Below are positions 1-64,000 of a stretch of 64,000 nt of DNA, piece by piece. This DNA comes from Acerihabitans arboris (GTDB lineage Bacteria > Pseudomonadota > Gammaproteobacteria > Enterobacterales > Enterobacteriaceae). The notes under the pieces are model-generated. The model was not told the DNA's origin, did no database searches, and worked only from the letters and a program-made list of their open reading frames with translations. The position numbers and the translations under genes were made by a program. Where the stretch lies: positions 1-64,000 of the forward strand of contig NZ_WUBS01000014.1 of NCBI RefSeq assembly GCF_010131535.1. The letters are read 5' to 3'. Positions within the stretch are counted from its first letter, which is position 1, and every line of letters begins with the position of its first letter.

Positions 1-119
1 GCCTGGCGGCACTAGCGCGGTGGTCCCACCTGACCCCATGCCGAACTCAGCAGTGAAACGCCGTAGCGCCGATGGTAGTGTGGGGTCTCCCCATGCGAGA
101 GTAGGGAACTGCCAGGCAT
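1..119 (+). rRNA. rrf: 5S ribosomal RNA, last gene of an rRNA operon
   Basis: The first 119 bases match the enterobacterial 5S rRNA almost base for base, including the closing stem formed by GCCTGGCGGC at the 5' end and GCCAGGCAT at the 3' end. The leading base of the usual 120-base molecule lies outside the window. A strong terminator follows within 13 bases and mobA/mobB lie next, which is the order seen after rrnA in E. coli. Confidence 0.97.
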
Positions 120-131
120 CCAATAATGACG

Positions 132-160
132 AAGCCCTCTGTGGAAACAGAGGGCTTTTT
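132..160 (+). terminator. Terminator of the rRNA operon
   Basis: A GC-rich hairpin (AAGCCCTCTGT, loop GGAA, ACAGAGGGCTT) followed directly by a run of T. It lies 13 bases after 5S rRNA, as expected for a factor-independent rRNA operon terminator. Confidence 0.92.
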
Positions 161-243
161 CATATGTGCTGAACGGACGGTTTTGCTACGCCTGATCCCG
201 CAGCAATACCATCCGCAGCGTACGCGTACGCTTAGTTTTGCAA

Positions 244-552
244 TTACCCACATCTCCGGGTGGCCATTTCCCATCCGGTCTGTATTTCGTTTAATCGTCG
301 CAGGCCACGCCAGATAACAATATTACCGGGCGGATGTTTATTTTTATTTCCCATACTGTCGCTGGAAAGAAACCGATAAGCGGCTTTTGCCGCTGCACGA
401 TCCTGGCAGGAAAAAGGAAGGCTGTTGCCCATCCCGCGCCAGAGTTTTTGCATCAAAGATTTAAAGCGACTGGCATGGCGGCGATCGCTAAACACAGAAC
501 AATTAATTTCCTCATCTAGCCATGAAAGCGAAACTTGTTCCGGATTAACCAT
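244..552 (-). pseudogene. IS4-family (Tn5-like) transposase remnant with a large internal deletion
   Basis: The 102-residue frame joins two separate ends of a Tn5/IS4-type transposase. Residues 10-65 match the N-terminal DNA-binding region of the family (WLDEEINCSVFSDRRH, then KAAYRFLSSD, where Tn5 has DPRRTAR and GAYRF). The last 30 residues (PPGNIVIWRGLRRL onward) resemble the extreme C-terminus of the same family. The catalytic DDE core of roughly 300 residues is missing. The frame stays open across the joint, so it is an in-frame deletion derivative rather than a working enzyme. No terminal inverted repeats were recognised. It sits between the rRNA operon and mobB. Confidence 0.75.
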
Positions 553-713
553 TGTTCAGCCTTCCATGAAAATAACTTTATCCGATTATCCTTATGATTA
601 TATTAGTATAATTGTGGGTAGTTGCAAGACTGGCTGTACGTTTACCAATTTATCAGCAATACAGGCACTACTATGGAAATGTCTCATCCATATGTGCCGG
701 ATAGTATAAATTC

Positions 714-744
714 AGATAAAACCACGCCAACCAATGTTGGCGTC
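714..744 (-). terminator. Terminator of mobAB
   Basis: A perfect 8-bp stem (ACGCCAAC / GTTGGCGT at 724-743, loop CAAT) is followed on the minus strand by a T-rich tail. It lies about 30 bases past the mobB stop codon. Confidence 0.75.
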
Positions 745-771
745 GCGCATTTTTTATCAGGTGCCGCCTGA

Positions 772-1290
772 TTACCGCTGGCTGCGCAGCCAGTTGCTGA
801 TAAAAGCCGCGATATCGCCGGGCAGATTGATATCCAGTAACGGCAGGTTGATATCGAGATAAACGTCGCTGGCCACTGCGATAACGTGCCCGTCCATCAA
901 AGGAAGCCACTCTTTGCCAACGTCCTCGCGGAATAACGCAATTTTGGGCACCGGTTCATCTTTGAACCCCTCAACCAGGATCAGGTCGATCAGGTTGTTA
1001 TCCATTTGACCGGCCAGCCAGGATAATGACGGCATGACCAGATCCGGCGTTTCGGTCATCAGCGCCCATCGCGCTTCGCTTGCCACCATGGTTTGCCGAG
1101 CGCCGGCCTTACGTAGCTCGTAACTGTCTTTTCCGGGGGTATCCACATCCACCTTATGGTGGGTATGCTTGATGATGCCTACCCGCACGCCGGCCTGGTT
1201 TAGCAAGGGTATCAGCTGTTTTAACAGGGTAGTCTTGCCGGTGCCGCTGAAGGCGGTAATGGCCAATAATGGGGGAAGGGCGTGTGGCAT
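772..1290 (-). CDS. mobB: Molybdopterin-guanine dinucleotide biosynthesis adaptor protein MobB
   Basis: A 172-residue GTP-binding protein that assists MobA in attaching GMP to molybdopterin to make the bis-MGD cofactor of molybdoenzymes. The P-loop is GTGKTTLLKQL near residue 16 and the family motif IKHTHHKVDVD follows near residue 38. The LVEGFK motif near residue 105 is also typical. The ATG at 1290 is chosen because AGGAA lies 6 bases upstream; a longer in-frame start at 1329 would lie inside mobA. It is transcribed after mobA with a gap of only 10 bases, so the two form an operon. Length is normal for the family. Confidence 0.95.
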   Translation of the reverse strand: MPHALPPLLAITAFSGTGKTTLLKQLIPLLNQAGVRVGIIKHTHHKVDVDTPGKDSYELRKAGARQTMVASEARWALMTETPDLVMPSLSWLAGQMDNNLIDLILVEGFKDEPVPKIALFREDVGKEWLPLMDGHVIAVASDVYLDINLPLLDINLPGDIAAFISNWLRSQR

Positions 1291-1300
1291 AGGGTGTTCC

Positions 1301-1879
1301 TTACGATTTTGCCCAGTTCTGCACATCAAGAGGGGTATTAAGGTTATGGAAATTCGGGGTTTTTACCGGGAAAACCACTCTTTCGGCCCCGATACGGGTA
1401 TAAAACAGCATTACCTTGCGCTCCCCCTGCGTTAGGAAGGTCTCTAACGGGTCAATCAACGAGCGGTTGAGCAGCGCAAACGCCGGATGGTCTTGTCCCC
1501 CCGAACTGGCGAAGGCGGCTGACGCCATCCGCTTGCCGTCCCATAGCCGTTGGACCAGATCCAATGGAAAAACCGGCACGTCGCAAGGGGCGAACATCGC
1601 CCATTGCGTCTGCGCCGCCTGCAGCCCCGCCAGTATGCCGGCAAGCGGTCCGGGGTAATCGGGCAAGGTGTCGGTCACTACCTGCAAACCGCTTTGCCGG
1701 TAGAGTTCAAGATTACGGTTGGCGTTAAGTATAACCGTATCGACCTGCCGCGACAGACCGTCCAGAACATACTGATAAAGAGGGCGTTGGTTAACCATGA
1801 CCAACCCTTTATCTTTGCCGGCCATGCGCGTCGATTGCCCGCCGGCCAGGATCACGCCTGTGATGTCAGCTTTTATAAT
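1301..1879 (-). CDS. mobA: Molybdenum cofactor guanylyltransferase MobA, probably with a rare start codon
   Basis: MobA transfers GMP from GTP to molybdopterin. The nucleotide-binding motif LAGGQSTRMAGKDKG, the PGPLAGILAGL segment, APCDVP and the C-terminal NLNTP are all present and the length is normal (about 192 residues). The start is odd. The first recognised start in frame is GTG at 1855, but this is already inside the conserved strand ITGVILAGG. Upstream, the frame reads ATT ATA AAA GCT GAC ATC ACA GGC, giving the usual N-terminus (x-x-x-x-ITG), and a very good ribosome binding site GGAGGAG (1884-1890) lies 6 bases before the ATT at 1879. I therefore place the start at ATT (or ATA at 1876). 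First gene of the mobAB operon. Confidence 0.85.
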   Translation of the reverse strand: MIKADITGVILAGGQSTRMAGKDKGLVMVNQRPLYQYVLDGLSRQVDTVILNANRNLELYRQSGLQVVTDTLPDYPGPLAGILAGLQAAQTQWAMFAPCDVPVFPLDLVQRLWDGKRMASAAFASSGGQDHPAFALLNRSLIDPLETFLTQGERKVMLFYTRIGAERVVFPVKTPNFHNLNTPLDVQNWAKS

Positions 1880-2022
1880 GACTCTCCTCCGTTAGCCTTA
1901 ATCATTGATAGGCAGGCCCTCATATTAAGATACAATGTTTCACATGTTACAGAACAATCGTGTTTATCCTGCCCGGTGGATCTTGATACATTAGCACTGG
2001 GAACAAAGAGAGGGATTGCGTT

Positions 2023-2292
2023 ATGAAATATCACCGCGTTAATGAGCTCATCGAACTGCTTCATCCGGCATGGCAGAAAGAGTCCGAGTTAAATTTGCTG
2101 CAATTCCTGCAAAAACTGGCGCAAGAAGCCGGCTATGACGGGGACTTGTTCGCTCTGTCTGATGATACGTTAATTTATCATCTAAAAATGCGCGGTGCCG
2201 ACAAAACGCAAGCCATCCCGGGATTGCAAAAGGATTACGAAGAAGATTTCAAAACCGCGATCCTGCGCGCGCGCGGTATCATCAAAGACTAG
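2023..2292 (+). CDS. yihD: YihD family protein (DUF1040)
   Basis: An 89-residue protein almost identical in length and pattern to E. coli Yih[18 protein letters not shown] at the start and [10 protein letters not shown] at the end. Members are small cytoplasmic proteins; no biochemical function is established. ATG at 2023 is preceded by AGAGAGGGA. It lies divergent from mobA and 25 bases before srkA, as in other enterobacteria. Confidence 0.93.
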
Positions 2293-2317
2293 GCAAAGAC
2301 GACGAAATGAGCGTTTT

Positions 2318-3304
2318 ATGAATATAACCGCATTTAATTTCAAGACGTTGATGCCAGAGCTTATAATGGATGCCCTGGAAAACGTCGGTTTACGCGTAGA
2401 CTCCGGGTTAACCGCCCTCAATAGTTACGAAAACCGTGTTTATCAGTTCCTTGATGAAGATAAAAAACGCTATGTAGTCAAATTCTATCGCCCTGAACGC
2501 TGGTCGGTTGAGCAGATTCTTGAAGAACATGAACTTTCATTGGGATTGAATGATGCGGAAATCCCGGTAGTTCCGCCGATACGCATTAATGGTTCCACGC
2601 TTTTGGAACATCAGGGCTTTCATTTTGCCGTATTTCCAAGCGTCGGCGGCAGGCAATTTGAACAAGACAATGATGAGCAGCTTGAATGGGTGGGGCGTTT
2701 TATCGGGCGCATCCATCGCAGTAATGGCGACAAATGCTTCAGTAGCCGGCCGACTATAGGTCTTGAAGAGTATTTATATGAACCAAGACGTGAATTTGAG
2801 CGCAGCACGCTGATTGCCGGCAAACAAAAAACCGCATTTTTACAGTCCGTTGACACGTTAATTGCCGAAGTTAAGCTATGCTGGACGACGCAATGGCGTC
2901 CGCTGCGTCTGCATGGCGATCTGCATGCGGGCAATATCATGTGGCGCGACGGTCCGATGTTTGTCGACCTGGATGATGCCCGAAACGGACCTGCCGTTCA
3001 GGATCTCTGGATGCTGCTTAATGGCGATCGTATCGAACAGCAATATCAGCTATCGCTTTTGCTTGATGCTTATAGTGAATTCATGGACTTTAATCCGCGC
3101 GAATTGGCTCTGATAGAGCCATTACGCGCGATGCGTATGATCTATTACCTGGCTTGGATTAGCCGACGGTGGGGAGATCCCGCATTTCCCTATAGTTTCC
3201 CCTGGATGGTGGAAGCTGAGTTCTGGTCACAGCAAACATTGATCTTCACGGAGCAGGTGAAGCTATTGCAGGAACCACCTTTACAGCTTATGCCTACGTA
3301 TTAA
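2318..3304 (+). CDS. srkA: Stress response kinase A (YihE/RdoA)
   Basis: A 328-residue Ser/Thr kinase with a choline-kinase-like fold that protects cells against programmed death under stress in E. coli. The catalytic loop LHGDLHAGNIMW and the metal-binding FVDLDDA follow each other in the C-terminal half, as in the family. The ATG at 2318 is used because it gives the normal N-terminus MNITAFNF; the longer open frame starting at 2195 lies within yihD in another frame. It is followed by dsbA after 18 bases, and the two are cotranscribed in E. coli (established for that species), where the Cpx envelope-stress system controls them. Confidence 0.95.
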   Translation: MNITAFNFKTLMPELIMDALENVGLRVDSGLTALNSYENRVYQFLDEDKKRYVVKFYRPERWSVEQILEEHELSLGLNDAEIPVVPPIRINGSTLLEHQGFHFAVFPSVGGRQFEQDNDEQLEWVGRFIGRIHRSNGDKCFSSRPTIGLEEYLYEPRREFERSTLIAGKQKTAFLQSVDTLIAEVKLCWTTQWRPLRLHGDLHAGNIMWRDGPMFVDLDDARNGPAVQDLWMLLNGDRIEQQYQLSLLLDAYSEFMDFNPRELALIEPLRAMRMIYYLAWISRRWGDPAFPYSFPWMVEAEFWSQQTLIFTEQVKLLQEPPLQLMPTY

Positions 3305-3322
3305 ACATTGGAGAATAAATTA

Positions 3323-3949
3323 ATGAAGAAGATTTGGTTTGCGCTTATGGGACTCGCGTTGGCATTTAGCGTTTCGGCCGCGCAATTTACCGAAGGCCAG
3401 CAATATATCCAGCTTGATAAGCCGGCGACCGGTGAACCGCAGGTCTTGGAGTTTTTCTCGTTCTATTGTCCGCACTGCTATGAATTTGAACAGAACTTTC
3501 ATGTTTCCAGCACCGTGAAACAGTCGCTGCCCGCGGGAACCAAAGTGACCAAATATCATGTCGATTTCCTTGGCGGCGATATGGGCAAGCAGGTGACCCA
3601 AGCTTGGGCTGTCGCCATGGCGTTAGGCGTCGAGGACAAAGTCAGTCCCTTGTTGTTTGACGGTATTCAAAAAACCCAGACGGTGCAAACCCCCGCCGAT
3701 CTGCGCAATGTCTTTATTCAGGCCGGCGTAAGCGGTGAGGAATATGACGGCGCCTGGAATAGCTTTGTGGTCAAATCCCTGGTGGTCCAGCAGGAAAAGG
3801 CCGCCTCGGATTTGCAATTGCGCGGTGTCCCGGCTATGTTCGTGAATGGCAAATATATGGTCAAAAACGACGGCCTGGATATGTCTTCACAGGACGTGTA
3901 CGTGAAGCAATTCGCCGATGTGGTTAAATTCTTGCTGACGCAGAATTAA
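3323..3949 (+). CDS. dsbA: Thiol:disulfide interchange protein DsbA
   Basis: A 208-residue periplasmic oxidase that forms disulfide bonds in exported proteins. It has a typical signal peptide ([20 protein letters not shown], cleavage near residue 19) and the active site C49-P-H-C52 in a thioredoxin fold with an inserted helical domain. The cis-proline segment [10 protein letters not shown] is present. The ATG at 3323 is chosen over an in-frame start at 3308, since it gives the exact family N-terminus and has GGAG upstream. It sits directly after srkA. Confidence 0.97.
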
Positions 3950-3967
3950 ATCACTGACTTATTATAA

Positions 3968-3994
3968 TAAACGCTGGATATTTCCGGCGTTTTT
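3968..3994 (+). terminator. Terminator after dsbA
   Basis: Hairpin AACGCTGGA / TTCCGGCGTT with a short loop and a T run, 20 bases after the dsbA stop codon. Confidence 0.8.
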
Positions 3995-4264
3995 AATCGA
4001 ATTGATTAGCCACTGGCAGTAAGTTATTTCCACCGCTGCGTCTGTTGGAAATGAGCATTTATGTATATGCTTTTTCAACAGCAAACCAACATCATATCCA
4101 CTGCGACAAATGGATGCGGGTTATATCCACAAACATGAAATGCCACTGATATATATGGGATTAGTTAGTGGTTCGCAATAAACCATTGATAAAGAGAGTA
4201 TTTTTTATAAAAGCCAACATTATTATAGATATATAAACATTATCCATTTTTTTTACTCACAAAG

Positions 4265-4273
4265 TTATCCACA
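4265..4273 (+). promoter_or_regulatory. Consensus DnaA box upstream of polA
   Basis: TTATCCACA is a perfect match to the strong DnaA-binding 9-mer. Weaker relatives with TATCCAC occur at about 4085 and 4124 in the same gene-free stretch (3950-4402). Apart from the dsbA terminator I see no gene in this AT-rich stretch. DnaA control of polA has been reported in E. coli; whether these boxes act here is inferred. Confidence 0.5.
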
Positions 4274-4402
4274 GCAGGATCGCGCGGATCCGTTCGTAAC
4301 CCGATTTTTTTATCGCCCTTATGCTACGCTAACGTTCGTCTCCGGCGGCCAGCTGTGGCATGCTATCCCCCATGATTGCTGACTAAAAAGAACGAAGACG
4401 CT

Positions 4403-7198
4403 ATGGCTCACATTGCAGACAACCCGTTAATCCTGGTTGATGGTTCCTCCTATCTTTATCGTGCCTATCATGCCTTCCCGCCGTTAACCAACGGCGCGGG
4501 CGAACCGACCGGCGCCATGTACGGCGTGCTGAATATGCTGAAAAGCCTGCTGACGCAGTATAAGCCAAGCCACGTGGCGGTGGTGTTTGACGCCAAGGGT
4601 AAAACTTTTCGCGACGAATTATTCGAACACTATAAAGCTCACCGTCCCTCAATGCCGGATGATTTGCGCAGCCAAATCGAGCCATTGCACAGCATGGTCA
4701 AGGCGATGGGCCTGCCCTTGCTGGCGGTATCCGGCGTCGAGGCGGACGATGTGATTGGCACGCTGGCGCTGGAAGCCGCGCGGGCTGGCCGCGAAGTGCT
4801 GATCAGCACCGGTGACAAAGATATGGCGCAGCTGGTATCCCCTACCATTACGCTTATCAATACCATGTCCAACACTATTCTTGGGCCGGAGGAAGTGCGG
4901 GAAAAATTCGGCGTTCCACCGGAATTGATCATTGATTACCTGGCGCTGATGGGCGACAGCTCGGATAATATTCCCGGCGTGCCGGGCGTCGGTGAGAAAA
5001 CTGCCCAGGCGCTGCTGCAGGGACTGGGCAGCCTGGATAATATTTACAGCGATCTGACCAGCGTGGGCGGGCTGTCGTTTCGCGGCGCTAAAACCATGGC
5101 GCCGAAGCTGGAACAAAATAAAGAGCTGGCCTATTTGTCTTATCAGCTGGCGACCATTAAGACTGATGTGCCGTTGGATTTGCCCTTTGATCAATTAACC
5201 GTTACCGAGCCCGACGCGGCGGCATTGCAGCTGCTGTTCACGAAATATGAATTCAAACGCTGGCTGGCGGATTTGGAAGCGGGTAAATGGCTGCAGGGAC
5301 GAATCAATCCCGTTCCCGCCGCGCGCACGCCGTTTAATGCCCCGGCCGTCCCGGCCGATGAGGATGATCGGGAGGCGGCGCAGCTTCCCCAGGACGGTTA
5401 CCAGGTCGTCTACGAGCTGGCGGACCTGAACAGCTGGATAAAACGGATAAAACAGGCGGGGCAGTTCACCTTTGATACCGAAACCGATAGCCTGGATACC
5501 CTGAGTGCCAACCTGATTGGGCTCTCTTTCGCCATTACCCCTGGAGACGCCGCGTATTTACCGGTCGGTCACGATTATCTCGACGCGCCGGACCAATTAA
5601 ATCGCGACGAGGTATTGGCGTTGCTTAAACCACTGCTCGAAGACCCTGCCATTCGCAAAATCGGCCAGAACCTGAAATTCGATCGCGGCGTGTTGCAACG
5701 TTACGATATCGAGCTGGCCGGCATTGCCTTTGACACCATGCTCGAATCCTACGTGCTTAACAGCGTGTCGGGACGTCATGATATGGACAGCATGGCCGAT
5801 CGTTTCCTGAAACATACCACGGTCGGTTTTGCCGACATTGCCGGTAAAGGCAAAAACCAGCTGACCTTTAATCAAATCGCCCTTGAGCAGGCGGGGCCGT
5901 ATGCCGCCGAGGATGTGGACGTTACGTTGCGGCTGCATGAAAAATTCTGGCCGCAGATCGAACGGGAGACCGGCCTGAAGAAGGTGTTCGAGGAAATCGA
6001 AATGCCGCTGGTGCCGGTACTGTCGCGCATCGAACGCACCGGGGTGCTGATTGACGAGAAGATCCTGGCCGCGCATTCGGTTGAATTGACTAAGCGTCTG
6101 GGCGAGCTGGAAACCGAGGCGCATGAACTGGCGGGCGAAGCCTTTAATCTCTCATCCACCAAGCAGCTCCAGGCGATTTTATACGATAAGCAAAAACTGC
6201 CGATCCTGAAAAAAACGCCGGGCGGCGCGCCATCGACCAATGAGGAAGTGCTGGCCGAGCTGGCGCTGGATTATCCGCTGCCAAAGCTTCTCCTCGAGTA
6301 TCGCGGCCTGGCCAAGCTGAAGTCGACCTATACCGATAAATTGCCGCTGATGATTAATCCGCACTCAAAGCGCGTGCATACGTCTTATCAACAGGCGGTT
6401 ACCGCCACCGGCCGATTGTCCTCGACCGATCCCAACCTGCAAAACATCCCGGTGCGTAATGACGAAGGGCGGCGTATCAGGCAGGCATTTATCGCGCCGA
6501 AGGATTCCGTTATCGTAGCGGCGGACTATTCGCAGATCGAACTGCGCATCATGGCGCACCTCTCGCGCGACCAGGGACTGCTTAAGGCCTTTGCCGAGGG
6601 CAAGGATATACATCGGGCCACCGCCGCCGAAGTCTTCGGCCTGGCGCTGGAGAAGGTGTCCAATGAGCAGCGCCGCAGCGCCAAGGCGATTAACTTCGGC
6701 CTGATCTATGGCATGAGCGCCTTTGGTCTGGCACGGCAGCTATCGGTGGGACGTGCGCAGGCGCAACGCTATATGAACCTCTATTTTGAGCGCTACCCGG
6801 GCGTGTTGGAATATATGGAGCGCACCCGCAGGCAGGCGGAGGAGCAAGGTTATGTTTCCACCCTCGACGGCCGCCGGCTCTACTTGCCCGATATCCACTC
6901 ACGTAACGGGACGCGTAAGAAAGCCGCCGAGCGTGCGGCGATAAACGCCCCGATGCAGGGGACCGCCGCGGATATCATCAAACGCGCGATGATTGCCATC
7001 GATTCCTGGCTGCAAAAAGAAAAGCCTGCGGTGCGCATGATCATGCAGGTGCATGATGAACTGGTATTTGAAGTGCGACGCGACGCGGTGGAGTCGGCTA
7101 TTCCCAGGATCAAGAGCCTGATGGAAGGCTCTTTTGCCCTGGATGTCCCGCTGCGGGTTGATGTGGGGATGGGTGAAAACTGGGATCAGGCTCACTAA
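4403..7198 (+). CDS. polA: DNA polymerase I
   Basis: A 931-residue enzyme with all three activities of PolI. The N-terminal 5'-3' exonuclease carries [25 protein letters not shown] and [18 protein letters not shown]. The 3'-5' proofreading domain keeps its acidic residues (FDTETDSLD near residue 355 and YAAEDVDVT). The polymerase domain has the A motif [14 protein letters not shown], the O-helix [14 protein letters not shown] and the C motif [10 protein letters not shown]. The ATG at 4403 gives the standard N-terminus; an in-frame start at 4376 would add 9 residues. Length matches the family (928 in E. coli). It fills gaps and removes RNA primers. E. coli yihF and yihG, usually between dsbA and polA, are not here. 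Confidence 0.97.
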
Positions 7199-7344
7199 GT
7201 GGCGAAACAATAAGCATTTTTCGTAATTAAGCTACATAAAAAGGTGATATGGCTTGAGATAATCACTATGCAAATGCCAAATAAGTGAAATTAAACTACA
7301 AAAAAATCTTTTGCACTGCGATAAATTGATGTAAAGTTACAGAC

Positions 7345-7453
7345 GTAGGGTACAGAGGTAAGATGTTCTATCTTTCAGACCTTTTACTTCACGTAATCGG
7401 ATTTGGCTAAATATTAGCCGCCCCAGTCATTATTGGCTGGGGCGTTTTTTATT
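7345..7453 (+). ncRNA. spf: Spot 42 regulatory small RNA
   Basis: About 108 bases match E. coli Spot 42 nearly throughout: GTAGGGTACAGAGGTAAG at the 5' end, the central TTCACGTAATCGGATTTGGC, and the terminator GCCCCAGTCA...TGGCTGGGGC with a T run. It lies just after polA, its conserved location. A -35-like TTGCAC and a -10-like TAAAGT lie upstream. Spot 42 pairs with mRNAs for secondary carbon-source use together with Hfq and is repressed by CRP-cAMP in E. coli. Confidence 0.97.
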
Positions 7454-7476
7454 GGGCGCCGCGCCGGCGCAACCGC

Positions 7477-8118
7477 TTATTCCGTATAGGGTAGCTCTTC
7501 ATCCGTTACCGGCAGGGTTTCACTGAACCAGCTGTCAAGCTTAAGACGCAGTTTGTCGACGCCGGTCTTTTTCAGCGACGAAAACGCCTCAACCTGTATA
7601 TCACCCTCAAATGCCGCCGCGGCTTCCCTTACCTGGTTAAGCTGGGCCTTGCATGCGCCGGAAGCCAGCTTGTCGGATTTGGTCAATAGCACCAGGACCG
7701 GGATATCGACACCCACCGCCCACTGTACCATTTGCTGATCCAGATCTTTCATCGGGTGGCGGATATCCATCAGTACCACCAGCCCCTTCAGGCTATGGCG
7801 CTTTTGCAAATACTCGCCCAGGGCGCGTTGCCACTTACGTTTCATTTCTTCAGGCACTTCGGCATAGCCATAACCCGGTAAATCCACCAGGCGGATTTCC
7901 GGCTCGACCTCAAACAAATTGATAAGCTGCGTACGCCCCGGCGTTTTACTGGTCCTGGCCAGGCTTTTTTGATTGGTCAGGGTATTCAGCGCGCTGGATT
8001 TGCCGGCGTTGGATCGCCCGGCAAACGCGACTTCGATCCCGGTATCCGTGGGCAAATGACGGATATCAGGGGCACTCATGACAAAATGCGTCATATGGTA
8101 ATTATATGAGGTGATCAA
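7477..8118 (-). CDS. engB: Ribosome biogenesis GTP-binding protein EngB (YihA/YsxC)
   Basis: An essential-type GTPase needed for assembly of the large ribosomal subunit. G1 is GRSNAGKSS, the switch region is [15 protein letters not shown]3 is [11 protein letters not shown] and G4 is TKSD. I place the start at TTG 8118: it gives [17 protein letters not shown], collinear with the E. coli N-terminus, and AGAGG lies 5-7 bases upstream. A longer in-frame ATG at 8154 would add 12 poorly conserved residues. The gene is convergent with spf, as in E. coli. Confidence 0.95.
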
Positions 8119-8428
8119 ATTTTCCTCTCCCGCGGAATGACTTATTACCGTCAATTATACGGGTTATAAGGTAAAAAGCGGTTTTTATCTTTAACCGCAT
8201 CCACCCAGCCGTTGCTATTTGGCCGCCATTCTAACCACTGTGTTATTAGATGTGAGTATTTAACGTTTTATGTTTGTGAGAGATCGGCGCTTTACTGAGA
8301 GAGTAATCTCGTTTTGATATAAATTAATTTATTATAAATCATAAATTTAAATAATTATCACTGTCACAACAGCCTGCCAGCATGGCGTGACCGTATTGCG
8401 GGTAAATGTAATTAGGCTACATTAGGTG

Positions 8429-8731
8429 GCAAGGCACGGAGCGCCTGAAATTGGCACTTTTCATCATGAAAAGTTCAAGACATGGCCAAGTGCTCCGCTT
8501 TAGCCCTGCACCAAGCCATATCCACGTTTTTCCCAGGGATGAATTCTGCTTAGGATGAGTGCGTAAAGGAATACACCCTAACCAATCTGCTTCGTATAGA
8601 GTAGAATAAAACATCATCGCAGCGACGATCCGATACACAGGATGTGGACCGTCAGGTTCATCGCCGGGGGACTGTTTTTCTCGCGAAGCACCTTCACTTT
8701 ATGGTGGCAGATTAACTGCCGCCTTTTTTAT
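8429..8731 (+). ncRNA. Candidate CsrC-type small RNA
   Basis: The 680-base gap between engB and yihI holds no convincing protein gene, but it is where E. coli encodes CsrC, which sequesters the regulator CsrA. The + strand has a possible promoter (TTGCGG at 8396, TACATT at 8418, spacing 16) and ends in a good terminator (GGTGGCAG, loop ATTAA, CTGCCGCC, then T run; 8703-8729). In between I count seven GGA motifs, several as GGATG, and a hairpin ACTTTTCATCATGAAAAGT near 8456. CsrA-titrating RNAs are rich in GGA in loops, but E. coli CsrC has more of them and I could not align the two sequences. Position and terminator are seen; the identity is inferred. Confidence 0.4.
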
Positions 8732-8798
8732 TGGTAGGGTTTCTGATAGATTCCGCCGCAATTCTATACTTAATGACACTTACCCAAGAGCAGACAAC

Positions 8799-9332
8799 AT
8801 GAATCCATCAGCAAAAGGCGGGCGCGGTAAACCAGCCATCGCCAAGAACAAACGCAAAAGCCGTGAAGAGTTGAATACCGAGGGGCGTGCCCGCCAGCGC
8901 CAGAAAAAACGACGCGGTCTGGCTTCCGGCTCCCGGGCACAGGAAGGCAATAAGGCCGGCGGCCGCAATGCGCAGTCGGGGATCGTCGATCGCCGTATTG
9001 GCAGCAAAAAACCCGTGCCGCTTATCGCTGACGCCGCCACGGTTAAAAAACCGGTAGCGCCGGAAATTTATATTCCCACCACCACGGCTATTTTGCCGGA
9101 AGTGGAGCTGGAGAACCTGGAAAACGACGAGCGCCTGGACGAATTATTGCAAAAGCTGGAGCAGGGTAAGGAATTAGCGGCTCCGGAGCAGGCATACGTC
9201 GATAAGACCCTGGATCGCATCGACGAGCTGATGACCTTGCTGGGCATTGAGATTGAAGATGATGAAGAGGAAGACGTCAAAAACGAAGATATGCTGCAAC
9301 TGCTCAAACGCGGCCAGAAAGATTCATTTTAA
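8799..9332 (+). CDS. yihI: Der GTPase-activating protein YihI
   Basis: A 177-residue protein that stimulates GTP hydrolysis by the ribosome-assembly GTPase Der. The N-terminal part is very basic (KNKRKSREELNTEGRARQRQ, KKRRGLASGSR), followed by RIGSKKPVP, and the C-terminal part is acidic and helical (LDRIDELMTLLGIEIEDDEEEDV), as in E. coli YihI. The start ATG at 8799 has a weak upstream GAGCAGA. A short open frame and then hemN follow. Confidence 0.93.
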   Translation: MNPSAKGGRGKPAIAKNKRKSREELNTEGRARQRQKKRRGLASGSRAQEGNKAGGRNAQSGIVDRRIGSKKPVPLIADAATVKKPVAPEIYIPTTTAILPEVELENLENDERLDELLQKLEQGKELAAPEQAYVDKTLDRIDELMTLLGIEIEDDEEEDVKNEDMLQLLKRGQKDSF

Positions 9333-9335
9333 CCG

Positions 9336-9512
9336 TTGAATCCGCTGCTGCTGCTAATCGCCGCGCCGTTGACATGTTATTTAGTGTGGTTATTGAGTAA
9401 ACTATGGCGGCTTTCGCGGCGTAAAGACCGGTTACGTTTGGCGCGGGCCGCCGGGCGAAAACCGGCTGCGCCTATAAAAAGGCGGGGGCGGCGTAAATTT
9501 CGTAAGGAGTAA
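9336..9512 (+). CDS. Small single-span membrane protein with a basic tail (unrecognised)
   Basis: A 58-codon frame starting with TTG 3 bases after the yihI stop and ending 6 bases before the hemN start; its last codons contain the hemN ribosome binding site AAGGAG. The product would have one hydrophobic segment (PLLLLIAAPLTCYLVWLL, residues 3-20) and then a strongly cationic tail with Arg/Lys clusters (RRKDRLRLARAAGRK, KRRGRRKFRKE). I do not recognise the family. Tight fit between two genes of the same strand suggests it is translated through coupling to yihI. It could instead be an unused leader; the TTG start lowers confidence. Confidence 0.45.
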   Translation: MNPLLLLIAAPLTCYLVWLLSKLWRLSRRKDRLRLARAAGRKPAAPIKRRGRRKFRKE

Positions 9513-9518
9513 GCAGCC

Positions 9519-10892
9519 ATGTCAGTGCCAGCGATAGAATGGGATTCGGCCCTCATTCAAAAATATAATCAATCAGGGCCGCGCTATACGTCCTACCCTA
9601 CCGCCCTGGAGTTTAGCGAAGGGTATGACGAGGCCGCTTTCATCTACGCGGTGGCGCGCTATCCTGCCCGCCCGCTGTCGCTGTATCTGCATCTGCCGTT
9701 TTGCCACAAGGGCTGTTACTTCTGCGGCTGTAATAAAATCGTTACCCGCCAGCCGGAAAAAGCCGATCGTTACCTGGATGTCCTGGAGCAGGAAATCCTC
9801 CGGCGCGCGCCTTTGTTCAAGGGCCGCCTGGTCACGCAGATGCACTGGGGCGGCGGTACGCCCACCTTTTTGTCGCCGGCGCAGATATCGCGCCTGGTGG
9901 CCCTGGTGCGTGAACAGTTTACCATCGCCGCCGGCGCCGAGATGTCCATTGAAATCGACCCACGCGACATCGAACTGGAGATGATGGATCATCTCCATGC
10001 CGAAGGGTTTAACCGCATCAGCATGGGCGTGCAGGATTTTGACCCCGAGGTCCAGCGGCTGGTCAACCGGGAACAGGATGAACAGCTGATCTTCGATCTG
10101 ATCGGCCGCGCCAAGGCGCTGGGTTTCCTTTCCACCAATATCGATCTGATTTACGGCCTGCCGCGCCAAACGCTGGCGAGCTTTCAGCATACCCTGGCCC
10201 GGGTGATAACGCTCAACCCCCAGCGGCTCAGCGTATTCAATTATGCGCACATGCCTGCGCTGTTTGCCGCCCAGCGGAAAATCAAAACCGCTGATTTACC
10301 GGACGCGGCACAAAAAATGGACATTTTGCAGCATTCCATCGCCGCGCTTTGCGATGCGGGCTATCAGTTTATCGGCATGGACCATTTTGCGCGTCCGGAC
10401 GACGAATTGGCCGTGGCGCAGCGTGCCGGCAGGCTGCATCGCAATTTCCAGGGTTACACCACCCAAGGCGACTGCGACTTACTGGGGCTTGGCATCTCGG
10501 CGATTAGCATGATCGGGGATAGCTACGTGCAGAACCAGAAAGAGATGAAGAGCTACGTGGCAAGCGTTGCGCGCCAGGGCAACGGATTATGGCGCGGCGT
10601 GGCGCTGTCGGACGATGACCGCCTGCGCCGTGACGTGATCAAGGCGTTGATTTGCCAGTTCCATATCGATTTCAGCGTACTGGAAAACCGCTATGCCGTG
10701 CGTTTTACCGATTATTTCGCCGATGATATCGCGCTGCTGCGGCCCCTTGAGCGCGACGGACTGGTGGCTCTCTCCGAACAGGCGATAACGGTCACGGCCA
10801 AAGGACGCCTGCTGATCCGCAATATCTGCATGTGCTTTGATATCTACCTGCGCAATAAATCGCTCCAGCGCCAGTTCTCACGGGTGATTTGA
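9519..10892 (+). CDS. hemN: Oxygen-independent coproporphyrinogen III dehydrogenase
   Basis: A 457-residue radical SAM enzyme that converts coproporphyrinogen III to protoporphyrinogen IX when oxygen is absent. The iron-sulfur cysteines are C62-x3-C66-x2-C69-x-C71 in FCHKGCYFCGCNK, and the SAM-binding GGGTPTFL follows. The YGLPRQT segment and the C-terminal HemN domain (LRRDVIKALICQF, RLLIRNICMCFD) are intact. AAGGAG lies 10 bases upstream of the ATG. Length matches the family exactly. Confidence 0.97.
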   Translation: MSVPAIEWDSALIQKYNQSGPRYTSYPTALEFSEGYDEAAFIYAVARYPARPLSLYLHLPFCHKGCYFCGCNKIVTRQPEKADRYLDVLEQEILRRAPLFKGRLVTQMHWGGGTPTFLSPAQISRLVALVREQFTIAAGAEMSIEIDPRDIELEMMDHLHAEGFNRISMGVQDFDPEVQRLVNREQDEQLIFDLIGRAKALGFLSTNIDLIYGLPRQTLASFQHTLARVITLNPQRLSVFNYAHMPALFAAQRKIKTADLPDAAQKMDILQHSIAALCDAGYQFIGMDHFARPDDELAVAQRAGRLHRNFQGYTTQGDCDLLGLGISAISMIGDSYVQNQKEMKSYVASVARQGNGLWRGVALSDDDRLRRDVIKALICQFHIDFSVLENRYAVRFTDYFADDIALLRPLERDGLVALSEQAITVTAKGRLLIRNICMCFDIYLRNKSLQRQFSRVI

Positions 10893-11015
10893 TCAGCTGA
10901 AAAAGTTAAGCAGCGCGGCGCAGAGGATGGCGGCCAGCGCGGTTTGCGGTGCGTGGCCCACGGCGGCGGTCATATCCGCGCCCTGGGATATTAAATTGAT
11001 CAATGAATCTAGCAT
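10893..11015 (-). CDS. yshB: Small membrane protein YshB
   Basis: A 40-residue frame on the minus strand: MLDSLINLISQG, a short polar stretch with HAPQTALAA, and a hydrophobic C-terminal helix ending LLNFFS. It resembles E. coli YshB (36 residues, MLESIINLVSSG start, HTPQTAVAAVLCAA core), which lies at the same place between hemN and glnG. GGAGGAA stands 5 bases before the ATG. YshB has been linked to intracellular life of Salmonella; its role here is unknown. Confidence 0.85.
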   Translation of the reverse strand: MLDSLINLISQGADMTAAVGHAPQTALAAILCAALLNFFS

Positions 11016-11070
11016 GGTCTTCCTCCCGGTCAGCGACAAGATCATACTGTCTGCATGCGGGATGTAAAGG

Positions 11071-11110
11071 GCAAAATAACGCCGATTTGCGCGTTATTTT
11101 GCTATTTTTT
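11071..11110. terminator. Hairpin terminator between yshB and ntrC
   Basis: A perfect 12-bp stem (GCAAAATAACGC at 11071-11082 and GCGTTATTTTGC at 11091-11102, loop of 8) with a T run on the + side. Its place just after the ntrC stop on the minus strand suggests that it ends the glnALG operon; the + strand T run means that it could also stop transcripts coming from hemN. Confidence 0.65.
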
Positions 11111-11146
11111 ACGCCGTTATTCCGCCAGGGTATTAAACCCCGCGTT

Positions 11147-12559
11147 TTATTCCATGCCCAACTCTTTCAGCTTACGCGTCAGGGTATTGCGGCCCCACCC
11201 GAGTAGTCTGGCCGCTTCCTGCTTATGGCCTTGGGTATGGCGCAGGGCGGTGGTCAGCAGGGTTCTCTCCATTTCCGGCTGGGCTTCGGACAGCAGGTTC
11301 TGGTGACCGGAACGCAGCGCGCGGTCCGCCCATTGCGCCAGCAGCGTGGCCCAACTGTCCGGCAGCGACTGAACCGTGGCGTCCGGCGCCGTGCTTTCAA
11401 ATAATTCCGGCGGCAGGTCCTGGATCAACACTTCCTGGCCGGCGGCCATGACGGTCAGCCAGCGGCAGGTATTCTCCAACTGGCGGACATTGCCTTGCCA
11501 TGGCAGGCGGGTCAGCGCGGTTTCGGTTTCCGGATGCAGGTTTTTCGGCTCCACGCCCAGCTCCTTGGCCGCCACCTGCAGGAAATAGCGCGCCAGGCGC
11601 GGAATATCTTCCCGTCGTTCACGCAGCGGGGGCAAATGCACCCGGATGACGTTCAGACGATGGAATAAATCCTCGCGGAACTTGCCTTCCTGCACGCGCA
11701 GCTCAAGGTTTTGATGGGTGGCGGCGATGATCCTGACGTCCACCTTGACCGGCGCGTAACCACCGACCCGGTAAAACTGGCCGTCCGCCAATACGCGCAG
11801 CAGCCGGGTCTGGACATCCAGCGGCATATCGCCGATTTCATCCAGGAACAGGGTGCCGCCGTCCGCCTGCTCAAAACGGCCCTGGCGCACCTGGTTGGCG
11901 CCGGTAAAGGCCCCTTTCTCATGACCGAACAGTTCCGACTCAATCAAATCCTTGGGGATGGCCGCCATATTCAGCGCGATAAACGAGGCCTTGGCGCGCG
12001 GGCTATGGCGATGCAATGCATGGGCAACCAGTTCTTTACCGGTGCCGGATTCGCCGTTAATCAGCACGCTGATGGACGAACGGGACAACCGGCCGATAAT
12101 GCGGAACACATCCTGCATGGCCGGCGCCTCACCGATAATATCGGTGGTCGGGCCGCTGGCGGGCTGCACGCGCGCCGGCTGCTGCTGTTCCAGATAGTGG
12201 CTGACCGCGCGCTCAACCAACGCCACCGCTTCGTCGATATCGAACGGCTTGGGCAGGTAATCAAACGCGCCTTGTTGGTAAGCACTGACAGCGGCGTCCA
12301 AATCGGAATGGGCGGTCATGATGATCACCGGCAGCATCGGATGGCGCTGCTTGATCTGTTTGAGTAATGCCAGGCCGTCCATGCCGGGCATGCGTATATC
12401 CGATAACAACACGTCCGGAGTTTGGGTGGAGATTGCATCCAGCACTTCATTGCCACCTTCAAAGGTGACGCAAGTCAACCCGGCTCCAGTGAGGGCGCGT
12501 TCAAGCACCCAGCGGATGGAGCTATCGTCGTCGACGATCCAGACTATCCCTCGTTGCAT
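11147..12559 (-). CDS. glnG: Nitrogen regulation response regulator NtrC (NR-I)
   Basis: A 470-residue sigma-54 activator controlled by nitrogen status. The receiver domain holds the phosphorylation site D54 ([12 protein letters not shown]). The AAA+ domain has Walker A GESGTGKE, the sigma-54 contact GAFTGA and Walker [14 protein letters not shown] Fis-type DNA-binding helix-turn-helix closes the protein ([22 protein letters not shown]). The ATG at 12559 gives the standard start [12 protein letters not shown]; the open frame runs further upstream, into glnL. It lies 7 bases after glnL on the same strand and forms the glnALG operon. Confidence 0.97.
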
Positions 12560-12566
12560 AGTGACC

Positions 12567-13616
12567 TCACTGGCGAATAGGCAGGTACACCGAAAATTCG
12601 GTATGGCCCGGCCAACTGTTAAATTCAATTTTACCCGAATTTTGATCGATAAGACTGCGGGCAATGGATAACCCTAAACCGGTCCCGCCCTCACGGCCGC
12701 TGACCATGGGGTAGAACAACGTATCCTGCAACTGTGCCGGTACGCCCGGGCCGTCGTCTTCAATATCAATTCGCGCAACCAAACGATAACGAACGCCGTG
12801 CAGCGTTAACTGGAACGCGGTACGGGTACGTATAGTGATCGTGCCACCGTCTTCACCCAGGGCCTGCAGCGAGTTACGGGTAATATTCAGCAACACCTGT
12901 TCCATTTGGTCGGGATCGTGTGCCAGTTCAGGCAGGCTGGGATCGTAATCCCGCAGGAGGGTGACATTATCCGGTTTTTCCAGCGAGACCAGTTGGAATA
13001 CCCGCTCGGCCACCTGGTGGATACTTTGCGTGACATGCATGCCGGGCTGCTGCGGCCCAAGCAGGCGGTCGACCAGATTGCGCAGGCGGTCGGCCTGTTC
13101 AATAATCACCTTGGTATATTCCAGCAGGGACGGATCGGGTAAAGCCTTGGCAAGCAGTTGCGCCGCGCCGCGCAGTCCGCCCAGCGGGTTTTTGATTTCA
13201 TGGGCCAGGCCGCGCACCAGATCCCTCGCCGCCACCTGTTGGGCATGCTGGATTTGCTCCTGGCTGAGGCGTCGCTGATTATCCATCGGCGCCAGCTCCA
13301 TCAGGAAAAAATCCTCGGGCAGGCGTTGTACGGTAAGGGAAAGAATATGTGCCCGCCCATCAACCACCAACGTGACCTCGTTATCGGTAAACCCCTGGCC
13401 CGCGTTAAGGCTTTCGCGCATCAGTTCGACGTTGAGCGAAAAGTACCCGAGCAGTTCAGGCAACGGCGTACCAAAAAGCTTGCGTGAGCTTTGCGCCAAA
13501 AGCTGTTGCGCCGCCGGATTGGCGTAATGAACGGCAAGATCGTTATCCAGCAGCAATATGCTGTTAATTAACGAATTAAGGATCTGCCCAGCATCGGGCA
13601 ATGCGCCTGTAGCCAT
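12567..13616 (-). CDS. glnL: Nitrogen regulation sensor kinase NtrB (NR-II)
   Basis: A 349-residue cytosolic histidine kinase and phosphatase acting on NtrC under control of PII. An N-terminal PAS region (residues 7-110) is followed by the H-box [11 protein letters not shown] with the phosphorylated histidine, the N-box [10 protein letters not shown] and the G-boxes DDGPGVP and [10 protein letters not shown]. The ATG at 13616 gives [13 protein letters not shown], matching the family. A longer in-frame start at 13646 is less likely. It lies between glnA and glnG and is separated from glnA by a hairpin terminator that would lower readthrough. Confidence 0.97.
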
Positions 13617-13694
13617 AAAGCAGTCTCCCGCACTATTCGAGTGCATTTATTCCATTAGATAATAATGCGCTTGGCTGCGCGCAAGGTTTGCTGG

Positions 13695-13722
13695 AGAAAA
13701 AAGCCCATCCGGAGATGGGCTG
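13695..13722 (-). terminator. Terminator after glnA
   Basis: Hairpin AGCCCATC / GATGGGCT followed on the minus strand by six T. It lies 34 bases after the glnA stop and before glnL, where enterobacteria have a partial terminator that keeps glnLG expression below glnA. Confidence 0.8.
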
Positions 13723-13755
13723 AAAGTTTCCACGGCAACAAAAAACACTGTCAAG

Positions 13756-15165
13756 TTATACGCTGTAGTACAGCTCGAATTCCACCGGATGCGGCGTCAT
13801 GCGAATACGGTCGACTTCTTCGGTACGTAAGGTGATATACGCGTCGATGGAGTCTTCGGTGAAAACGCCGCCACGGGTGAGGAACTCGTGATCTGCTTCC
13901 AGCGCCTTAAGGGCTTCTTCCAACGATCCGGCCACCTGCGGAATTTCTTTTGCTTCTTCAGGAGGCAAATCGTACAGGTTCTTGTCCATGGCATCGCCAG
14001 GATGGATTTTGTTGATAACCCCGTCCAGGCCGGCCATCAGCAGGGCGGCAAACGCCAGGTATGGGTTGGCGGCCGGGTCCGGGAAGCGCACTTCAATACG
14101 GCGTGCTTTCGGGCTGGCAACCACCGGGATACGGATGGAGGCGGAGCGGTTACGGGCGGAGTAGGCCAGCATAACCGGCGCTTCATACCCTGGGACCAGA
14201 CGTTTGTAGGAATTGGTGGTCGGGTTGGTCAGGGCGTTGATAGCCTTGGCATGTTTTATTACGCCGCCGATGTAGAACAGCGCTGTTTCAGACAGGCCGC
14301 CGTACTTGTCGCCGGAGAACAGGTTATTGCCGTCTTTGGTTAACGACATATGGCAGTGCATGCCCGAACCGTTATCGCCGAACATCGGTTTCGGCATGAA
14401 GGTCGCGGTTTTGCCAAAGGCATGGGCAACGTTATGCACCACATATTTATAGATTTGGATCTCGTCGGCTTTTTTCGTCAGGCTGTTGAAGCGGGTGGCG
14501 ATTTCGTTCTGGCCGGCGGTGGCGACTTCATGGTGATGGGCTTCAACCACCAGGCCCATTTCTTCCAGGGTCAAACACATGGCGGAACGCAGATCCTGTG
14601 ATGAATCCACCGGGGGAACCGGGAAATAACCGCCTTTAATGCCGGGACGATGGCCTTTATTGCCGCCTTCGTAAACTTTATCGGTATTCCATGCGGCTTC
14701 AACGTCGTCAATGGCGACATGGGAACCGGAGATGGACGAACCAAAGCGGATATCGTCGAACAAGAAGAATTCAGGTTCCGGCCCAAACAGCACGGTATCG
14801 GCGATACCGGAAGATTTCAGAAACTCTTCGGCGCGTTTGGCGATGGAACGCGGGTCGCGATCGTAGCCCTGCATGGTGGCAGGCTCAAGGATGTCGCAAC
14901 GGATAATCAGGGTTGATTCTTCGAAGAAAGGGTCAAGCATGGCGGTGCTGGCATCAGGCATCAGCACCATGTCGGATTCATTAATGCCTTTCCAGCCGCC
15001 AATGGAGGAGCCGTCAAACATTTTTCCATCTTCAAAGAAGTCGGCATCTACCTGATGGGCTGGTATAGTGACGTGCTGTTCTTTACCTTTCGTATCAGTG
15101 AAACGCAGGTCGACGAATTTTACTTCGTGCTCGTTAAGCATCGTCAAAACGTGTTCAGCGGACAT
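13756..15165 (-). CDS. glnA: Glutamine synthetase, type I
   Basis: A 469-residue dodecameric enzyme that makes glutamine from glutamate, ammonia and ATP. Seen are the beta-grasp N-terminus, the signature [12 protein letters not shown], the ATP-binding [16 protein letters not shown], the metal ligands in EFFLFD, and the adenylylation site tyrosine in NLYDLPPEE, so it is subject to GlnE control. Start ATG at 15165 gives [10 protein letters not shown]. It is the first gene of glnALG and is driven by a sigma-54 promoter with two NtrC sites upstream. Confidence 0.98.
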
Positions 15166-15283
15166 AACTTGTATTCTCCCGGATGTGCCATTGTGTCGTC
15201 GTGGAACGAAATCGTATGGATCGAATTTTATTTAACTTAGATCGGCTAGGCTAACTAGGCTAGGTTAAACTCTAAGTTAAACT

Positions 15284-15302
15284 AAAGCTAAAAGTGTGCC
15301 AA
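15284..15302 (-). promoter_or_regulatory. Sigma-54 promoter glnAp2
   Basis: On the minus strand the sequence reads TTGGCACACTTTTAGCTTT: GG and GC are separated by ten bases, as in the -24/-12 elements of sigma-54 promoters, and it matches E. coli glnAp2 closely (TTGGCACAGATTTCGC). It lies about 120 bases before glnA. Confidence 0.85.
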
Positions 15303-15378
15303 CATTGCCAAAATGATGAGAAGGGCCGCTAATGCGGCCTTACCACCCCAAGTCCAGCTGCACCAGATTGGTGGTATA

Positions 15379-15394
15379 GTGCTATTTTAGTGCA
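15379..15394 (-). promoter_or_regulatory. NtrC enhancer site, promoter-proximal
   Basis: GTGCTATTTTAGTGCA, read on the minus strand as TGCACTAAAATAGCAC, fits the NtrC dyad (GCACY N5 GGTGCA) with small deviations. It lies about 105-120 bases upstream of the predicted glnAp2 start, the spacing seen in E. coli. Confidence 0.75.
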
Positions 15395-15410
15395 TTTGGG
15401 CAGTAAGTGG

Positions 15411-15426
15411 GCACTATTTTGGTGCA
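15411..15426 (-). promoter_or_regulatory. NtrC enhancer site, promoter-distal
   Basis: GCACTATTTTGGTGCA is an exact match to the NtrC consensus dyad GCACY N5 GGTGCA. Its centre is 32 bases (three helical turns) from the proximal site, as needed for cooperative NtrC assembly. A further half-related element, CACCAGATTGGTGG, lies at 15361-15374. Confidence 0.85.
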
Positions 15427-15574
15427 GTAAATGGGGCGAGGTGAAACATTGCACTGGGAAAGGGATGACGAAGCGTCAAAAATGACGCAAATGCAGAGAT
15501 CATCGCGATCTTGTTTAGTCCCTCGCTTATTACGTGTACAATAACGCGCTATTTCTAATGCCTGAGGCAAAGTT

Positions 15575-17398
15575 GTGATCGAAAATTTGCGTAACATCGC
15601 CATCATCGCGCACGTCGACCATGGTAAAACTACCCTGGTCGATAAGCTGTTGCAACAATCCGGAACATTGGGTGACCGCAACGACGCCACCGAGCGCGTT
15701 ATGGACTCCAACGATTTGGAGAAAGAGCGTGGGATTACCATCCTCGCAAAAAATACCGCTATTAACTGGCACGACTACCGTATCAACATCGTTGATACCC
15801 CTGGACATGCCGATTTCGGCGGCGAAGTTGAACGCGTCATGTCCATGGTTGACTCGGTATTACTGTTGGTCGACGCCATGGATGGACCCATGCCGCAGAC
15901 CCGGTTCGTGACCCAGAAAGCCTTTGCCTATGGTCTCAAACCCATCGTCGTTATCAATAAAGTCGACCGTCCCGGCGCGCGCCCTGATTGGGTAGTGGAC
16001 CAGGTGTTTGATTTATTCGTCAACCTCGGCGCCACCGATGAGCAACTGGATTTTCCGATCATTTATGCCTCCGCGTTGAACGGTGTTGCGGGCTATGAAC
16101 ACGAAAACATGGCCAGCGACATGACCCCGCTGTTTGAATCTATCGTCAAGAACGTCGAAGCGCCTAATGTCGACAGCGACGGTCCGTTCCAGATGCAGAT
16201 TTCGCAGCTTGATTACAACAGCTATGTTGGCGTAATCGGCATCGGTCGTATCAAGCGCGGTTCAGTTAAGCCTAACCAGGCCGTTACCATCATCGATCAT
16301 GAAGGTAAGCGTCGCAACGGCAAAGTGGGCCAGGTACTGGGCCATATGGGCCTGCTGCGTATCGAGTCCAAGCTGGCGGAAGCGGGCGATATCATCGCCG
16401 TTACCGGCCTTGGCGAACTGAACATCTCCGATACCATCTGCGATCAGGCACAGGTTGAAGCGTTGCCGCCGCTGACGGTGGACGAACCTACCGTTTCCAT
16501 GTCGTTCGGCGTCAACACCTCGCCGTTCTGCGGCAAGGAAGGTAAATACGTTACCTCCCGCCAGATCCTCGAGCGCCTGAATAAAGAACTGGTGCACAAC
16601 GTGGCCCTGCGCGTGGAAGAAACCGTCGATCCGGATACCTTCCTGGTTTCCGGCCGTGGCGAGCTGCATCTTTCGGTACTTATCGAAAACATGCGTCGCG
16701 AAGGTTTTGAAATCGCGGTATCGCGCCCTAAGGTTATCTATCGTACCGTCGACGGCAAGAAACAAGAGCCGTTCGAACAGGTTACCCTGGATATCGAAGA
16801 GCAGAACCAAGGTCCGGTCATGGAAGCCATGGGCATCCGTAAAGGTGAAATGCGCGATATGCTGCCGGATGGCAAGGGGCGCATCCGTCTTGATTACATC
16901 ATCCCGAGCCGCGGTTTAATTGGTTTTCGTACCGACTTCCTGACCATGACTTCCGGCACCGGCCTGCTGTATTCGTCGTTCAGTCATTATGATGACGTCC
17001 GTCCGGGTGAAATCGGCCAGCGCCAGAACGGCGTGATGATCTCCAACGGCCAGGGTAAAGCGGTAGCTTACGCCCTGTATAGCCTGCAGGATCGCGGCCG
17101 GTTGTTCCTGGGCCACGGCGCGGAAGTGTATGAAGGCCAGGTTATCGGCATTCATACCCGTTCCAACGACCTGACGGTAAACTGCCTGACCGGTAAAAAA
17201 CTTACCAACATGCGTGCTTCCGGTACCGATGAGGCCACGACGCTGGTGACGCCGATCAAGATGTCGCTTGAGCAGGCGCTGGAGTTTATCGATGATGATG
17301 AACTGGTGGAAGTCACGCCGCTGTCCGTCCGTTTGCGTAAACGTCATTTAACTGAAAACGATCGTAAACGCGCGAATCGTTCGGGTAAAGAAGCTTAA
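15575..17398 (+). CDS. typA: Translational GTPase TypA/BipA
   Basis: A 607-residue ribosome-binding GTPase related to EF-G, involved in 50S subunit assembly, cold growth and virulence. G1 is [10 protein letters not shown]3 DTPGHADF and G4 NKVDRPGA. Domains II, III and V and the BipA-specific C-terminal domain (ending [18 protein letters not shown]) follow at the usual positions. The start codon is GTG at 15575, giving [18 protein letters not shown], as in E. coli. It is divergent from glnA, also as in E. coli. Confidence 0.97.
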
Positions 17399-17427
17399 AC
17401 CCGCCTCACCAGGCTGCGATTAAGCGA

Positions 17428-17465
17428 AGAATGCCGGTCTGCATCAGCAGGCCGGCATTTTTTAT
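17428..17465 (+). terminator. Terminator after typA
   Basis: Hairpin AATGCCGGTCTGC / GCAGGCCGGCATT with a T run, about 30 bases after the typA stop. Confidence 0.85.
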
Positions 17466-17478
17466 GCCCAACGCTCCG

Positions 17479-18252
17479 TTATTCCCGAGGGTACCGCAGC
17501 GTTATTTTATGCTGCCGGCAATAATCATGGAATTTGCGGTGCGGCGATTGATCGGTTATCAGGATATTAAACAGGGACAAGGCGCCGATGAAGGCGGCCT
17601 TGGTGTTATCAAATTTACTGTGATCGGCCACCACTATCGCCTGCTGCGACCTGGATAACGCGCGATGCTTCATGGTGAGTTCGTCAAAGTTGAAGCAGGT
17701 GGCGCCAAAGCGTATATCAATGCCCGCCGCGGAGATAAAGGCTTTGTCGGGGCGGATATTATCCAGGATGGAATGCTGTGTCAGCGGCGTGAAGATACAG
17801 TTGGCGGGATGGAATTCGCCACCGCACAGGATGACTTTGCAGTTGGAACGGTCCTGCAGGGCCAGGAACGTGTTCAGGGAATAACAGATGGCGGTAAAGG
17901 GCAGGTCGTCGCCGATGGCGTCGATGATAAACGAGGTGGTGGTGCCGCAGTCAAAAAAAACCGTATCGTCCGGCTCAATCAGCGCCGCCGCTAGACGTCC
18001 GGCGATGCTCTTTTCCTCTACGTGCTTGGCCTTTTGATCCGAGACAAAATAGTGGGTGACGTTGTGATTGCGCGGATCGTTAACCACATAACCGCCGAGC
18101 AGCACCACCTGCGCGGGTTCGGCGCTGAGATCGCGGCGGATGGTCATTTCCGAGACGCCGAGCAGCAGGGCTGCATCTTTTAAATGCATTTTGTCTTCCC
18201 GCTTCAGGGCCAGTATCAGCTTATGAATCCTTTCTTCCCGCCGCGTTTCCAT
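17479..18252 (-). CDS. deoR: Deoxyribonucleoside operon repressor DeoR
   Basis: A 257-residue DeoR-family repressor. The N-terminal helix-turn-helix (METRREERIHKLIL, then HLKDAALLLGVSEMTIRRDL) is followed by a sugar-phosphate sensor domain with FFDCGTTTSFI and AICYSLNTFLAL. Similarity to E. coli DeoR runs along the whole chain, including LCGGEFH and ATCFNFDEL, which supports the specific assignment; DeoR responds to deoxyribose-5-phosphate and represses nucleoside catabolism genes. The ATG at 18252 is chosen because METRREER is the family start; an in-frame start at 18324 adds 24 residues. The deo genes are not in the window. Confidence 0.88.
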   Translation of the reverse strand: METRREERIHKLILALKREDKMHLKDAALLLGVSEMTIRRDLSAEPAQVVLLGGYVVNDPRNHNVTHYFVSDQKAKHVEEKSIAGRLAAALIEPDDTVFFDCGTTTSFIIDAIGDDLPFTAICYSLNTFLALQDRSNCKVILCGGEFHPANCIFTPLTQHSILDNIRPDKAFISAAGIDIRFGATCFNFDELTMKHRALSRSQQAIVVADHSKFDNTKAAFIGALSLFNILITDQSPHRKFHDYCRQHKITLRYPRE

Positions 18253-18528
18253 ATTGTCCCGACAATGTGTGGTGAACACAACAAACAGGCTGGCAATTTT
18301 ACCTTCAATGATATAACCGCGCAAACCGTGCGGGCTGTCTTGATATGCGTGGTTAAGGCGTCATAACCCAAGGAGTGATGATCGGTCATCGCGGCAAGGG
18401 TCCGATGGCCAGGTTACCCGTACTCAAAAGAGGTATGCATTCGAAACCAACCGAATACGTGTTCATGACTGTTCAGTCGGCGCATTTACCGCTACAGTGG
18501 GAACATGATGAAAGATTGGGAGGGAGCC

Positions 18529-19116
18529 ATGCTTTATATCTTTGATTTGGGTAATGTCGTGATAGATATCGATTTCAGCCGCGTACTGGGTGTATGGAGT
18601 AATCTCAGCGGTGTGCCCCTGGCCCGCCTGAAGAAGCAGTTCGTCATGGGGGAAGCGTTCGAGCAGCACGAAAGGGGGGATATTACCGATGAGGCCTTTG
18701 CCGCCCTGATCTGTAACGAGCTGGGCATTGCCTTGAGCTTTGAGCAGTTCACTGCCGGCTGGCAGGCGGTGTTTGTCGGCGTAAGGCCAGGGGTTATCGA
18801 TATCATCCGTCGCCTGCGCGAGCAGGGCCACCGGGTAGTCATCCTGTCCAATACCAATCGTTTACATTGTGACTATTGGCCGAGCCAGTATCCTGAAATC
18901 CAGCAGTGCGTGGATAAACTCTATTTGTCACAGGATCTCGGCATGCGCAAACCCGATCCGGCCATTTATCGCGCCGTGCTGGAGCAGGAAGGGGTGGGCG
19001 CACGGGACGCGGTTTTCTTCGATGATAACGCGGATAATATCCTGGGTGCGCAAAGCGTAGGCTTAGAGTCGGTTCATGTAACGGATCCGGGCGTAATACC
19101 CGCTTATTTTGCATAA
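18529..19116 (+). CDS. yihX: Alpha-D-glucose-1-phosphate phosphatase YihX
   Basis: A 195-residue HAD-superfamily phosphatase. Motif I is [11 protein letters not shown], motif [10 protein letters not shown], motif III the lysine in GMRKPDP, and motif [12 protein letters not shown]. coli YihX releases glucose from glucose-1-phosphate. The ATG at 18529 follows GGGAGGG and gives MLYIFDLGN; an in-frame start at 18505 lacks a binding site. It begins a tight run with yihY, dtd and fabY. Confidence 0.93.
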
Positions 19117-19145
19117 GTGGCGTATTCATCGGGGAGGCTGTGGCG

Positions 19146-20000
19146 ATGAAACCTGCTTATCGGAAAAAAATCACCCGTTTTTTCTCGTACTGCGCCCTGT
19201 TATATAAACGCATCGACCATGACGGGATGACGGTGTTGGCCGGACACCTGGCCTATGTTTCCCTGCTCTCGCTGGTACCGCTGATTACCGTCGTTTTTGC
19301 GCTTATTGCCGCGTTTCCAGTATTTTCCGGCGCCAGCGTGCAGCTGAAAAGTTTTATCTTCCATAACTTTATGCCGGCGACCGGCGACGTGATCCAGCGT
19401 TATCTCGAGCAGTTTATCCTCAATACCAGCAAAATGACGGCGGTGGGAACCTGTGGGCTGATCGTGACCGCGCTGCTGCTGATTTATTCAGTCGATACGG
19501 TGCTCAACAGCATCTGGCGCAGCAAAAACAAGCGGCCGATCATTTTCTCTTTTGCGGTTTACTGGATGGTGTTAACGCTGGGGCCGATACTCACCGGCGC
19601 CAGCATGGTGATAAGCTCATATTTGATTTCCCTGACCTGGCTGAACAATACCGGCACCACCACGCTGGTGACCGCAGTGCTGCGGGTCTTCCCGCTGTTG
19701 CTCTCCTGCGCCTCGTTCTGGTTATTATACTGCGTCGTGCCGACGGTTCGCGTTCCCGGCCGCGATGCCCTGATCGGCGCGTTGGTCGCCGGCGCGCTGT
19801 TTGAACTGGGTAAAAAGGCCTTCGGCTTATATGTCACCATGTTCCCGTCGTATCAGCTGATCTATGGCGTGCTGGCGGTGATACCCATCTTATTTCTTTG
19901 GGTGTATTGGAGCTGGTGTATTGTATTGCTGGGGGCGGAGATCACCGCCTCGCTGACGGAGCATCGGCGCTTGCGGCAAGAGGAGAGGTTATCCCGATGA
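19146..20000 (+). CDS. yihY: YihY family inner-membrane protein (UPF0761)
   Basis: A protein of about 284 residues with six predicted membrane spans, collinear with E. coli Yih[24 protein letters not shown], then [22 protein letters not shown], and [25 protein letters not shown] near the end. It was once called RNase BN by mistake; the true role of the family is not known. The ATG at 19146 has GGGAGG 8 bases upstream; a GTG at 19140 is too close to that site. Its stop overlaps the dtd start (ATGA), so the two are coupled. Confidence 0.93.
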
Positions 20001-20434
20001 TTGCCTTGATACAACGGGTGCTACGCGCGGAGGTCGCCATCGAGGGTGACAGCGTTGGGGCCATCGGTCCCGGATTATTGATCCTGTTGGGCGTCGAGCG
20101 GGATGACGACAGGCAAAAGGCGGCAAAGCTATGTGAGCGCGTTTTAGCCTACCGGATATTCGGCGATCGGCAGGGTAAAATGAACCTTGATGTTCGTCAG
20201 GCCGGCGGTAGCGTGCTGGTGGTATCACAGTTCACGCTGGCGGCGGAAACCGATAAGGGGCTGCGTCCCGGCTTCTCGCGCGCCGCGCCGCCGGAGCTTG
20301 CTGAACAATTGTATGCGTATTTTAACCACTGCTGCCGTCAGGCGGATATCAGGACCGAGACCGGCCGCTTTGCTGCGGATATGCAGGTCTCGCTGGTTAA
20401 TGACGGCCCGGTGACCTTTTGGCTTCAGGTTTGA
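19997..20434 (+). CDS. dtd: D-aminoacyl-tRNA deacylase
   Basis: A 145-residue enzyme that removes D-amino acids (and glycine from tRNA-Ala) wrongly loaded on tRNA. The two cross-subunit active-site motifs are [12 protein letters not shown] and NDGPVTFWL (NxGPxT), and the chain starts [13 protein letters not shown]. The ATG at 19997 overlaps the yihY stop by four bases; an in-frame start upstream lies inside yihY. Length is the family standard. Confidence 0.96.
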
Positions 20435-20466
20435 GACGTTAAAGACCTTAAAAGAGAGAATATGGC

Positions 20467-21408
20467 ATGTATCACCTGCGCGTTCCCCACACCGAAAAAG
20501 AGCTAAGCGACTACTATCAGTTCCGCTGGGAAATGTTACGCAAGCCGTTGCATCAGCCGCAAGGCTCCGAAAGGGATGCCTATGACGCGATGGCGCATCA
20601 CCAGATGGTGGTTGATGAGGATGGCAGGCCGGTGGCCATTGGCCGGCTGTATATTAACGCCGACAACGAAGCCTCCATCAGATTCCTGGCAGTGGATCCG
20701 CAGGTGCAGGATAAGGGCCTGGGCACCCTGGTGGCCATGACGCTGGAATCGGTGGCCCGCCAGGAAGGAGTGAAACGCGTAGTCTGCAGCGCGCGCGAGG
20801 ACGCGGTGGATTTTTTTGCCAAGCTGGGGTTCATTAATCAGGGCGAAATCATGGTGCCGTCCACCACGCCGATACGCCATTTTTTGATGATCAAGCCTAT
20901 TGTGACGCTGGATGATATCCTGCACCGTCCGGACTGGTGCGGCCAATTGCAGCAGGCCTGGTATCAGCATATCCCGCTTAGTGAAAAGATGGGCGTGCGC
21001 ATCAGCCAGTACACCGGCCAGAAGTTTATGACCACCATGCCTGAAACCGGTAACCAGAACCCTCATCATACCCTGTTTGCCGGCAGCCTGTTTTCACTGG
21101 CGACCCTGACCGGCTGGGGCCTGATATGGCTATTGTTGCGCGAGCGCCAGCTGGGCGGCACCATTATCCTGGCCGATGCCCATATCCGCTATCTCACCCC
21201 GGTGACCGGCCGCCCCTGCGCCGTGGCGGATTTGAGCTCCCTGAGCGGGGATCTCGACCGTTTGGCGCGCGGACGTAAGGCGCGGGTACAGCTTGAGGTG
21301 GAATTATTTGGCAACGAGGATAAGGGCGCTATCTTCAGGGGCGTCTACCTGGTGCTGCCCCCCGCGCCGGATAAACCGCTGGAGCGCGGCGGATCCCAGG
21401 CCGGTTAA
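20467..21408 (+). CDS. fabY: FabY/YiiD: GNAT acetyltransferase-thioesterase-like fusion
   Basis: A 313-residue fusion protein. Residues 1-150 form a GNAT acetyltransferase domain ([22 protein letters not shown] carries the acetyl-CoA loop). Residues 165-305 form a hot-dog thioesterase-like YiiD_C domain with [22 protein letters not shown]. coli YiiD, renamed FabY, is linked to initiation of fatty acid synthesis. It follows dtd by 32 bases and is convergent with yicH. Confidence 0.88.
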
Positions 21409-21473
21409 GCCGGTTCCAGACCGCTGACGAACCTGCATAACTATTTGAAGCGCATGCCCGCAAGCGCTGCCAT

Positions 21474-23162
21474 TTATGGCGCGATCGGCGCCAGATCCCC
21501 GTTGACCATGGTTTGATCTACCGTCTGGCCCTGCGCGTTCAGCGCATGCAGCCTGCCGTTAAGGGAGGGCTTAAACAGCGCATTGGCGGGCATTTTACCT
21601 GTCAGCGTTAACTGCACATTACCGTTGCCCGGCAACGGCGCCATGGGCCATCCCCAGCGCTGCAATACGGTTAACGGCACCGCCCTGCCATTCAGGCTCA
21701 GCGTAAATCCCCGTTCTGCCTGCTGGTTAACCACCGCCGTCGCCTCGAACAATCCCTCGCCGGCAAAGGCGCTGAGCTCGGTAATGGCAATCTTGCCCCG
21801 ATCGGCGGTTAACGCCAGCGACGGGCGCCGGACATCAATTTTATTAAAAGTGGCGTCGCTGCCGTTAAGGTTGAGGCTGCCGGACCAGACGCCCCATTGA
21901 TGATCACGCGCCAATACCAGGTTTTTACCGTAGCCGTCGAGTGCGGTGATTTGAAACGGAAACGCGGGATTAATATCAATCAGCAGATTGCGGTTGGCGG
22001 TAAATTTATCCACCTGCACCTCGGCAAGCCAGGAAGGCAAGGGCTGCAGCCAGCTGTCCAGCCATTGTCCGGGCAAGGTGTATTCCAATCCAGCCACCAT
22101 GAAATCATCCAGCTCCAGACGCTGGCCGTCGCGCTGCCAGCGGCCCGAGGTGCGCATCAGCCCCCCCTGCCAGCGTCCGCTGAACTGGCGTATTTCAATA
22201 CCCTGCGGGGACAGGGTCATATTGGCTATCGGATCGTTTAAATGCACGGCGCCGTTAATCAGGTCGCTGGCATTAAACGACAGGGCGCCGTCGTCCGACG
22301 ACCAGTCGCCATCCTGAAAGGTGATGTTGCGCAGGGTCAAATCCAGGTCGCTAAAGGCCCAGTTCTTGCCTTCCATGCGCGCATCGATCAAATCAAAGCG
22401 ATGGATGGTAATTTTAGGGACTTCCGACAGCTGGCGCAGGAACTCATCCAGGCTTTGCGCGGTTTGCATGCGTACATTGCTCAGGCGCAGGTTATCCACC
22501 TGCCAGGCGCCGTCTTCGTCACGTCGGGCATTACCGGTTAATTCCCCCTGGGACAGATCGGCCCCCAGGTTGTCCAGCCGCAGTTGGTTATTATTGATTT
22601 CGCCCTGCACCAGCACGTTTTCCGCCGGAATGCCGTTAAGGGTCAGGGAGCGGGCGCTAATTTGGAAACGGGAATTTCGCCCCAGCGGAAAGCCGGTTTC
22701 CGGTTTCCAGGGGGTAATGCCGGCATTGACGTTTTGGCCGTTAAGCTCCCAGCCCCCGTAGGGGGACTGGATGGCCATACCGTTCAGTTGCAGGACGTCC
22801 GCTTCCAGCGGGAATGCCAGCGAAGCGGGATCCAGGTTCAGGGTGCCGTCCTGCAGCTGGATGCGGTAGAAATGATAAGGGTCGGTGAATTGACGCACGC
22901 TGAAACCGGCCACCAGTCGTTTGGCGACCAGGGTAGCCCGGCGTTCTTTTTGTCCGAAGGAGATGTTGTCGAAATAAATTTCGCTCGGATCGGACCAGCT
23001 ATGGGTGATTTTATTCAAGGACAGCTGGTAATCGCTGTGCTGGGTGACCAACCGGCCAACCCAGCCGGCGCCCCAGGTGGTTTGCAGCAACACGTAGATC
23101 AGGACGATTATCAATAGCACTATCAAAAGTATTGATAACAAGAGTTTCCCAATAAATTTCAT
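21474..23162 (-). CDS. yicH: AsmA family protein YicH
   Basis: A 562-residue envelope protein of the AsmA/DUF748 group. It has one N-terminal membrane anchor (LLLSILLIVLLIIVLIYVLLQ) and a long periplasmic beta-rich region with repeats such as LDNLGADLSQGELTGNA and LDDFMVAGLEYTLPGQW. AsmA-type proteins are thought to move or organise lipids between the membranes; the exact job of YicH is not known. It lies next to xanP, as in E. coli. The ATG at 23162 begins MKFIGKLLL. Confidence 0.87.
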   Translation of the reverse strand: MKFIGKLLLSILLIVLLIIVLIYVLLQTTWGAGWVGRLVTQHSDYQLSLNKITHSWSDPSEIYFDNISFGQKERRATLVAKRLVAGFSVRQFTDPYHFYRIQLQDGTLNLDPASLAFPLEADVLQLNGMAIQSPYGGWELNGQNVNAGITPWKPETGFPLGRNSRFQISARSLTLNGIPAENVLVQGEINNNQLRLDNLGADLSQGELTGNARRDEDGAWQVDNLRLSNVRMQTAQSLDEFLRQLSEVPKITIHRFDLIDARMEGKNWAFSDLDLTLRNITFQDGDWSSDDGALSFNASDLINGAVHLNDPIANMTLSPQGIEIRQFSGRWQGGLMRTSGRWQRDGQRLELDDFMVAGLEYTLPGQWLDSWLQPLPSWLAEVQVDKFTANRNLLIDINPAFPFQITALDGYGKNLVLARDHQWGVWSGSLNLNGSDATFNKIDVRRPSLALTADRGKIAITELSAFAGEGLFEATAVVNQQAERGFTLSLNGRAVPLTVLQRWGWPMAPLPGNGNVQLTLTGKMPANALFKPSLNGRLHALNAQGQTVDQTMVNGDLAPIAP

Positions 23163-23245
23163 TGCTCAAATCCATCGCTGTCATAAAGGTTACCCTGTTT
23201 ATGCCGTAATTAACGGGGCTTCTCAATAGCCAATGTGCTTCAGGT

Positions 23246-23275
23246 AAAAAAAAGCCGCCGTATTGATACGGCGGC
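23246..23275 (-). terminator. Terminator after xanP
   Basis: A perfect GC-rich stem (GCCGCCGTAT / ATACGGCGGC) followed on the minus strand by eight T, 20 bases after the xanP stop. Confidence 0.9.
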
Positions 23276-23298
23276 CGCATAAATTGATAGCCAACTAT

Positions 23299-24684
23299 TC
23301 AATTGCGCTCGGGTGGGAACAGCAAATTCAAGATGATGGCGGTAATGCCGCCGGCGGCAATGCCGGAGGACATCAGGGTTTTCAGCCACTGCGGCGCGAA
23401 TTGCAGAATCAGCGGCTGCTGCGACACGCCCAGCCCTACCGCCAGCGATAGGGCGATAATCATAATGGCGCGGCGATTAAGCCGTTCACGGGAAACGATA
23501 CGCACGCCGGACGCGGCAATGGTGCCGAACATGACGATGGTCGCGCCGCCCAGCACCGGCTCGGGGATATTCTGCACAAAACCGCTGACCGCCGGGAACA
23601 ACCCCAGCGCTATCAGCATCAGCGACACCACGAAGCCCACGTAACGGCTGGCCACGCCGGTCAGCTGGATGACGCCGTTGTTCTGGCCGAAACAAGAGTT
23701 CGGGAAGGTATTAAACACGGCGGACAGCATGGAGTTCAGGCCGTTGGCCAACACGCCGCCCTTCAGGCGCCGCATGTAGACGGGGCCGCGCACCGGTTGC
23801 TCCGAAACGTCGGAGGTGGCGGTGATGTCGCCGATGGTTTCCAGCGACGTGACCATAAATACCAACATCAGCGGGATCAGCAGGTCCCAGTCAAAACCCA
23901 GGCCATAATACAGCGGGGTCGGCACCATGATGAGGGATTGCGCCGGCGCGGGGACGGTGTCCGGCAGCATGCCCATCATCCAGGCCGCCAGATAGCCCAC
24001 CGCCATGGCGATCACCAGCGAGGCGACCCGCAGGTAAGGGTTGCGCTGGCGATTGAGCAGGATGATGACCAGCAGCACCACGCCCGCCAGCAGCAGGTTT
24101 TTGGGCGCGCCGAAGGTATGGTCGCCCATGGCGGCGAAGCCGCCGCCGATGGAGGTCAATCCGACCTGGATCAGCGAAATGCCGATGATCATCACCACGA
24201 TACCCGATACCAGCGGGGTAATAATGCGCCGGGCCAGATGCAGCACCCTGGATAACAGTATTTCGGTGCAGGACGCCACCATCAGGGTGCCGAACAGGGC
24301 CGCCATCATGCTGGGCACATCGGCGCCGCCGTTCTTCAGCGCCAGGCCACCCATGATAAGTGGCGTAACGAAGTTAAAGCTGGTGCCCTGGATCGACAGC
24401 AGGCCCGAACCCACCGGCCCCCAGGTCTTGATTTGCAGTATCGAGGCCAGGCCGGAGGCAAATAGCGACATGCTGATGATATGTTGCGTATCCTGCGCCG
24501 GTAATCCCAGCGCCTGGCAAATCAACAGACCGGGCGTAATGACGGCGACAAACATGGCCAGCAGATGTTGGCAGGCGGCAAACAGGGTTTCCGCCAGGGG
24601 TGGGCGATCGTCGAGATGATAAATCAGTTCGCTTTTGGCAACGGGAATCGGCGCGTCATCGACTTCTGAGGCTGGCATGGTCAT
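23299..24684 (-). CDS. xanP: Xanthine:H+ symporter XanP
   Basis: A 461-residue inner-membrane transporter of the nucleobase-ascorbate family (NCS2/NAT). It is nearly collinear with E. coli XanP: the family motif [21 protein letters not shown], the substrate-site segments [14 protein letters not shown] and [18 protein letters not shown], and about 14 hydrophobic spans. It imports xanthine. The ATG at 24684 has AGGAAA about ten bases upstream; the ATG six bases further in is a close alternative. A PurR-type operator lies about 55 bases upstream. Confidence 0.94.
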
Positions 24685-24738
24685 GTTGGGATGCTTTCCT
24701 GGGCGGCAAAGGAGGCATTTTAATCATCCTGCTTTTAA

Positions 24739-24754
24739 AAGCAAACGATTGCAC
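24739..24754 (-). promoter_or_regulatory. PurR operator-like site before xanP
   Basis: AAGCAAACGATTGCAC agrees with the PurR consensus (ANGCAANCGNTTNCNT) at 11 of 12 fixed positions. It sits about 55 bases upstream of xanP, so repression by PurR with hypoxanthine or guanine is likely (inference). Confidence 0.65.
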
Positions 24755-24922
24755 CTAACCTTCATCTCCGCCGGTTGATATAGGTCAATGCCGACGCATA
24801 TTCTCCCCCGGCCGTCCGCGGGCATGGCAGCTTATCGCCCGCTCCGGCCGCGCGAAGGAAATTACATCCGCCCCAGGCGCTTATATTGAGCGCGCGATCG
24901 GCGCGGGGTAGATAAATTTGCC

Positions 24923-27007
24923 TCAGGCATTGGTATAACGCACGCGCTCCGGCATCCAGCGCTCGATCAGCGCCTGGGCGGATTCGGGATAGGTTTGGTG
25001 GATATGCCGCGCCAGCCGCTGCACTTCCGGGATCATGGCCTGGTCGCGCAGCAGGTCCGCCACTTTGAATTCCGCATTGCCGGTCTGGCGGGTGCCCAGC
25101 AGTTCACCGGGTCCCCGAATCTCCAAATCCTGCTGGGCAATGATAAAACCGTCATTGGTATCCCTTAACACCTGCAATCGCCGTTGCGCGGTCTTGCTCA
25201 GCGGCGATTTGTACAACAGCACGCAGTGGGAGGCCACCGCGCCGCGTCCCACGCGTCCGCGCAGTTGATGCAGCTGCGCCAGTCCCAGCCGTTCCGGGTT
25301 TTCGATAATCATCAGGCTGGCATTCGGCACGTCGACGCCGACTTCGATCACCGTGGTCGCCACCAACAGTTGCACCTCGCCGGCCTTGAATGCCTGCATG
25401 ATCAGCTGTTTTTCCTGCGACTTCATCCGGCCGTGCACCAGCCCGATGTTCAGTTCCGGCAATGCGGCCTCCAGTCCTTCCCAGGTGGCCTGCGCCGCCT
25501 GTGCTTCCAGCAGATCGGATTCCTCGATCAAGGTACAGACCCAATAGGCCTGCCGCTGTTCCTGCAAACAGGCTTGCCGGACCCGCTGGATAATATCCTC
25601 GCGCCGGGTGTCCGGGATGGCCACCGTGGTTACCGGCGTACGGCCGGGAGGCAATTCATCGATGACCGAGGTATCCAGATCGGCATAGGCGGTCATGGCC
25701 AGCGTACGGGGGATCGGAGTGGCGGTCATGATCAACTGGTGGGGGTGGAATCCTTGCGCCAGGCCCTTTTCCCACAGCGCCAGGCGCTGGTGCACGCCGA
25801 AGCGGTGCTGCTCGTCGATAATCACCAGCGCCAGCCCGGAGAATTGCACCTGCTCCTGGAAAATCGCATGGGTGCCCACCACCATGGACACGGCGCCGGC
25901 GGCGATGGCATCCTGCTGGGCAATGCGCGCCTTGCCCTTTTGTTTGCCGGCCAGCCAGCCTACTTCAATACCCAGCGGCTCAAACCAGTTACGGAAGGTC
26001 TGCGCGTGCTGTTCGGCCAGCAGCTCGGTCGGCGCCATCAATGCCACCTGTTTGCCCTGGGCAATGGCCCGCAGCGCCGCCAGGGCCGACACCAATGTTT
26101 TGCCCGAGCCGACGTCGCCCTGCACCAAACGCATCATCGGCACCGGCTGCGCCAGGTCGCGCTCGATTTCATTCACTACCCGTTGCTGCGCGCCGGTCGG
26201 GGCAAAGGGCAGCAGGCCCAGGAATTGTTGCTTAAGATGATGATCGGCGGTGAGCGCCAGCGCCAGGTCCTTGCGCACCCCGGCCCGCACCGCCAGCATA
26301 CTGAGATTATGGGCCAGCAGTTCTTCCAGGATCAGCCGTCTTTGCGCCGGGTGTTTGCCCAGCTCCAGATCGGCGAGTGAAATGTCCGGCGCGGGGCGGT
26401 GCAGCGTACGCAGGGCATCGGGCAGGCTTATCAGGCCCCGGCACAGCTCCGGCGGCAGCAGTTCGGCAATCGGGCAGGTATCGAGCAGCGTCAGCGCCTG
26501 ATCCGTCAGGCTGCGCAGCGTTGCCTGGCGCACGCCTTCGGTGGTGGGATATACCGGGGTCAACGAGGGTTCAAGCGCGACATCGTCCCGATCGCCGAGC
26601 ACATGGTATTCCGGATGGATGATTTCGGCGCCCTGCTGGCCGCGGCGAATTTCACCATAGGCGGTGACGCGCCTGCCTGGGGCAAGGCTGTTTTTCATCG
26701 CGGCGTTGAAGTTAAAGAAACGCAGGGTAATCATGCCGCTGTCGTCGCGCATGCGGCAGGTCAGCATGCGCCGCCGGCCGAAGCTGATATCACAGGCCAG
26801 CACTTCGCCCTGCACGGTGACAAACATGCCGGGCAGCGCATCGTTAATCGGGTATAGGCGGGTACGATCCTCGTAGCGCGAGGGTAGATGCAGCAACAGG
26901 TCCTGCAGGTTTTCCAGGCCAAGCCGCGCAAGTTTTGCCGACTGGGCGGGGCCGACCCCTGAAAGCGAACTCAGCGGTATGGCATTCAGCAGACGGCCTT
27001 CCATCAT
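24923..27007 (-). CDS. recG: ATP-dependent DNA helicase RecG
   Basis: A 694-residue branch-migrating helicase that remodels stalled replication forks and Holliday junctions. The N-terminal wedge/OB domain (residues 1-170) starts MMEGRLLNAIPLSSLSGVG. Walker A is QGDVGSGKT, the DEAH-like box is IIDEQHRFG, motif III MTATPIPRTLA, and motif VI LHQLRGRVGRG. The ATG at 27007 has GGAG 7 bases upstream; the next ATG would also fit. It ends the gmk-rpoZ-spoT-recG run; trmH, normally between spoT and recG, is absent. Confidence 0.96.
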   Translation of the reverse strand: MMEGRLLNAIPLSSLSGVGPAQSAKLARLGLENLQDLLLHLPSRYEDRTRLYPINDALPGMFVTVQGEVLACDISFGRRRMLTCRMRDDSGMITLRFFNFNAAMKNSLAPGRRVTAYGEIRRGQQGAEIIHPEYHVLGDRDDVALEPSLTPVYPTTEGVRQATLRSLTDQALTLLDTCPIAELLPPELCRGLISLPDALRTLHRPAPDISLADLELGKHPAQRRLILEELLAHNLSMLAVRAGVRKDLALALTADHHLKQQFLGLLPFAPTGAQQRVVNEIERDLAQPVPMMRLVQGDVGSGKTLVSALAALRAIAQGKQVALMAPTELLAEQHAQTFRNWFEPLGIEVGWLAGKQKGKARIAQQDAIAAGAVSMVVGTHAIFQEQVQFSGLALVIIDEQHRFGVHQRLALWEKGLAQGFHPHQLIMTATPIPRTLAMTAYADLDTSVIDELPPGRTPVTTVAIPDTRREDIIQRVRQACLQEQRQAYWVCTLIEESDLLEAQAAQATWEGLEAALPELNIGLVHGRMKSQEKQLIMQAFKAGEVQLLVATTVIEVGVDVPNASLMIIENPERLGLAQLHQLRGRVGRGAVASHCVLLYKSPLSKTAQRRLQVLRDTNDGFIIAQQDLEIRGPGELLGTRQTGNAEFKVADLLRDQAMIPEVQRLARHIHQTYPESAQALIERWMPERVRYTNA

Positions 27008-27084
27008 TTCAGCACTCCGTGGCAGGTAAACTGGCCCGCAATGGCGGAACGGCCGTGATGTCGCGCCAGTTGGCGGCCAGGACG

Positions 27085-29202
27085 TTAGTTGCGGTTACGG
27101 GTGACCCGTATCACATCCGGCATAACGCGTATTTTACGCATAATATTCGCCAGATGGACACGGTCGCGCACGGTCAGGCGAATAAACGCGCTGTAGACCC
27201 GCCCGTCTTTCTCTTCGGTGTTCAGACTCTGGATATTGGAGTCGGCGGCATTGATCGCCGCAGTCAGGTTGGCCAACGCGCCCTGGTGATTAAACATATC
27301 CGCTTTAATCTCGGCGATAAACTCCTGCTCGGTATCCAGATCCCACTCCACCGCCATGAATTTTTCCGCTTCTTTTTGGTAGCCGCGGATATTGCGGCAG
27401 GATTCATGGTGCACCACCAGCCCTTTGCCCGGGCTGACATGGGCGATAATCGGATCGCCGGGAATAGGGCGGCAGCATTTGGCGAAGGTGATAAGCACCC
27501 CTTCCGCGCCTTTGATCGGCAGGGTCTTGGGGCCTGGGACGGCGGTGCCGGTCGGCGTCATATTGGACTGATCGCCCTGGAGATTACGGGCAATCACCAC
27601 GCTCATGGCATTGCCCAGGCCGATTTCCGCCAGCAGATCGTCCAGGGTGGCCAGTTTCATCCGGTCCAGCTCATGCTGGATATTTTCCGGCGGAACTTCG
27701 GCCAGTTTACGGCTGCCGCCGAGCGCGTGGTTTAATAATCGCCGGCCTAAGCTTACCGAGTCATCGCGCTTAAGGTTTTTCAACATCTGGCGGATTTTGG
27801 CACGCGCCTTGGAGCTGACGACAAAATTCAGCCAGGCGGCATTGGGCCGGGCGCCGGGGGCGGTAATGATTTCCACCGCCTGCCCGCTGGTCAGGGCCTG
27901 GGACAAGGGATAAGGCTGCCTGTCGACCCTGGCGCCGACGCAGGCGTGGCCGATATCGGTGTGCACCGCATAAGCGAAGTCCACCGGCGTGGCGCCGGCC
28001 GGCAGCTCGACGATACGACCTTCCGGGGTAAATACATAAATTTCGTCCGGAAACAGATCGGACTTAACGCTTTCAATAAATTCAAACGAGCTGCCGGCGC
28101 TTTGCTGTAGCTCCAGCAGGCTTTGCATCCAGCGCTGCGCGCGGATCTGCGCCGTGGTGCCGGTTTCACCCTGTTCTTTATACGCCCAGTGCGCCGCCAC
28201 CCCCATTTCCGCCATCTGGTCCATGTCCTCGGTGCGGATTTGCACTTCCACCGGCACGCCATGGGGGCCTATCATCGAGGTGTGCAATGATTGATAGCCG
28301 TTGGCCTTGGGAATGGCGATATAATCCTTCACCCGGCCGGGGCGCGGTTTATACAGGCTATGCATCTGCCCCAGCACCCGGTAGCAGGTGTCCACTTCGC
28401 CGACGATAACCCGGAAGGCGTAGATATCCATAATGGAGTGAAAGCGCTGCTCTTTCAGATGCATCTTGCAGTAGATAGAGTAAAGGTGCTTTTCGCGCCC
28501 GCTGACGCGGCAGGGGATACCCGCTTCGGTCAGCCGTCCTTCGATTTCCGCCAGAATTTTCTGGATCATCTCTTTACGGTTGCCGCGCGCGGCCTTGACC
28601 ACTTCCTTGATAACCCGGTAGCGGTTGGGATACAGCGCCTCGAAGCCCAGCTCCTCAAGTTCGGTCTTGAGATGATGGATGCCCAGCCGATGGGCCAGCG
28701 GGCTGTAAATTTCGAGGGTTTCACGGGCAATGCGGCGGCGTTTATCCGGACGCAGGGCGCCGAGGGTGCGCATATTGTGGGTGCGGTCGGCAAGTTTGAT
28801 CAGCACGACGCGGATATCCTGCACCATGGCCATGATCATTTTGCGGAAGTTTTCCGCCTGGGCTTCTTTCTTGTCGCGGAACTTCAGCTTATCAAGTTTG
28901 GAAACGCCTTCGACCAGTTCGGCCACGCTTTTACCGAACAGCTGTTCCATGTCCTGGTAAGTGGCCGGCGTATCCTCAATTACATCATGCAGCAGCGCCG
29001 CCATCAGCGTTTCATGATCGAGACGCATCTCGGCCAGGATACAGGCCACGGCAACCGGATGGGTGATGTAAGGCTCGCCGCTGGAGCGTGACTGTCCCTC
29101 GTGGGCATCACGGGCGACAAGATATGCCTGCCGGAGGAGTTTGATCTGATCCTCGGGCAGGTATCGTTGAATCAATAGATTCAGGCTTTCAAACAGATAC
29201 AA
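27085..29202 (-). CDS. spoT: Bifunctional (p)ppGpp synthetase II / hydrolase SpoT
   Basis: A 705-residue enzyme that makes and degrades the alarmone (p)ppGpp. The HD hydrolase domain carries HPVAVACILAEM, LLHDVIEDT and DRTHNMRTL. The synthetase domain (GREKHLYSIYCKM, AFRVIV, KDYIAIPKANGYQSLHT) follows, then TGS (VYVFTP-like IYVFTPEGRIVELP) and a C-terminal ACT domain ending VTRNRN. The ATG at 29202 lies 20 bases after rpoZ. Full length. Confidence 0.97.
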   Translation of the reverse strand: MYLFESLNLLIQRYLPEDQIKLLRQAYLVARDAHEGQSRSSGEPYITHPVAVACILAEMRLDHETLMAALLHDVIEDTPATYQDMEQLFGKSVAELVEGVSKLDKLKFRDKKEAQAENFRKMIMAMVQDIRVVLIKLADRTHNMRTLGALRPDKRRRIARETLEIYSPLAHRLGIHHLKTELEELGFEALYPNRYRVIKEVVKAARGNRKEMIQKILAEIEGRLTEAGIPCRVSGREKHLYSIYCKMHLKEQRFHSIMDIYAFRVIVGEVDTCYRVLGQMHSLYKPRPGRVKDYIAIPKANGYQSLHTSMIGPHGVPVEVQIRTEDMDQMAEMGVAAHWAYKEQGETGTTAQIRAQRWMQSLLELQQSAGSSFEFIESVKSDLFPDEIYVFTPEGRIVELPAGATPVDFAYAVHTDIGHACVGARVDRQPYPLSQALTSGQAVEIITAPGARPNAAWLNFVVSSKARAKIRQMLKNLKRDDSVSLGRRLLNHALGGSRKLAEVPPENIQHELDRMKLATLDDLLAEIGLGNAMSVVIARNLQGDQSNMTPTGTAVPGPKTLPIKGAEGVLITFAKCCRPIPGDPIIAHVSPGKGLVVHHESCRNIRGYQKEAEKFMAVEWDLDTEQEFIAEIKADMFNHQGALANLTAAINAADSNIQSLNTEEKDGRVYSAFIRLTVRDRVHLANIMRKIRVMPDVIRVTRNRN

Positions 29203-29222
29203 TTGTGAACCGTTGTCCGAGT

Positions 29223-29498
29223 TTAGCGACGACCTTCAGCAATCGCGGTAACCGCCTGGATTTCCGCGGCTTCCTGCTCCTGCTGTTCCTGGCGATCCCG
29301 CAAGTCGAGGATCTGATTGGTGATCAGGCCTTCTTCTATTTCACGCAGGGCGATAACGGTAAACTTATCGTTTTCTTCCGCCACCAGGGGATCTTTACCG
29401 CCGACCTGAAGTTGGCGAGCGCGACGGGCAGCGACCAGCACCAGGTCAAAACGGTTACCAATTTTTTCAACGGCGTCTTGTACAGTTACGCGTGCCAT
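29223..29498 (-). CDS. rpoZ: RNA polymerase omega subunit
   Basis: A 91-residue subunit that helps RNA polymerase assemble and forms part of the ppGpp site. The sequence [20 protein letters not shown] is the family hallmark, and ARRARQLQ and [10 protein letters not shown] follow. The ATG at 29498 is used; a start at 29516 would add six residues. It lies between gmk and spoT. Confidence 0.97.
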
Positions 29499-29552
29499 AT
29501 GTGAGCTACTCCGCAAATAGAGAAATGACTGGGCATCATACTGAAAGTTGTT

Positions 29553-30176
29553 TCAGTCCGCCAACAGTTTGGTGATTAAAGCGTCATGCCGTAACTTTTG
29601 GCGGCCAAGACGCAGGCGTTCGGCACGGATAATGGTTTTCAAATCCATTAAGGCCGTATTGAATTCGTCATTCACAATCAGATAATCATACTCGGCATAA
29701 TGCGACATTTCAGCCACCGCCTGCGCCATGCGCCGCGCTATGACCTCTTCGCTGTCCTGGCCGCGGCCGCGCAGGCGCCTGTCCAGTTCTTCCCTGGAGG
29801 GGGGCAGCACAAAAATGCTGCGCGCCTGCGGCATCCGCTCACGGATTTGCTGCGCGCCCTGCCAATCGATATCCAGAAAAACATCCACGCCGGTGGATAA
29901 TATCTGTTCGATCGCTTCACGCGAAGTTCCGTAATAATTACCGAAGACATTGGCATATTCCAGAAAGCATTCTTCCCGGATCATGCGCGTAAACTCAGCC
30001 TCGGAAACGAAGAAATAGTGTTCTCCGTGCGTTTCCCCCGGACGTATGGGCCGTGTGGTGTGGGAGATCGATACCTGGGTGTCGTACAGCGGTTGTGTTT
30101 TAAGCAACGCCTGGATCAGGCTTGATTTTCCCGCGCCGCTAGGTGCGGAAACAATGTAGAGCGTACCATGGACCAT
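29553..30176 (-). CDS. gmk: Guanylate kinase
   Basis: A 207-residue enzyme that phosphorylates GMP to GDP. Walker A is [11 protein letters not shown], the GMP-binding lid includes [11 protein letters not shown] and GEHYFFV, and [11 protein letters not shown] follows. It ends KLLAD as in E. coli. Start ATG at 30176 gives [14 protein letters not shown]. It is the first gene of the operon with rpoZ and spoT. Confidence 0.97.
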
Positions 30177-30724
30177 AGTGGGAATTTTTCGGCTGTAGTT
30201 GATAACGGTAGTTGATAAATCAACATGTGAAGGCGATATCCTGACACATTATACACGGCATTGAGCCATGTTGCAGCTTCCCTCGCAGCCTGGGCGAGGG
30301 TTTTGTGCCGTTGCCGCCGTTAAAATAGACGGCTCCGGTAAAACAACGAGCTCGAAAATAGTAGATGCAGTTTATACTTTTCGGGTATTACATAAATAAA
30401 ATTTAATTGATGTGATGCTAACAATGATTAACAGCTATCATCGACAGCAGATATATAACGGGACAGGGACACCGACCGCCGCTTATATCACCTTGTAGAG
30501 TAATGGTTATTACCGCGAGGACTTAATTTCACCTCGCGCTGCCAGAAGAATCTATTGGCGTATGTTTATCAAGCACGGCTTATATTTCCTGATTCCAGGG
30601 ATGGCTTTCTTCACCAACAAATGACCGCTTGTTGATGAAAAAAGTTTAGCCTTGCTTATGTTTTACGGGTGAACTGGTATACACCACCATTTTAGAATAC
30701 GTCATTCGACTGCTGAAACGGCAA
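30177..30724. other. Gene-free stretch between gmk and the MarR gene
   Basis: I find no credible gene in these 548 bases. It should hold the gmk promoter on the minus strand. A terminator-like + strand hairpin (CCCTCGC, loop AGCCTGG, GCGAGGG, then TTTT; 30280-30304) has no + strand gene in front of it and may be left from a lost neighbour. A stem near 30611-30640 has no T run. Confidence 0.5.
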
Positions 30725-31150
30725 TTAGCGCTGACTGGCTTCAAGCGCACTGCAAATCTCACTGAATTTTTCCAATTGCGATTCCGACAGCGGCGCAAGA
30801 ATACGCTCCAGGATAGCCCGATGGGTCTGTTGGGCAATTTCCAGTTTGTCGCGGCCTTTTTCCGTAATATAAACATGTTTTACACGACGATCGGTCGGGC
30901 TTTGCTGACGTTGCAACATCTCGTCTTTTTCCAATGCGTCCAGCACGGTCACCACCGTACGGGAAGAGAAACCCATATAGTTCTTGATATCGGTAGCGCT
31001 GGTTTTGCCGAGGGTTATCAATTGCAGGATCTTCATTTTGGACAATGAAAGTCCTTCGTTAACCAGTTGACCGTTCACTTCTTTTCTCAGGCGATGATAG
31101 ATGCGTGATAAAGATTCTACGGTGACTGACATATCAATTACTTTTTCCAT
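30725..31150 (-). CDS. MarR family transcriptional regulator
   Basis: A 141-residue winged-helix regulator. The DNA-recognition part is LGKTSATDIKNYMGFSSRTVVTVLDALEKDEMLQRQQS, followed by the wing DRRVKHVYITEKG. Dimerisation helices lie at both ends. Proteins of this kind usually repress genes for export or degradation of aromatic compounds and respond to small ligands; no target is evident here. The ATG at 31150 has AGAGAG 8 bases upstream; ATG at 31132 is an alternative without a ribosome site. It stands alone between long gene-free stretches. Confidence 0.85.
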   Translation of the reverse strand: MEKVIDMSVTVESLSRIYHRLRKEVNGQLVNEGLSLSKMKILQLITLGKTSATDIKNYMGFSSRTVVTVLDALEKDEMLQRQQSPTDRRVKHVYITEKGRDKLEIAQQTHRAILERILAPLSESQLEKFSEICSALEASQR

Positions 31151-31749
31151 TATGGTATCTCTCTGTGAAATTAAGGCGATTCACTTGCCGCGATGGCAGG
31201 TTAAAAATTTGTTATGGCGATACAGGGAATAAAGTGTCCCCTCGGTTTGTCAAAATTGACCGTATGAAGCGTTACGAAAATCAATAATAAGCTCTTCCTT
31301 GAAGGGAGCCATATACATGACGCGTTGTTTATTGCCAGCGCAGTTTATATGAATCTTTTCTATTTTGAAACATGACTAATAGAAAAATACGCATATAATA
31401 TGGAGTTATCACGGCAGTGATACTTTATTTTATTTTATTACTTTTACATTAACTTGATAGTCAGCTATCTTTATATTTGTTATCAAATATAAATGGTGTA
31501 ACTACATGATGTATATGGTGTTTATAAATATCTATAAATTAATAAAAATGAATCACTTATTCTTTTTCATAGGAAAGTAATAAGGGATAAAAAAATTAAT
31601 TTAAATAAATTCCTCACAAAAACTGATGCCCTGGATTTAACGCGCGGATATTTTATTTAAGTTGTTGATTTGTAATTATTATGTTTTTTATCCTACCCGA
31701 TGGCCGGCTGGTTATTGTCAGATTATACAAAGAGATAAAGGCATTATTT
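31151..31749. other. AT-rich gene-free stretch upstream of the MarR gene
   Basis: Nearly 600 bases of AT-rich sequence with no credible gene on either strand. It holds a perfect inverted repeat at 31471-31492 (TTATATTTG, TTAT, CAAATATAA) of the size of a dimeric repressor operator. It should contain the MarR promoter. Confidence 0.45.
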
Positions 31750-32241
31750 TTATTCTCGAGCCGCTACGCGGCGAGTTAGCCGATCTATTTGCCGGTGGGA
31801 AAAAACAACGATTCCGTGTTCATGCAATAACTGGGCGGTTACCCCATAACCGGATTTGGTATCACCGTTAAATGCGCCGGCGTAAATGGTCTGGCTACCG
31901 CAGGAAGGGCTGCCGTCGGTCAGCAGCGCATAGCGGCACTGATGGAGTTGCGCCATTTTTAACGTCAGGTAGGCCCCGAGGAGATAGCGTTCGGTAACGT
32001 CTTGGCCAGTGTTCTCGATAACCTTCGCCCCTTCGCTGACCCGGGTGTCGCCATAGCGGCCCACGGTAATTTCCGCCGGTGGCCGCGGCGTGCTGAAACC
32101 CGCCGCCAGCTCCGGGCAGCACACCACCAGGCGTCCCTCATTACGCCACTGCTGCAACGCGGGATGGAGCAGCGTTTTGGCCGAACCGTTATAACGGACG
32201 TTAAAGCCTGCCAGGCAGGCGCTGATTAGAATTTTATCCAT
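31750..32241 (-). CDS. DUF523 family protein
   Basis: A 163-residue cysteine-rich protein of DUF523 (YbbK-like). The family pattern is clear: ISACLAGFNVRYNGS at the start, CCPELAAGFSTPRPPAEI near residue 40, and LLTDGSPSCGSQTIYAG near residue 110. The conserved cysteines suggest metal or cluster binding, but the function is not established. ATG at 32241 follows GCGGA by five bases; the ATG at 32247 lacks space for a ribosome site. It is divergent from the ABC importer genes. Confidence 0.85.
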   Translation of the reverse strand: MDKILISACLAGFNVRYNGSAKTLLHPALQQWRNEGRLVVCCPELAAGFSTPRPPAEITVGRYGDTRVSEGAKVIENTGQDVTERYLLGAYLTLKMAQLHQCRYALLTDGSPSCGSQTIYAGAFNGDTKSGYGVTAQLLHEHGIVVFSHRQIDRLTRRVAARE

Positions 32242-32405
32242 GTTCATCCGCAGGCGCCACCGATACCACCTTATGATAAAGCCGCTGGTAATAAGTGCAA
32301 TATGTGACTGCCAAAGGCAAAAAACCTGCTGTGTCCTTGCCGGCAGAGGGTGGCCGCGTATCGAAGCATACGTCGTTCTTATATGTCGTTCTTTTGCGAA
32401 AACGT

Positions 32406-32419
32406 GTCGTAATTACGAC
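32406..32419. promoter_or_regulatory. Palindrome and repeats upstream of the ABC importer operon
   Basis: GTCGTAATTACGAC is a perfect 14-base palindrome. Just before it (32369-32393) TACGTCGTTCTT and TATGTCGTTCTT repeat with a 13-base period. They stand about 135-185 bases before the first permease gene and look like a regulator binding region (inference). The rest of the 311-base gap has no gene. Confidence 0.35.
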
Positions 32420-32552
32420 GTTCATCTTTGATAAACACTGGCAAGCTTGCTTACGTTTCCCGCTCCTACCCGGCGGAATCCGGTCCGTCCACCGCGTTTT
32501 CACCGGTGTGCCGGCGGATGTTCCCTAGCGAAAATTTAAACAGGCTGCGCTT

Positions 32553-33497
32553 ATGTTTTTCTACCTGCTTCGGCGGCTGGTGCTGGCGGCTTCAGTGATG
32601 CTGCTTGCCATTTCGTTACTTTTTTGCCTGGTGTTCCTGGTGCCGGGCGATCCGGCGTCGGTGGCGCTGGGGCCGCGCGCCAGCGAGGCGCAAAAACAGG
32701 CGCTGCGCGAACATATGGGCCTGGACCGGCCGGCCATCGTACAGATTGGCCGCTTTATCGGTAATGTGGCCACCGGCGACCTGGGCGAAGATGTTCTTAC
32801 CCGCCGGCCGGTGAGCCAATTGATTGCCAGGGCCCTGCCCAATACCCTGATCCTCGCCCTGTCGGCCATTGCCTGGGCAATCCTGCTCGGTATCCCGCTG
32901 GGCTGCTGGGCGGCGCTGCGCCAGAATAGCCTGGCCGACCGTCTTATCGGCCTCCTGTCCACCAGCGTTATCGCCCTGCCGGCTTTTGTGGTGGCGATCT
33001 ACGCCCTGCTTATTTTTGCGGTCACCCTGAAATGGTTTCCCGCCATTGGCGCGGGGCGTCAGGGCGATCCCGTTTCCCAGCTCAATGCCCTGGTGTTGCC
33101 TTCTTTGACGGTGGGCCTGAGCTGGATCGGCTATATATCGCGTCTGGTGCGGGCGTCGATGCTGGAGGTACTCAAGGAAAATCATATTCGCACCTATCGC
33201 GCTTTTGGCATCGGCGAGCGGCTGATCGCCATGCGTTATGCGCTGCCGATTGCGGTGGTGCCGGTGGTGTCGGTGCTCGGCGTCGGCATTGGCTCGCTAC
33301 TGTCCGGCGCGGTGCTGACCGAAATCGTCTTTGCCCGTCCGGGACTGGGAAAACTGGCTTTTGATTCGGTCATTTCGCGTAATTTCCCGGTGGTGATGGG
33401 CACGGTGGTGGTGACCTCGGGTTTTTATGTGCTGGCCAACCTGATTGCCGATTTGATTAATACCTTTCTCGACCCGCGCGTGCGGCAGGAGCTCTGA
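32553..33497 (+). CDS. ABC importer permease, DppB/OppB type
   Basis: A 314-residue inner-membrane permease of the peptide/nickel class. It starts with the usual N-terminal span (MFFYLLRRLVLAASVMLLAIS) and motif VPGDPA, has six spans, and carries the ATPase-contact EAA loop (HIRTYRAFGIGERLIAMRYALP) and GAVLTEIVFARPGLGKL near the end. First gene of an operon with a second permease, two ATPases and a binding protein, so it should form the import channel for a peptide-like substrate. The ribosome binding site is weak. Confidence 0.9.
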   Translation: MFFYLLRRLVLAASVMLLAISLLFCLVFLVPGDPASVALGPRASEAQKQALREHMGLDRPAIVQIGRFIGNVATGDLGEDVLTRRPVSQLIARALPNTLILALSAIAWAILLGIPLGCWAALRQNSLADRLIGLLSTSVIALPAFVVAIYALLIFAVTLKWFPAIGAGRQGDPVSQLNALVLPSLTVGLSWIGYISRLVRASMLEVLKENHIRTYRAFGIGERLIAMRYALPIAVVPVVSVLGVGIGSLLSGAVLTEIVFARPGLGKLAFDSVISRNFPVVMGTVVVTSGFYVLANLIADLINTFLDPRVRQEL

Positions 33498-33499
33498 TT

Positions 33500-34417
33500 A
33501 TGGCTCTTATCACTACCTCCACCGCCGGGCTGGATACCCTGCCCGCCGCCGCCGCGCCACGTCCCGGCGCGTTTCGGGTGCTGCGCCAGGTCTGGTCGGG
33601 CGGCATGGGCCGTTTTGCGTTGATCTGCGTCGTCGCGCTGCTGGCCTGTGCCGTCTTCGCTCCCTGGCTGGCTCCGCACGATCCCATTGCCATCAAGGCG
33701 GCGCTGCGTCTCAAGGGGCCCAGCATGGAGTATTGGCTGGGCAACGATCAGTTGGGGCGCGATATTCTCTCGCGCCTGATTTATGGCAGCCGTATCGCCA
33801 TGACGGTGGCGTTTATCGGTACCGGCGGCGCGCTGCTGATCGGGTCCATGCTGGGGCTGCTGGCCGGGTATGGTCCCCGGCAAATCGATACGCTGCTGAT
33901 GTTGTTTTGCGACGCGCTGATGTCGATTCCGATGATTTTATTCGCGCTGGCGGTGGTGACGCTTATCGGCTCAAGCGTGGTCACCATCATCATGATTATC
34001 GTCACCTTTATGGTGCCGGGGTATTTCCGGGTGGTGCGCAGCCAGACGCGGGTGCTGAAACGCATGGAATATATCGTCGCCGCCCGCGCCATGGGCGCCT
34101 CGCCCCTGAGCGTGGTGTTCCGCCACCTGATCCCCAATCTGGTCGGCACCCTGCTGGTGCTGGTGGCGATGGATATCCCGGCGGTTATTGCCATCGAATC
34201 CGGGCTGAGTTTCCTCGGCCAGGGCGTTCAGCCTCCCGATGCCAGCTGGGGCACGGTGCTTAACGACGGCTACTCCTTTATCCGCCAGGCGCCGCATATC
34301 GTTATCGCCGCCGGCATTCCCATTATCCTGGCCACCCTGGGGTTTACCTTCCTTGGCGAAGCGCTGCGCGATGCGCTGGACCCGCGCACCGCGCAACAAT
34401 CACGGGGAGGGCGCTGA
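33500..34417 (+). CDS. ABC importer permease, DppC/OppC type
   Basis: A 305-residue permease partner. The long cytosolic N-terminus is followed by the OppC-type segment FAPWLAPHDP and YWLGNDQLGRDILSRLIYG, six spans, and the EAA loop (YIVAARAMGASPLSVVFRHLIPN). It ends with TLGFTFLGEALRDALDPR, typical of the family. It begins two bases after the first permease stops. Confidence 0.9.
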   Translation: MALITTSTAGLDTLPAAAAPRPGAFRVLRQVWSGGMGRFALICVVALLACAVFAPWLAPHDPIAIKAALRLKGPSMEYWLGNDQLGRDILSRLIYGSRIAMTVAFIGTGGALLIGSMLGLLAGYGPRQIDTLLMLFCDALMSIPMILFALAVVTLIGSSVVTIIMIIVTFMVPGYFRVVRSQTRVLKRMEYIVAARAMGASPLSVVFRHLIPNLVGTLLVLVAMDIPAVIAIESGLSFLGQGVQPPDASWGTVLNDGYSFIRQAPHIVIAAGIPIILATLGFTFLGEALRDALDPRTAQQSRGGR

Positions 34418-35385
34418 TGGCCCTGCTGGAAATCGAAGATCTGTCGGTCACCTATGACTCGGCCAAAGGCCCGCTGAAAGCGGTACGCAATATTTCCCTC
34501 TGTGTGGACAAAGGCGAGGTCCTGGGATTAGTGGGGGAGAGTGGTTCGGGCAAATCGACGCTGGTCGGCGCCATGCTTACCCTGCTGCCGGCCAACGCCC
34601 ACGCCAGCGGCCAACTGCGCTATAAAGGGCAAAACCTGCTCGGCCTGCCGGAATACGCCAAGCGCAAACTGCGCGGCAACGGTATCGCCACGGTATCCCA
34701 AGACCCGTTCACCGCCCTTAATCCAGTCATTACCATCGGCAAGCAATTGCTGGCGTTTCAGCATCATAAACCGGGCTCCAGGGCGGACAAGATGGCGCGC
34801 GCCCTGGTGATGCTCGAGCGCGTCGGCATCTCCGACCCCCAAGGACGGTTAATGCAGTATCCCCATGAGCTGAGCGGCGGCATTCGCCAGCGCATCGCCA
34901 TTGCCGCCGCCCTGCTGACCGAACCGGAGCTGCTGATCGCCGACGAACCCACTACCGCGCTGGACGCCACCACCGAAATGCAGGTGGTGGAGGTACTCCG
35001 GGCCAGCCGGAAGCTGGTGGACGGGGCCATCATCTTCGTGACCCACGATTTGCACTTGGTCAGCGCCCTTTGCGACAAGGTGGCGGTGATGTACGCCGGG
35101 GAAATAGTCGAAGCCGGCCCGATACAGCAGATTTTTACCTCGCCGTCCCATCCCTATACGCAGGCGCTGCTAGCCTGCGACCCGGAGCGGATTGAGGTGG
35201 CCACGCGTGAACTGCCGTTTATCGCCGGCTCCGTGCCGATGCCAAGCGTCGATCGGGTCGGCTGCCCTTTCCAGCCCCGCTGCGGGGCGGCCTTTGCTCC
35301 CTGCAGCGTGGAAACCCCGCCCGACACCGTGCTTGACGCCGGCGGCTGGGTGGTTCGTTGTCATAAGGTGAGCGCCCATGCTTGA
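34417..35385 (+). CDS. ABC importer ATPase, DppD/OppD type
   Basis: A 322-residue ATPase. Walker A is GESGSGKST, the Q-loop VSQDPF, the signature LSGGIRQRIAIA, Walker B LLIADEPTTALD and the H-loop FVTHDLH. The C-terminal oligopeptide-transporter domain has CPFQPRCGAAFAPC, a cysteine cluster known in OppD/DppD proteins. Its ATG overlaps the stop of the preceding permease by one base (TGATG), and its own end overlaps the next gene by eight bases. Confidence 0.92.
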   Translation: MALLEIEDLSVTYDSAKGPLKAVRNISLCVDKGEVLGLVGESGSGKSTLVGAMLTLLPANAHASGQLRYKGQNLLGLPEYAKRKLRGNGIATVSQDPFTALNPVITIGKQLLAFQHHKPGSRADKMARALVMLERVGISDPQGRLMQYPHELSGGIRQRIAIAAALLTEPELLIADEPTTALDATTEMQVVEVLRASRKLVDGAIIFVTHDLHLVSALCDKVAVMYAGEIVEAGPIQQIFTSPSHPYTQALLACDPERIEVATRELPFIAGSVPMPSVDRVGCPFQPRCGAAFAPCSVETPPDTVLDAGGWVVRCHKVSAHA

Positions 35386-36388
35386 GATCCAGGATTTAGT
35401 GGTTCGCTACAAGACGGGTACCCTGCTAAGCCGCCTGCGGCCCGGCGCCGTCAGTCATGTGGATGTATTGGCGGGCGTCAGCCTGCATGTGCCGCCGGGC
35501 AAGACCCTGGGACTTATCGGCGAAAGCGGCAGCGGCAAAACCACCTTAGGCCGTGCGGTTATCGGCCTGGCGCCCGCCGCGCGCGGCAGCATCCAGGTCA
35601 ACGGCCGGGCGCCGAATGACGCCAGCGATCTGTCATGGCGCGCCATCCGCCGGGAAACCGGACTGATTTTCCAGGACCCGATGGCCGCGCTCGACCCGCG
35701 CATGACCGTTGAACATCTGGTCACCGAGCCTTTCACCGTTAACGGCCGTGAGATTAAGCGCCGGCAGGAGGCGTCCCGTCTGCTCGACCTGGTGGGACTG
35801 CCGTCGCTATTCCTGGACCGCTATCCCCATCAGCTGTCCGGCGGCCAGGCGCGGCGGGTTGCGGTGGCCCGCGCGCTGGCGCTGCGGCCCAAGCTGATTA
35901 TTGCCGACGAACCCACCGCGGGACTGGATTTGTCGGTGCAGGGCGAACTGCTTAACCTGCTGACCTCGCTGCAGCACGAGCTGGGCATGAGCTATCTGAT
36001 AATTACCCATAACCTGGCCATTACCCGTCATGTGACTGACCGCATCGCCATCATGTATCTCGGGCGCATTGTGGAAACCGGCCCCACCGACATGGTGTTT
36101 CGACTACCGGCCCACCCGTACACCCGGGCGCTGCTGAGCGCCAAAAGCAAACATAACCTGCCCGGTGCCGGCGCGTTGGCAGGCGAGGTGCCCACCCTGT
36201 CCCGCCGGCCTTCCGGCTGTGAATTCCATACCCGCTGTCCATTGGCGACCGGCCTGTGCCGTTCGGCCGCGCCGGTATTACGTCCACTCAGCGGGGAGCA
36301 TCAGGTTTCCTGTCATACCCCTTTAATTAACGCTCAACCCAAACAGGCTCAGCCCAACCGCATCATAGTAAAGGAGATGCACCCATGA
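35378..36388 (+). CDS. ABC importer ATPase, DppF/OppF type
   Basis: A 336-residue ATPase that pairs with the DppD-type subunit. Walker A is GESGSGKTT, signature LSGGQARRVAVA, Walker B LIIADEPTAGLD. The C-terminal domain has CEFHTRCPLATGLC. The stop codon overlaps the start of the binding-protein gene (ATGA at 36385), so all five importer genes appear to be translated as a coupled set. Confidence 0.92.
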   Translation: MLEIQDLVVRYKTGTLLSRLRPGAVSHVDVLAGVSLHVPPGKTLGLIGESGSGKTTLGRAVIGLAPAARGSIQVNGRAPNDASDLSWRAIRRETGLIFQDPMAALDPRMTVEHLVTEPFTVNGREIKRRQEASRLLDLVGLPSLFLDRYPHQLSGGQARRVAVARALALRPKLIIADEPTAGLDLSVQGELLNLLTSLQHELGMSYLIITHNLAITRHVTDRIAIMYLGRIVETGPTDMVFRLPAHPYTRALLSAKSKHNLPGAGALAGEVPTLSRRPSGCEFHTRCPLATGLCRSAAPVLRPLSGEHQVSCHTPLINAQPKQAQPNRIIVKEMHP

Positions 36389-37962
36389 AAGGCCCCTCGA
36401 TGAACCGACGTTCCCTTCTCAAGACGATGGCAATCCTTGCCGCCGGGGCTTCCAGCTCGCTGATGATCGGCGGCCAGACGCTGGCGTTTGCCGCGGATAA
36501 TAAGAATAAGATCCTGCGGGTCCAGAACGATTTGGATATTACCAATCTGGATCCGGCCAACCGCAGCGGCTGGTATGACGAAATGGTGATGTTCGCGGTG
36601 TACTCCGGCCTGTGCCAGTACAAGGCGGGCACCGAATGGGGCTGGCAGCTGGATGCGGCTGAAATGCTGGAGCAGGTCGACCCGCTGACGGTGCATTTCA
36701 AGCTTAAGCCCGGCATTAAATGGACCGGCGACTTCGGCGAAATGACGGCGGAGGACGTTAAATACTCGTATGAGCGTTTCCTGGACCCGAAACTCTCCGC
36801 CATCTATGCCTCCGACTGGGAAGCGCTGGATCACGTGGAGGTCAAAGGCACCTATGAGGGCATTATCCACCTCAAGCACCCTTTTGCGCCGTTGTTCACC
36901 AGTACCCTGCCGCACGCCTCGGGCCTGATCGTCTGTAAAAAAGCGGTGGAAGCCGCCAAGGACAAAAAAATCGCCACCGATCCGCTGGCCTCCTCCGGTC
37001 CGTATAGAATTGGCGAATGGTTGCCGCGCGAACGGCTGACCCTGGTGCGCAATGACAAATGGAGCGGCCCGCACAGTTTTTACGACCAGATCCAACTGGT
37101 GCCGATCGGCGATCTGAATACGGCGCAAATTGCCTTTGAAGCCGGCGATTTGGATATGACCAAAATCAATATCAGCGCCATCCCCAAGTACCAGCAGGGC
37201 GTGGACGGCACGACGCTCACCGTTCGACCGGCGCTGGCCTATACCTGGCTGGGCATGAATGTCGAACACCCCCTGCTGAAAGACCTGCGGGTACGCCGGG
37301 CCATCCAGCAGGCGATCGACGTACCGTCCATCCTGGACGCCGCCTTCGGCGGCGCGGTGAAACCGGCATTCGGCCTGGTGCCGCCGCCGTTGTCCGGCGC
37401 TCGCGGCAAAAATATCTATCCCTATTCCCCGGACGCCGCCAAAAGGTTGCTGAAGGAGGCCGGCGTCGACAATTTGCAACTGCGGCTGGATTTAACGACC
37501 TCCACCGACGGCGGCACCGTGGCCCAGGTTATCCAGTCACAGCTGGCGGAAGTGGGCATCCAGCTTAAAATCAACCAGATGGATGGCGCCGCGTTTGTGG
37601 CTGCGGGCCAGGAGTCCGAAGGCACCGCCTGGAAGGACGCCCAGTTGCGCATGACCACCTTTACCACCGCGCCCGACGCCAGCTGGGTCACCGCGTGGTT
37701 TACCTGTAGCCAGGTGGGCATCTGGAATACCCAGCGCACCTGCGATAAGGCATGGGACCAGTTGAACACCGATGCGGCCAACGAGCTGGATCAGGCTAAA
37801 CGGGCCGCCATGTACGTCAAGCTGCAGGATCAGCTGGAGGAGACCGGCGCCTATGTCTTTTTGTATCACGGCAGCAACGCCTGGGTGACGCCTACCCATA
37901 TCAAGGGCGCCTGGACGCCTGACGGCCAGTGGCCGCTGTTCCGCGAGATTAAGAGCGTCTGA
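36385..37962 (+). CDS. Peptide-type ABC substrate-binding protein with Tat signal
   Basis: A 525-residue periplasmic binding protein of family 5 (SBP_bac_5). The signal peptide has a twin-arginine motif, NRRSLLK (residues 7-13), followed by a hydrophobic stretch and an AFA cleavage site near residue 36. The body has ITNLDPANRSGWYDEMVMFAVYSGL and LKPGIKWTGDFGEMTAEDVKYSYERFLDP, typical of dipeptide/opine/nickel binders. AAGGAG lies 8 bases before the ATG. Tat export is unusual for this family and suggests folding before export. Substrate unknown; neighbouring hydrolases suggest an acylated or peptide-like compound. Confidence 0.9.
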   Translation: MKGPSMNRRSLLKTMAILAAGASSSLMIGGQTLAFAADNKNKILRVQNDLDITNLDPANRSGWYDEMVMFAVYSGLCQYKAGTEWGWQLDAAEMLEQVDPLTVHFKLKPGIKWTGDFGEMTAEDVKYSYERFLDPKLSAIYASDWEALDHVEVKGTYEGIIHLKHPFAPLFTSTLPHASGLIVCKKAVEAAKDKKIATDPLASSGPYRIGEWLPRERLTLVRNDKWSGPHSFYDQIQLVPIGDLNTAQIAFEAGDLDMTKINISAIPKYQQGVDGTTLTVRPALAYTWLGMNVEHPLLKDLRVRRAIQQAIDVPSILDAAFGGAVKPAFGLVPPPLSGARGKNIYPYSPDAAKRLLKEAGVDNLQLRLDLTTSTDGGTVAQVIQSQLAEVGIQLKINQMDGAAFVAAGQESEGTAWKDAQLRMTTFTTAPDASWVTAWFTCSQVGIWNTQRTCDKAWDQLNTDAANELDQAKRAAMYVKLQDQLEETGAYVFLYHGSNAWVTPTHIKGAWTPDGQWPLFREIKSV

Positions 37963-38068
37963 TTATCCGGCTTTACCGCCCGGGCGCATATCGCCGGGCT
38001 TATCACTGAAAAAGAGAATATCGGCCCGGGGCTTATGATTGCGCCCGGGGCCGGATGTGGGAGCTTCC

Positions 38069-39322
38069 TTGACTACTGCCCGTATTCCCCTCGCCCCTAA
38101 AAAAAGCGTACGCACCGCCGCCAGCGCACTGAGGCATCCTAATTACCGACGATTTTTCGGCGGTCAGCTGTTATCGGTGATCGGCAGTTGGATTCATACG
38201 ATTGCCCTTGGCTGGCTGATTTGGCGGCTGGGCGTGTCGTCGCCGGTCATGCTTGGGCTGCTGGCTTTTTGCAGCCAGGGACCGATCCTGCTGTTTGGCC
38301 TGTTTACCGGCGTTATCGTCGATCGCTGCGACCGTCGCCGGTTGGTACTGGCCACGCAAATCGGCCTGACGCTGTTGGTTGCGCTGTTGTCGGTGCTAAC
38401 GTTAAATCATTGGATTACCGGTGAAATTGCCATCTTTATCGCGCTGGGACTGGGCCTTATCAGCGCGTTTGACCTGCCGGGACGGCAGTCGCTGGTGGTC
38501 GACCTGGTGGAATATAACGACCTGGGCAACGCGCTGGCGCTGAACTCGGTTATTTTTAACGGCGCCCGTCTTATCGGACCGGCACTGGGCGGCGTGCTGG
38601 TGGATACCGTCGGGGAAGGATGGTGTTTTGCCTTTATCGCCGCCTCCTATGTGCCGCTGATCCTGTTTTTATCCACCATGCGCATCCCGCAGCGCCCGCC
38701 GGTGACCCGTAGCGGTAGCCTGCTGACGGAGATGGGGGAAGGTCTGAGGTTCCTGCGCCAGGATCCCGACGCCCTGCGTATCCTGCTGTTGGTCGGTTTA
38801 TGCAGCCTGACCAGCGTGCCGTATTTTTCCTTTTTGCCCATGCTGGCGGATACGGTGTTAAAAGGCGGCCCCGCCGGGTCGGGCATCCTGATGAGCATTA
38901 CCGGCGTCGGCGCGCTGACGGCCGCCCTGCGCCTGGCGTGGAGCAGCGATATCGGCAAGATGCGCCCCTGGCCGATGTGGGCGGCGCTGATGCTGGGCGT
39001 CTCCCAGGTTTGCCTGGGCCTGTCGCACCTGTTCTGGCTGAGCGCCCTGATAGCCGCGCCGATAGGTTATGCCATTTTAACCCAGAACCTGAGCTCGAAC
39101 TCGCTGCTCCAGCACCGGGTGCCCGACGCCCTGCGCGGACGGCTGATGTCCTTTTATTCCATGATGCTGATTGGCACCGTGCCCATCGGCGCCATGATCT
39201 GCGGCGGCGCGGCCGAACTGCTCGGGCTGCCGCTGACCATGATCATCGGCGGCCTGGCATGCCTGGCCGGCGTAGCCGCCATCGCCGGCTGGGATTGCTT
39301 TAGCGCCCGGCGCAACGCGTGA
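38069..39322 (+). CDS. MFS transporter (MFS_3, enterobactin-exporter-like group)
   Basis: A transporter of about 417 residues with twelve hydrophobic spans. The opening LRHPNYRRFFGGQLLSVIGSW and the loop GVIVDRCDRRRLVLATQ are typical of the EntS-like group, as is FNGARLIGPALGGVLVD. Start: TTG at 38069 follows GGGAG by five bases; an upstream in-frame TTG at 38039 has no ribosome site. It lies about 100 bases after the binding-protein gene and 39 before the first hydrolase gene, so it is probably in the same operon. It may export a product or an inhibitor; direction is inferred from the family. Confidence 0.85.
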   Translation: MTTARIPLAPKKSVRTAASALRHPNYRRFFGGQLLSVIGSWIHTIALGWLIWRLGVSSPVMLGLLAFCSQGPILLFGLFTGVIVDRCDRRRLVLATQIGLTLLVALLSVLTLNHWITGEIAIFIALGLGLISAFDLPGRQSLVVDLVEYNDLGNALALNSVIFNGARLIGPALGGVLVDTVGEGWCFAFIAASYVPLILFLSTMRIPQRPPVTRSGSLLTEMGEGLRFLRQDPDALRILLLVGLCSLTSVPYFSFLPMLADTVLKGGPAGSGILMSITGVGALTAALRLAWSSDIGKMRPWPMWAALMLGVSQVCLGLSHLFWLSALIAAPIGYAILTQNLSSNSLLQHRVPDALRGRLMSFYSMMLIGTVPIGAMICGGAAELLGLPLTMIIGGLACLAGVAAIAGWDCFSARRNA

Positions 39323-39361
39323 TTTCCCTACTTTTATCCGTTATCGCCGGGAGGCACCAGC

Positions 39362-41401
39362 ATGTCAGACACTATTGAACCATTACTTGCGGTACCCGCG
39401 TATCGCCAGATAGTCATTCCCCTGTCGGATGGCGTGCGGCTTGCCGCCCGACTGTGGTTGCCGGATGGCGACACCCGGGTTCCGCTGGTGCTCGAATGGA
39501 TTCCTTATCGCCAATCCGATAATACGGCGGTGGGCGACTCGATGATCCACGGCTTCTTCGCCGCCCATGGCATGGCCGCCATGCGTATCGACCTGCGCGG
39601 CAGCGGCAACTCCACCGGGCTGCTGCAAGACGAGTACCTGGCCCGGGAGCAGGATGACGCGGTGGAGGTAATAGCCTGGATCGCCGCCCAGCCGTGGTGC
39701 AACGGCAACGTCGGCATGATCGGCATCTCCTGGGGCGGTTTTGCCGCGCTGCAGATCGCCGCCCGCCGGCCGCCGGCGCTGAAGGCCATTATTACCTGTT
39801 GTTCCACCGACGATCGTTATGCCGACGACGTGCATTTCATGGGCGGGGCGCTGCTGACCGACGGGCTGCAATGGGGCAGCGGCTTGTTTACCCAGCTGGG
39901 CCGGCCGCTGGACCCGGCCCATGTGGGCGAGGGCTGGCGCGATTTATGGCTGCAACGCCTTGAGGGCATGGAGCCGCCGCTCGGCCGATGGCTGGCGCAT
40001 ATGGAGCGCGACGATTTCTGGCGGCACGGATCGGTATGCGAAAACTACGACGATATCCAGTGCGCGGTCTATGCGGTGGGCGGCTGGACCGATGGTTATT
40101 CCGACGCCATCCTGCGCCTGATGGCAAACCTGAACGTGCCGCGCAAAGGGCTGATCGGTCCCTGGACCCATATCTATCCTAACTGGGGCACGCCGGGACC
40201 GGCTATCGATTTCCTCGGCGTTTGCCAACGCTTTTGGCGGCAATGGCTGCTGGGTGAGGAGACCGGTATTATGGACGAGCCGATGCTGGATCTCTGGCAG
40301 GGGGAGCATTTACGTTCGGAACCCTCGTCGCTGACTCTCGATGGCCAGTGGATCACCGCGCCGGGCTGGCCGGTGGCTTCGCCAAGCCGGGATTTCTACC
40401 TGGCCGACGGCCGGTTGTCGGACCTTCCGCCTCCGCCTGTGCCCGCGTCCGCCTCAATGAACGCGCCGACGCATACGCCCACATCCTCGCTGGTGATAGA
40501 TACGCCGATGCACTGCGGCCTGATGGCCGGCGAGTGGTGCCCATTGGACGGCGGCGGCAACGCGCCGGAATTCCAGGACGATCAGCGCCAGGACGACGGC
40601 CTGTCGGTCTGCTTTGATACCCCGGTCCTTAATGAGCCGTTGATCCTATGCGGCAAGGCCGGGCTGGAAGTGGATATTGCTTTTGATACTCCCTCGGCCA
40701 TGGTGATCCTACGGTTAAACGAGGTAGCCGCCGACGGCCGCTCCGCCCGCATTACCTTTGGCATCCATCGGCTGGTGCGTCCCGATGTGCCGGCCGGGCA
40801 GGCCTTTCGGGTGGTATTGCCGTTAAAAGGCGTTGCCTACCGTTTTTCCCCTGGCTGCCGGGTGCGCCTGGCGCTGTCGACCACCTACTGGCCTATGGCC
40901 TGGGCCGAGCCCGGCCAGGGGCCGGTAACGCTGTTCCCGCACGGCGCGGTGTTCCGCCTGCCGTCCCGTGCGCCGGACGTGCTGGATCGCGCCGGGCCGT
41001 TTGGGGCCGCCCGTTCTGCGCCCGCGCTGGACCATGATATATTGGCGCGGGAAGTCACGTCACGCCAGGTACAATGGGACGCGGCCAGCGGTACGCACCG
41101 GCTGACCATGGATGCCAAACGGCAGCAGACCCGCATCGGCGAGCTGAGTTTTGACGGCGAGGGCCATGAGTCCTACGATATCGGCGCCACGCCTGAAAGC
41201 GCCCGCTGGGAGGCAGTACGGATGCAGCGTTATACCCGGCCCGGCTGGCATATCGAGCTGCGCAGCGAAACAACCCTGGCCTGGAAAGACTCCGCGCTGA
41301 TCCTGACCTCCCGCTATGAAGCGCGGGAAAACCAGCAGGTGGTGTTTGAACGGCGGTGGGAACAGCAATTTGCCGCAAGAATTAACGGCAAAAACACCTG
41401 A
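39362..41401 (+). CDS. CocE/NonD family serine hydrolase (copy 1)
   Basis: A 679-residue hydrolase of the X-Pro dipeptidyl-peptidase/cocaine esterase group. The alpha/beta-hydrolase domain has the nucleophile S123 in GISWGGF, D244 in GGWTDGYSD and H270 in GPWTH, which fit the expected catalytic triad. A C-terminal jelly-roll domain with [17 protein letters not shown] and [17 protein letters not shown] follows. Such enzymes cleave esters or amides of acylated compounds, for example cocaine, ampicillin-type esters or Xaa-Pro peptides. No signal peptide is seen, so it acts in the cytoplasm. It follows the importer and MFS genes and has a paralogue at 43280-45289. Confidence 0.9.
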
Positions 41402-41457
41402 TTACGTTAGTATGGTGAACATGACGGGCTTAACGTTGCGCAACCGGACCCTGTAAT

Positions 41458-42426
41458 ATGCAGCCAAATGAACCCATCGTGTTTACCTTCCTGCTGGGCC
41501 ATGATTTTTCCATGATGAGCCTGGCGTCGGCCATTGAGCCGCTGCGATCCTATAACCGGCTATACGAGCAAAAAGCCTTCGCCTGGCACCTGGCCAGCCT
41601 GGCCGGGGAGCCGGTCGAGGCGGCCAATGGCATTCCCTTCCCCACCGTGCCGGTTAACGACGTGCTGCCGGTTTCCCATTATCTGTTTATCTGCGGCGGC
41701 GAACGCGTGGTAGCGCCCAAGTTCGAGCGTGGTTATCTCAAGGCCGTGCGGCAGGCGGCCCGGGCCGGTATGTTTGTCGGCTCTCTTTCCACCGGCACGT
41801 TCCTGTTGGCCAAATGCGGCTTGCTCAAGGGATATCGCTGTACTATCCATTGGGAAAGCCGCACCGCGTTCGAGGAAAGTTATCCGGACATTGAGTGTAC
41901 CCGCAAGATCTTCGAGATCGACCGCAACCGGCTGACCTGCTCCGGCGGGACGGCGGCGATGGATATGATGCTGACCCTGATTGCCGAGCGCTATGGCGAC
42001 GATCGCGCCACCGCCGTCGCCAATCAGTTCCATCACGAACGGATCCGCAGCGCCGCCGACGATCAGCTCGGCGGCCGACCCTCGCAGGCGCCGATCCCGG
42101 CGACGCTGGGGTCGGCTATCGCCATTATGCAGACGCATATTGAAGATCTCCTGCCGTTGCCGGAAATCTCGGCGCGGGTCGGCATCGGCAGTCGTCAGCT
42201 TGAGCGGCTGTTCGCCCACTATTTTGCCAAGACGCCCCAGCGTTATTATCTGGAGCTGCGCCTGGAGCGGGCGCGGGAGATGCTGATTTATTCGGATTTA
42301 TCGATTATTGATATTGCGGTATCGGCCGGCTTCAGCTCCACATCGCATTTCGCCGGTGGATTCCGGCGCGCGTTCGGCGTGCTGCCGTCGGATATGCGGC
42401 GCGCCCGGCGCGCCAAAAACCGCTGA
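41458..42426 (+). CDS. GlxA-type AraC family transcriptional regulator
   Basis: A 322-residue regulator. Residues 8-185 form a DJ-1/PfpI-like glutaminase-fold domain (FLLGHDFSMMSLASAIEPLR, then GSLSTGTFLLAKCGLL and the CSGGTAAMDMML segment) as in CdhR/GlxA/ArgR-type regulators. Residues 225-320 form an AraC DNA-binding domain (LPEISARVGIGSRQLERLFAHYF, IIDIAVSAGFSSTSHFAGGFRRAFG). Relatives control use of arginine, carnitine or choline derivatives. It lies between the two hydrolase units and is the likely regulator of both (inference). Confidence 0.9.
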   Translation: MQPNEPIVFTFLLGHDFSMMSLASAIEPLRSYNRLYEQKAFAWHLASLAGEPVEAANGIPFPTVPVNDVLPVSHYLFICGGERVVAPKFERGYLKAVRQAARAGMFVGSLSTGTFLLAKCGLLKGYRCTIHWESRTAFEESYPDIECTRKIFEIDRNRLTCSGGTAAMDMMLTLIAERYGDDRATAVANQFHHERIRSAADDQLGGRPSQAPIPATLGSAIAIMQTHIEDLLPLPEISARVGIGSRQLERLFAHYFAKTPQRYYLELRLERAREMLIYSDLSIIDIAVSAGFSSTSHFAGGFRRAFGVLPSDMRRARRAKNR

Positions 42427-42512
42427 ACGCGCTGCCTGTTTTCCGCGCCGGATATTACGTCAGCCGAGAAACCCCGCCCCCGATGGCGATGGAGGCGTTT
42501 GCGTGGCCGGGG

Positions 42513-43283
42513 TTAATACAAATCGGCCCGGCGGTCCGCGATGTAAGGATGATTTAGCCGCCAGGCGCTGAGCGTTTCCAGGCTGATGTCCGCCGTTATA
42601 AATGCCGCCCCGCCCGAGGGCGCCGTCGCTACAATGGCGCCGTCCGGTCCGGCCAAGCGGCTTTGACCAACGCAGGGGAACGCGCCGCCGGTATCGCCGC
42701 GATTGGCAAAAACGACATAACAGCCGTTTTCATAGGCCCGGGCGGGCACCGTATGGCGGGGTACTACGTCATAACCGGCGCTGGTGGCGCTGATGCACAG
42801 CAGGCAATCCATACCGTTTGCCGCCAGCGCGCGCGCCGCTTCGGGAAAATCCAGGTCGTAGCAGATAAGCAAACCGAAATTTAACCCTTCCAGCACCACG
42901 TTGACCAGCCTGTTGCCGGGGCGGAACAATGCCGTCTCGTAACCGGACCATAGATGGGTCTTGCGATAATTAGCCAACACCCGGCCATGGCGATCGATAA
43001 GGCGCAGCGCATTATACAGCCCCTCGGCGCCCCGCTCGGCATAGCCGAATACCAACGCCTGCTGCTTTTCCCGCGCCAGTTCCGCGAGTGCCTGCAGGGT
43101 CGCGTCGCCTTGGGCCAACGCCATACGCTGGATACGGTCGGGATCGTCATATCCGCACAAGGCCAATTCCGGCAGCATGATCATATCGGCGTCCGGCAGG
43201 GCGTCCATCGCCGCGCGCACCCAGTCCGCGATCCCGCCCCGCCCGGCGGGCGCGCCGGTTATCTGGGCGATGCCAATCTTCAT
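42513..43283 (-). CDS. Nitrilase superfamily carbon-nitrogen hydrolase
   Basis: A 256-residue amidase of the CN-hydrolase superfamily. The catalytic triad is E39 (LPELALCGY), K108 (YRKTHLW) and C141 (LLICYDLDFPE). Such enzymes hydrolyse amides or nitriles, often with small amino-acid-derived substrates. The ATG at 43283 overlaps the stop of the upstream hydrolase (ATGA), so the two enzymes are made together. The substrate is unknown; it probably acts after the hydrolase, on an amide that the hydrolase frees (inference). Confidence 0.9.
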   Translation of the reverse strand: MKIGIAQITGAPAGRGGIADWVRAAMDALPDADMIMLPELALCGYDDPDRIQRMALAQGDATLQALAELAREKQQALVFGYAERGAEGLYNALRLIDRHGRVLANYRKTHLWSGYETALFRPGNRLVNVVLEGLNFGLLICYDLDFPEAARALAANGMDCLLCISATSAGYDVVPRHTVPARAYENGCYVVFANRGDTGGAFPCVGQSRLAGPDGAIVATAPSGGAAFITADISLETLSAWRLNHPYIADRRADLY

Positions 43284-45289
43284 GATACCTCTCCGCCAGG
43301 CCGGGCGCCGGGGAAAAACGGGAAATAATCTTCCCAGCGGCGCGAGAAGATGGCGCGGTCATGATCAAAGGCATCAAGGCTGGACTCAAGCCGCCAGCCG
43401 TCGTGGTCCGCGCTTAGCCGGGTGGTCACCTCCAGCCTGGCCTGCCAGTCGCCGCGCTGAAAACCGGCGCTGCGCACCGCCTCGGAACTGGCCGATAGCG
43501 GGTCGAGAGCGTTCACCCTATACGTTTCCCGTCCCAGTGCGTCCAGGCGCAGGCCGGTTTCCTCCAGCATCAGCGCCCCGAGGTTGCGCGCCACCTCCAG
43601 GGTGGTATCGCCGTCATCCATATCCCGGACCAGGCGCAGGCGTCCCCGCTGCGGCGGCACCAGCACCCGGGCAGGGACGGGCGCTGGCGACCGGGGAGCG
43701 CCGAGATCCGGCGCGGCGCACGGGTCGATTATGTCGTTGCGCAGCGGCAGTTCAACGCTGCCGGCGTACAGCGTGACGACGGCGCGCGTCGGCAGGGGGG
43801 CGGCCAAAGGCCAGTAGGCGGTGGAAACGGCCACGCGCAGGCGAAAGCCGGCGGGCAGCTCAAACGCGACGGCCTTAAGCGGCAGCCGGACGGTATAATG
43901 CCCGCCAGGCACCAGCGGCTCGCAGCGATCGTGGCCGTTACGCTGGGTCAGGTTAAGCAGGCCGTAGGTGATTCGGATAGAGGCGCCGTCCGGGCCAACC
44001 GCGTTCAGGCGTACCGCGATCATGGCCTGTGGCCGATCGGCGGCCAGCTCAATATTGATGATCGGGCGGCCCAGGATCTGTAGCGATGTATCGGCTACCG
44101 GCCCGTCGAAACAGGCGGAACCGGCGTCGTCCTCGCGCTGGTCACCGGGCATATCCGGACCCCAGCCGTAAGGACACCACTCTCCCGACGCGATGCCGGT
44201 GGTGGCCGGCGAACAGACGGTGATGGCGAACGGCGGCGACGCGGCCGGCTGCAAACCCCCGGCAGCCAGGTGAAGGATCCGCGCGCCGGGCGACTCAGCC
44301 GGCCACCGGCGTTCGGCAACCCAGCGGCCGCGCCGCGCCGGATAACGGGCGCGCGCGGGCTCCGCTTCCTGCATCCAGCAGGTCAGCATTGGCTCATCCA
44401 TAATGCCGGTCCGCTCACCCTTAAGCCAGTGATCGAACCAGCGCGTGACGTAGCCGATAAAATCGATTTGCGGTCCCGGCGTGGCGATATGCGGGAACGC
44501 GTGGCCCCAGGGGCCAATCAGGCCCTTGCGTGGTCCCGGCAGGTTTTCCAGCAGGCGCAGCACGGTGTTGGTGTAGCCGTCCGCCCAGCCGCCGACCGCC
44601 AGCACCGGCACCTGGACGGCGGCGTAATCCTCGCAGACCGAGCCGCTGCGCCAATAGTCGTCGCGTACCGCATGGCGCATCCAGCGCGCCGGGGGCGGCT
44701 GGTCCATGGCCTGCAGCCGCTCCAGCCAGATATCCCGCCAGCCGTCGCCGACGATATCGGGGTCGGGCGGGGTCGGCGTCCAGGTAAACAGCGTGGCGCC
44801 ATACTGCAGGTTATCGTTAAGCAGCACGCCGCCCATATAATGCATATCATCGGCATAGCGGTCGTCGGTGGAGCAGGCGGTAACGATGGCTTTGAGCGCC
44901 GGCGGCCGCAGGGCGGCGATTTGCAACGCGTTAAAGCCGCTCCAGGAGATGCCTATCATCCCCACCGCGCCCGCGCACCAGGGCTGCGCGGCGATCCAGG
45001 CAATCACTTCGCAGGCGTCGGACCATTCCTGCGGCGTATATTCGTCGTTCATCAGGCCGTCGGAATCCCCCGCGCCGCGCATGTCGACCCTGACCGCGGC
45101 GTAACCGGCTTCGGCCAGGGCTGGATGCAAGATGGCATCGTCCCCGCGATGGCGATCGCGCCGCCGGTAGGGCAGATATTCCAGTATCGCCGGCACCGGC
45201 CCGGGGGCATCCGGCAACCACATCCGCGCCGCCAGCCGACAGCCGTCCGACAGGGTGATCCACACCGTTTCAATTATCCGCATGGGCAT
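43280..45289 (-). CDS. CocE/NonD family serine hydrolase (copy 2)
   Basis: A 669-residue paralogue of the hydrolase at 39362-41401, alike from end to end. The triad residues are S115 (GISWSGF), D237 (GGWADGY) and H263 (GPWGH). The segments [11 protein letters not shown] and GLIGPWGHAFP are shared with copy 1. A C-terminal jelly-roll domain is present. The ATG at 45289 gives MPMRIIETVWITLSDG. It is cotranscribed with the nitrilase gene and converges on the regulator gene. Direct repeats spaced 21 bases lie about 65-90 bases upstream. Confidence 0.9.
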   Translation of the reverse strand: MPMRIIETVWITLSDGCRLAARMWLPDAPGPVPAILEYLPYRRRDRHRGDDAILHPALAEAGYAAVRVDMRGAGDSDGLMNDEYTPQEWSDACEVIAWIAAQPWCAGAVGMIGISWSGFNALQIAALRPPALKAIVTACSTDDRYADDMHYMGGVLLNDNLQYGATLFTWTPTPPDPDIVGDGWRDIWLERLQAMDQPPPARWMRHAVRDDYWRSGSVCEDYAAVQVPVLAVGGWADGYTNTVLRLLENLPGPRKGLIGPWGHAFPHIATPGPQIDFIGYVTRWFDHWLKGERTGIMDEPMLTCWMQEAEPARARYPARRGRWVAERRWPAESPGARILHLAAGGLQPAASPPFAITVCSPATTGIASGEWCPYGWGPDMPGDQREDDAGSACFDGPVADTSLQILGRPIINIELAADRPQAMIAVRLNAVGPDGASIRITYGLLNLTQRNGHDRCEPLVPGGHYTVRLPLKAVAFELPAGFRLRVAVSTAYWPLAAPLPTRAVVTLYAGSVELPLRNDIIDPCAAPDLGAPRSPAPVPARVLVPPQRGRLRLVRDMDDGDTTLEVARNLGALMLEETGLRLDALGRETYRVNALDPLSASSEAVRSAGFQRGDWQARLEVTTRLSADHDGWRLESSLDAFDHDRAIFSRRWEDYFPFFPGARPGGEVS

Positions 45290-45350
45290 TTCCCCGCACT
45301 CGTTTCGATAGCCTTATCTTTGCACAGCGCCAATCGCAGACCATGATGAA

Positions 45351-45380
45351 TACGTCATGTTTTGCTGAAAATACGACATG
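45351..45380 (-). promoter_or_regulatory. Candidate AraC-family operator (21-base direct repeats)
   Basis: TACGTCATG (45351-45359) and TACGACATG (45372-45380) are direct repeats 21 bases apart, two turns of the helix, which is the usual arrangement for AraC-family dimers. They lie upstream of the hydrolase-nitrilase operon and may be bound by the neighbouring GlxA-type regulator (inference). The rest of the 371-base gap to elaA has no gene that I can support. Confidence 0.45.
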
Positions 45381-45660
45381 CCGACGGCGATGCCCAAGGC
45401 TTAAATCTTCCGCCCAGCCTGGCGGGAAAGATTAAGATGCTGATAAAATACGCTGGTGGGGGAGGGGTATACCGCCGTTCGCAACGCAATCGGGCGGGGC
45501 TATTGTCCCAGGGGGAATTAACGTAATATGGCCGGCGACATCCGTGAACCGGCATTGCCAATGATTTCTATCCGGCCCTGCGGGCAATCCGTTAACATTA
45601 CCAGGCCTAAAACTTACCGCGCCGGCGGCAATTCAAGCCTGTCCATTGGCAGGAATCCCG

Positions 45661-46113
45661 ATGAACCCGAACTGGTATGACTGGCACCACCGCGAGCTGA
45701 CGACTCAACGCCTGTATGACATCCTGGCCCTGCGCAATGCGGTGTTTATCATCGAGCAAAACTGCCTTTATCAGGATGTTGACGGCCGTGATCTGGTTGG
45801 CGACAACCGCCATGTGGCAGGCTATCTGGACGGTGAATTAATCGCTTATGCCCGGATCCTGGCGGGTGGGGATCAATTGGCCATCGGCCGCGTAATTGTG
45901 TCGACCAACGCTCGCGGCGCCAACCTGGGCCGTCAGTTAATGGAGCGGGCGCTGGCGGCATGCGCGGCGCATTGGCCGGGCCGGACCATCCACCTGTCCG
46001 CCCAGGCTCATCTGCAGGCGTTCTATGGTCGTTTAGGTTTCAGCGCGGTGACCGAAGTGTATGACGAAGACGGCATCCCCCATATTGGCATGGATAACGC
46101 CAATCGCTGCTAG
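45661..46113 (+). CDS. elaA: ElaA family GNAT N-acetyltransferase
   Basis: A 150-residue GNAT protein that matches E. coli ElaA across its length: LRNAVFIIEQNCLYQDVDGRDL, HVAGYLDGELIAYARIL, the acetyl-CoA loop VSTNARGANLGRQLM and the end VTEVYDEDGIPHIGM. Its natural substrate is not known. The ATG at 45661 has AGGA 7 bases upstream; a TTG at 45646 is less likely. Confidence 0.93.
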   Translation: MNPNWYDWHHRELTTQRLYDILALRNAVFIIEQNCLYQDVDGRDLVGDNRHVAGYLDGELIAYARILAGGDQLAIGRVIVSTNARGANLGRQLMERALAACAAHWPGRTIHLSAQAHLQAFYGRLGFSAVTEVYDEDGIPHIGMDNANRC

Positions 46114-46217
46114 AATAGACGGCCCCGCGGCCGCCGGTAAAGCCATAAGCCTTGAAACGTGTTAACGCCACCGCCGTATAGCGGCGGTTTCAATACCTGG
46201 ACATAACTGCGCCGCTA

Positions 46218-47270
46218 TTATCTCCATTGGGATAAACACATTTCCGCGACAATACCCGGACCAAAACCGGCAATGATAGCTTTGCCGCCTGTTTTAAACA
46301 GGCTGGATTCATGCATCCGCCGATAAGCTTCGAATACCACCGAGCTGGCGATATTGCCGCAATTGACCAGCGTGTCGCGGCTAAATGAAAATTGCTCCCG
46401 CTGCACGCCGAGGTATTTACATAAATCGTCCAATATTCTCGGCCCGCCCGCGTGGATAATGTAGTAATCAAGCTTATCGATTTCCCAGCCATGCGCGTGG
46501 GCAAATTCCGTCATCACCGGCGCCAGGGGTTTCATCGTGCCGGGCACGCGTTTATCCAGCCGGAAGTGAAAACCGGTGTCTTTTACGGCATAGCGGATCC
46601 ATTCATCGGTTTCCGGAATTAAATAACTGCTGTTGCGCTGTAACTCCAGCCCGTTGCCGGAATGGGCGGTGACTACCGCTGCGGTTATCGCATCGCCAAA
46701 CAGGCCGTCCGAAAGGAGACTGCCGATATCACCGTCGGTAGGCTGATAGCTTAGCGAGCAAAATTCACAGCTGACAATCAGTACGTTGCTGTCGGGATGC
46801 GCGACGATAAAATCCAGCGCCCGGTTTATCGCCGCGCCGCCCGCGGCACAACCCATTTGCGATATAGGAATTTGCACGGTATCGAGGGGAAATCCCATTT
46901 TATTGATAAGCCATGCGGTTAAGGACGGCATCAAAAAGCCGGAGCAGGAAACGTAAATTATCGCTGAAATATTCTTGGCGGTAATATCGGCATGGCCTAG
47001 CGCTTCCTCAATCACTCCCGGAACAAGTCGTTTTGATTGATACTCAAAAATTGCATTTCTATAGCCAAAGCCAGGGTGAAGAGATGCAAGTTCAATTGGT
47101 TGAATAATATGTCTTTTTTTAACACCTGTATTGGTAATAAGGTCGATTGCTTTATCCAGGTTGGGATTATCCTTGAATTCCCGTTTAGCTAATTCAATCG
47201 TATCCTCCAGGGTAATAATATATTCCGGCAGATAAATTGCTGGTTTGTGTAGTGTAGGCATTTTTAGCAT
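46218..47270 (-). CDS. Type III polyketide synthase (chalcone synthase-like)
   Basis: A 350-residue condensing enzyme with the thiolase fold. The catalytic triad of type III synthases is complete: C141 in QMGCAAGGAAI, H273 in IIHAGGPRI and N306 in NCGNIAS; the GFGPG loop near the C-terminus is also present. Bacterial relatives make tetrahydroxynaphthalene, phloroglucinols or alkylpyrones from malonyl-CoA. The product cannot be told from sequence alone. It stands alone, without a methyltransferase or oxidase next to it. Start ATG 47270 has GGAG only two bases away; ATG 47261 (MPTLHKP) is an alternative. The gene and its upstream region are AT-richer than the core genes. Confidence 0.9.
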   Translation of the reverse strand: MLKMPTLHKPAIYLPEYIITLEDTIELAKREFKDNPNLDKAIDLITNTGVKKRHIIQPIELASLHPGFGYRNAIFEYQSKRLVPGVIEEALGHADITAKNISAIIYVSCSGFLMPSLTAWLINKMGFPLDTVQIPISQMGCAAGGAAINRALDFIVAHPDSNVLIVSCEFCSLSYQPTDGDIGSLLSDGLFGDAITAAVVTAHSGNGLELQRNSSYLIPETDEWIRYAVKDTGFHFRLDKRVPGTMKPLAPVMTEFAHAHGWEIDKLDYYIIHAGGPRILDDLCKYLGVQREQFSFSRDTLVNCGNIASSVVFEAYRRMHESSLFKTGGKAIIAGFGPGIVAEMCLSQWR

Positions 47271-47879
47271 AGCTCCATAACATCTTTATAATAAGTCAAT
47301 TAACTCATTCACGTCTTCAATTAATACAAACTTAGCGCCTTAATATTGGTAGTCAGGAACCAATTTGTCAATCCAAAAAATCTATTGTTTATGGAAAAAA
47401 TGTTATTTTAAAAAAATACCCTATATTCGATAGTTAAAATTTTCGATTTTATGCTTGTAAAGAATTATGCGGATCTGGCAATGTAGATAAATATCACTTT
47501 AACCCGACAGAAATAAATGTTGTCAAAGAATATTTTTTTCTAATATATAGCTTAAATTTATGACGCCGTGTTGTGTTCGGAATTAGGCAATAAGCAACCA
47601 TATTTACAATAATAATGCATTTATTCCAGTGGAATATACCACCAACAGCTGAAAAGGTAGTTTAAAGTATATATCGTTCCGGCAAGGCAGTGCGTTGCCA
47701 GGTGGATTATTTATAGGAATTTTATATTGATATATAAATAATAAGTTTATTAATGTTAAACAAATGATTATTTATAGCTTCCGACACATCCTCGGGCCGC
47801 GCGCTCTTTTCCTCGCGTCCGGCGTCGGGCCTGATAATATAGAATGACTTTAACCGCTACCTGAACAGGCAACTGAGCC
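47271..47879. other. AT-rich gene-free stretch upstream of the polyketide synthase gene
   Basis: About 600 bases, strongly AT-rich, without a credible gene. It should carry the promoters of the minus-strand synthase gene and of the + strand AraC gene. Its composition differs sharply from the core genes, which suggests acquired DNA. Confidence 0.45.
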
Positions 47880-48719
47880 ATGATCAACCATTATTGGGTC
47901 GATATCTCCAGGGATAATGATACGCAGGTCGAAACCATCAGGGCACATTTCGAGGGCCATGCCTACGATGCCCATTGGCATGACAGTTATCTGATAGGGG
48001 TAACGGAGGCGGGGATCCAACAATTCCACTCAGGGAAGATAAAATACCGCAGCACGCCCGGCAAGGTGTTTGCGCTGGAACCGGGAGATGTCCATGACGG
48101 CGATGCCATCGATCGGGCTGGATTCACCTATCGTATGCTTTACATCCCGCCTGGGCTGTTTCATCAGGCGTTGCCGGCTATTTTTGACCAGGCGCCGGAT
48201 CGGTTTGAAATGTCTTTTCCGGCGACGCTTATCGACGATCGCCAACTGGCCACGGTTACCCTGGCGGCATTTGACGCGCTGCATTTCCAGGAGCTGAAAA
48301 TCGTCAGGGACTATCGGATACAGCAATTGATATTGTCCCTTACCCGGCGGTTCCCCTGGCGTAAAAAGCCCGGCCCGGAAGGGCATAAAACCCCGGCGGT
48401 CCATCGTGTGCGGGACTATCTTCACGATATGATGAGCGAAGATATTGGCCTGACAGAACTGGCCGCCGTGGCGGGGATGGATCGTTTTCGCTTAAGCCGC
48501 GAGTTTGCGGCAACCTTTGGCCTGCCGCCCCATGCCTATTTGGTACAACTGCGCCTGGCCAGATCGCGCAGGCTGCTGTCGTTGGGCGTCAGCCCGGCGG
48601 ATGTGGCCGCCCTGACGGGGTTTGCCGATCAAAGCCACCTGGGCCGCTGGTTCAGGCGCGCTTATCAGATGACGCCCGCCGCCTACCGGCAGATCTGCAC
48701 AAACGTTCCAGACCGCTAA
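47880..48719 (+). CDS. AraC family transcriptional regulator
   Basis: A 279-residue regulator with an N-terminal cupin sensor domain (HWHDSYLIGVTEAGIQQF, then ALEPGDVHDGDA) and a C-terminal pair of helix-turn-helix motifs (LTELAAVAGMDRFRLSREFAATFG and ADVAALTGFADQSHLGRWFRRAYQMTPAAYR). It ends 47 bases before a DUF2000 gene, a pairing common in proteobacteria, and probably controls it. Ligand unknown. Confidence 0.88.
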   Translation: MINHYWVDISRDNDTQVETIRAHFEGHAYDAHWHDSYLIGVTEAGIQQFHSGKIKYRSTPGKVFALEPGDVHDGDAIDRAGFTYRMLYIPPGLFHQALPAIFDQAPDRFEMSFPATLIDDRQLATVTLAAFDALHFQELKIVRDYRIQQLILSLTRRFPWRKKPGPEGHKTPAVHRVRDYLHDMMSEDIGLTELAAVAGMDRFRLSREFAATFGLPPHAYLVQLRLARSRRLLSLGVSPADVAALTGFADQSHLGRWFRRAYQMTPAAYRQICTNVPDR

Positions 48720-48766
48720 AATGCCAATGTTCTATGCTTTGTTTTCCACAACGCAGGAGAATGAGC

Positions 48767-49201
48767 ATGAGTACAATTATTGAAACAATTTCCGTCCAGC
48801 CTGAACGATGCGTTATCGTTCTCAACCAAGATTTGCCGTCAGGCAAAGCGGCCAATGCCTCCGCGGTCATCGCCCTCACCGTGGGCCAGCGTCATCCTGA
48901 ACTGGTGGGCGCGCCGTTGATCGATGCGGATAACGGCGAATATCCGGGGCTTATCCCGATCGGCATCCCGGTGCTGAGTGCTCATGAGGAAACGCTGAAA
49001 AATCTATCCACGATGTGTCGACAACAGGGCCTGGACCGGGTGATATTTCCCATCGAAGGGCAGGAAACCACGGACTATCATGATTTCCGCGCCGCGTTAC
49101 TGCTACAAAGGCCCGAAGAGCTCCGGCTGCTGGGTATCGCGATTATCGGCAATAAAAAAACGGTACGAAAGCTCACCGCCAACTGCAAGCTGTTTGGCTG
49201 A
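48767..49201 (+). CDS. DUF2000 domain-containing protein
   Basis: A 144-residue protein of DUF2000. Family features are the start RCVIVLNQDLPSGKAANASAVIALTVG, the central PGLIPIGIPVL and the C-terminal LRLLGIAIIGNKKTVRKLTANCKLFG. The function is not established; the fold resembles peptidyl-tRNA hydrolase II. The ATG at 48767 has AGGAG 7 bases upstream, better placed than ATGs at 48761 or earlier. It follows the AraC gene on the same strand. Confidence 0.85.
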   Translation: MSTIIETISVQPERCVIVLNQDLPSGKAANASAVIALTVGQRHPELVGAPLIDADNGEYPGLIPIGIPVLSAHEETLKNLSTMCRQQGLDRVIFPIEGQETTDYHDFRAALLLQRPEELRLLGIAIIGNKKTVRKLTANCKLFG

Positions 49202-49307
49202 CCCGATAGCGGCCGGATCCGTTCCCTATGGGGCGCCATGATAGCTAAAAACAGTCGCCGTGCTTAAGCACGGGCCAGCCGCCGCTGGCCTTGGGCCGAT
49301 GGTATCA

Positions 49308-50507
49308 TCAGTTATGGTCCAGATGATGCAGCGCAAACAGTCCGATCAACACAATACCGAAAGTGATCACTAAGCTGAGACCGGCATTTTCGGTCAGCCA
49401 AAATATCGCCTGCGTGCCGCCTTCACCAAGCGCGCCAGATAAAGATAATAACCCGAGGTAAAATGTTTTTCGCTGGATGAACCGGGTCTGCATGGCCAGG
49501 CCGTATAACTGGCCGAATGCGATATAACCGCCGAACGCCAGCACGGCTAGTGAAAACAGTAAAATATAAAAATTGTGCATGCTCAGCACGATAAAAAGCA
49601 ATGCCGCTAAAATTGCAATCAGCCCGATGCTGGCATTACAGATACTATTTTGCCGGAAGATATCAGTGTGTCTGAGCAAGAAAAAGAGTAATACGACGAC
49701 AATCGCATCAAAAGATAACCAGATATTCACCCCCTCCTGTCCAAGGAAATGAGAATCCAGCGAGGGCAGGATCGTATAAACAATGGAACAGGCCGCCCAT
49801 ACTGAAAGCGCCGCCGTCCAAATCAGGAAAAATTTCTTATCAAATTCTGGTCGTTTTTCAAACATTGCAATGTTATATTCGGGACTGCTGACCTTGCCCA
49901 GACGGAAAAAATTAACTACCAGAGCCAGCAGTACCAGAATGATAAACGTGACTACCCCTTGATAAATCCCGATTGAAAAGAAAGCAAAAAATGGGCAGAT
50001 AAATGCCGACGCGTTAATAAGCATTAAATGTGTGTTAAAAATATCATGATTGATGTTGTTACCCACCAGGCTTTTGGCGTCCCGATCGGCTGATTCGAGC
50101 AGGCTGATCAGCATGGTGGTGGTAGCGCCGCCGCCGATCCCCGCAAGTAACGCAAAACCATAAACTGCTTGGGGATCCTGGCTGTATGCCATAAGCAGCA
50201 AGGAGGTAGCCTCAACTATTACTCCGGCGGTAAAAATAAACTCCCGCCGGATAAAAAGGCTAAGATAGCTGAACAGTAAAGGGGTGCAGCGATACATGAA
50301 CAAGATATACGAGTAATATAAACCTGTTTGCGCCATACTCATCTCACCGGCGCCAGCGAGTTTTAACGGTAATACGATAGCTACGCCAAGAAATAACAGG
50401 CGTTCAAGAAAATGCACGCACAAAAAATTAAGCAAACGATACCCGGCCTTCCTGACAGACGCTGCTTTTTGATCGGCAAAATTGGGTTTATTCAAAAAAT
50501 TTAACAT
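49308..50507 (-). CDS. MFS transporter, probable exporter of the peptide-modification operon
   Basis: A 399-residue protein with about twelve hydrophobic spans, for example FLERLLFLGVAIVLPLKL, LAGIGGGATTTMLISLLE and FSLAVLAFGGYIAFGQLYGLA. It belongs to the major facilitator type, but I cannot name a close family. Its ATG overlaps the stop of the enzyme gene in front (TGATG), so it is the last gene of a coupled operon with two RRE-oxidase genes and a 24-residue peptide. Export of the finished product is the likeliest role (inference). Confidence 0.8.
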   Translation of the reverse strand: MLNFLNKPNFADQKAASVRKAGYRLLNFLCVHFLERLLFLGVAIVLPLKLAGAGEMSMAQTGLYYSYILFMYRCTPLLFSYLSLFIRREFIFTAGVIVEATSLLLMAYSQDPQAVYGFALLAGIGGGATTTMLISLLESADRDAKSLVGNNINHDIFNTHLMLINASAFICPFFAFFSIGIYQGVVTFIILVLLALVVNFFRLGKVSSPEYNIAMFEKRPEFDKKFFLIWTAALSVWAACSIVYTILPSLDSHFLGQEGVNIWLSFDAIVVVLLFFLLRHTDIFRQNSICNASIGLIAILAALLFIVLSMHNFYILLFSLAVLAFGGYIAFGQLYGLAMQTRFIQRKTFYLGLLSLSGALGEGGTQAIFWLTENAGLSLVITFGIVLIGLFALHHLDHN

Positions 50508-51499
50508 CAGTAATTGTACACTCGTCTCAGGTCGTTTTTTTGGCTATAAAATTCTACTATCTGCCGGTCTTCCTCAAAGAGCATTTCAATAAGATTGCAA
50601 ATATGCACCAGAATAACATTCTGCTCCTCAACAGCAATAACGGGAATTTCTCTCAACAGATTCAGGGTTATCAAATCATGGTCGCTCTCTTCGTTAATAT
50701 CCGAATGTGTTATTATTGGGTTATAAAATTCTTCCGGCAGACCTTTATTGATGCATGCATCAATAAAGGTATTGTTAAACATCTGACTTGGTGTTTCAAA
50801 CAGCAAGAGGGCGCTGAAGAAGCTCAAGAAATGCTGGCGGGCATAAACGCCCAGGCTGGCATTAGCCATAAATGTAGCGGGTAATGGCTGCCGTGCCAAC
50901 AATACCGATTCATCGATGCCAACCTCGCTCAGGCATGCCAGCAACATTTTATCATGGTCATACTCCTCGATAAACAGGCCCAGCAGCAGGGCACGTATAT
51001 TTTCATTCAGGTTATGGCTTAACGCGGGGGCAATAAGCGCCGGTGACATTTTCACGAGATGATAGTATTCCATAGCAAAACCAATAATTTCATTATTTGT
51101 TATTTTCCCTGAGACCATTCGACTATAAAATGGTGAGTCTCCGGCATTATATTGCCATTTTCGCACTACGGGGAGCAAACGACTAAAATAAAAATCCTCA
51201 CCGCTAAGCGCGCCGGTTTGCTTGATTTGCATGCCGTCATCTATCAGGCCCAGCTTATCCAGGCGTTGAATGATTTCTACACAACAGAAACCTTCGTTTT
51301 CTGAAAATTTCTGTATTAAGTTCTTGGTACTGTATTTACCTTTCGCTAACGTTTTCAGGAATAGGAATAGTTTGTTTTTTGTTTCCGGCTCCACGGTAAT
51401 ATCGCAGCCCTGTTCATGATAATGCAAGGCAATACCGGTATCATTAGTCGTAATAGCAACCCCTTTTCTTAATCGTGGAAAACAGAAAAAATTATTCAT
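50507..51499 (-). CDS. PqqD-like/haem-oxygenase-like oxidase fusion (copy B)
   Basis: A 330-residue protein of two parts. Residues 10-90 look like a PqqD-type winged helix (RiPP recognition element): TNDTGIALHYHEQGCDITV, LFLFLKTLAKGKYSTKNLIQ and VEIIQRLDKLGLIDDG. Residues 105-310 have the all-helical haem-oxygenase/PqqC/TenA-like fold with a possible di-iron set: E144 and H147 (MEYYHL), E179-x2-H182 (EEYDHDK), E235, H265, E271 and H274. The same residues occur at the same spacing in copy A. Such domains oxidise amino-acid or peptide substrates with oxygen. Substrate unknown; the 24-residue peptide at the operon head is the prime candidate. Confidence 0.7.
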   Translation of the reverse strand: MNNFFCFPRLRKGVAITTNDTGIALHYHEQGCDITVEPETKNKLFLFLKTLAKGKYSTKNLIQKFSENEGFCCVEIIQRLDKLGLIDDGMQIKQTGALSGEDFYFSRLLPVVRKWQYNAGDSPFYSRMVSGKITNNEIIGFAMEYYHLVKMSPALIAPALSHNLNENIRALLLGLFIEEYDHDKMLLACLSEVGIDESVLLARQPLPATFMANASLGVYARQHFLSFFSALLLFETPSQMFNNTFIDACINKGLPEEFYNPIITHSDINEESDHDLITLNLLREIPVIAVEEQNVILVHICNLIEMLFEEDRQIVEFYSQKNDLRRVYNY

Positions 51500-51523
51500 G
51501 ATAGTATTACCCCGTTGGTGAGA

Positions 51524-52498
51524 TCAGATTAGTCGCAAAAGAGTATGGGAGTGAGAATAATAATTCCATATTGCACGGTAATAGGCATCATAAAGTTCGA
51601 CAAAAAGGTGTGTTTGTCTTTTCATTTTAATTAATGCGTCTCGCGAAATCACCGGGATATTGGCGAACAGCTGCCGGCCAAAACTGGTATGGTTATGCTC
51701 CATATTGATAATGGAATGAGACTTGATTTTCTCAACAAACTGCCCGTCCATTCTCCCCGACTGCTCCATCGCAATGACATAGCTATCCACTTCGGCGTCC
51801 TTGCCTTCGATCACCTCCATCGTGCTAAAAAAGAACAGCGGGTCGTTGGCCGACCAATAGGCAAGGGAATTGGCTAATCCCAGCGTTTCCGGCAGGGGGA
51901 CTGAGTTGATAATATCCTGTTCGTCCATACCGAGTAATGTTAAAGCGGAAAGAATGATCTCCGCATGTCCATTTTCGTTGCAAAAAACAGTATTCATCGC
52001 CTGTCTGGTCTTGCGGCAACCGTGAAAATAAAGGGCATGGGCATCAAATGAACTGCCGCGCGCAAGTAGGTGATAATTTTCTATCGCCACGCCGACAAAC
52101 ACATTTTCAGGTATTTCACTAGGGGTATTACATTTTTTCCAGAATATATTGTTATATAATGATTTATCCATCAGGCGGTTTTGCACATCTTCTATTTCAA
52201 GTATCGCTTCTTTTCCTGAGAGGAACTCCGTCGGTAAATTTCTAGTCAATAACCCCGATTCCGACAAACAATCTATAAGCAAGGCTGCGTCTTCACAGGA
52301 TATTTGCGTTTTATTTTTCTTAATGATATCTGGTATTGATGTTTTACCGTCTAATAATAACAGGAAATTATATGCTTCATTGGGGGTTACAGGTAATACG
52401 TTGATGCTGAATTCGTCTTCGTCAGTGATCGCCAGCAGATGATTGTTTGATAAAGATAACGTGCAATTTAAATGCGGACAATAATTTAATTCGCTCAT
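51524..52498 (-). CDS. PqqD-like/haem-oxygenase-like oxidase fusion (copy A)
   Basis: A 324-residue paralogue of the next gene. Residues 8-88 form the PqqD-like part, with the family line VTPNEAYNFLLLLDGKTSI followed by LLIDCLSESGLL. Residues 125-310 form the haem-oxygenase-like part. Possible metal ligands are E140 and H143 (IENYHL), E175-x2-H178 (ENGHAE), E228, H261, E267 and H270. The order E...H, E-x2-H, E, H-x5-E-x2-H is kept in both copies. The ATG at 52498 has GGAG 8 bases upstream; the ATG at 52504 is too close. It is separated from the peptide ORF by a hairpin and from copy B by 24 bases. Confidence 0.7.
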   Translation of the reverse strand: MSELNYCPHLNCTLSLSNNHLLAITDEDEFSINVLPVTPNEAYNFLLLLDGKTSIPDIIKKNKTQISCEDAALLIDCLSESGLLTRNLPTEFLSGKEAILEIEDVQNRLMDKSLYNNIFWKKCNTPSEIPENVFVGVAIENYHLLARGSSFDAHALYFHGCRKTRQAMNTVFCNENGHAEIILSALTLLGMDEQDIINSVPLPETLGLANSLAYWSANDPLFFFSTMEVIEGKDAEVDSYVIAMEQSGRMDGQFVEKIKSHSIINMEHNHTSFGRQLFANIPVISRDALIKMKRQTHLFVELYDAYYRAIWNYYSHSHTLLRLI

Positions 52499-52512
52499 GA
52501 CCATTACTCCAT

Positions 52513-52540
52513 GAAGAAAGGCACCTCAAGGAGATGCCTT
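52513..52540 (-). terminator. Hairpin between the peptide ORF and the oxidase genes
   Basis: On the minus strand AAGGCATCTC, loop CTT, GAGGTGCCTT form a 10-bp stem (one G-T pair), followed by a T-rich tail TCTTC. It starts 15 bases after the peptide ORF. Such weak terminators often let a precursor peptide be made in excess over its modifying enzymes (inference). Confidence 0.55.
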
Positions 52541-52554
52541 ATTGGTTTGGGCTA

Positions 52555-52629
52555 TCATAGGTGCAAAGGCATCAGGACAGGATGTGTTTTTTTTGCCACA
52601 ATGATAATTTTATGGGATTTTATGTTCAT
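52555..52629 (-). CDS. 24-residue peptide, candidate RiPP precursor
   Basis: A short frame with a near-ideal ribosome binding site: AGAGGAG ends five bases before the ATG at 52629. The product reads MNIKSHKIIIVAKK followed by THPVLMPLHL: basic, with a hydrophobic centre and three histidines. It is the first frame of an operon with two enzymes carrying PqqD-like domains and an exporter, and a hairpin follows it. Size and context recall PqqA (about 23 residues) before PqqC/PqqD. It has no recognised relatives in my knowledge. Translation and modification are inferred from position and signal strength. A leader-peptide role is the main alternative. Confidence 0.55.
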   Translation of the reverse strand: MNIKSHKIIIVAKKTHPVLMPLHL

Positions 52630-53148
52630 GGTTACTCCTCTTTTGGGTTGAAAATGCGTACTGTAAACTGTCCAGCACGCGGGTGTGTTTAGCTCGGTTT
52701 ATAATTTGAATTTCGCAGTAAATGAATAAACCCCATTGTTTATTCTATAATTAGCCAAATTCAAAATAATTAGATTAAAATTGATGATCAATATTCAATG
52801 AAAGTTATGTCTCCCGTACTAAATTAGTATTTATTCGCGAGCCACGCTTTCATAAAATAACCAATCTGCCTGGCCAGTGACTTTAACTTAAATCATACGT
52901 GGACAGATTGCAATATCAAAATCATATAAAATTTCCTGATAGACTGACTGTTAATGTTGGGGCGGTTTTTCTCAGATAAATAAAAGCAAATGAATAAAAT
53001 ATGCAAATAATATATATCATATGAATGCGATATTGTTTTGCTGATTATGGGTTTAATTTTTTAAAATTACGGTCATGCAAATTGCTTATTTGATAAGATC
53101 GGCCGGCATCGTATATTTCAACAGGCTGAAATCAATATACTTTTAGCC

Positions 53149-53313
53149 ATGCTTGGGAATGGGGTTGCTTATGCATTTATAGGCGGGGTTGATTCTGAAT
53201 GGCAAATTGCCGGATTGATTTTAGGGTTAACCACAATTTTTTTGTCTGAATATTTCCCAAGTCATATTAAAGCGCATCTTAATAAAAATATTCTCAAGAA
53301 TTTCTTGAAATAA
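53149..53313 (+). CDS. Short membrane protein frame, possibly a gene remnant
   Basis: A 54-codon frame reading MLGNGVAYAFIGG, then WQIAGLILGLTTIFLSEYF and a basic C-terminus (KAHLNKNILKNFLK). The frame stays open for 36 codons upstream (EINILLA precedes the ATG) without another start, so it may be the tail of a longer decayed membrane protein. No ribosome binding site is seen. The surrounding 964 bases (52630-53593) are very AT-rich and otherwise hold only the promoter region of the peptide operon. I do not recognise the family. Confidence 0.35.
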   Translation: MLGNGVAYAFIGGVDSEWQIAGLILGLTTIFLSEYFPSHIKAHLNKNILKNFLK

Positions 53314-53593
53314 CGGGTGCATTGATAAACCTGTTTCATCACTGCAGTAACGGATTTTCGGGGTATAACATTCAAAAGGAGAACTATTATCGGTCATGGC
53401 GGTAATGTCCTGGGGGTTAAAGTCTTAATAAGCACATTTTAGGGATAAGGAATTCTTAGTCAAGTCACGATAAGGTGAGCTGGCGGGGCGGGGGCGGAGA
53501 CCCGATTTTATGATCTATTTTCGTAAAGCTGTTCACGGTTTATTTATAAGACGCACTAAAAAGTATTAGCTTATAAATAACTATACCAGCAGA

Positions 53594-54739
53594 TTACCCC
53601 TTCTGAAATCGTTCAAACCTGCCCAACGCCTCGTCAACGGCAACCTGTAGCTCCGGTCGCGGGACCGTGAACCAGGTCCATTTTTGCACCAGCAGCCTGC
53701 CCGCCGGGCGGTCCATCTTCAGATCAAGCGCGGCCACGATGTCGTCGCCCACCAGCACCGGCAGCGCGAAATAACCCAATACCCTTTTGTCGGCGGGTAC
53801 GTAGGCTTCAAAGCGGTGTTCATACCCAAAGAACAGCTGCAGCCGTTTGCGTTGAATCACCAGGGGATCAAAGGGCGACAGGATCGCGGTGCGTGGCGCT
53901 GGTGGCAGCTCAATGACTTGTTCCAGCGCTGCGGGGACGGTCCAATGCTGGATTTTGGCATGGTTGTCGATATGAACCGGCACCAGCTGTTTTTTTTTCT
54001 CCGCCGCGTCGATAAGCGTACGGACCGCCCCCTTCGCTCCCACATTGCCAAAGCAAATTGAATCCAGGCTGACCATACCCTGGGAGCGCAGGGCCCGCTC
54101 AACAAGATAGTGGGCGTACTGCTGTTCGGTGGCCGGGCGGGGACGGCGGGGCCAGCCGAAATGACGAGCGGATAAATCGTAGCTTTTTAACATGCCGGTA
54201 CGTTTGCTGACCGTCAGGTCGCCGCTGAAAAAGCCATAGCGCAGCGCGCGCCTTGACGGTTTGCGACTGCCCCAGGGGTGGGTTTTCTCCACCAGCACAT
54301 CGTCGTTGATATCCCGGATCGACAGCGCGCCGTCGTCGCGGATGCGTTTGAGCAGCGCGGCGTAATGCTGCGCATCCAGGTCGGCATACGATGCGTGGGG
54401 CTTGGCGCGAAACTGGTTCATGGCCGGCAGGAACATGCGGTAATCCGCCGTCGGCACATAGGCCAGGGCATGGGTCCAGTATTCAAACACCGATTTGGCG
54501 CCCGACTGAGCCAGCTCCAGGTCGGCGCGCCGGTAGGCGGGAATGCGTGAATAAAGGATATGATGATGGCTGCGTTCGATAACGTTGATCGTATCAATCT
54601 GCACATACCCGAGATGCCCGGTGGCCAGGCGCACGGCGTCCGGTCCTTCACCGAAAGGCGCGGCAACATCAAGCCGCTGCGCCCGCAGCCAGATTGCGCG
54701 GGCTTGTCGGGCGGTCACCGGGATAGAAGATTTGGTCAT
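53594..54739 (-). CDS. DNA glycosylase of the YcaQ/AlkX family (winged-helix, HTH_42)
   Basis: A 381-residue protein of the HTH_42 family. The catalytic QxD motif of E. coli YcaQ is present as Q47-I-D49 in GYVQIDTINVIERSHHHIL. Further family blocks are FEYWTHALAYVP, LSPFDPLVIQRKRLQLFFGYEHRFEAYVP and YFALPVLVGDDIVAALDLK. YcaQ unhooks interstrand DNA crosslinks and removes N7-alkylguanine. Similar proteins that protect producers of DNA-alkylating natural products exist (AZL-type), but no such pathway is seen here. It is a single gene, divergent from the IclR operon. Confidence 0.87.
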   Translation of the reverse strand: MTKSSIPVTARQARAIWLRAQRLDVAAPFGEGPDAVRLATGHLGYVQIDTINVIERSHHHILYSRIPAYRRADLELAQSGAKSVFEYWTHALAYVPTADYRMFLPAMNQFRAKPHASYADLDAQHYAALLKRIRDDGALSIRDINDDVLVEKTHPWGSRKPSRRALRYGFFSGDLTVSKRTGMLKSYDLSARHFGWPRRPRPATEQQYAHYLVERALRSQGMVSLDSICFGNVGAKGAVRTLIDAAEKKKQLVPVHIDNHAKIQHWTVPAALEQVIELPPAPRTAILSPFDPLVIQRKRLQLFFGYEHRFEAYVPADKRVLGYFALPVLVGDDIVAALDLKMDRPAGRLLVQKWTWFTVPRPELQVAVDEALGRFERFQKG

Positions 54740-54927
54740 AGAGTTATCTTTTCACAATGATGGAAAAAAAACGCCTGAAATATTCACCTGAGCTTAATTG
54801 AGGGATTAAAAAAAGTCATGCGGTAAGCTGCGGGCTGTTATGTTTCGCCGGGCCGTATCCTGTACAGTACTGGTCGGTTTTATCCTTGCCTGCTTTCGCT
54901 CGCATTATTCCCTATTTTGGTGCGAAA

Positions 54928-54943
54928 GCACCATTATGGTGCA
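54928..54943. promoter_or_regulatory. Consensus NtrC-binding site
   Basis: GCACCATTATGGTGCA is an exact fit to GCACY N5 GGTGCA, as good as the distal glnA enhancer in this window. A second, partly overlapping dyad GGTGC-GAAA-GCACC begins at 54919. It lies about 250 bases upstream of the IclR gene that heads the amino-acid importer-hutF unit. I found no clear sigma-54 promoter (GG N10 GC with TGGCAC) between the site and the gene. Confidence 0.55.
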
Positions 54944-55193
54944 AAATATTTTATGTTTTGTGCGCTCCAGCCTCTGCATACGCCGCATTACCCCATTTCA
55001 TCGCTTCGCTGTCTATGCCTGCCCTGGTTCGAGCGCTTTTTTGCTTGACTCAGCGTACCTTTAAAAACGATAAAAATCATCTATTAATAATGTAGGGAAA
55101 GCCGTATTCCCACGTGGTGAGACTCTATTCTCATATTATGGCATGGATCCTGCTTATCCCAGGTTATCTCTTTTGCTTAATACGAAGTCACCT

Positions 55194-55958
55194 ATGCCCG
55201 ATATCCCAGCGCAAAGTCAGGTCGATGGTGTGGAAAACATCTCCTCCCATGAGCGTGTCTTAATGATTTTAAAAGTGCTGGCGCAATTTGGCCGTCCGGT
55301 TAACGCGGCGGAGTTAATGAAGGCCACCGGCCTGGCCAAGAGTACGCTTTACCGCCAGTTGGTGATGTTAAAGCGTTGGGGCTTTGTATTTGAATCAGGC
55401 AATTTATATGCGCCCGGCCCGGTCAGCCTGCAGCTCTCCCTGGGATTTAACGCTGTGTCTATGCTGACGCAATACGCCCGCCCGGAAATGCAATGGCTCT
55501 CCGATCTTTCACGTGAAACGGTGGCTATCACGGTTGCCGTGAATGCCCAGGCGGTCTGCGTCGACATGATCGAGGCGCCCCAGTCGCTGCGCTGCTCTTT
55601 TGAGAAGGGGCGCAGCCTGCCGTTAAGGGATGGCGCCACCGCTAAGTGTCTGTTGGCCCATCTGCCTGAGCTGGACAGGAAACATATTCTCCAGGCGGAA
55701 TTTCCCGATGCGGCCGAGAAAAACGACAGGCAAGCACAGCTGGAGGACATTCGCACCCAAGGTTATGCCTGCAGCCACGGTGAGGTGGACGACGGTGTTT
55801 GGGGGATTAGCGTGCCCTTGTTTGCCTCCGGCAGGTTTTTACTGGGCGTGTTATCGCTAATGGCGCCTTTGCAACGGGTCGCCGATCGGCAGCCGCAGTT
55901 GATAAGCCTCACCACCGAGGCCGCGGAACGTATAAATAATCACCTGCAAATAGGTTGA
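55194..55958 (+). CDS. IclR family transcriptional regulator
   Basis: A regulator of 254 residues (271 if it starts at the ATG 55143). The winged helix-turn-helix reads SSHERVLMILKVLAQFGRPVNAAELMKATGLAKSTLYRQL. The ligand domain (residues 95-250) has ARPEMQWLSDLSRETVAITV, the SLPLRDGATAKCLLAHL segment and a GISVPLF strand. IclR proteins sense small carboxylates. It ends 35 bases before the ABC binding-protein gene and probably controls that operon. Confidence 0.87.
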   Translation: MPDIPAQSQVDGVENISSHERVLMILKVLAQFGRPVNAAELMKATGLAKSTLYRQLVMLKRWGFVFESGNLYAPGPVSLQLSLGFNAVSMLTQYARPEMQWLSDLSRETVAITVAVNAQAVCVDMIEAPQSLRCSFEKGRSLPLRDGATAKCLLAHLPELDRKHILQAEFPDAAEKNDRQAQLEDIRTQGYACSHGEVDDGVWGISVPLFASGRFLLGVLSLMAPLQRVADRQPQLISLTTEAAERINNHLQIG

Positions 55959-55993
55959 TTTTCACTCTTCTATTGATTCAAAAGGAAAGAACC

Positions 55994-56746
55994 ATGTCCA
56001 TCATTCGTCCCGTTTTAACCAGTCTGTTCGCCGCCGGCATATTATGCCTGTCCGCAACCTCTTTTGCGCAGGATGCTCAACCTATTAAAGCGGTAACCGA
56101 TGCCACATTCCCACCGATGGAGTATATGGAGAACGGTAAGTTTGCCGGGTTTGATATCGAACTGGTCGAGGCGATCGGGCATGTGCTTAACCGGCCTATC
56201 GCTTGGACCAACGTGGATTTTAAAGGCCTGGTGCCCAGCGTGACCGCCCAACGCGCCGATATTGCGGTCTCAGCCATCTATATCACCCCCGCGCGCGCGG
56301 AAGTGATCGACTTTACGCACTCTTACCTGAGCGGTGGCCTGGTGGCGATGGTTAAAGAGGGCAATACCACGATCAACACCCTGGATGATCTGAAAGGCAA
56401 GAAAATCAGCGTTCAGGTGGGGACTAAATCGGTACAGTGGCTGCGCGACAATATTCCGTCGGCCCAACTGGTGGAGGTCGAGAAAAACCAGCAGATGTTC
56501 AGCCTGGTGGACATCGGACGGGTTGATGCCGCTGTCACCGGCAAACCGGCGGCGTTCCAATATGCGCGCACCAAAGGCGGCGTTCGGATATTGGCCGATC
56601 AGCTGACCACCGAAGAATATGGTATTGCCGTACAGAAGAACCAGCCAAAGCTGACGGCGGATATCAATGGGGCGCTTGATCAGCTCAAGGCCAACGGTAC
56701 TTATGCGGCCCTGGTACAAAAATGGTTCCCCACTACGACGAAATAG
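55994..56746 (+). CDS. Amino-acid ABC importer, periplasmic binding protein
   Basis: A 250-residue family 3 binding protein. The signal peptide MSIIRPVLTSLFAAGILCLSA ends near ATSFAQD. The mature part has KAVTDATFPPMEYMENGKFAGFDIELVEAIG, the substrate-site arginine in ITPARAEVIDFTHSY, and the hinge KGKKISVQVGTKS. The ATG at 55994 follows AGGAAA; an in-frame ATG at 55955 overlaps the IclR gene. Relatives bind histidine, arginine, glutamine or derivatives. With hutF downstream, a histidine-breakdown intermediate is the likeliest ligand (inference). Confidence 0.9.
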   Translation: MSIIRPVLTSLFAAGILCLSATSFAQDAQPIKAVTDATFPPMEYMENGKFAGFDIELVEAIGHVLNRPIAWTNVDFKGLVPSVTAQRADIAVSAIYITPARAEVIDFTHSYLSGGLVAMVKEGNTTINTLDDLKGKKISVQVGTKSVQWLRDNIPSAQLVEVEKNQQMFSLVDIGRVDAAVTGKPAAFQYARTKGGVRILADQLTTEEYGIAVQKNQPKLTADINGALDQLKANGTYAALVQKWFPTTTK

Positions 56747-56851
56747 GAACGACCGAATAAGAACGGCTCGATAAGGCATGCGCATTATGTCATCGGCTTT
56801 TAAGCGTTGATTTAAATACCTGTACCTGCGGCACAATACACGGAAATACCT

Positions 56852-57526
56852 ATGAATCTAGACCTGAACTTTTCACCTGTCTTTGCTGGAGCCGGATTGT
56901 TGCTTCAAGGCACGATAGTGACCGTTGAAATCACGCTTTGCGCATTGCTCTTGAGTTGTACGCTTGGATTGCTATTAGGTATTGGCCGTCTTAATCCCGA
57001 ACGGCGAGTTATCTACGTCCTGTGCAGCGCCTACGTGGCGTTGATTCGGGGCACGCCGCTCCTGGTACAGCTGTTTATCTGGTATTACGGGCTTCCTCGC
57101 CTTGGCCTGGTGCTGCCGTCATTTTTCTGTGGCGTTATCGGCCTGGGATTGTATTCGAGTTCCTATGTGGCGGAAGTGGTACGCGGCTCTATTCAATCCA
57201 TTGAAAAAGGGCAGAATGAAGCCGCGCGCTCGCTGGGCATGTCCGGCGGCCAGGCGATGTATAAAATTATCCTGCCGCAGGCCGTTATCCGGATGATACC
57301 GCCGCTGGGTAATGAATTTATCGCGTTGATCAAGAATTCAGCGCTGGTGTCGCTTATCACCATCCAGGACGTGATGCAGGCGGGATCGACGATTATCAGT
57401 AATTCCTACCGGGATCTGGAAACCTATCTGGTTATCGCCGCGGTGTACTTCTGCCTGACGGGAATCTCTGTTTTGGCATTGCGTTATGGTGAAAAACGGC
57501 TCAAATCGAAAGGGGCGCTGCAATGA
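56852..57526 (+). CDS. Amino-acid ABC importer permease
   Basis: A 224-residue permease of the HisM/GlnP group, with about five spans. It opens [23 protein letters not shown] and has the [20 protein letters not shown] segment of polar amino-acid permeases. The EAA loop reads [25 protein letters not shown]. Since one permease gene only is present it should form a homodimer. The stop overlaps the ATPase start (ATGA at 57523). Confidence 0.92.
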
Positions 57527-58299
57527 AAGACTTACGCGCTAACGGCAATCCCATCATCAGGATCCGTAATCTCGGCAAGCGTTTTGGCACCAACCGGGTG
57601 CTTAACGGTATCGACTTCGATGTCTTCCCAGGCCAGGTGGTGGTGATTATCGGGCCGAGCGGGTCGGGTAAAAGCACTTTCCTGCGCTGCTGCAACGGGC
57701 TGGAACAAGCCGAGGAAGGGGATATTGAGATTTGCGGCAGCGCCTTGGTTAACCAGGGGAAAATGTTGCCTGACGTGGAGCTTAACGAACTGCGCAAAAA
57801 CGTCGGTATGGTATTCCAGTCGTTTAATTTGTTTCCTCACCTCAGTGTGCTGGACAATATTTGTGTCGCCCCCCAGATGCTGCGTAACCTTAAAAAAACC
57901 GAAGCCCGGGCGCAGGCGGTTAAGTTGTTGGGCAAAGTCGGTTTGGCCGCCAAGGCGGAGGCAATGCCCAACAGTCTATCCGGTGGGCAAAAGCAACGTG
58001 TCGCCATTGCCCGCGCGCTGGCGATGGAACCGCTGGTGATGTTGTTCGACGAGCCGACGTCCGCGCTGGATCCCGAACTGGTCGGCGAGGTGCTGCGGGT
58101 GATGAAAATTTTGGCCCAGGACGGCATGACCATGATTGTGGTTACGCACGAAATGGCATTTGCCCAGGAAGTGGCCGATGTGGTGGTGGTCATGGACGGC
58201 GGGGTGATCATCGAGGCGGGGCCGCCCGCAACTATTTTCGGCGCGCCGCGCGAAGAGCGGACCAAGACGTTCCTGCAAAGCGTACTGTCCCGCTCATAA
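57523..58299 (+). CDS. Amino-acid ABC importer ATPase
   Basis: A 258-residue ATPase of the GlnQ/HisP group. Walker A is [10 protein letters not shown]-loop [11 protein letters not shown], signature [15 protein letters not shown], Walker [15 protein letters not shown] and H-loop VVTHEMAFA. It completes the importer and is followed after about 75 bases by hutF. Confidence 0.94.
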
Positions 58300-58375
58300 C
58301 GGGGCCGGCGCCGGATATCTTAATGTGCACATTCTTGCGGCCAACGAAATTGCGCCGCCACTATCCGGAACTAAT

Positions 58376-59761
58376 ATGATTTCTAAACAACTTTTCGCAC
58401 AACAGGCATTATTAGCCACCGGCTGGCGGCAAAATGTACTGATAGAATGGGATGAGAACGGCGTCATCCAGCGGGTGACGCCTGATGCAGCCAGGCCTGC
58501 CGACGGTGAGGTTGTCGCCTGTATCATCCCGGGGATGCCCAACCTGCACTCCCATGCGTTCCAGCGCGCCTTTGCGGGACTGACGGAATATCGTCATGCG
58601 CAACAGGACAGCTTCTGGAGCTGGCGCAATCTGATGTATGCGTTTGCCGCGCGTATCACGCCTGAACAAATGGAAAGGGTAGCAACCTGGCTTTATGCGG
58701 AGATGCTGGAGGCAGGTTACACCTCGGTGTGTGAGTTCCACTATGTGCACCATCAGCCCGACGGCGCGCCCTATGCGGACCCCGCCCTAATGTGCCGCAG
58801 CCTGCTGAACGCCGCCCGCAATACCGGCATCGGCCTTACCCTATTGCCGGTCTGCTATCAAAATGGCGGCTTTGGCGGTCAACCGCCCGTGGCGCTGCAA
58901 AAACGCTTTATTCATTCGACGCCGCAGATATTGGCCCTGTGGGAGACGCTGTTACCGCTTTGCCGTAAGCAACATGCCAGGCTGGGTATCGCGCCGCATT
59001 CTCTGCGGGCGGTGGATCCGCAAAACCTCGCCGATCTGGTTGAGGCCGTACGGCGGATGGATGCCACCGCCCCGGTCCATATCCATATTGCCGAGCAGTT
59101 GAAGGAAGTGGAGGACTGTGTGGCATGGTCGGGGCAACGTCCCGTGGAATGGCTGCTGGATCACGCGCAGGTTGACGCGCACTGGTGCCTGATCCATGCC
59201 ACGCATATGAATGAGCGTGAATACCAGCAGGCGGCTGCAACGGGCGCCGTGGTGGGGTTGTGTCCCACCACCGAAGGTAATTTGGGCGACGGTACTTTTG
59301 ATTATCCGTTATGGCACAAGCATCAGGGGCGATGGGGCATTGGCTCCGACAGCAATTCCGTCGTCAGCGCGGCGGAGGAGTTGCTGATGCTGGAATACAG
59401 CCAGCGCTTCCATTTGCGCCAGCGTAATATCGGCGCCGGCGATGGTTTCCCGGAAGTGGCGACCGCGCTTTACCTGGGCGCCGTCAGCGGCGGCGCCCAG
59501 GCCAGCGGCCGGCAGGTGGACGGTATTGCCGTCGGGCAAAGCGCCGATGTTGTCGAACTTGACGACACACATCATGCCATTGCGTCGCTGCCCAGCGAAA
59601 AAGTCCTTTCAGGGCATGTCTTCGGCAGTTCCCGCACCTCCGCCATCCGGCGCGTATGGACCAGGGGACAGTTGCGGGTGAAAGATACCCACCATCTGTT
59701 ACATGACCAGGCGCTGGCGGGGTTTATCGAGATGCGCAAGGAATTATTTAACGCTGGATAA
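58376..59761 (+). CDS. hutF: Formimidoylglutamate deiminase HutF
   Basis: A 461-residue amidohydrolase that converts N-formimino-L-glutamate to N-formyl-L-glutamate and ammonia, a step in the five-step histidine degradation route. The metal site is HSHAFQRAFAG, with HIHIAEQ, the histidine of LIHATHM and the aspartate in IGSDSNSVVS. The segment QDSFWSWRNLMY is typical of HutF. The ATG at 58376 gives the expected length; a GTG at 58325 would add 17 residues. hutH, hutU, hutI and hutG are not in the window, so this operon may serve scavenging of formiminoglutamate from outside. Confidence 0.92.
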   Translation: MISKQLFAQQALLATGWRQNVLIEWDENGVIQRVTPDAARPADGEVVACIIPGMPNLHSHAFQRAFAGLTEYRHAQQDSFWSWRNLMYAFAARITPEQMERVATWLYAEMLEAGYTSVCEFHYVHHQPDGAPYADPALMCRSLLNAARNTGIGLTLLPVCYQNGGFGGQPPVALQKRFIHSTPQILALWETLLPLCRKQHARLGIAPHSLRAVDPQNLADLVEAVRRMDATAPVHIHIAEQLKEVEDCVAWSGQRPVEWLLDHAQVDAHWCLIHATHMNEREYQQAAATGAVVGLCPTTEGNLGDGTFDYPLWHKHQGRWGIGSDSNSVVSAAEELLMLEYSQRFHLRQRNIGAGDGFPEVATALYLGAVSGGAQASGRQVDGIAVGQSADVVELDDTHHAIASLPSEKVLSGHVFGSSRTSAIRRVWTRGQLRVKDTHHLLHDQALAGFIEMRKELFNAG

Positions 59762-59840
59762 GCCTGCGTCCCGGTGTGCAGGCTGCTCGCAGGCGGCATC
59801 CGTCGGTCAAAACAAGCGGATGCCGCCTGTTGCGCAGTGG

Positions 59841-59940
59841 CATCATCACCTAAAGATAGCGCTTTGGCAATTTGCAGCGCGAACGGCGCGACGCCGCCGG
59901 CGCCCTGCACCAGCGCCGAATCCCCGGCGCGACAAATTGT
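59841..59940 (-). pseudogene. Zinc-type alcohol dehydrogenase (MDR) fragment
   Basis: On the minus strand one frame reads AGDSALVQGAGGVAPFALQI followed by AKAL, which is the NAD(P)-binding turn of medium-chain dehydrogenases (usual form AGDxVLVQGTGGVxxFALQxAKA). The similarity stops on both sides within about 35 codons, so only a fragment remains. It lies beside a broken LysR gene and a broken MFS gene. Confidence 0.6.
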
Positions 59941-60053
59941 TGCATTTATCCGCGAAATTTCGATGGATGGTTACGCCATTCGGCAGCCCTGCGTCGCACG
60001 ATCCCGCCACGGACTGTTATTAACGAACGGATGTCCTAAATATCTCAAAACCG

Positions 60054-60554
60054 TTATCGGCCCGATTCTGTATCCGCACCGGCAAAAGCGTCGTTAATCG
60101 CCTCGATCACCACTCGCACGCGTCCCGATGTCCAGACCTCGGGGTTGACCACCAGCCAGATATCGGCGGAGTCGCTACGCGACGGCATTACATTGATCAG
60201 TTCGGGACAACATCTTTCCACTATCTCCCGCGCCATCATGCTGATGCCCATTCCTTGCCTGACGGCTTCAATCAGCAGCAGTTGCGACGCGGTTTCCATC
60301 ACGATATTGCCGTTGGTCAAGGGCTCGCCGCACAGCTCCTGCCAATACTGCGGCAGCACGTCACGGGGAAACATCACCAGATCATGCCCGGCAAAAGCGC
60401 CGCCGGCCGCCGTCAGGCTATAACCCTCGGGATGGCGGGTAAACAGGCTGGTCGCTAATTCCTGTTCCAGCGTGCGCAGGCGGCGGGCGACGGTGGCCTG
60501 ATCGACGCCCAGGCCGGCGGCGGCCGCGACCGGGGTTTTGGTCTGGCGGGACAA
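60054..60554 (-). pseudogene. LysR regulator remnant, truncated and internally deleted
   Basis: The 166-residue frame begins inside a LysR helix-turn-helix (AAGLGVDQATVARRLRTLEQ, LFTRHPEGYSLTAAG) and lacks the first 15-20 residues. Right after residue 55 it jumps to the far part of the effector domain (GHDLVMFPRDVLPQYWQEL, then SQLLLIEAVRQGMGISMMA). About 110-130 residues of a 300-residue protein are missing. The frame is still open, so a short product could be made, but it should not work as a LysR regulator. Confidence 0.75.
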
Positions 60555-61159
60555 GGTCTCGGTATAGTGACGCTGGCCGGTTTCAGTTATCTATTGATAG
60601 AACTGCCCGCGCTGGGATGGAACAGCGACTTAATCCAACTCGCCGCAGGTATTTCCCTGGCAAGCGCCACGGGTTTTATCGCGGCGGAACGGCGCGCCAT
60701 ATCACCGCTGACCCCGCAGTCCTTGTTTCAGTATCCCGCTTTCAACATCGCCAATCTTACCGGTATGATGATTAACGCATGCTATTTCGGCGGCATCTAC
60801 GCCCTGAGCCTGATCCTGCAGCAGAAGTTGCATTTTTCCCCTTCGCGCACCTAATGTTGTTTTTGCGCGAGAGCATTACGCCACTGGTGATTATCGCCAT
60901 GGCGGTATGGGCCGGAGGGGCCGCCTTTGTGGTGCCGCCGATGACCGCCACCGTTTTGCATAACGCGCCGTTATCCATGGCGGCTACCGCCTCGGCGGTG
61001 CATACCACGCTGCGGCAACTGGGGGCGCTGATAGGAGTGGCGCTGACCGGCCTGGCCTTTACGCTGGTTGCCTCGCCTTTGGTTACGCTGATGCTGGTGT
61101 CGGCGTTGATCCATATGCTGCTGGCACTAATGATCTGGCGGCGGCTCCCGACAAAATGA
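60546..61159 (+). pseudogene. MFS multidrug transporter remnant (DHA2-like)
   Basis: Two pieces of a 14-span drug exporter in different frames. The first (to about 60853) reads TLAGFSYLLIELPALGW and, further on, SLFQYPAFNIANLTGMM and LSLILQQKLHFSPSRT, which are mid-protein segments. The second (from about 60860) reads ESITPLVIIAMAVWAGGAAF, then SAVHTTLRQLGALIGVALTG, the C-terminal part. The N-terminal half and a central stretch are gone. The start abuts the broken start of the LysR remnant on the other strand, so one deletion probably removed both 5' ends. Confidence 0.75.
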
Positions 61160-61269
61160 TATGTTCCCGATATAGTTGAGGTGTAGTTGCGGCGTAACTA
61201 CGCTATCATCGACTCAACCAGTCAAAGGGTCTCGTGGCTAACGTCTTTCCCACCATCCTGCGAATATCA

Positions 61270-62358
61270 CTAACCGATCGTCTCCGCCATCTTCTCCACC
61301 CGCCTGATGGCCGCATACAGGTCCGCCACGGTAACCTTGCCCGGCATATTCGCCATATCCGGCGCATGTACCGACGCCTGCACAATGCTCTCCAGCTCCC
61401 CAGCGCTTAAATCGGCTATATCCCTTAACCGCAGCGGCACCGCGCAGGCTTTCGCCAGCAGCATGGCTTCACGCAGTTCGTCGTCGGAGCGGTTTTCCAG
61501 CGCCAGCAGGCATAAATTACCGAACCCCACCAGCAGGCCATGGCCGAAATCATGGGTTTTATGACAGACGGTAAAGCCTTCATAGATGGCGTGGGCGGCG
61601 GCGGCATGGGCGCCGTTGCTCATCAGCGAGGTGAGTCCCGCGAACATAAAGATGGCGTCCAATACCTGATCCAGTTCCGTGTTGGCCCGGCCGCCGCGTA
61701 CCGCCTGGCAGGCTGCCGGTCCATAGGCGGCGATCAGATCATAGCAAATCAGGCTGTTGGCCCGGGATGAACGCTGGATACCCACCAGTTGGGTCTGCTG
61801 GGCGCTGATGGCGCGAAATTCGTACCATTTTGCCAGGGTGTCGCCAAGCCCGGCCGCCAGCCAGCGTATCGGCGCGCGCACCAGCAGATCGCTGTCGATG
61901 ATTACCGCCGCCGGCGCCTGCGGCAACGGATAGAGATCCCGGAACTGGCCGTCGTCGAAATAACGAATCGACAGCGGCGTCACCGCCGCGCAGGTGGCGG
62001 CAATAGTCGGGACGGCCACCACCGGCACATTGGCGGCCACGCCCACCGCCTTACAGGTGTCCAGCGCCTTGCCGCCGCCGGCGCCGATAATCAGGTCGAT
62101 ATGCTGCTCCGCCACCCATTGCGTTAACCGCTGGATTTGCGTTTCGCTGCATTCACCGCCAAACCATGCGCTGCCGACCAATGACACCGGACCGCCTGAC
62201 AACTGGGCTTTCACTCTATCGCCCACCGCCGCCAGCGCCTGGTGACCGCCAACCAGCAGCGCGCGCCGCCCGATCTTGCCGCAAACCTCTCCCAGCCGGG
62301 ACAGGGTGCCTGGCCCGCGCAGGATCTGTGCCGGGAAAATAATGGTTTGTGCTTGCAT
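61270..62358 (-). CDS. Iron-containing alcohol dehydrogenase (glycerol dehydrogenase-like)
   Basis: A 362-residue dehydrogenase of the GldA/HcxA group. The NAD-binding glycine motif is GAGGGKALDTCKAVG, the metal-site region has AAGLGDTLAKWYE, and metal-binding histidines occur in AHAIYEGF and the HDFGHGLLVGFG segment. VPTIAATCAAVTPLS is shared with E. coli YbdH/HcxA, an oxo-acid reductase. The ATG at 62358 has GGAG about 9 bases upstream; a GTG at 62373 is less likely. Substrate unknown. It lies about 170 bases after a MmgE/PrpD gene on the same strand and may act with it. Confidence 0.88.
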   Translation of the reverse strand: MQAQTIIFPAQILRGPGTLSRLGEVCGKIGRRALLVGGHQALAAVGDRVKAQLSGGPVSLVGSAWFGGECSETQIQRLTQWVAEQHIDLIIGAGGGKALDTCKAVGVAANVPVVAVPTIAATCAAVTPLSIRYFDDGQFRDLYPLPQAPAAVIIDSDLLVRAPIRWLAAGLGDTLAKWYEFRAISAQQTQLVGIQRSSRANSLICYDLIAAYGPAACQAVRGGRANTELDQVLDAIFMFAGLTSLMSNGAHAAAAHAIYEGFTVCHKTHDFGHGLLVGFGNLCLLALENRSDDELREAMLLAKACAVPLRLRDIADLSAGELESIVQASVHAPDMANMPGKVTVADLYAAIRRVEKMAETIG

Positions 62359-62531
62359 GTACGATTTCTCCACTGACTTAGTGTTCTCTAAAGGTTGATA
62401 ACTTAACCCGCGCGTCGCGCCTTAATCATGCCTTAACCGCCGCCGTATGCGCCATGGCCACGCCCGGCCCGGGCAAAAAATAGGCTGATCAAGACGCTGT
62501 CGCCCTGTGCCGGGCGGTTTTTAGCCCGCGC

Positions 62532-63950
62532 TCAGATAAAATCTTTCCGGCTTGGGATCAGCAGCGCGGCCAGGGCGCCGATATCAGCTTCATCTTCCAG
62601 GGCCATGCCTCTTGCCCATAGCGACTGCGCCTGGGTGGCCGGCAATACCCTGGCCGCCAGGGATAAAAATTTATCCCGCAATTGCCGATCGCTGACCGGG
62701 TTGGCCGGGTTGCCGAGGGCGATTTCCACGCGCAGCGACAGGCATTCTCCCTCGCGGGTGTGCAGGGTAACTTCCGGCTCGCCGTCTGAGGGCAGGGCGG
62801 GGTCAACCTGTAGCTCGATGCGGGCCATCATCGCCAGCAGCCGGGGATCGCGGCGCTCCCGCTCCCCATAGGCGTCCAGGCCGGCATGGCCGAACACCAG
62901 CCGCGCCGCCACCGCATAGGGCAGGCTCATTTGCGCGGCCGCCAACGTATGCAGATTGGCGTTGCCGCACATATCGTTCAGGAACGTGCAGAGCCGGACT
63001 TCAATTTTTTCTATCTCCCGATGGCCGACATTCAGCCGGTCGAGCAGCAGCCCGGCTGCGTCTATCGCCGCATGGGTGCCGCGACAGGACGCATAGGGTT
63101 TTATCGAGCAGCGTTCCAGCTTCCATACCCGCGCCAGCTCTTGGGTTAGCGCCGCGGGTGTGGCGCTCGCGGCGGCGAAGGTGGCAAGAAAGCCACCCCA
63201 GCGATCGTCAAACAGCGCGCCAGGCCCGCTGATACCCTGGCGGGCGCTGAGCGCCGCCAGTACCCCGCCTTCCGCGGCGCGGCCGGCATGTAGTTTTTTA
63301 CTTTGCGAGCCGTCGTGGATAAATCCCCACAGTCCGCCGCTAAAGCTGCCGGCAATACCCAGCGCGGAGCTGACTTGAACCGGGCTCAGCCCCAGCAGGC
63401 TGGCCGCCGCCGCCGCCGCGCCGAATACGCCGCAGGTGGCGGTGGAATGCCAGCCGGCGCCATTATGGATGGAATAACCGCCGCAGGCTTCCAGTACCCG
63501 GCGGGCAATGTCATAACCTATCACCGTGGCCAGGATCAACGCCCTGCCGCTGACCGGCTGTGGGCAAAGAGGCAATACCGCCAGTAGGGCGGGCATCACC
63601 ACCGCGCCGGAATGGTCGCAGCCGCCGGTATCGTCCAGCTCCAGCGCATGGGCGGCAATGCCGTTCAGCAAGGCCGCGTTGCGGGCCGAGGTCGCCTGTA
63701 AGGTGCCCCACACCGCCGCCTGCGGCGCCGCGCCTTCCGTCGCCAAAAGCCGGGTCATATCCTGCGCCACCTGGCTGCCCGCGCCCGCCAGTCCCGCCCC
63801 TAATGTATCAAGAATATGGCGTTTGCAGCGTTCCACCAGCGCCGGCGGCAACTGTTCAAAAGTGGTGCCGGTAATAAAATCCACCAGCGTACGCTGGGGA
63901 TTGGCGCCGGCGGGCGCGTCGTTGTGATTGTGCAATACGGCGTCAGGCAT
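62532..63950 (-). CDS. MmgE/PrpD family protein
   Basis: A 472-residue protein of the 2-methylcitrate dehydratase/cis-aconitate decarboxylase superfamily. Family features are LVDFITGTTFEQLP, HILDTLGAGLAGAGS, HALELDDTG, AGWHSTATCGVFGAAAAAA, the SKKLHAGRAAEGGVLAA segment and the KPYASCRGTHAAIDA loop. It probably acts as a dehydratase, decarboxylase or isomerase on a carboxylic acid. The true PrpD clusters with prpB and prpC, which are not here, so the substrate cannot be named. AAGGGA lies upstream of the ATG at 63950. Genes further upstream lie outside the window. Confidence 0.88.
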   Translation of the reverse strand: MPDAVLHNHNDAPAGANPQRTLVDFITGTTFEQLPPALVERCKRHILDTLGAGLAGAGSQVAQDMTRLLATEGAAPQAAVWGTLQATSARNAALLNGIAAHALELDDTGGCDHSGAVVMPALLAVLPLCPQPVSGRALILATVIGYDIARRVLEACGGYSIHNGAGWHSTATCGVFGAAAAAASLLGLSPVQVSSALGIAGSFSGGLWGFIHDGSQSKKLHAGRAAEGGVLAALSARQGISGPGALFDDRWGGFLATFAAASATPAALTQELARVWKLERCSIKPYASCRGTHAAIDAAGLLLDRLNVGHREIEKIEVRLCTFLNDMCGNANLHTLAAAQMSLPYAVAARLVFGHAGLDAYGERERRDPRLLAMMARIELQVDPALPSDGEPEVTLHTREGECLSLRVEIALGNPANPVSDRQLRDKFLSLAARVLPATQAQSLWARGMALEDEADIGALAALLIPSRKDFI

Positions 63951-64000
63951 GGGGCATTCCCTTTTGGTTATTCCCTGGGAGGGATGGGATATCTTGATGT

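Follow-up and report, generated by a model that had tools for sequence, protein, structure and literature searches.

PQQ is built from Glu and Tyr of a precursor, and its biosynthesis shares three elements with the operon described here: a tiny peptide (PqqA), an RRE-type domain (PqqD; RRE, RiPP recognition element) and the haem-oxygenase fold (PqqC). A natural PqqCD fusion, returned by our fold search, has been solved (5vrd), and fusion of an RRE to an oxidase therefore has a precedent. The dimetal haem-oxygenase-like oxidases (HDOs) MboA (mangotoxin), CtCADD, UndA, PolF and BesC share their fold and metal-ligand positions with the enzymes of the operon, and MboA is described as binding a peptide C-terminus at its metal; the literature consulted mentions no RRE for any of the five, whereas the enzymes of the operon carry one as a predicted fusion.

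HDO chemistry includes C-C cleavage, azetidine and alkyne formation, and N-oxygenation (PMC13108848). In the literature consulted, thiovarsolin biosynthesis is the sole pathway in which a ribosomal peptide is the shown or suggested substrate of an HDO: the haem-oxygenase-like enzyme VarO is proposed to dehydrogenate the peptide, an action judged from a deletion mutant, and the cluster contains an MFS gene (PMC6511847). The same paper describes YcaO/TfuA thioamidation and a repeat-containing precursor, whereas the present operon has no YcaO, a 24-residue peptide, and enzymes that are duplicated and RRE-fused. A search of the open-access literature gave no description of a pathway with this make-up, in line with the original prediction.

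Layout of the operon and its surroundings

All parts of the operon lie on the minus strand of the window (the whole stretch of 64,000 nucleotides analysed), in the order originally predicted: a frame of 24 codons led by a strong ribosome binding site, a hairpin, two paralogous enzyme genes and an overlapping MFS gene. The precursor peptide gene (52555..52629; MNIKSHKIIIVAKKTHPVLMPLHL), recognised from the frame list and its conservation across genomes, begins with ATG and is preceded by the ribosome binding site AGAGGAG (52635..52641), of which AGGAG is kept in both congeners. A hairpin of 10 pairs (52518..52540), located by sequence and folding, separates it from the gene for enzyme A (51524..52504, 326 aa), which is followed by the gene for its paralogue, enzyme B (50507..51499, 330 aa, 25% identity to A). 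The last gene (49308..50507) overlaps the stop codon of B by one base and encodes an MFS transporter of 399 aa, which is present in both congeners and matches Pfam MFS_1 with an E-value of 5.4e-6, below the curated cut-off. The operon occurs in three of the six genomes of the genus.

The absence of a radical SAM enzyme and of a protease, also part of the original prediction, holds for the operon itself (Pfam scan for the former). At a distance of 4 kb, however, the same strand carries a gene for an S15-family hydrolase (43280-45289, protein domain scan), the DNA of which is also matched in a congener without the operon (G003). One radical SAM gene, HemN-like and at 9519, was found among the 17 window proteins scanned, a part of the total. 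As the operon lacks a radical SAM enzyme and the window peptide has neither Glu nor Tyr, the system is not the PQQ pathway. The evidence supports the prediction of a peptide-modification system made up of the peptide, the fused RRE/oxidase pair and the MFS gene; it does not support PQQ-like chemistry, as the operon has no PqqE and the enzymes' profile and ligands point to dimetal HDOs.

Two sets of neighbours were rejected as pathway members. A type III PKS-like gene (46218-47270) is present in 6/6 genus genomes, with 86-88% identity in the other five, vs. 3/6 for A and B; of the AraC/DUF2000 genes (47880-49201), DUF2000 is present in 5/6, and the DNA of both is matched in two genomes without the operon (G002, G005). 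An Rfam scan of window positions 49000-54000 gave no match.

Fused recognition and oxidase domains

Residues 1-99 of B were modelled alone, and the first eight ranks of a Foldseek search with this model were the PbtF RRE, ThcOx, chains of the McbBCD complex, and lasso B1/TbiB1, rank 1 alone falling below an E-value of 0.001; ThcOx and the McbBCD chains we take to contain RREs. The modelled N-terminal domain of B thus matches RiPP recognition elements by fold and is RRE-like, and the model of A (pLDDT 88.7) has a similar order of N-terminal elements, as was expected for residues 8-90 of the enzymes. The RRE is recognised at the level of fold and not by sequence profile: an N-terminal profile run against the PDB returned no RRE by title among 28 sequences at E<=10, the matches being winged-helix proteins, MarR-type ones included, and others, and Pfam gave no PqqD match. 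Such winged-helix matches would suit a reading in which the domain is an ordinary winged helix or a leftover, A and B act as ordinary HDOs on some free metabolite, and the short frame arose by chance; RREs at the top of the fold search argue against this reading, as does the distribution of the frame described below, and we find it scarcely credible.

The haem-oxygenase-like oxidase domain is assigned in A from Pfam, the model, fold matches and alignment, and in B from Pfam and alignment, with PF14518 scoring above its cut-off in B and below it in A. A fold search with the model of A gave matches of the haem-oxygenase type (3dde, CtCADD, UndA, PolF, BesC and also PqqC); MboA was matched by sequence profile, and a profile of 16 proteins supports the same helical fold alongside the model. 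The closest solved sequence relative is 3dde (E 1.2e-17), a Shewanella domain of unknown function with a 239-residue chain, the match covering the oxidase domain only. Among 13 sequences at E<=0.1, the oxidase-domain profile retrieved 3dde, CADD and MboA and no PqqC. Judged by sequence, the catalytic domain belongs with the dimetal haem-oxygenase-like oxidases (CADD, MboA, UndA) and is nearer to these than to PqqC.

Members of the HDO superfamily have a 3-His/3-carboxylate ligand set, and six ligand positions are predicted in A: E177, H180, E233, H263, N267 and H272. Five of them (E177, H180, E233, H263 and H272) are invariant in 26/26 enzymes and align with E86, H89, E143, H172 and H181 of MboA; the sixth is N267 in A vs. 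D176 in MboA, being Asn in all 19 enzymes from His-Leu operons (defined below) and Asp in the other seven. This Asn-for-Asp replacement could mean altered or lost catalysis in the His-Leu enzymes. An extra E142/H145 pair differs at one or both positions in 5/26 enzymes.

The precursor peptide and its C-terminus

Two congeners retain the peptide, with pN/pS of 0.30-0.31 in 3/3 pairs, and a short frame led by a ribosome site was present in all 20 operons read upstream (the window included), the opposite of homologous operons consistently lacking it. The 20 peptides fall into three C-terminal classes: His-Leu (nine), Cys-Gly (five) and Ala-Ala-Glu/Asp-Gln (AAEQ/AADQ; six). The His-Leu class corresponds to A+B-type operons (9/9 read), hosted by proteobacteria and Rhodococcus, and the five Cys-Gly operons have one enzyme each. 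The C-terminus is invariant within each class; the residue before Cys-Gly is Thr, but Met in R. etli. His-Leu is encoded by six different codon pairs across eight operons, indicating that selection acts on the amino acids, and one operon found after the C-terminus rule had been set (G1498) has a peptide ending AHL.

The DNA used contains 556 ribosome-site-led short frames, of which 18 end in HL or CG; 14 of these belong to operons (13 different peptides, one of them counted at two starts), leaving four such endings among the remaining 542 frames outside operon peptides. As a control, 48 usable regions of 49 chosen upstream of other HDO relatives yielded 15 ribosome-site-led frames, one ending in CG, a rough comparison because plus-strand frames were preferred when picking the HDO. 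This control and the 20/20 count weigh against a chance frame. A more distant relative, encoded by a plasmid of Enterobacter chuandaensis, would be consistent with one. This protein of 449 aa (22.6% identical to A over 92%, Asn-type motif) is outside the 20-operon count and the 26-enzyme set; a 24-kb stretch held no peptide of the three classes on its strand, and just upstream there is only a 15-codon frame ending Arg-Leu. Conservation in the congeners, together with a C-terminus kept far beyond the genus, indicates from sequence comparison that the frame is more than chance.

The frame is followed by a hairpin, the layout of attenuators, and could instead encode a regulatory leader peptide, with hairpin folding controlling A, B and the MFS gene while a small molecule is made from free amino acids. 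The window hairpin has a folding z of -3.1 (1/200 shuffles equally low), and a stem lies between peptide and enzyme genes in 12 of 13 operons folded, a set that leaves out Tistrella and six further operons; the exception is R. etli, which has no hairpin and a positive z, and z is weak (above -2) in G127, G190, G166 and G1022. However, it is amino acids and not codons that are conserved (pN/pS about 0.3 and the varied His-Leu codons); the conserved residues sit at the extreme C-terminus, whereas the hairpin varies in sequence beyond the genus; the model of B shows an RRE fold; and the Tistrella peptide gene lies 1.9 kb upstream of the enzyme gene, with an apparent other gene between. We therefore regard a leader peptide as very unlikely. 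The hairpin probably terminates transcription in part or stabilises the mRNA.

Among seven peptides tried against NCBIfam, none matched a model above cut-off, and one gave a sub-threshold lachnocin match. Among the plasmid records of Robbsia, Rhodococcus and R. etli, whose gene tables are incomplete, the peptide is listed in that of R. etli only (as a hypothetical protein); such clusters are easily overlooked as the peptide is seldom annotated.

Proposed pathway and its distribution

We consider it likely that the operon encodes a small RRE-guided pathway of ribosomal-peptide modification, probably acting at the free C-terminus of the peptide, with MFS export. From what was computed (a conserved peptide gene, a precursor whose last two residues are invariant, an RRE fold in B, and the pattern of metal ligands) we infer steps of binding, catalysis and export. 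RREs bind peptides by strand addition, and those of A and B would bind the peptide in this way at its hydrophobic central stretch (KIIIVAKK); the free C-terminal His-Leu would enter the haem-oxygenase-like domain, its carboxylate coordinating the metal pair as does the substrate C-terminus in MboA; A and B would then oxidise the last residues in turn, with Leu and/or His being desaturated, hydroxylated or oxidatively cleaved; and a short product, freed by oxidative cleavage or a household peptidase, would exit via the MFS transporter. An excess of peptide over enzymes would be allowed by the hairpin downstream of the peptide gene. In MboA, AetD, UndA, HrmI and PolF the metal is coordinated by the substrate carboxylate, which fits an invariant extreme C-terminus (PMC13185094).

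Some relatives have additional genes, for a third RRE-HDO, an aminotransferase, an ATP-grasp enzyme or an acetyltransferase. In PEARL-type pathways an amino acid is joined to a carrier peptide, modified and then removed, and the aminotransferases, together with an ATP-grasp/L-amino-acid-ligase-like gene in one relative (G124), would agree with a peptide that serves as a carrier for an amino acid modified by the RRE-HDOs, giving a product without any encoded residue; MFS export also suits a small molecule. A ligase-type gene is, however, absent from the window operon, and none is annotated in the Rhodococcus operon; moreover, an encoded C-terminus invariant per class (Thr/Met before Cys-Gly aside) is expected of a substrate. 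We judge the carrier role unlikely, and retain modification of the encoded C-terminus as the preferred reading.

The gene set and its relatives across bacteria, which carry such a peptide too even in a distant phylum, appear to form a previously undescribed family of pathways for peptide modification. On balance we lean towards an undescribed RiPP class, spanning Pseudomonadota and Actinomycetota, whose RRE-fused oxidases would modify the final residues of very short precursors; subfamilies would read His-Leu, Cys-Gly or Ala-Ala-Glu/Asp-Gln, and the Asn-for-Asp site of the His-Leu enzymes would signal new oxidative chemistry. With the RRE built in, the enzymes are directly testable with the 24-residue peptide, synthetic or co-expressed, and could yield peptide-guided HDO catalysts, and the three C-terminus classes with the Asp/Asn difference offer a ready comparison of sequence and chemistry.

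In a tree midpoint-rooted for drawing only, A and B each fall on one side of a single branch (support 97/97 and 97/98), and the pair has thus probably moved together among proteobacteria (Robbsia, Tistrella, Enterobacterales) and Rhodococcus. Several loci are incomplete or differ from the window operon: no MFS gene is annotated with the R. etli operon in a 15-kb stretch; the G127 contig ends beside B; in the G1498 record B is read in two frames; the match of the first G1515 enzyme contains an in-frame stop; and G1499 and G1504, as fragments only, were left out of the upstream reading. A phage search with B and a search of E. coli genomes with the G190 operon DNA gave no match; in the family of G1022, 4/151 genomes matched, at full length in G1022 alone. 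Weaker matches at class, order and phylum level were not counted as operons, those read being mostly HDO/TenA-type proteins of 216-280 residues; the order and phylum ones were judged by frame length only, and weaker loci served as the control. By eye, these HDO/TenA-type loci often lie beside AMP-ligase or SDR-like genes.

Organization and distribution of the operon

All parts of the operon lie on the minus strand: a short peptide frame (52629-52555), a hairpin (52518-52540) between this frame and the first enzyme gene, the paralogous enzymes A (52504-51524) and B (51499-50507), and an MFS gene (50507-49308). Genes A and B are separated by 24 bases, and the MFS gene overlaps B by one base. G+C content is 43% in the operon vs. 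55.7% window-wide. The operon is accessory in the genus: A/B were found in three of the six genomes, with flanking genes that differ among all three.

Other window genes include a type III PKS-like/DpgA-like gene (46218-47270, minus), present in all six genomes, and a pair of hydrolase genes of the S15 (X-Pro dipeptidyl-peptidase) family, one on each strand (39362-41401, plus; 43280-45289, minus), with 1.9 kb between them.

Fold and predicted metal site of the enzymes

The AlphaFold2 model of enzyme A (pLDDT 88.7) consists of N-terminal strands and three helices, followed by a helical bundle. Foldseek matched this model to 3dde, CtCADD, UndA, TenA, PqqC, a PqqCD fusion, PolF and BesC (E 5e-6 to 3.5e-3 among the 50 matches listed); sequence profiles matched 3dde, 4lqx, CADD/CT610 and MboA at E <0.001. 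With residues 1-99 of B modelled in isolation (pLDDT 84.3), 17 of the first 19 Foldseek ranks were the PbtF RiPP recognition element (RRE), ThcOx, the McbBCD complex, lasso B1, TbiB1, the 4v1u heterocyclase and MccB, and ranks 9 and 12 were the bacillamide BmdB/BmdC entry; E fell below 0.001 at rank 1 only (8.9e-4), and TM-scores were 0.5-0.6. As modelled, the N-terminal domain of B resembles chains of RRE-containing RiPP enzymes.

The metal ligands E86, H89, E143, H172, D176 and H181 given for MboA in the part of PMC13185094 consulted align with E177, H180, E233, H263, N267 and H272 of A in profile and family alignments. Five of the six positions are invariant across the 26 aligned proteins that join an RRE to a haem-oxygenase-like oxidase (HDO) domain. 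Position 267 (A numbering) is Asn in all 19 proteins from operons with a His-Leu peptide (A, B, and C, a third RRE-HDO enzyme in some relatives) and Asp in all seven others. In the tree, every enzyme type (A, B, C or single) is confined to one side of one branch.

A peptide frame upstream of the enzymes

The peptide-RRE-HDO system is real and conserved. The 24-codon frame and an identical ribosome site also occur in two congeners (peptides of the three genomes: MNIKSHKIIIVAKKTHPVLMPLHL, MGIKAKKVLIVAKKTRPVLVPKHL, MAIKSKNVVIVAKKIRPILLPQHL); across the three genome pairs, peptide pN/pS is 0.31, 0.31 and 0.30, and differences are most frequent at third codon positions.

Further RRE-HDO operons were collected by wider profile and tblastn searches, and an order-level search yielded no additional full-length one. 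Upstream of each operon we looked for a short frame preceded by a ribosome site. Twelve of the 14 operons first examined, window included, carry a frame ending in His-Leu or Cys-Gly at most 400 bases upstream; among the same 14, Tistrella has such a frame 1.9 kb upstream, and the short frame of genome G276 ends in AAEQ. The G1498 operon, discovered once the peptide rule was already set, encodes MKQQKKKVVIVATHARPVLMPAHL, and five more genomes of the G276 genus carry a 22-residue G276-like frame ending in AAEQ or AADQ. All 20 operons read thus far carry a ribosome-site-led short frame, and the frames fall into three C-terminal classes (His-Leu, nine; Cys-Gly, five; AA[ED]Q, six). His-Leu is encoded by six distinct codon pairs across eight operons. 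Three of the 20 (G004, G1022, L124) have an additional, unrelated ribosome-site-led frame.

One locus does not fit this pattern. Enterobacter chuandaensis plasmid pE20191216 encodes a 449-residue protein with a weak match to A (22.6%) and the Asn-type motif; a search of 24 kb on its strand revealed no peptide frame belonging to any of the three classes. Some 60 bases upstream of the gene is a ribosome-site-led frame of 15 codons that ends in Arg-Leu and might be a precursor. The surrounding cluster (L111:9730-18174) holds two Haem_oxygenas_2 proteins, a DUF2817 (annotated M14) peptidase, an aminotransferase, a nucleotidyltransferase and an MFS.

Predicted chemistry and gene context

The operon parts very probably define a peptide-modification pathway, which we regard as RiPP-type and possibly as a new class; the chemistry given here is a prediction. 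According to PMC13185094, substrates of MboA, AetD, UndA, HrmI and PolF bind the metal through their carboxylate, and we therefore tie the invariant extreme C-terminus of the peptide to HDO catalysis. By the same carboxylate logic, Gly of the Cys-Gly class would sit at the metal; speculatively, this class could yield alpha-hydroxylation plus C-terminal amidation, or Cys oxidation.

Among the papers listed in searches of an open-access library, none was recognised as a description of an RRE-HDO fusion or of the operon architecture; earlier accounts may exist elsewhere in print, notably in subscription journals. In the parts consulted, the thiovarsolin work is the sole source through which a 2026 review of HDOs treats modification of ribosomal peptides, and Sinorhizobium thioamide clusters contain HO-like genes (PMC8120280); PMC13108848, PMC6511847, PMC11002830, PMC12614342 and PMC13419390 were also consulted in part.

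Neighbouring genes in relatives, named by eye or from annotation where Pfam gave no call, vary. G124 has A, B, C, a class III aminotransferase, ATP-grasp and MFS; G1498 has A, B and an MFS-like gene; Robbsia plasmid p4 has A, B, C, an aminotransferase, an EamA transporter and GNAT; and Rhodococcus gordoniae pDND3A has A, B, MFS and GNAT. On Tistrella mobilis pTM3 (L096:5927-8002), A and B are fused as one 691-residue frame followed by C, with no recognisable transporter in the cluster. Two of the His-Leu clusters encode an acetyltransferase, which suggests that the product has a free amine.

Single enzymes occur with an MFS-like transporter in G190, G166 and G442, and on R. etli p42f, with no annotated transporter within the fetched stretch. 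G1022 (L088:906-4988) combines a Cys-Gly-type peptide, a single RRE-HDO and a class V aminotransferase; this locus also holds MFS and EamA-like transporters and an arginase-like protein (by eye), and a radical SAM/SPASM protein (radical SAM by Pfam). G276 has two RRE-HDO-type genes flanking a 276-residue gene, plus an MFS-like gene. A 626-residue frame with two HDO-type matches was also seen in the 8-Mb genome G706 (L089:6457-8337).
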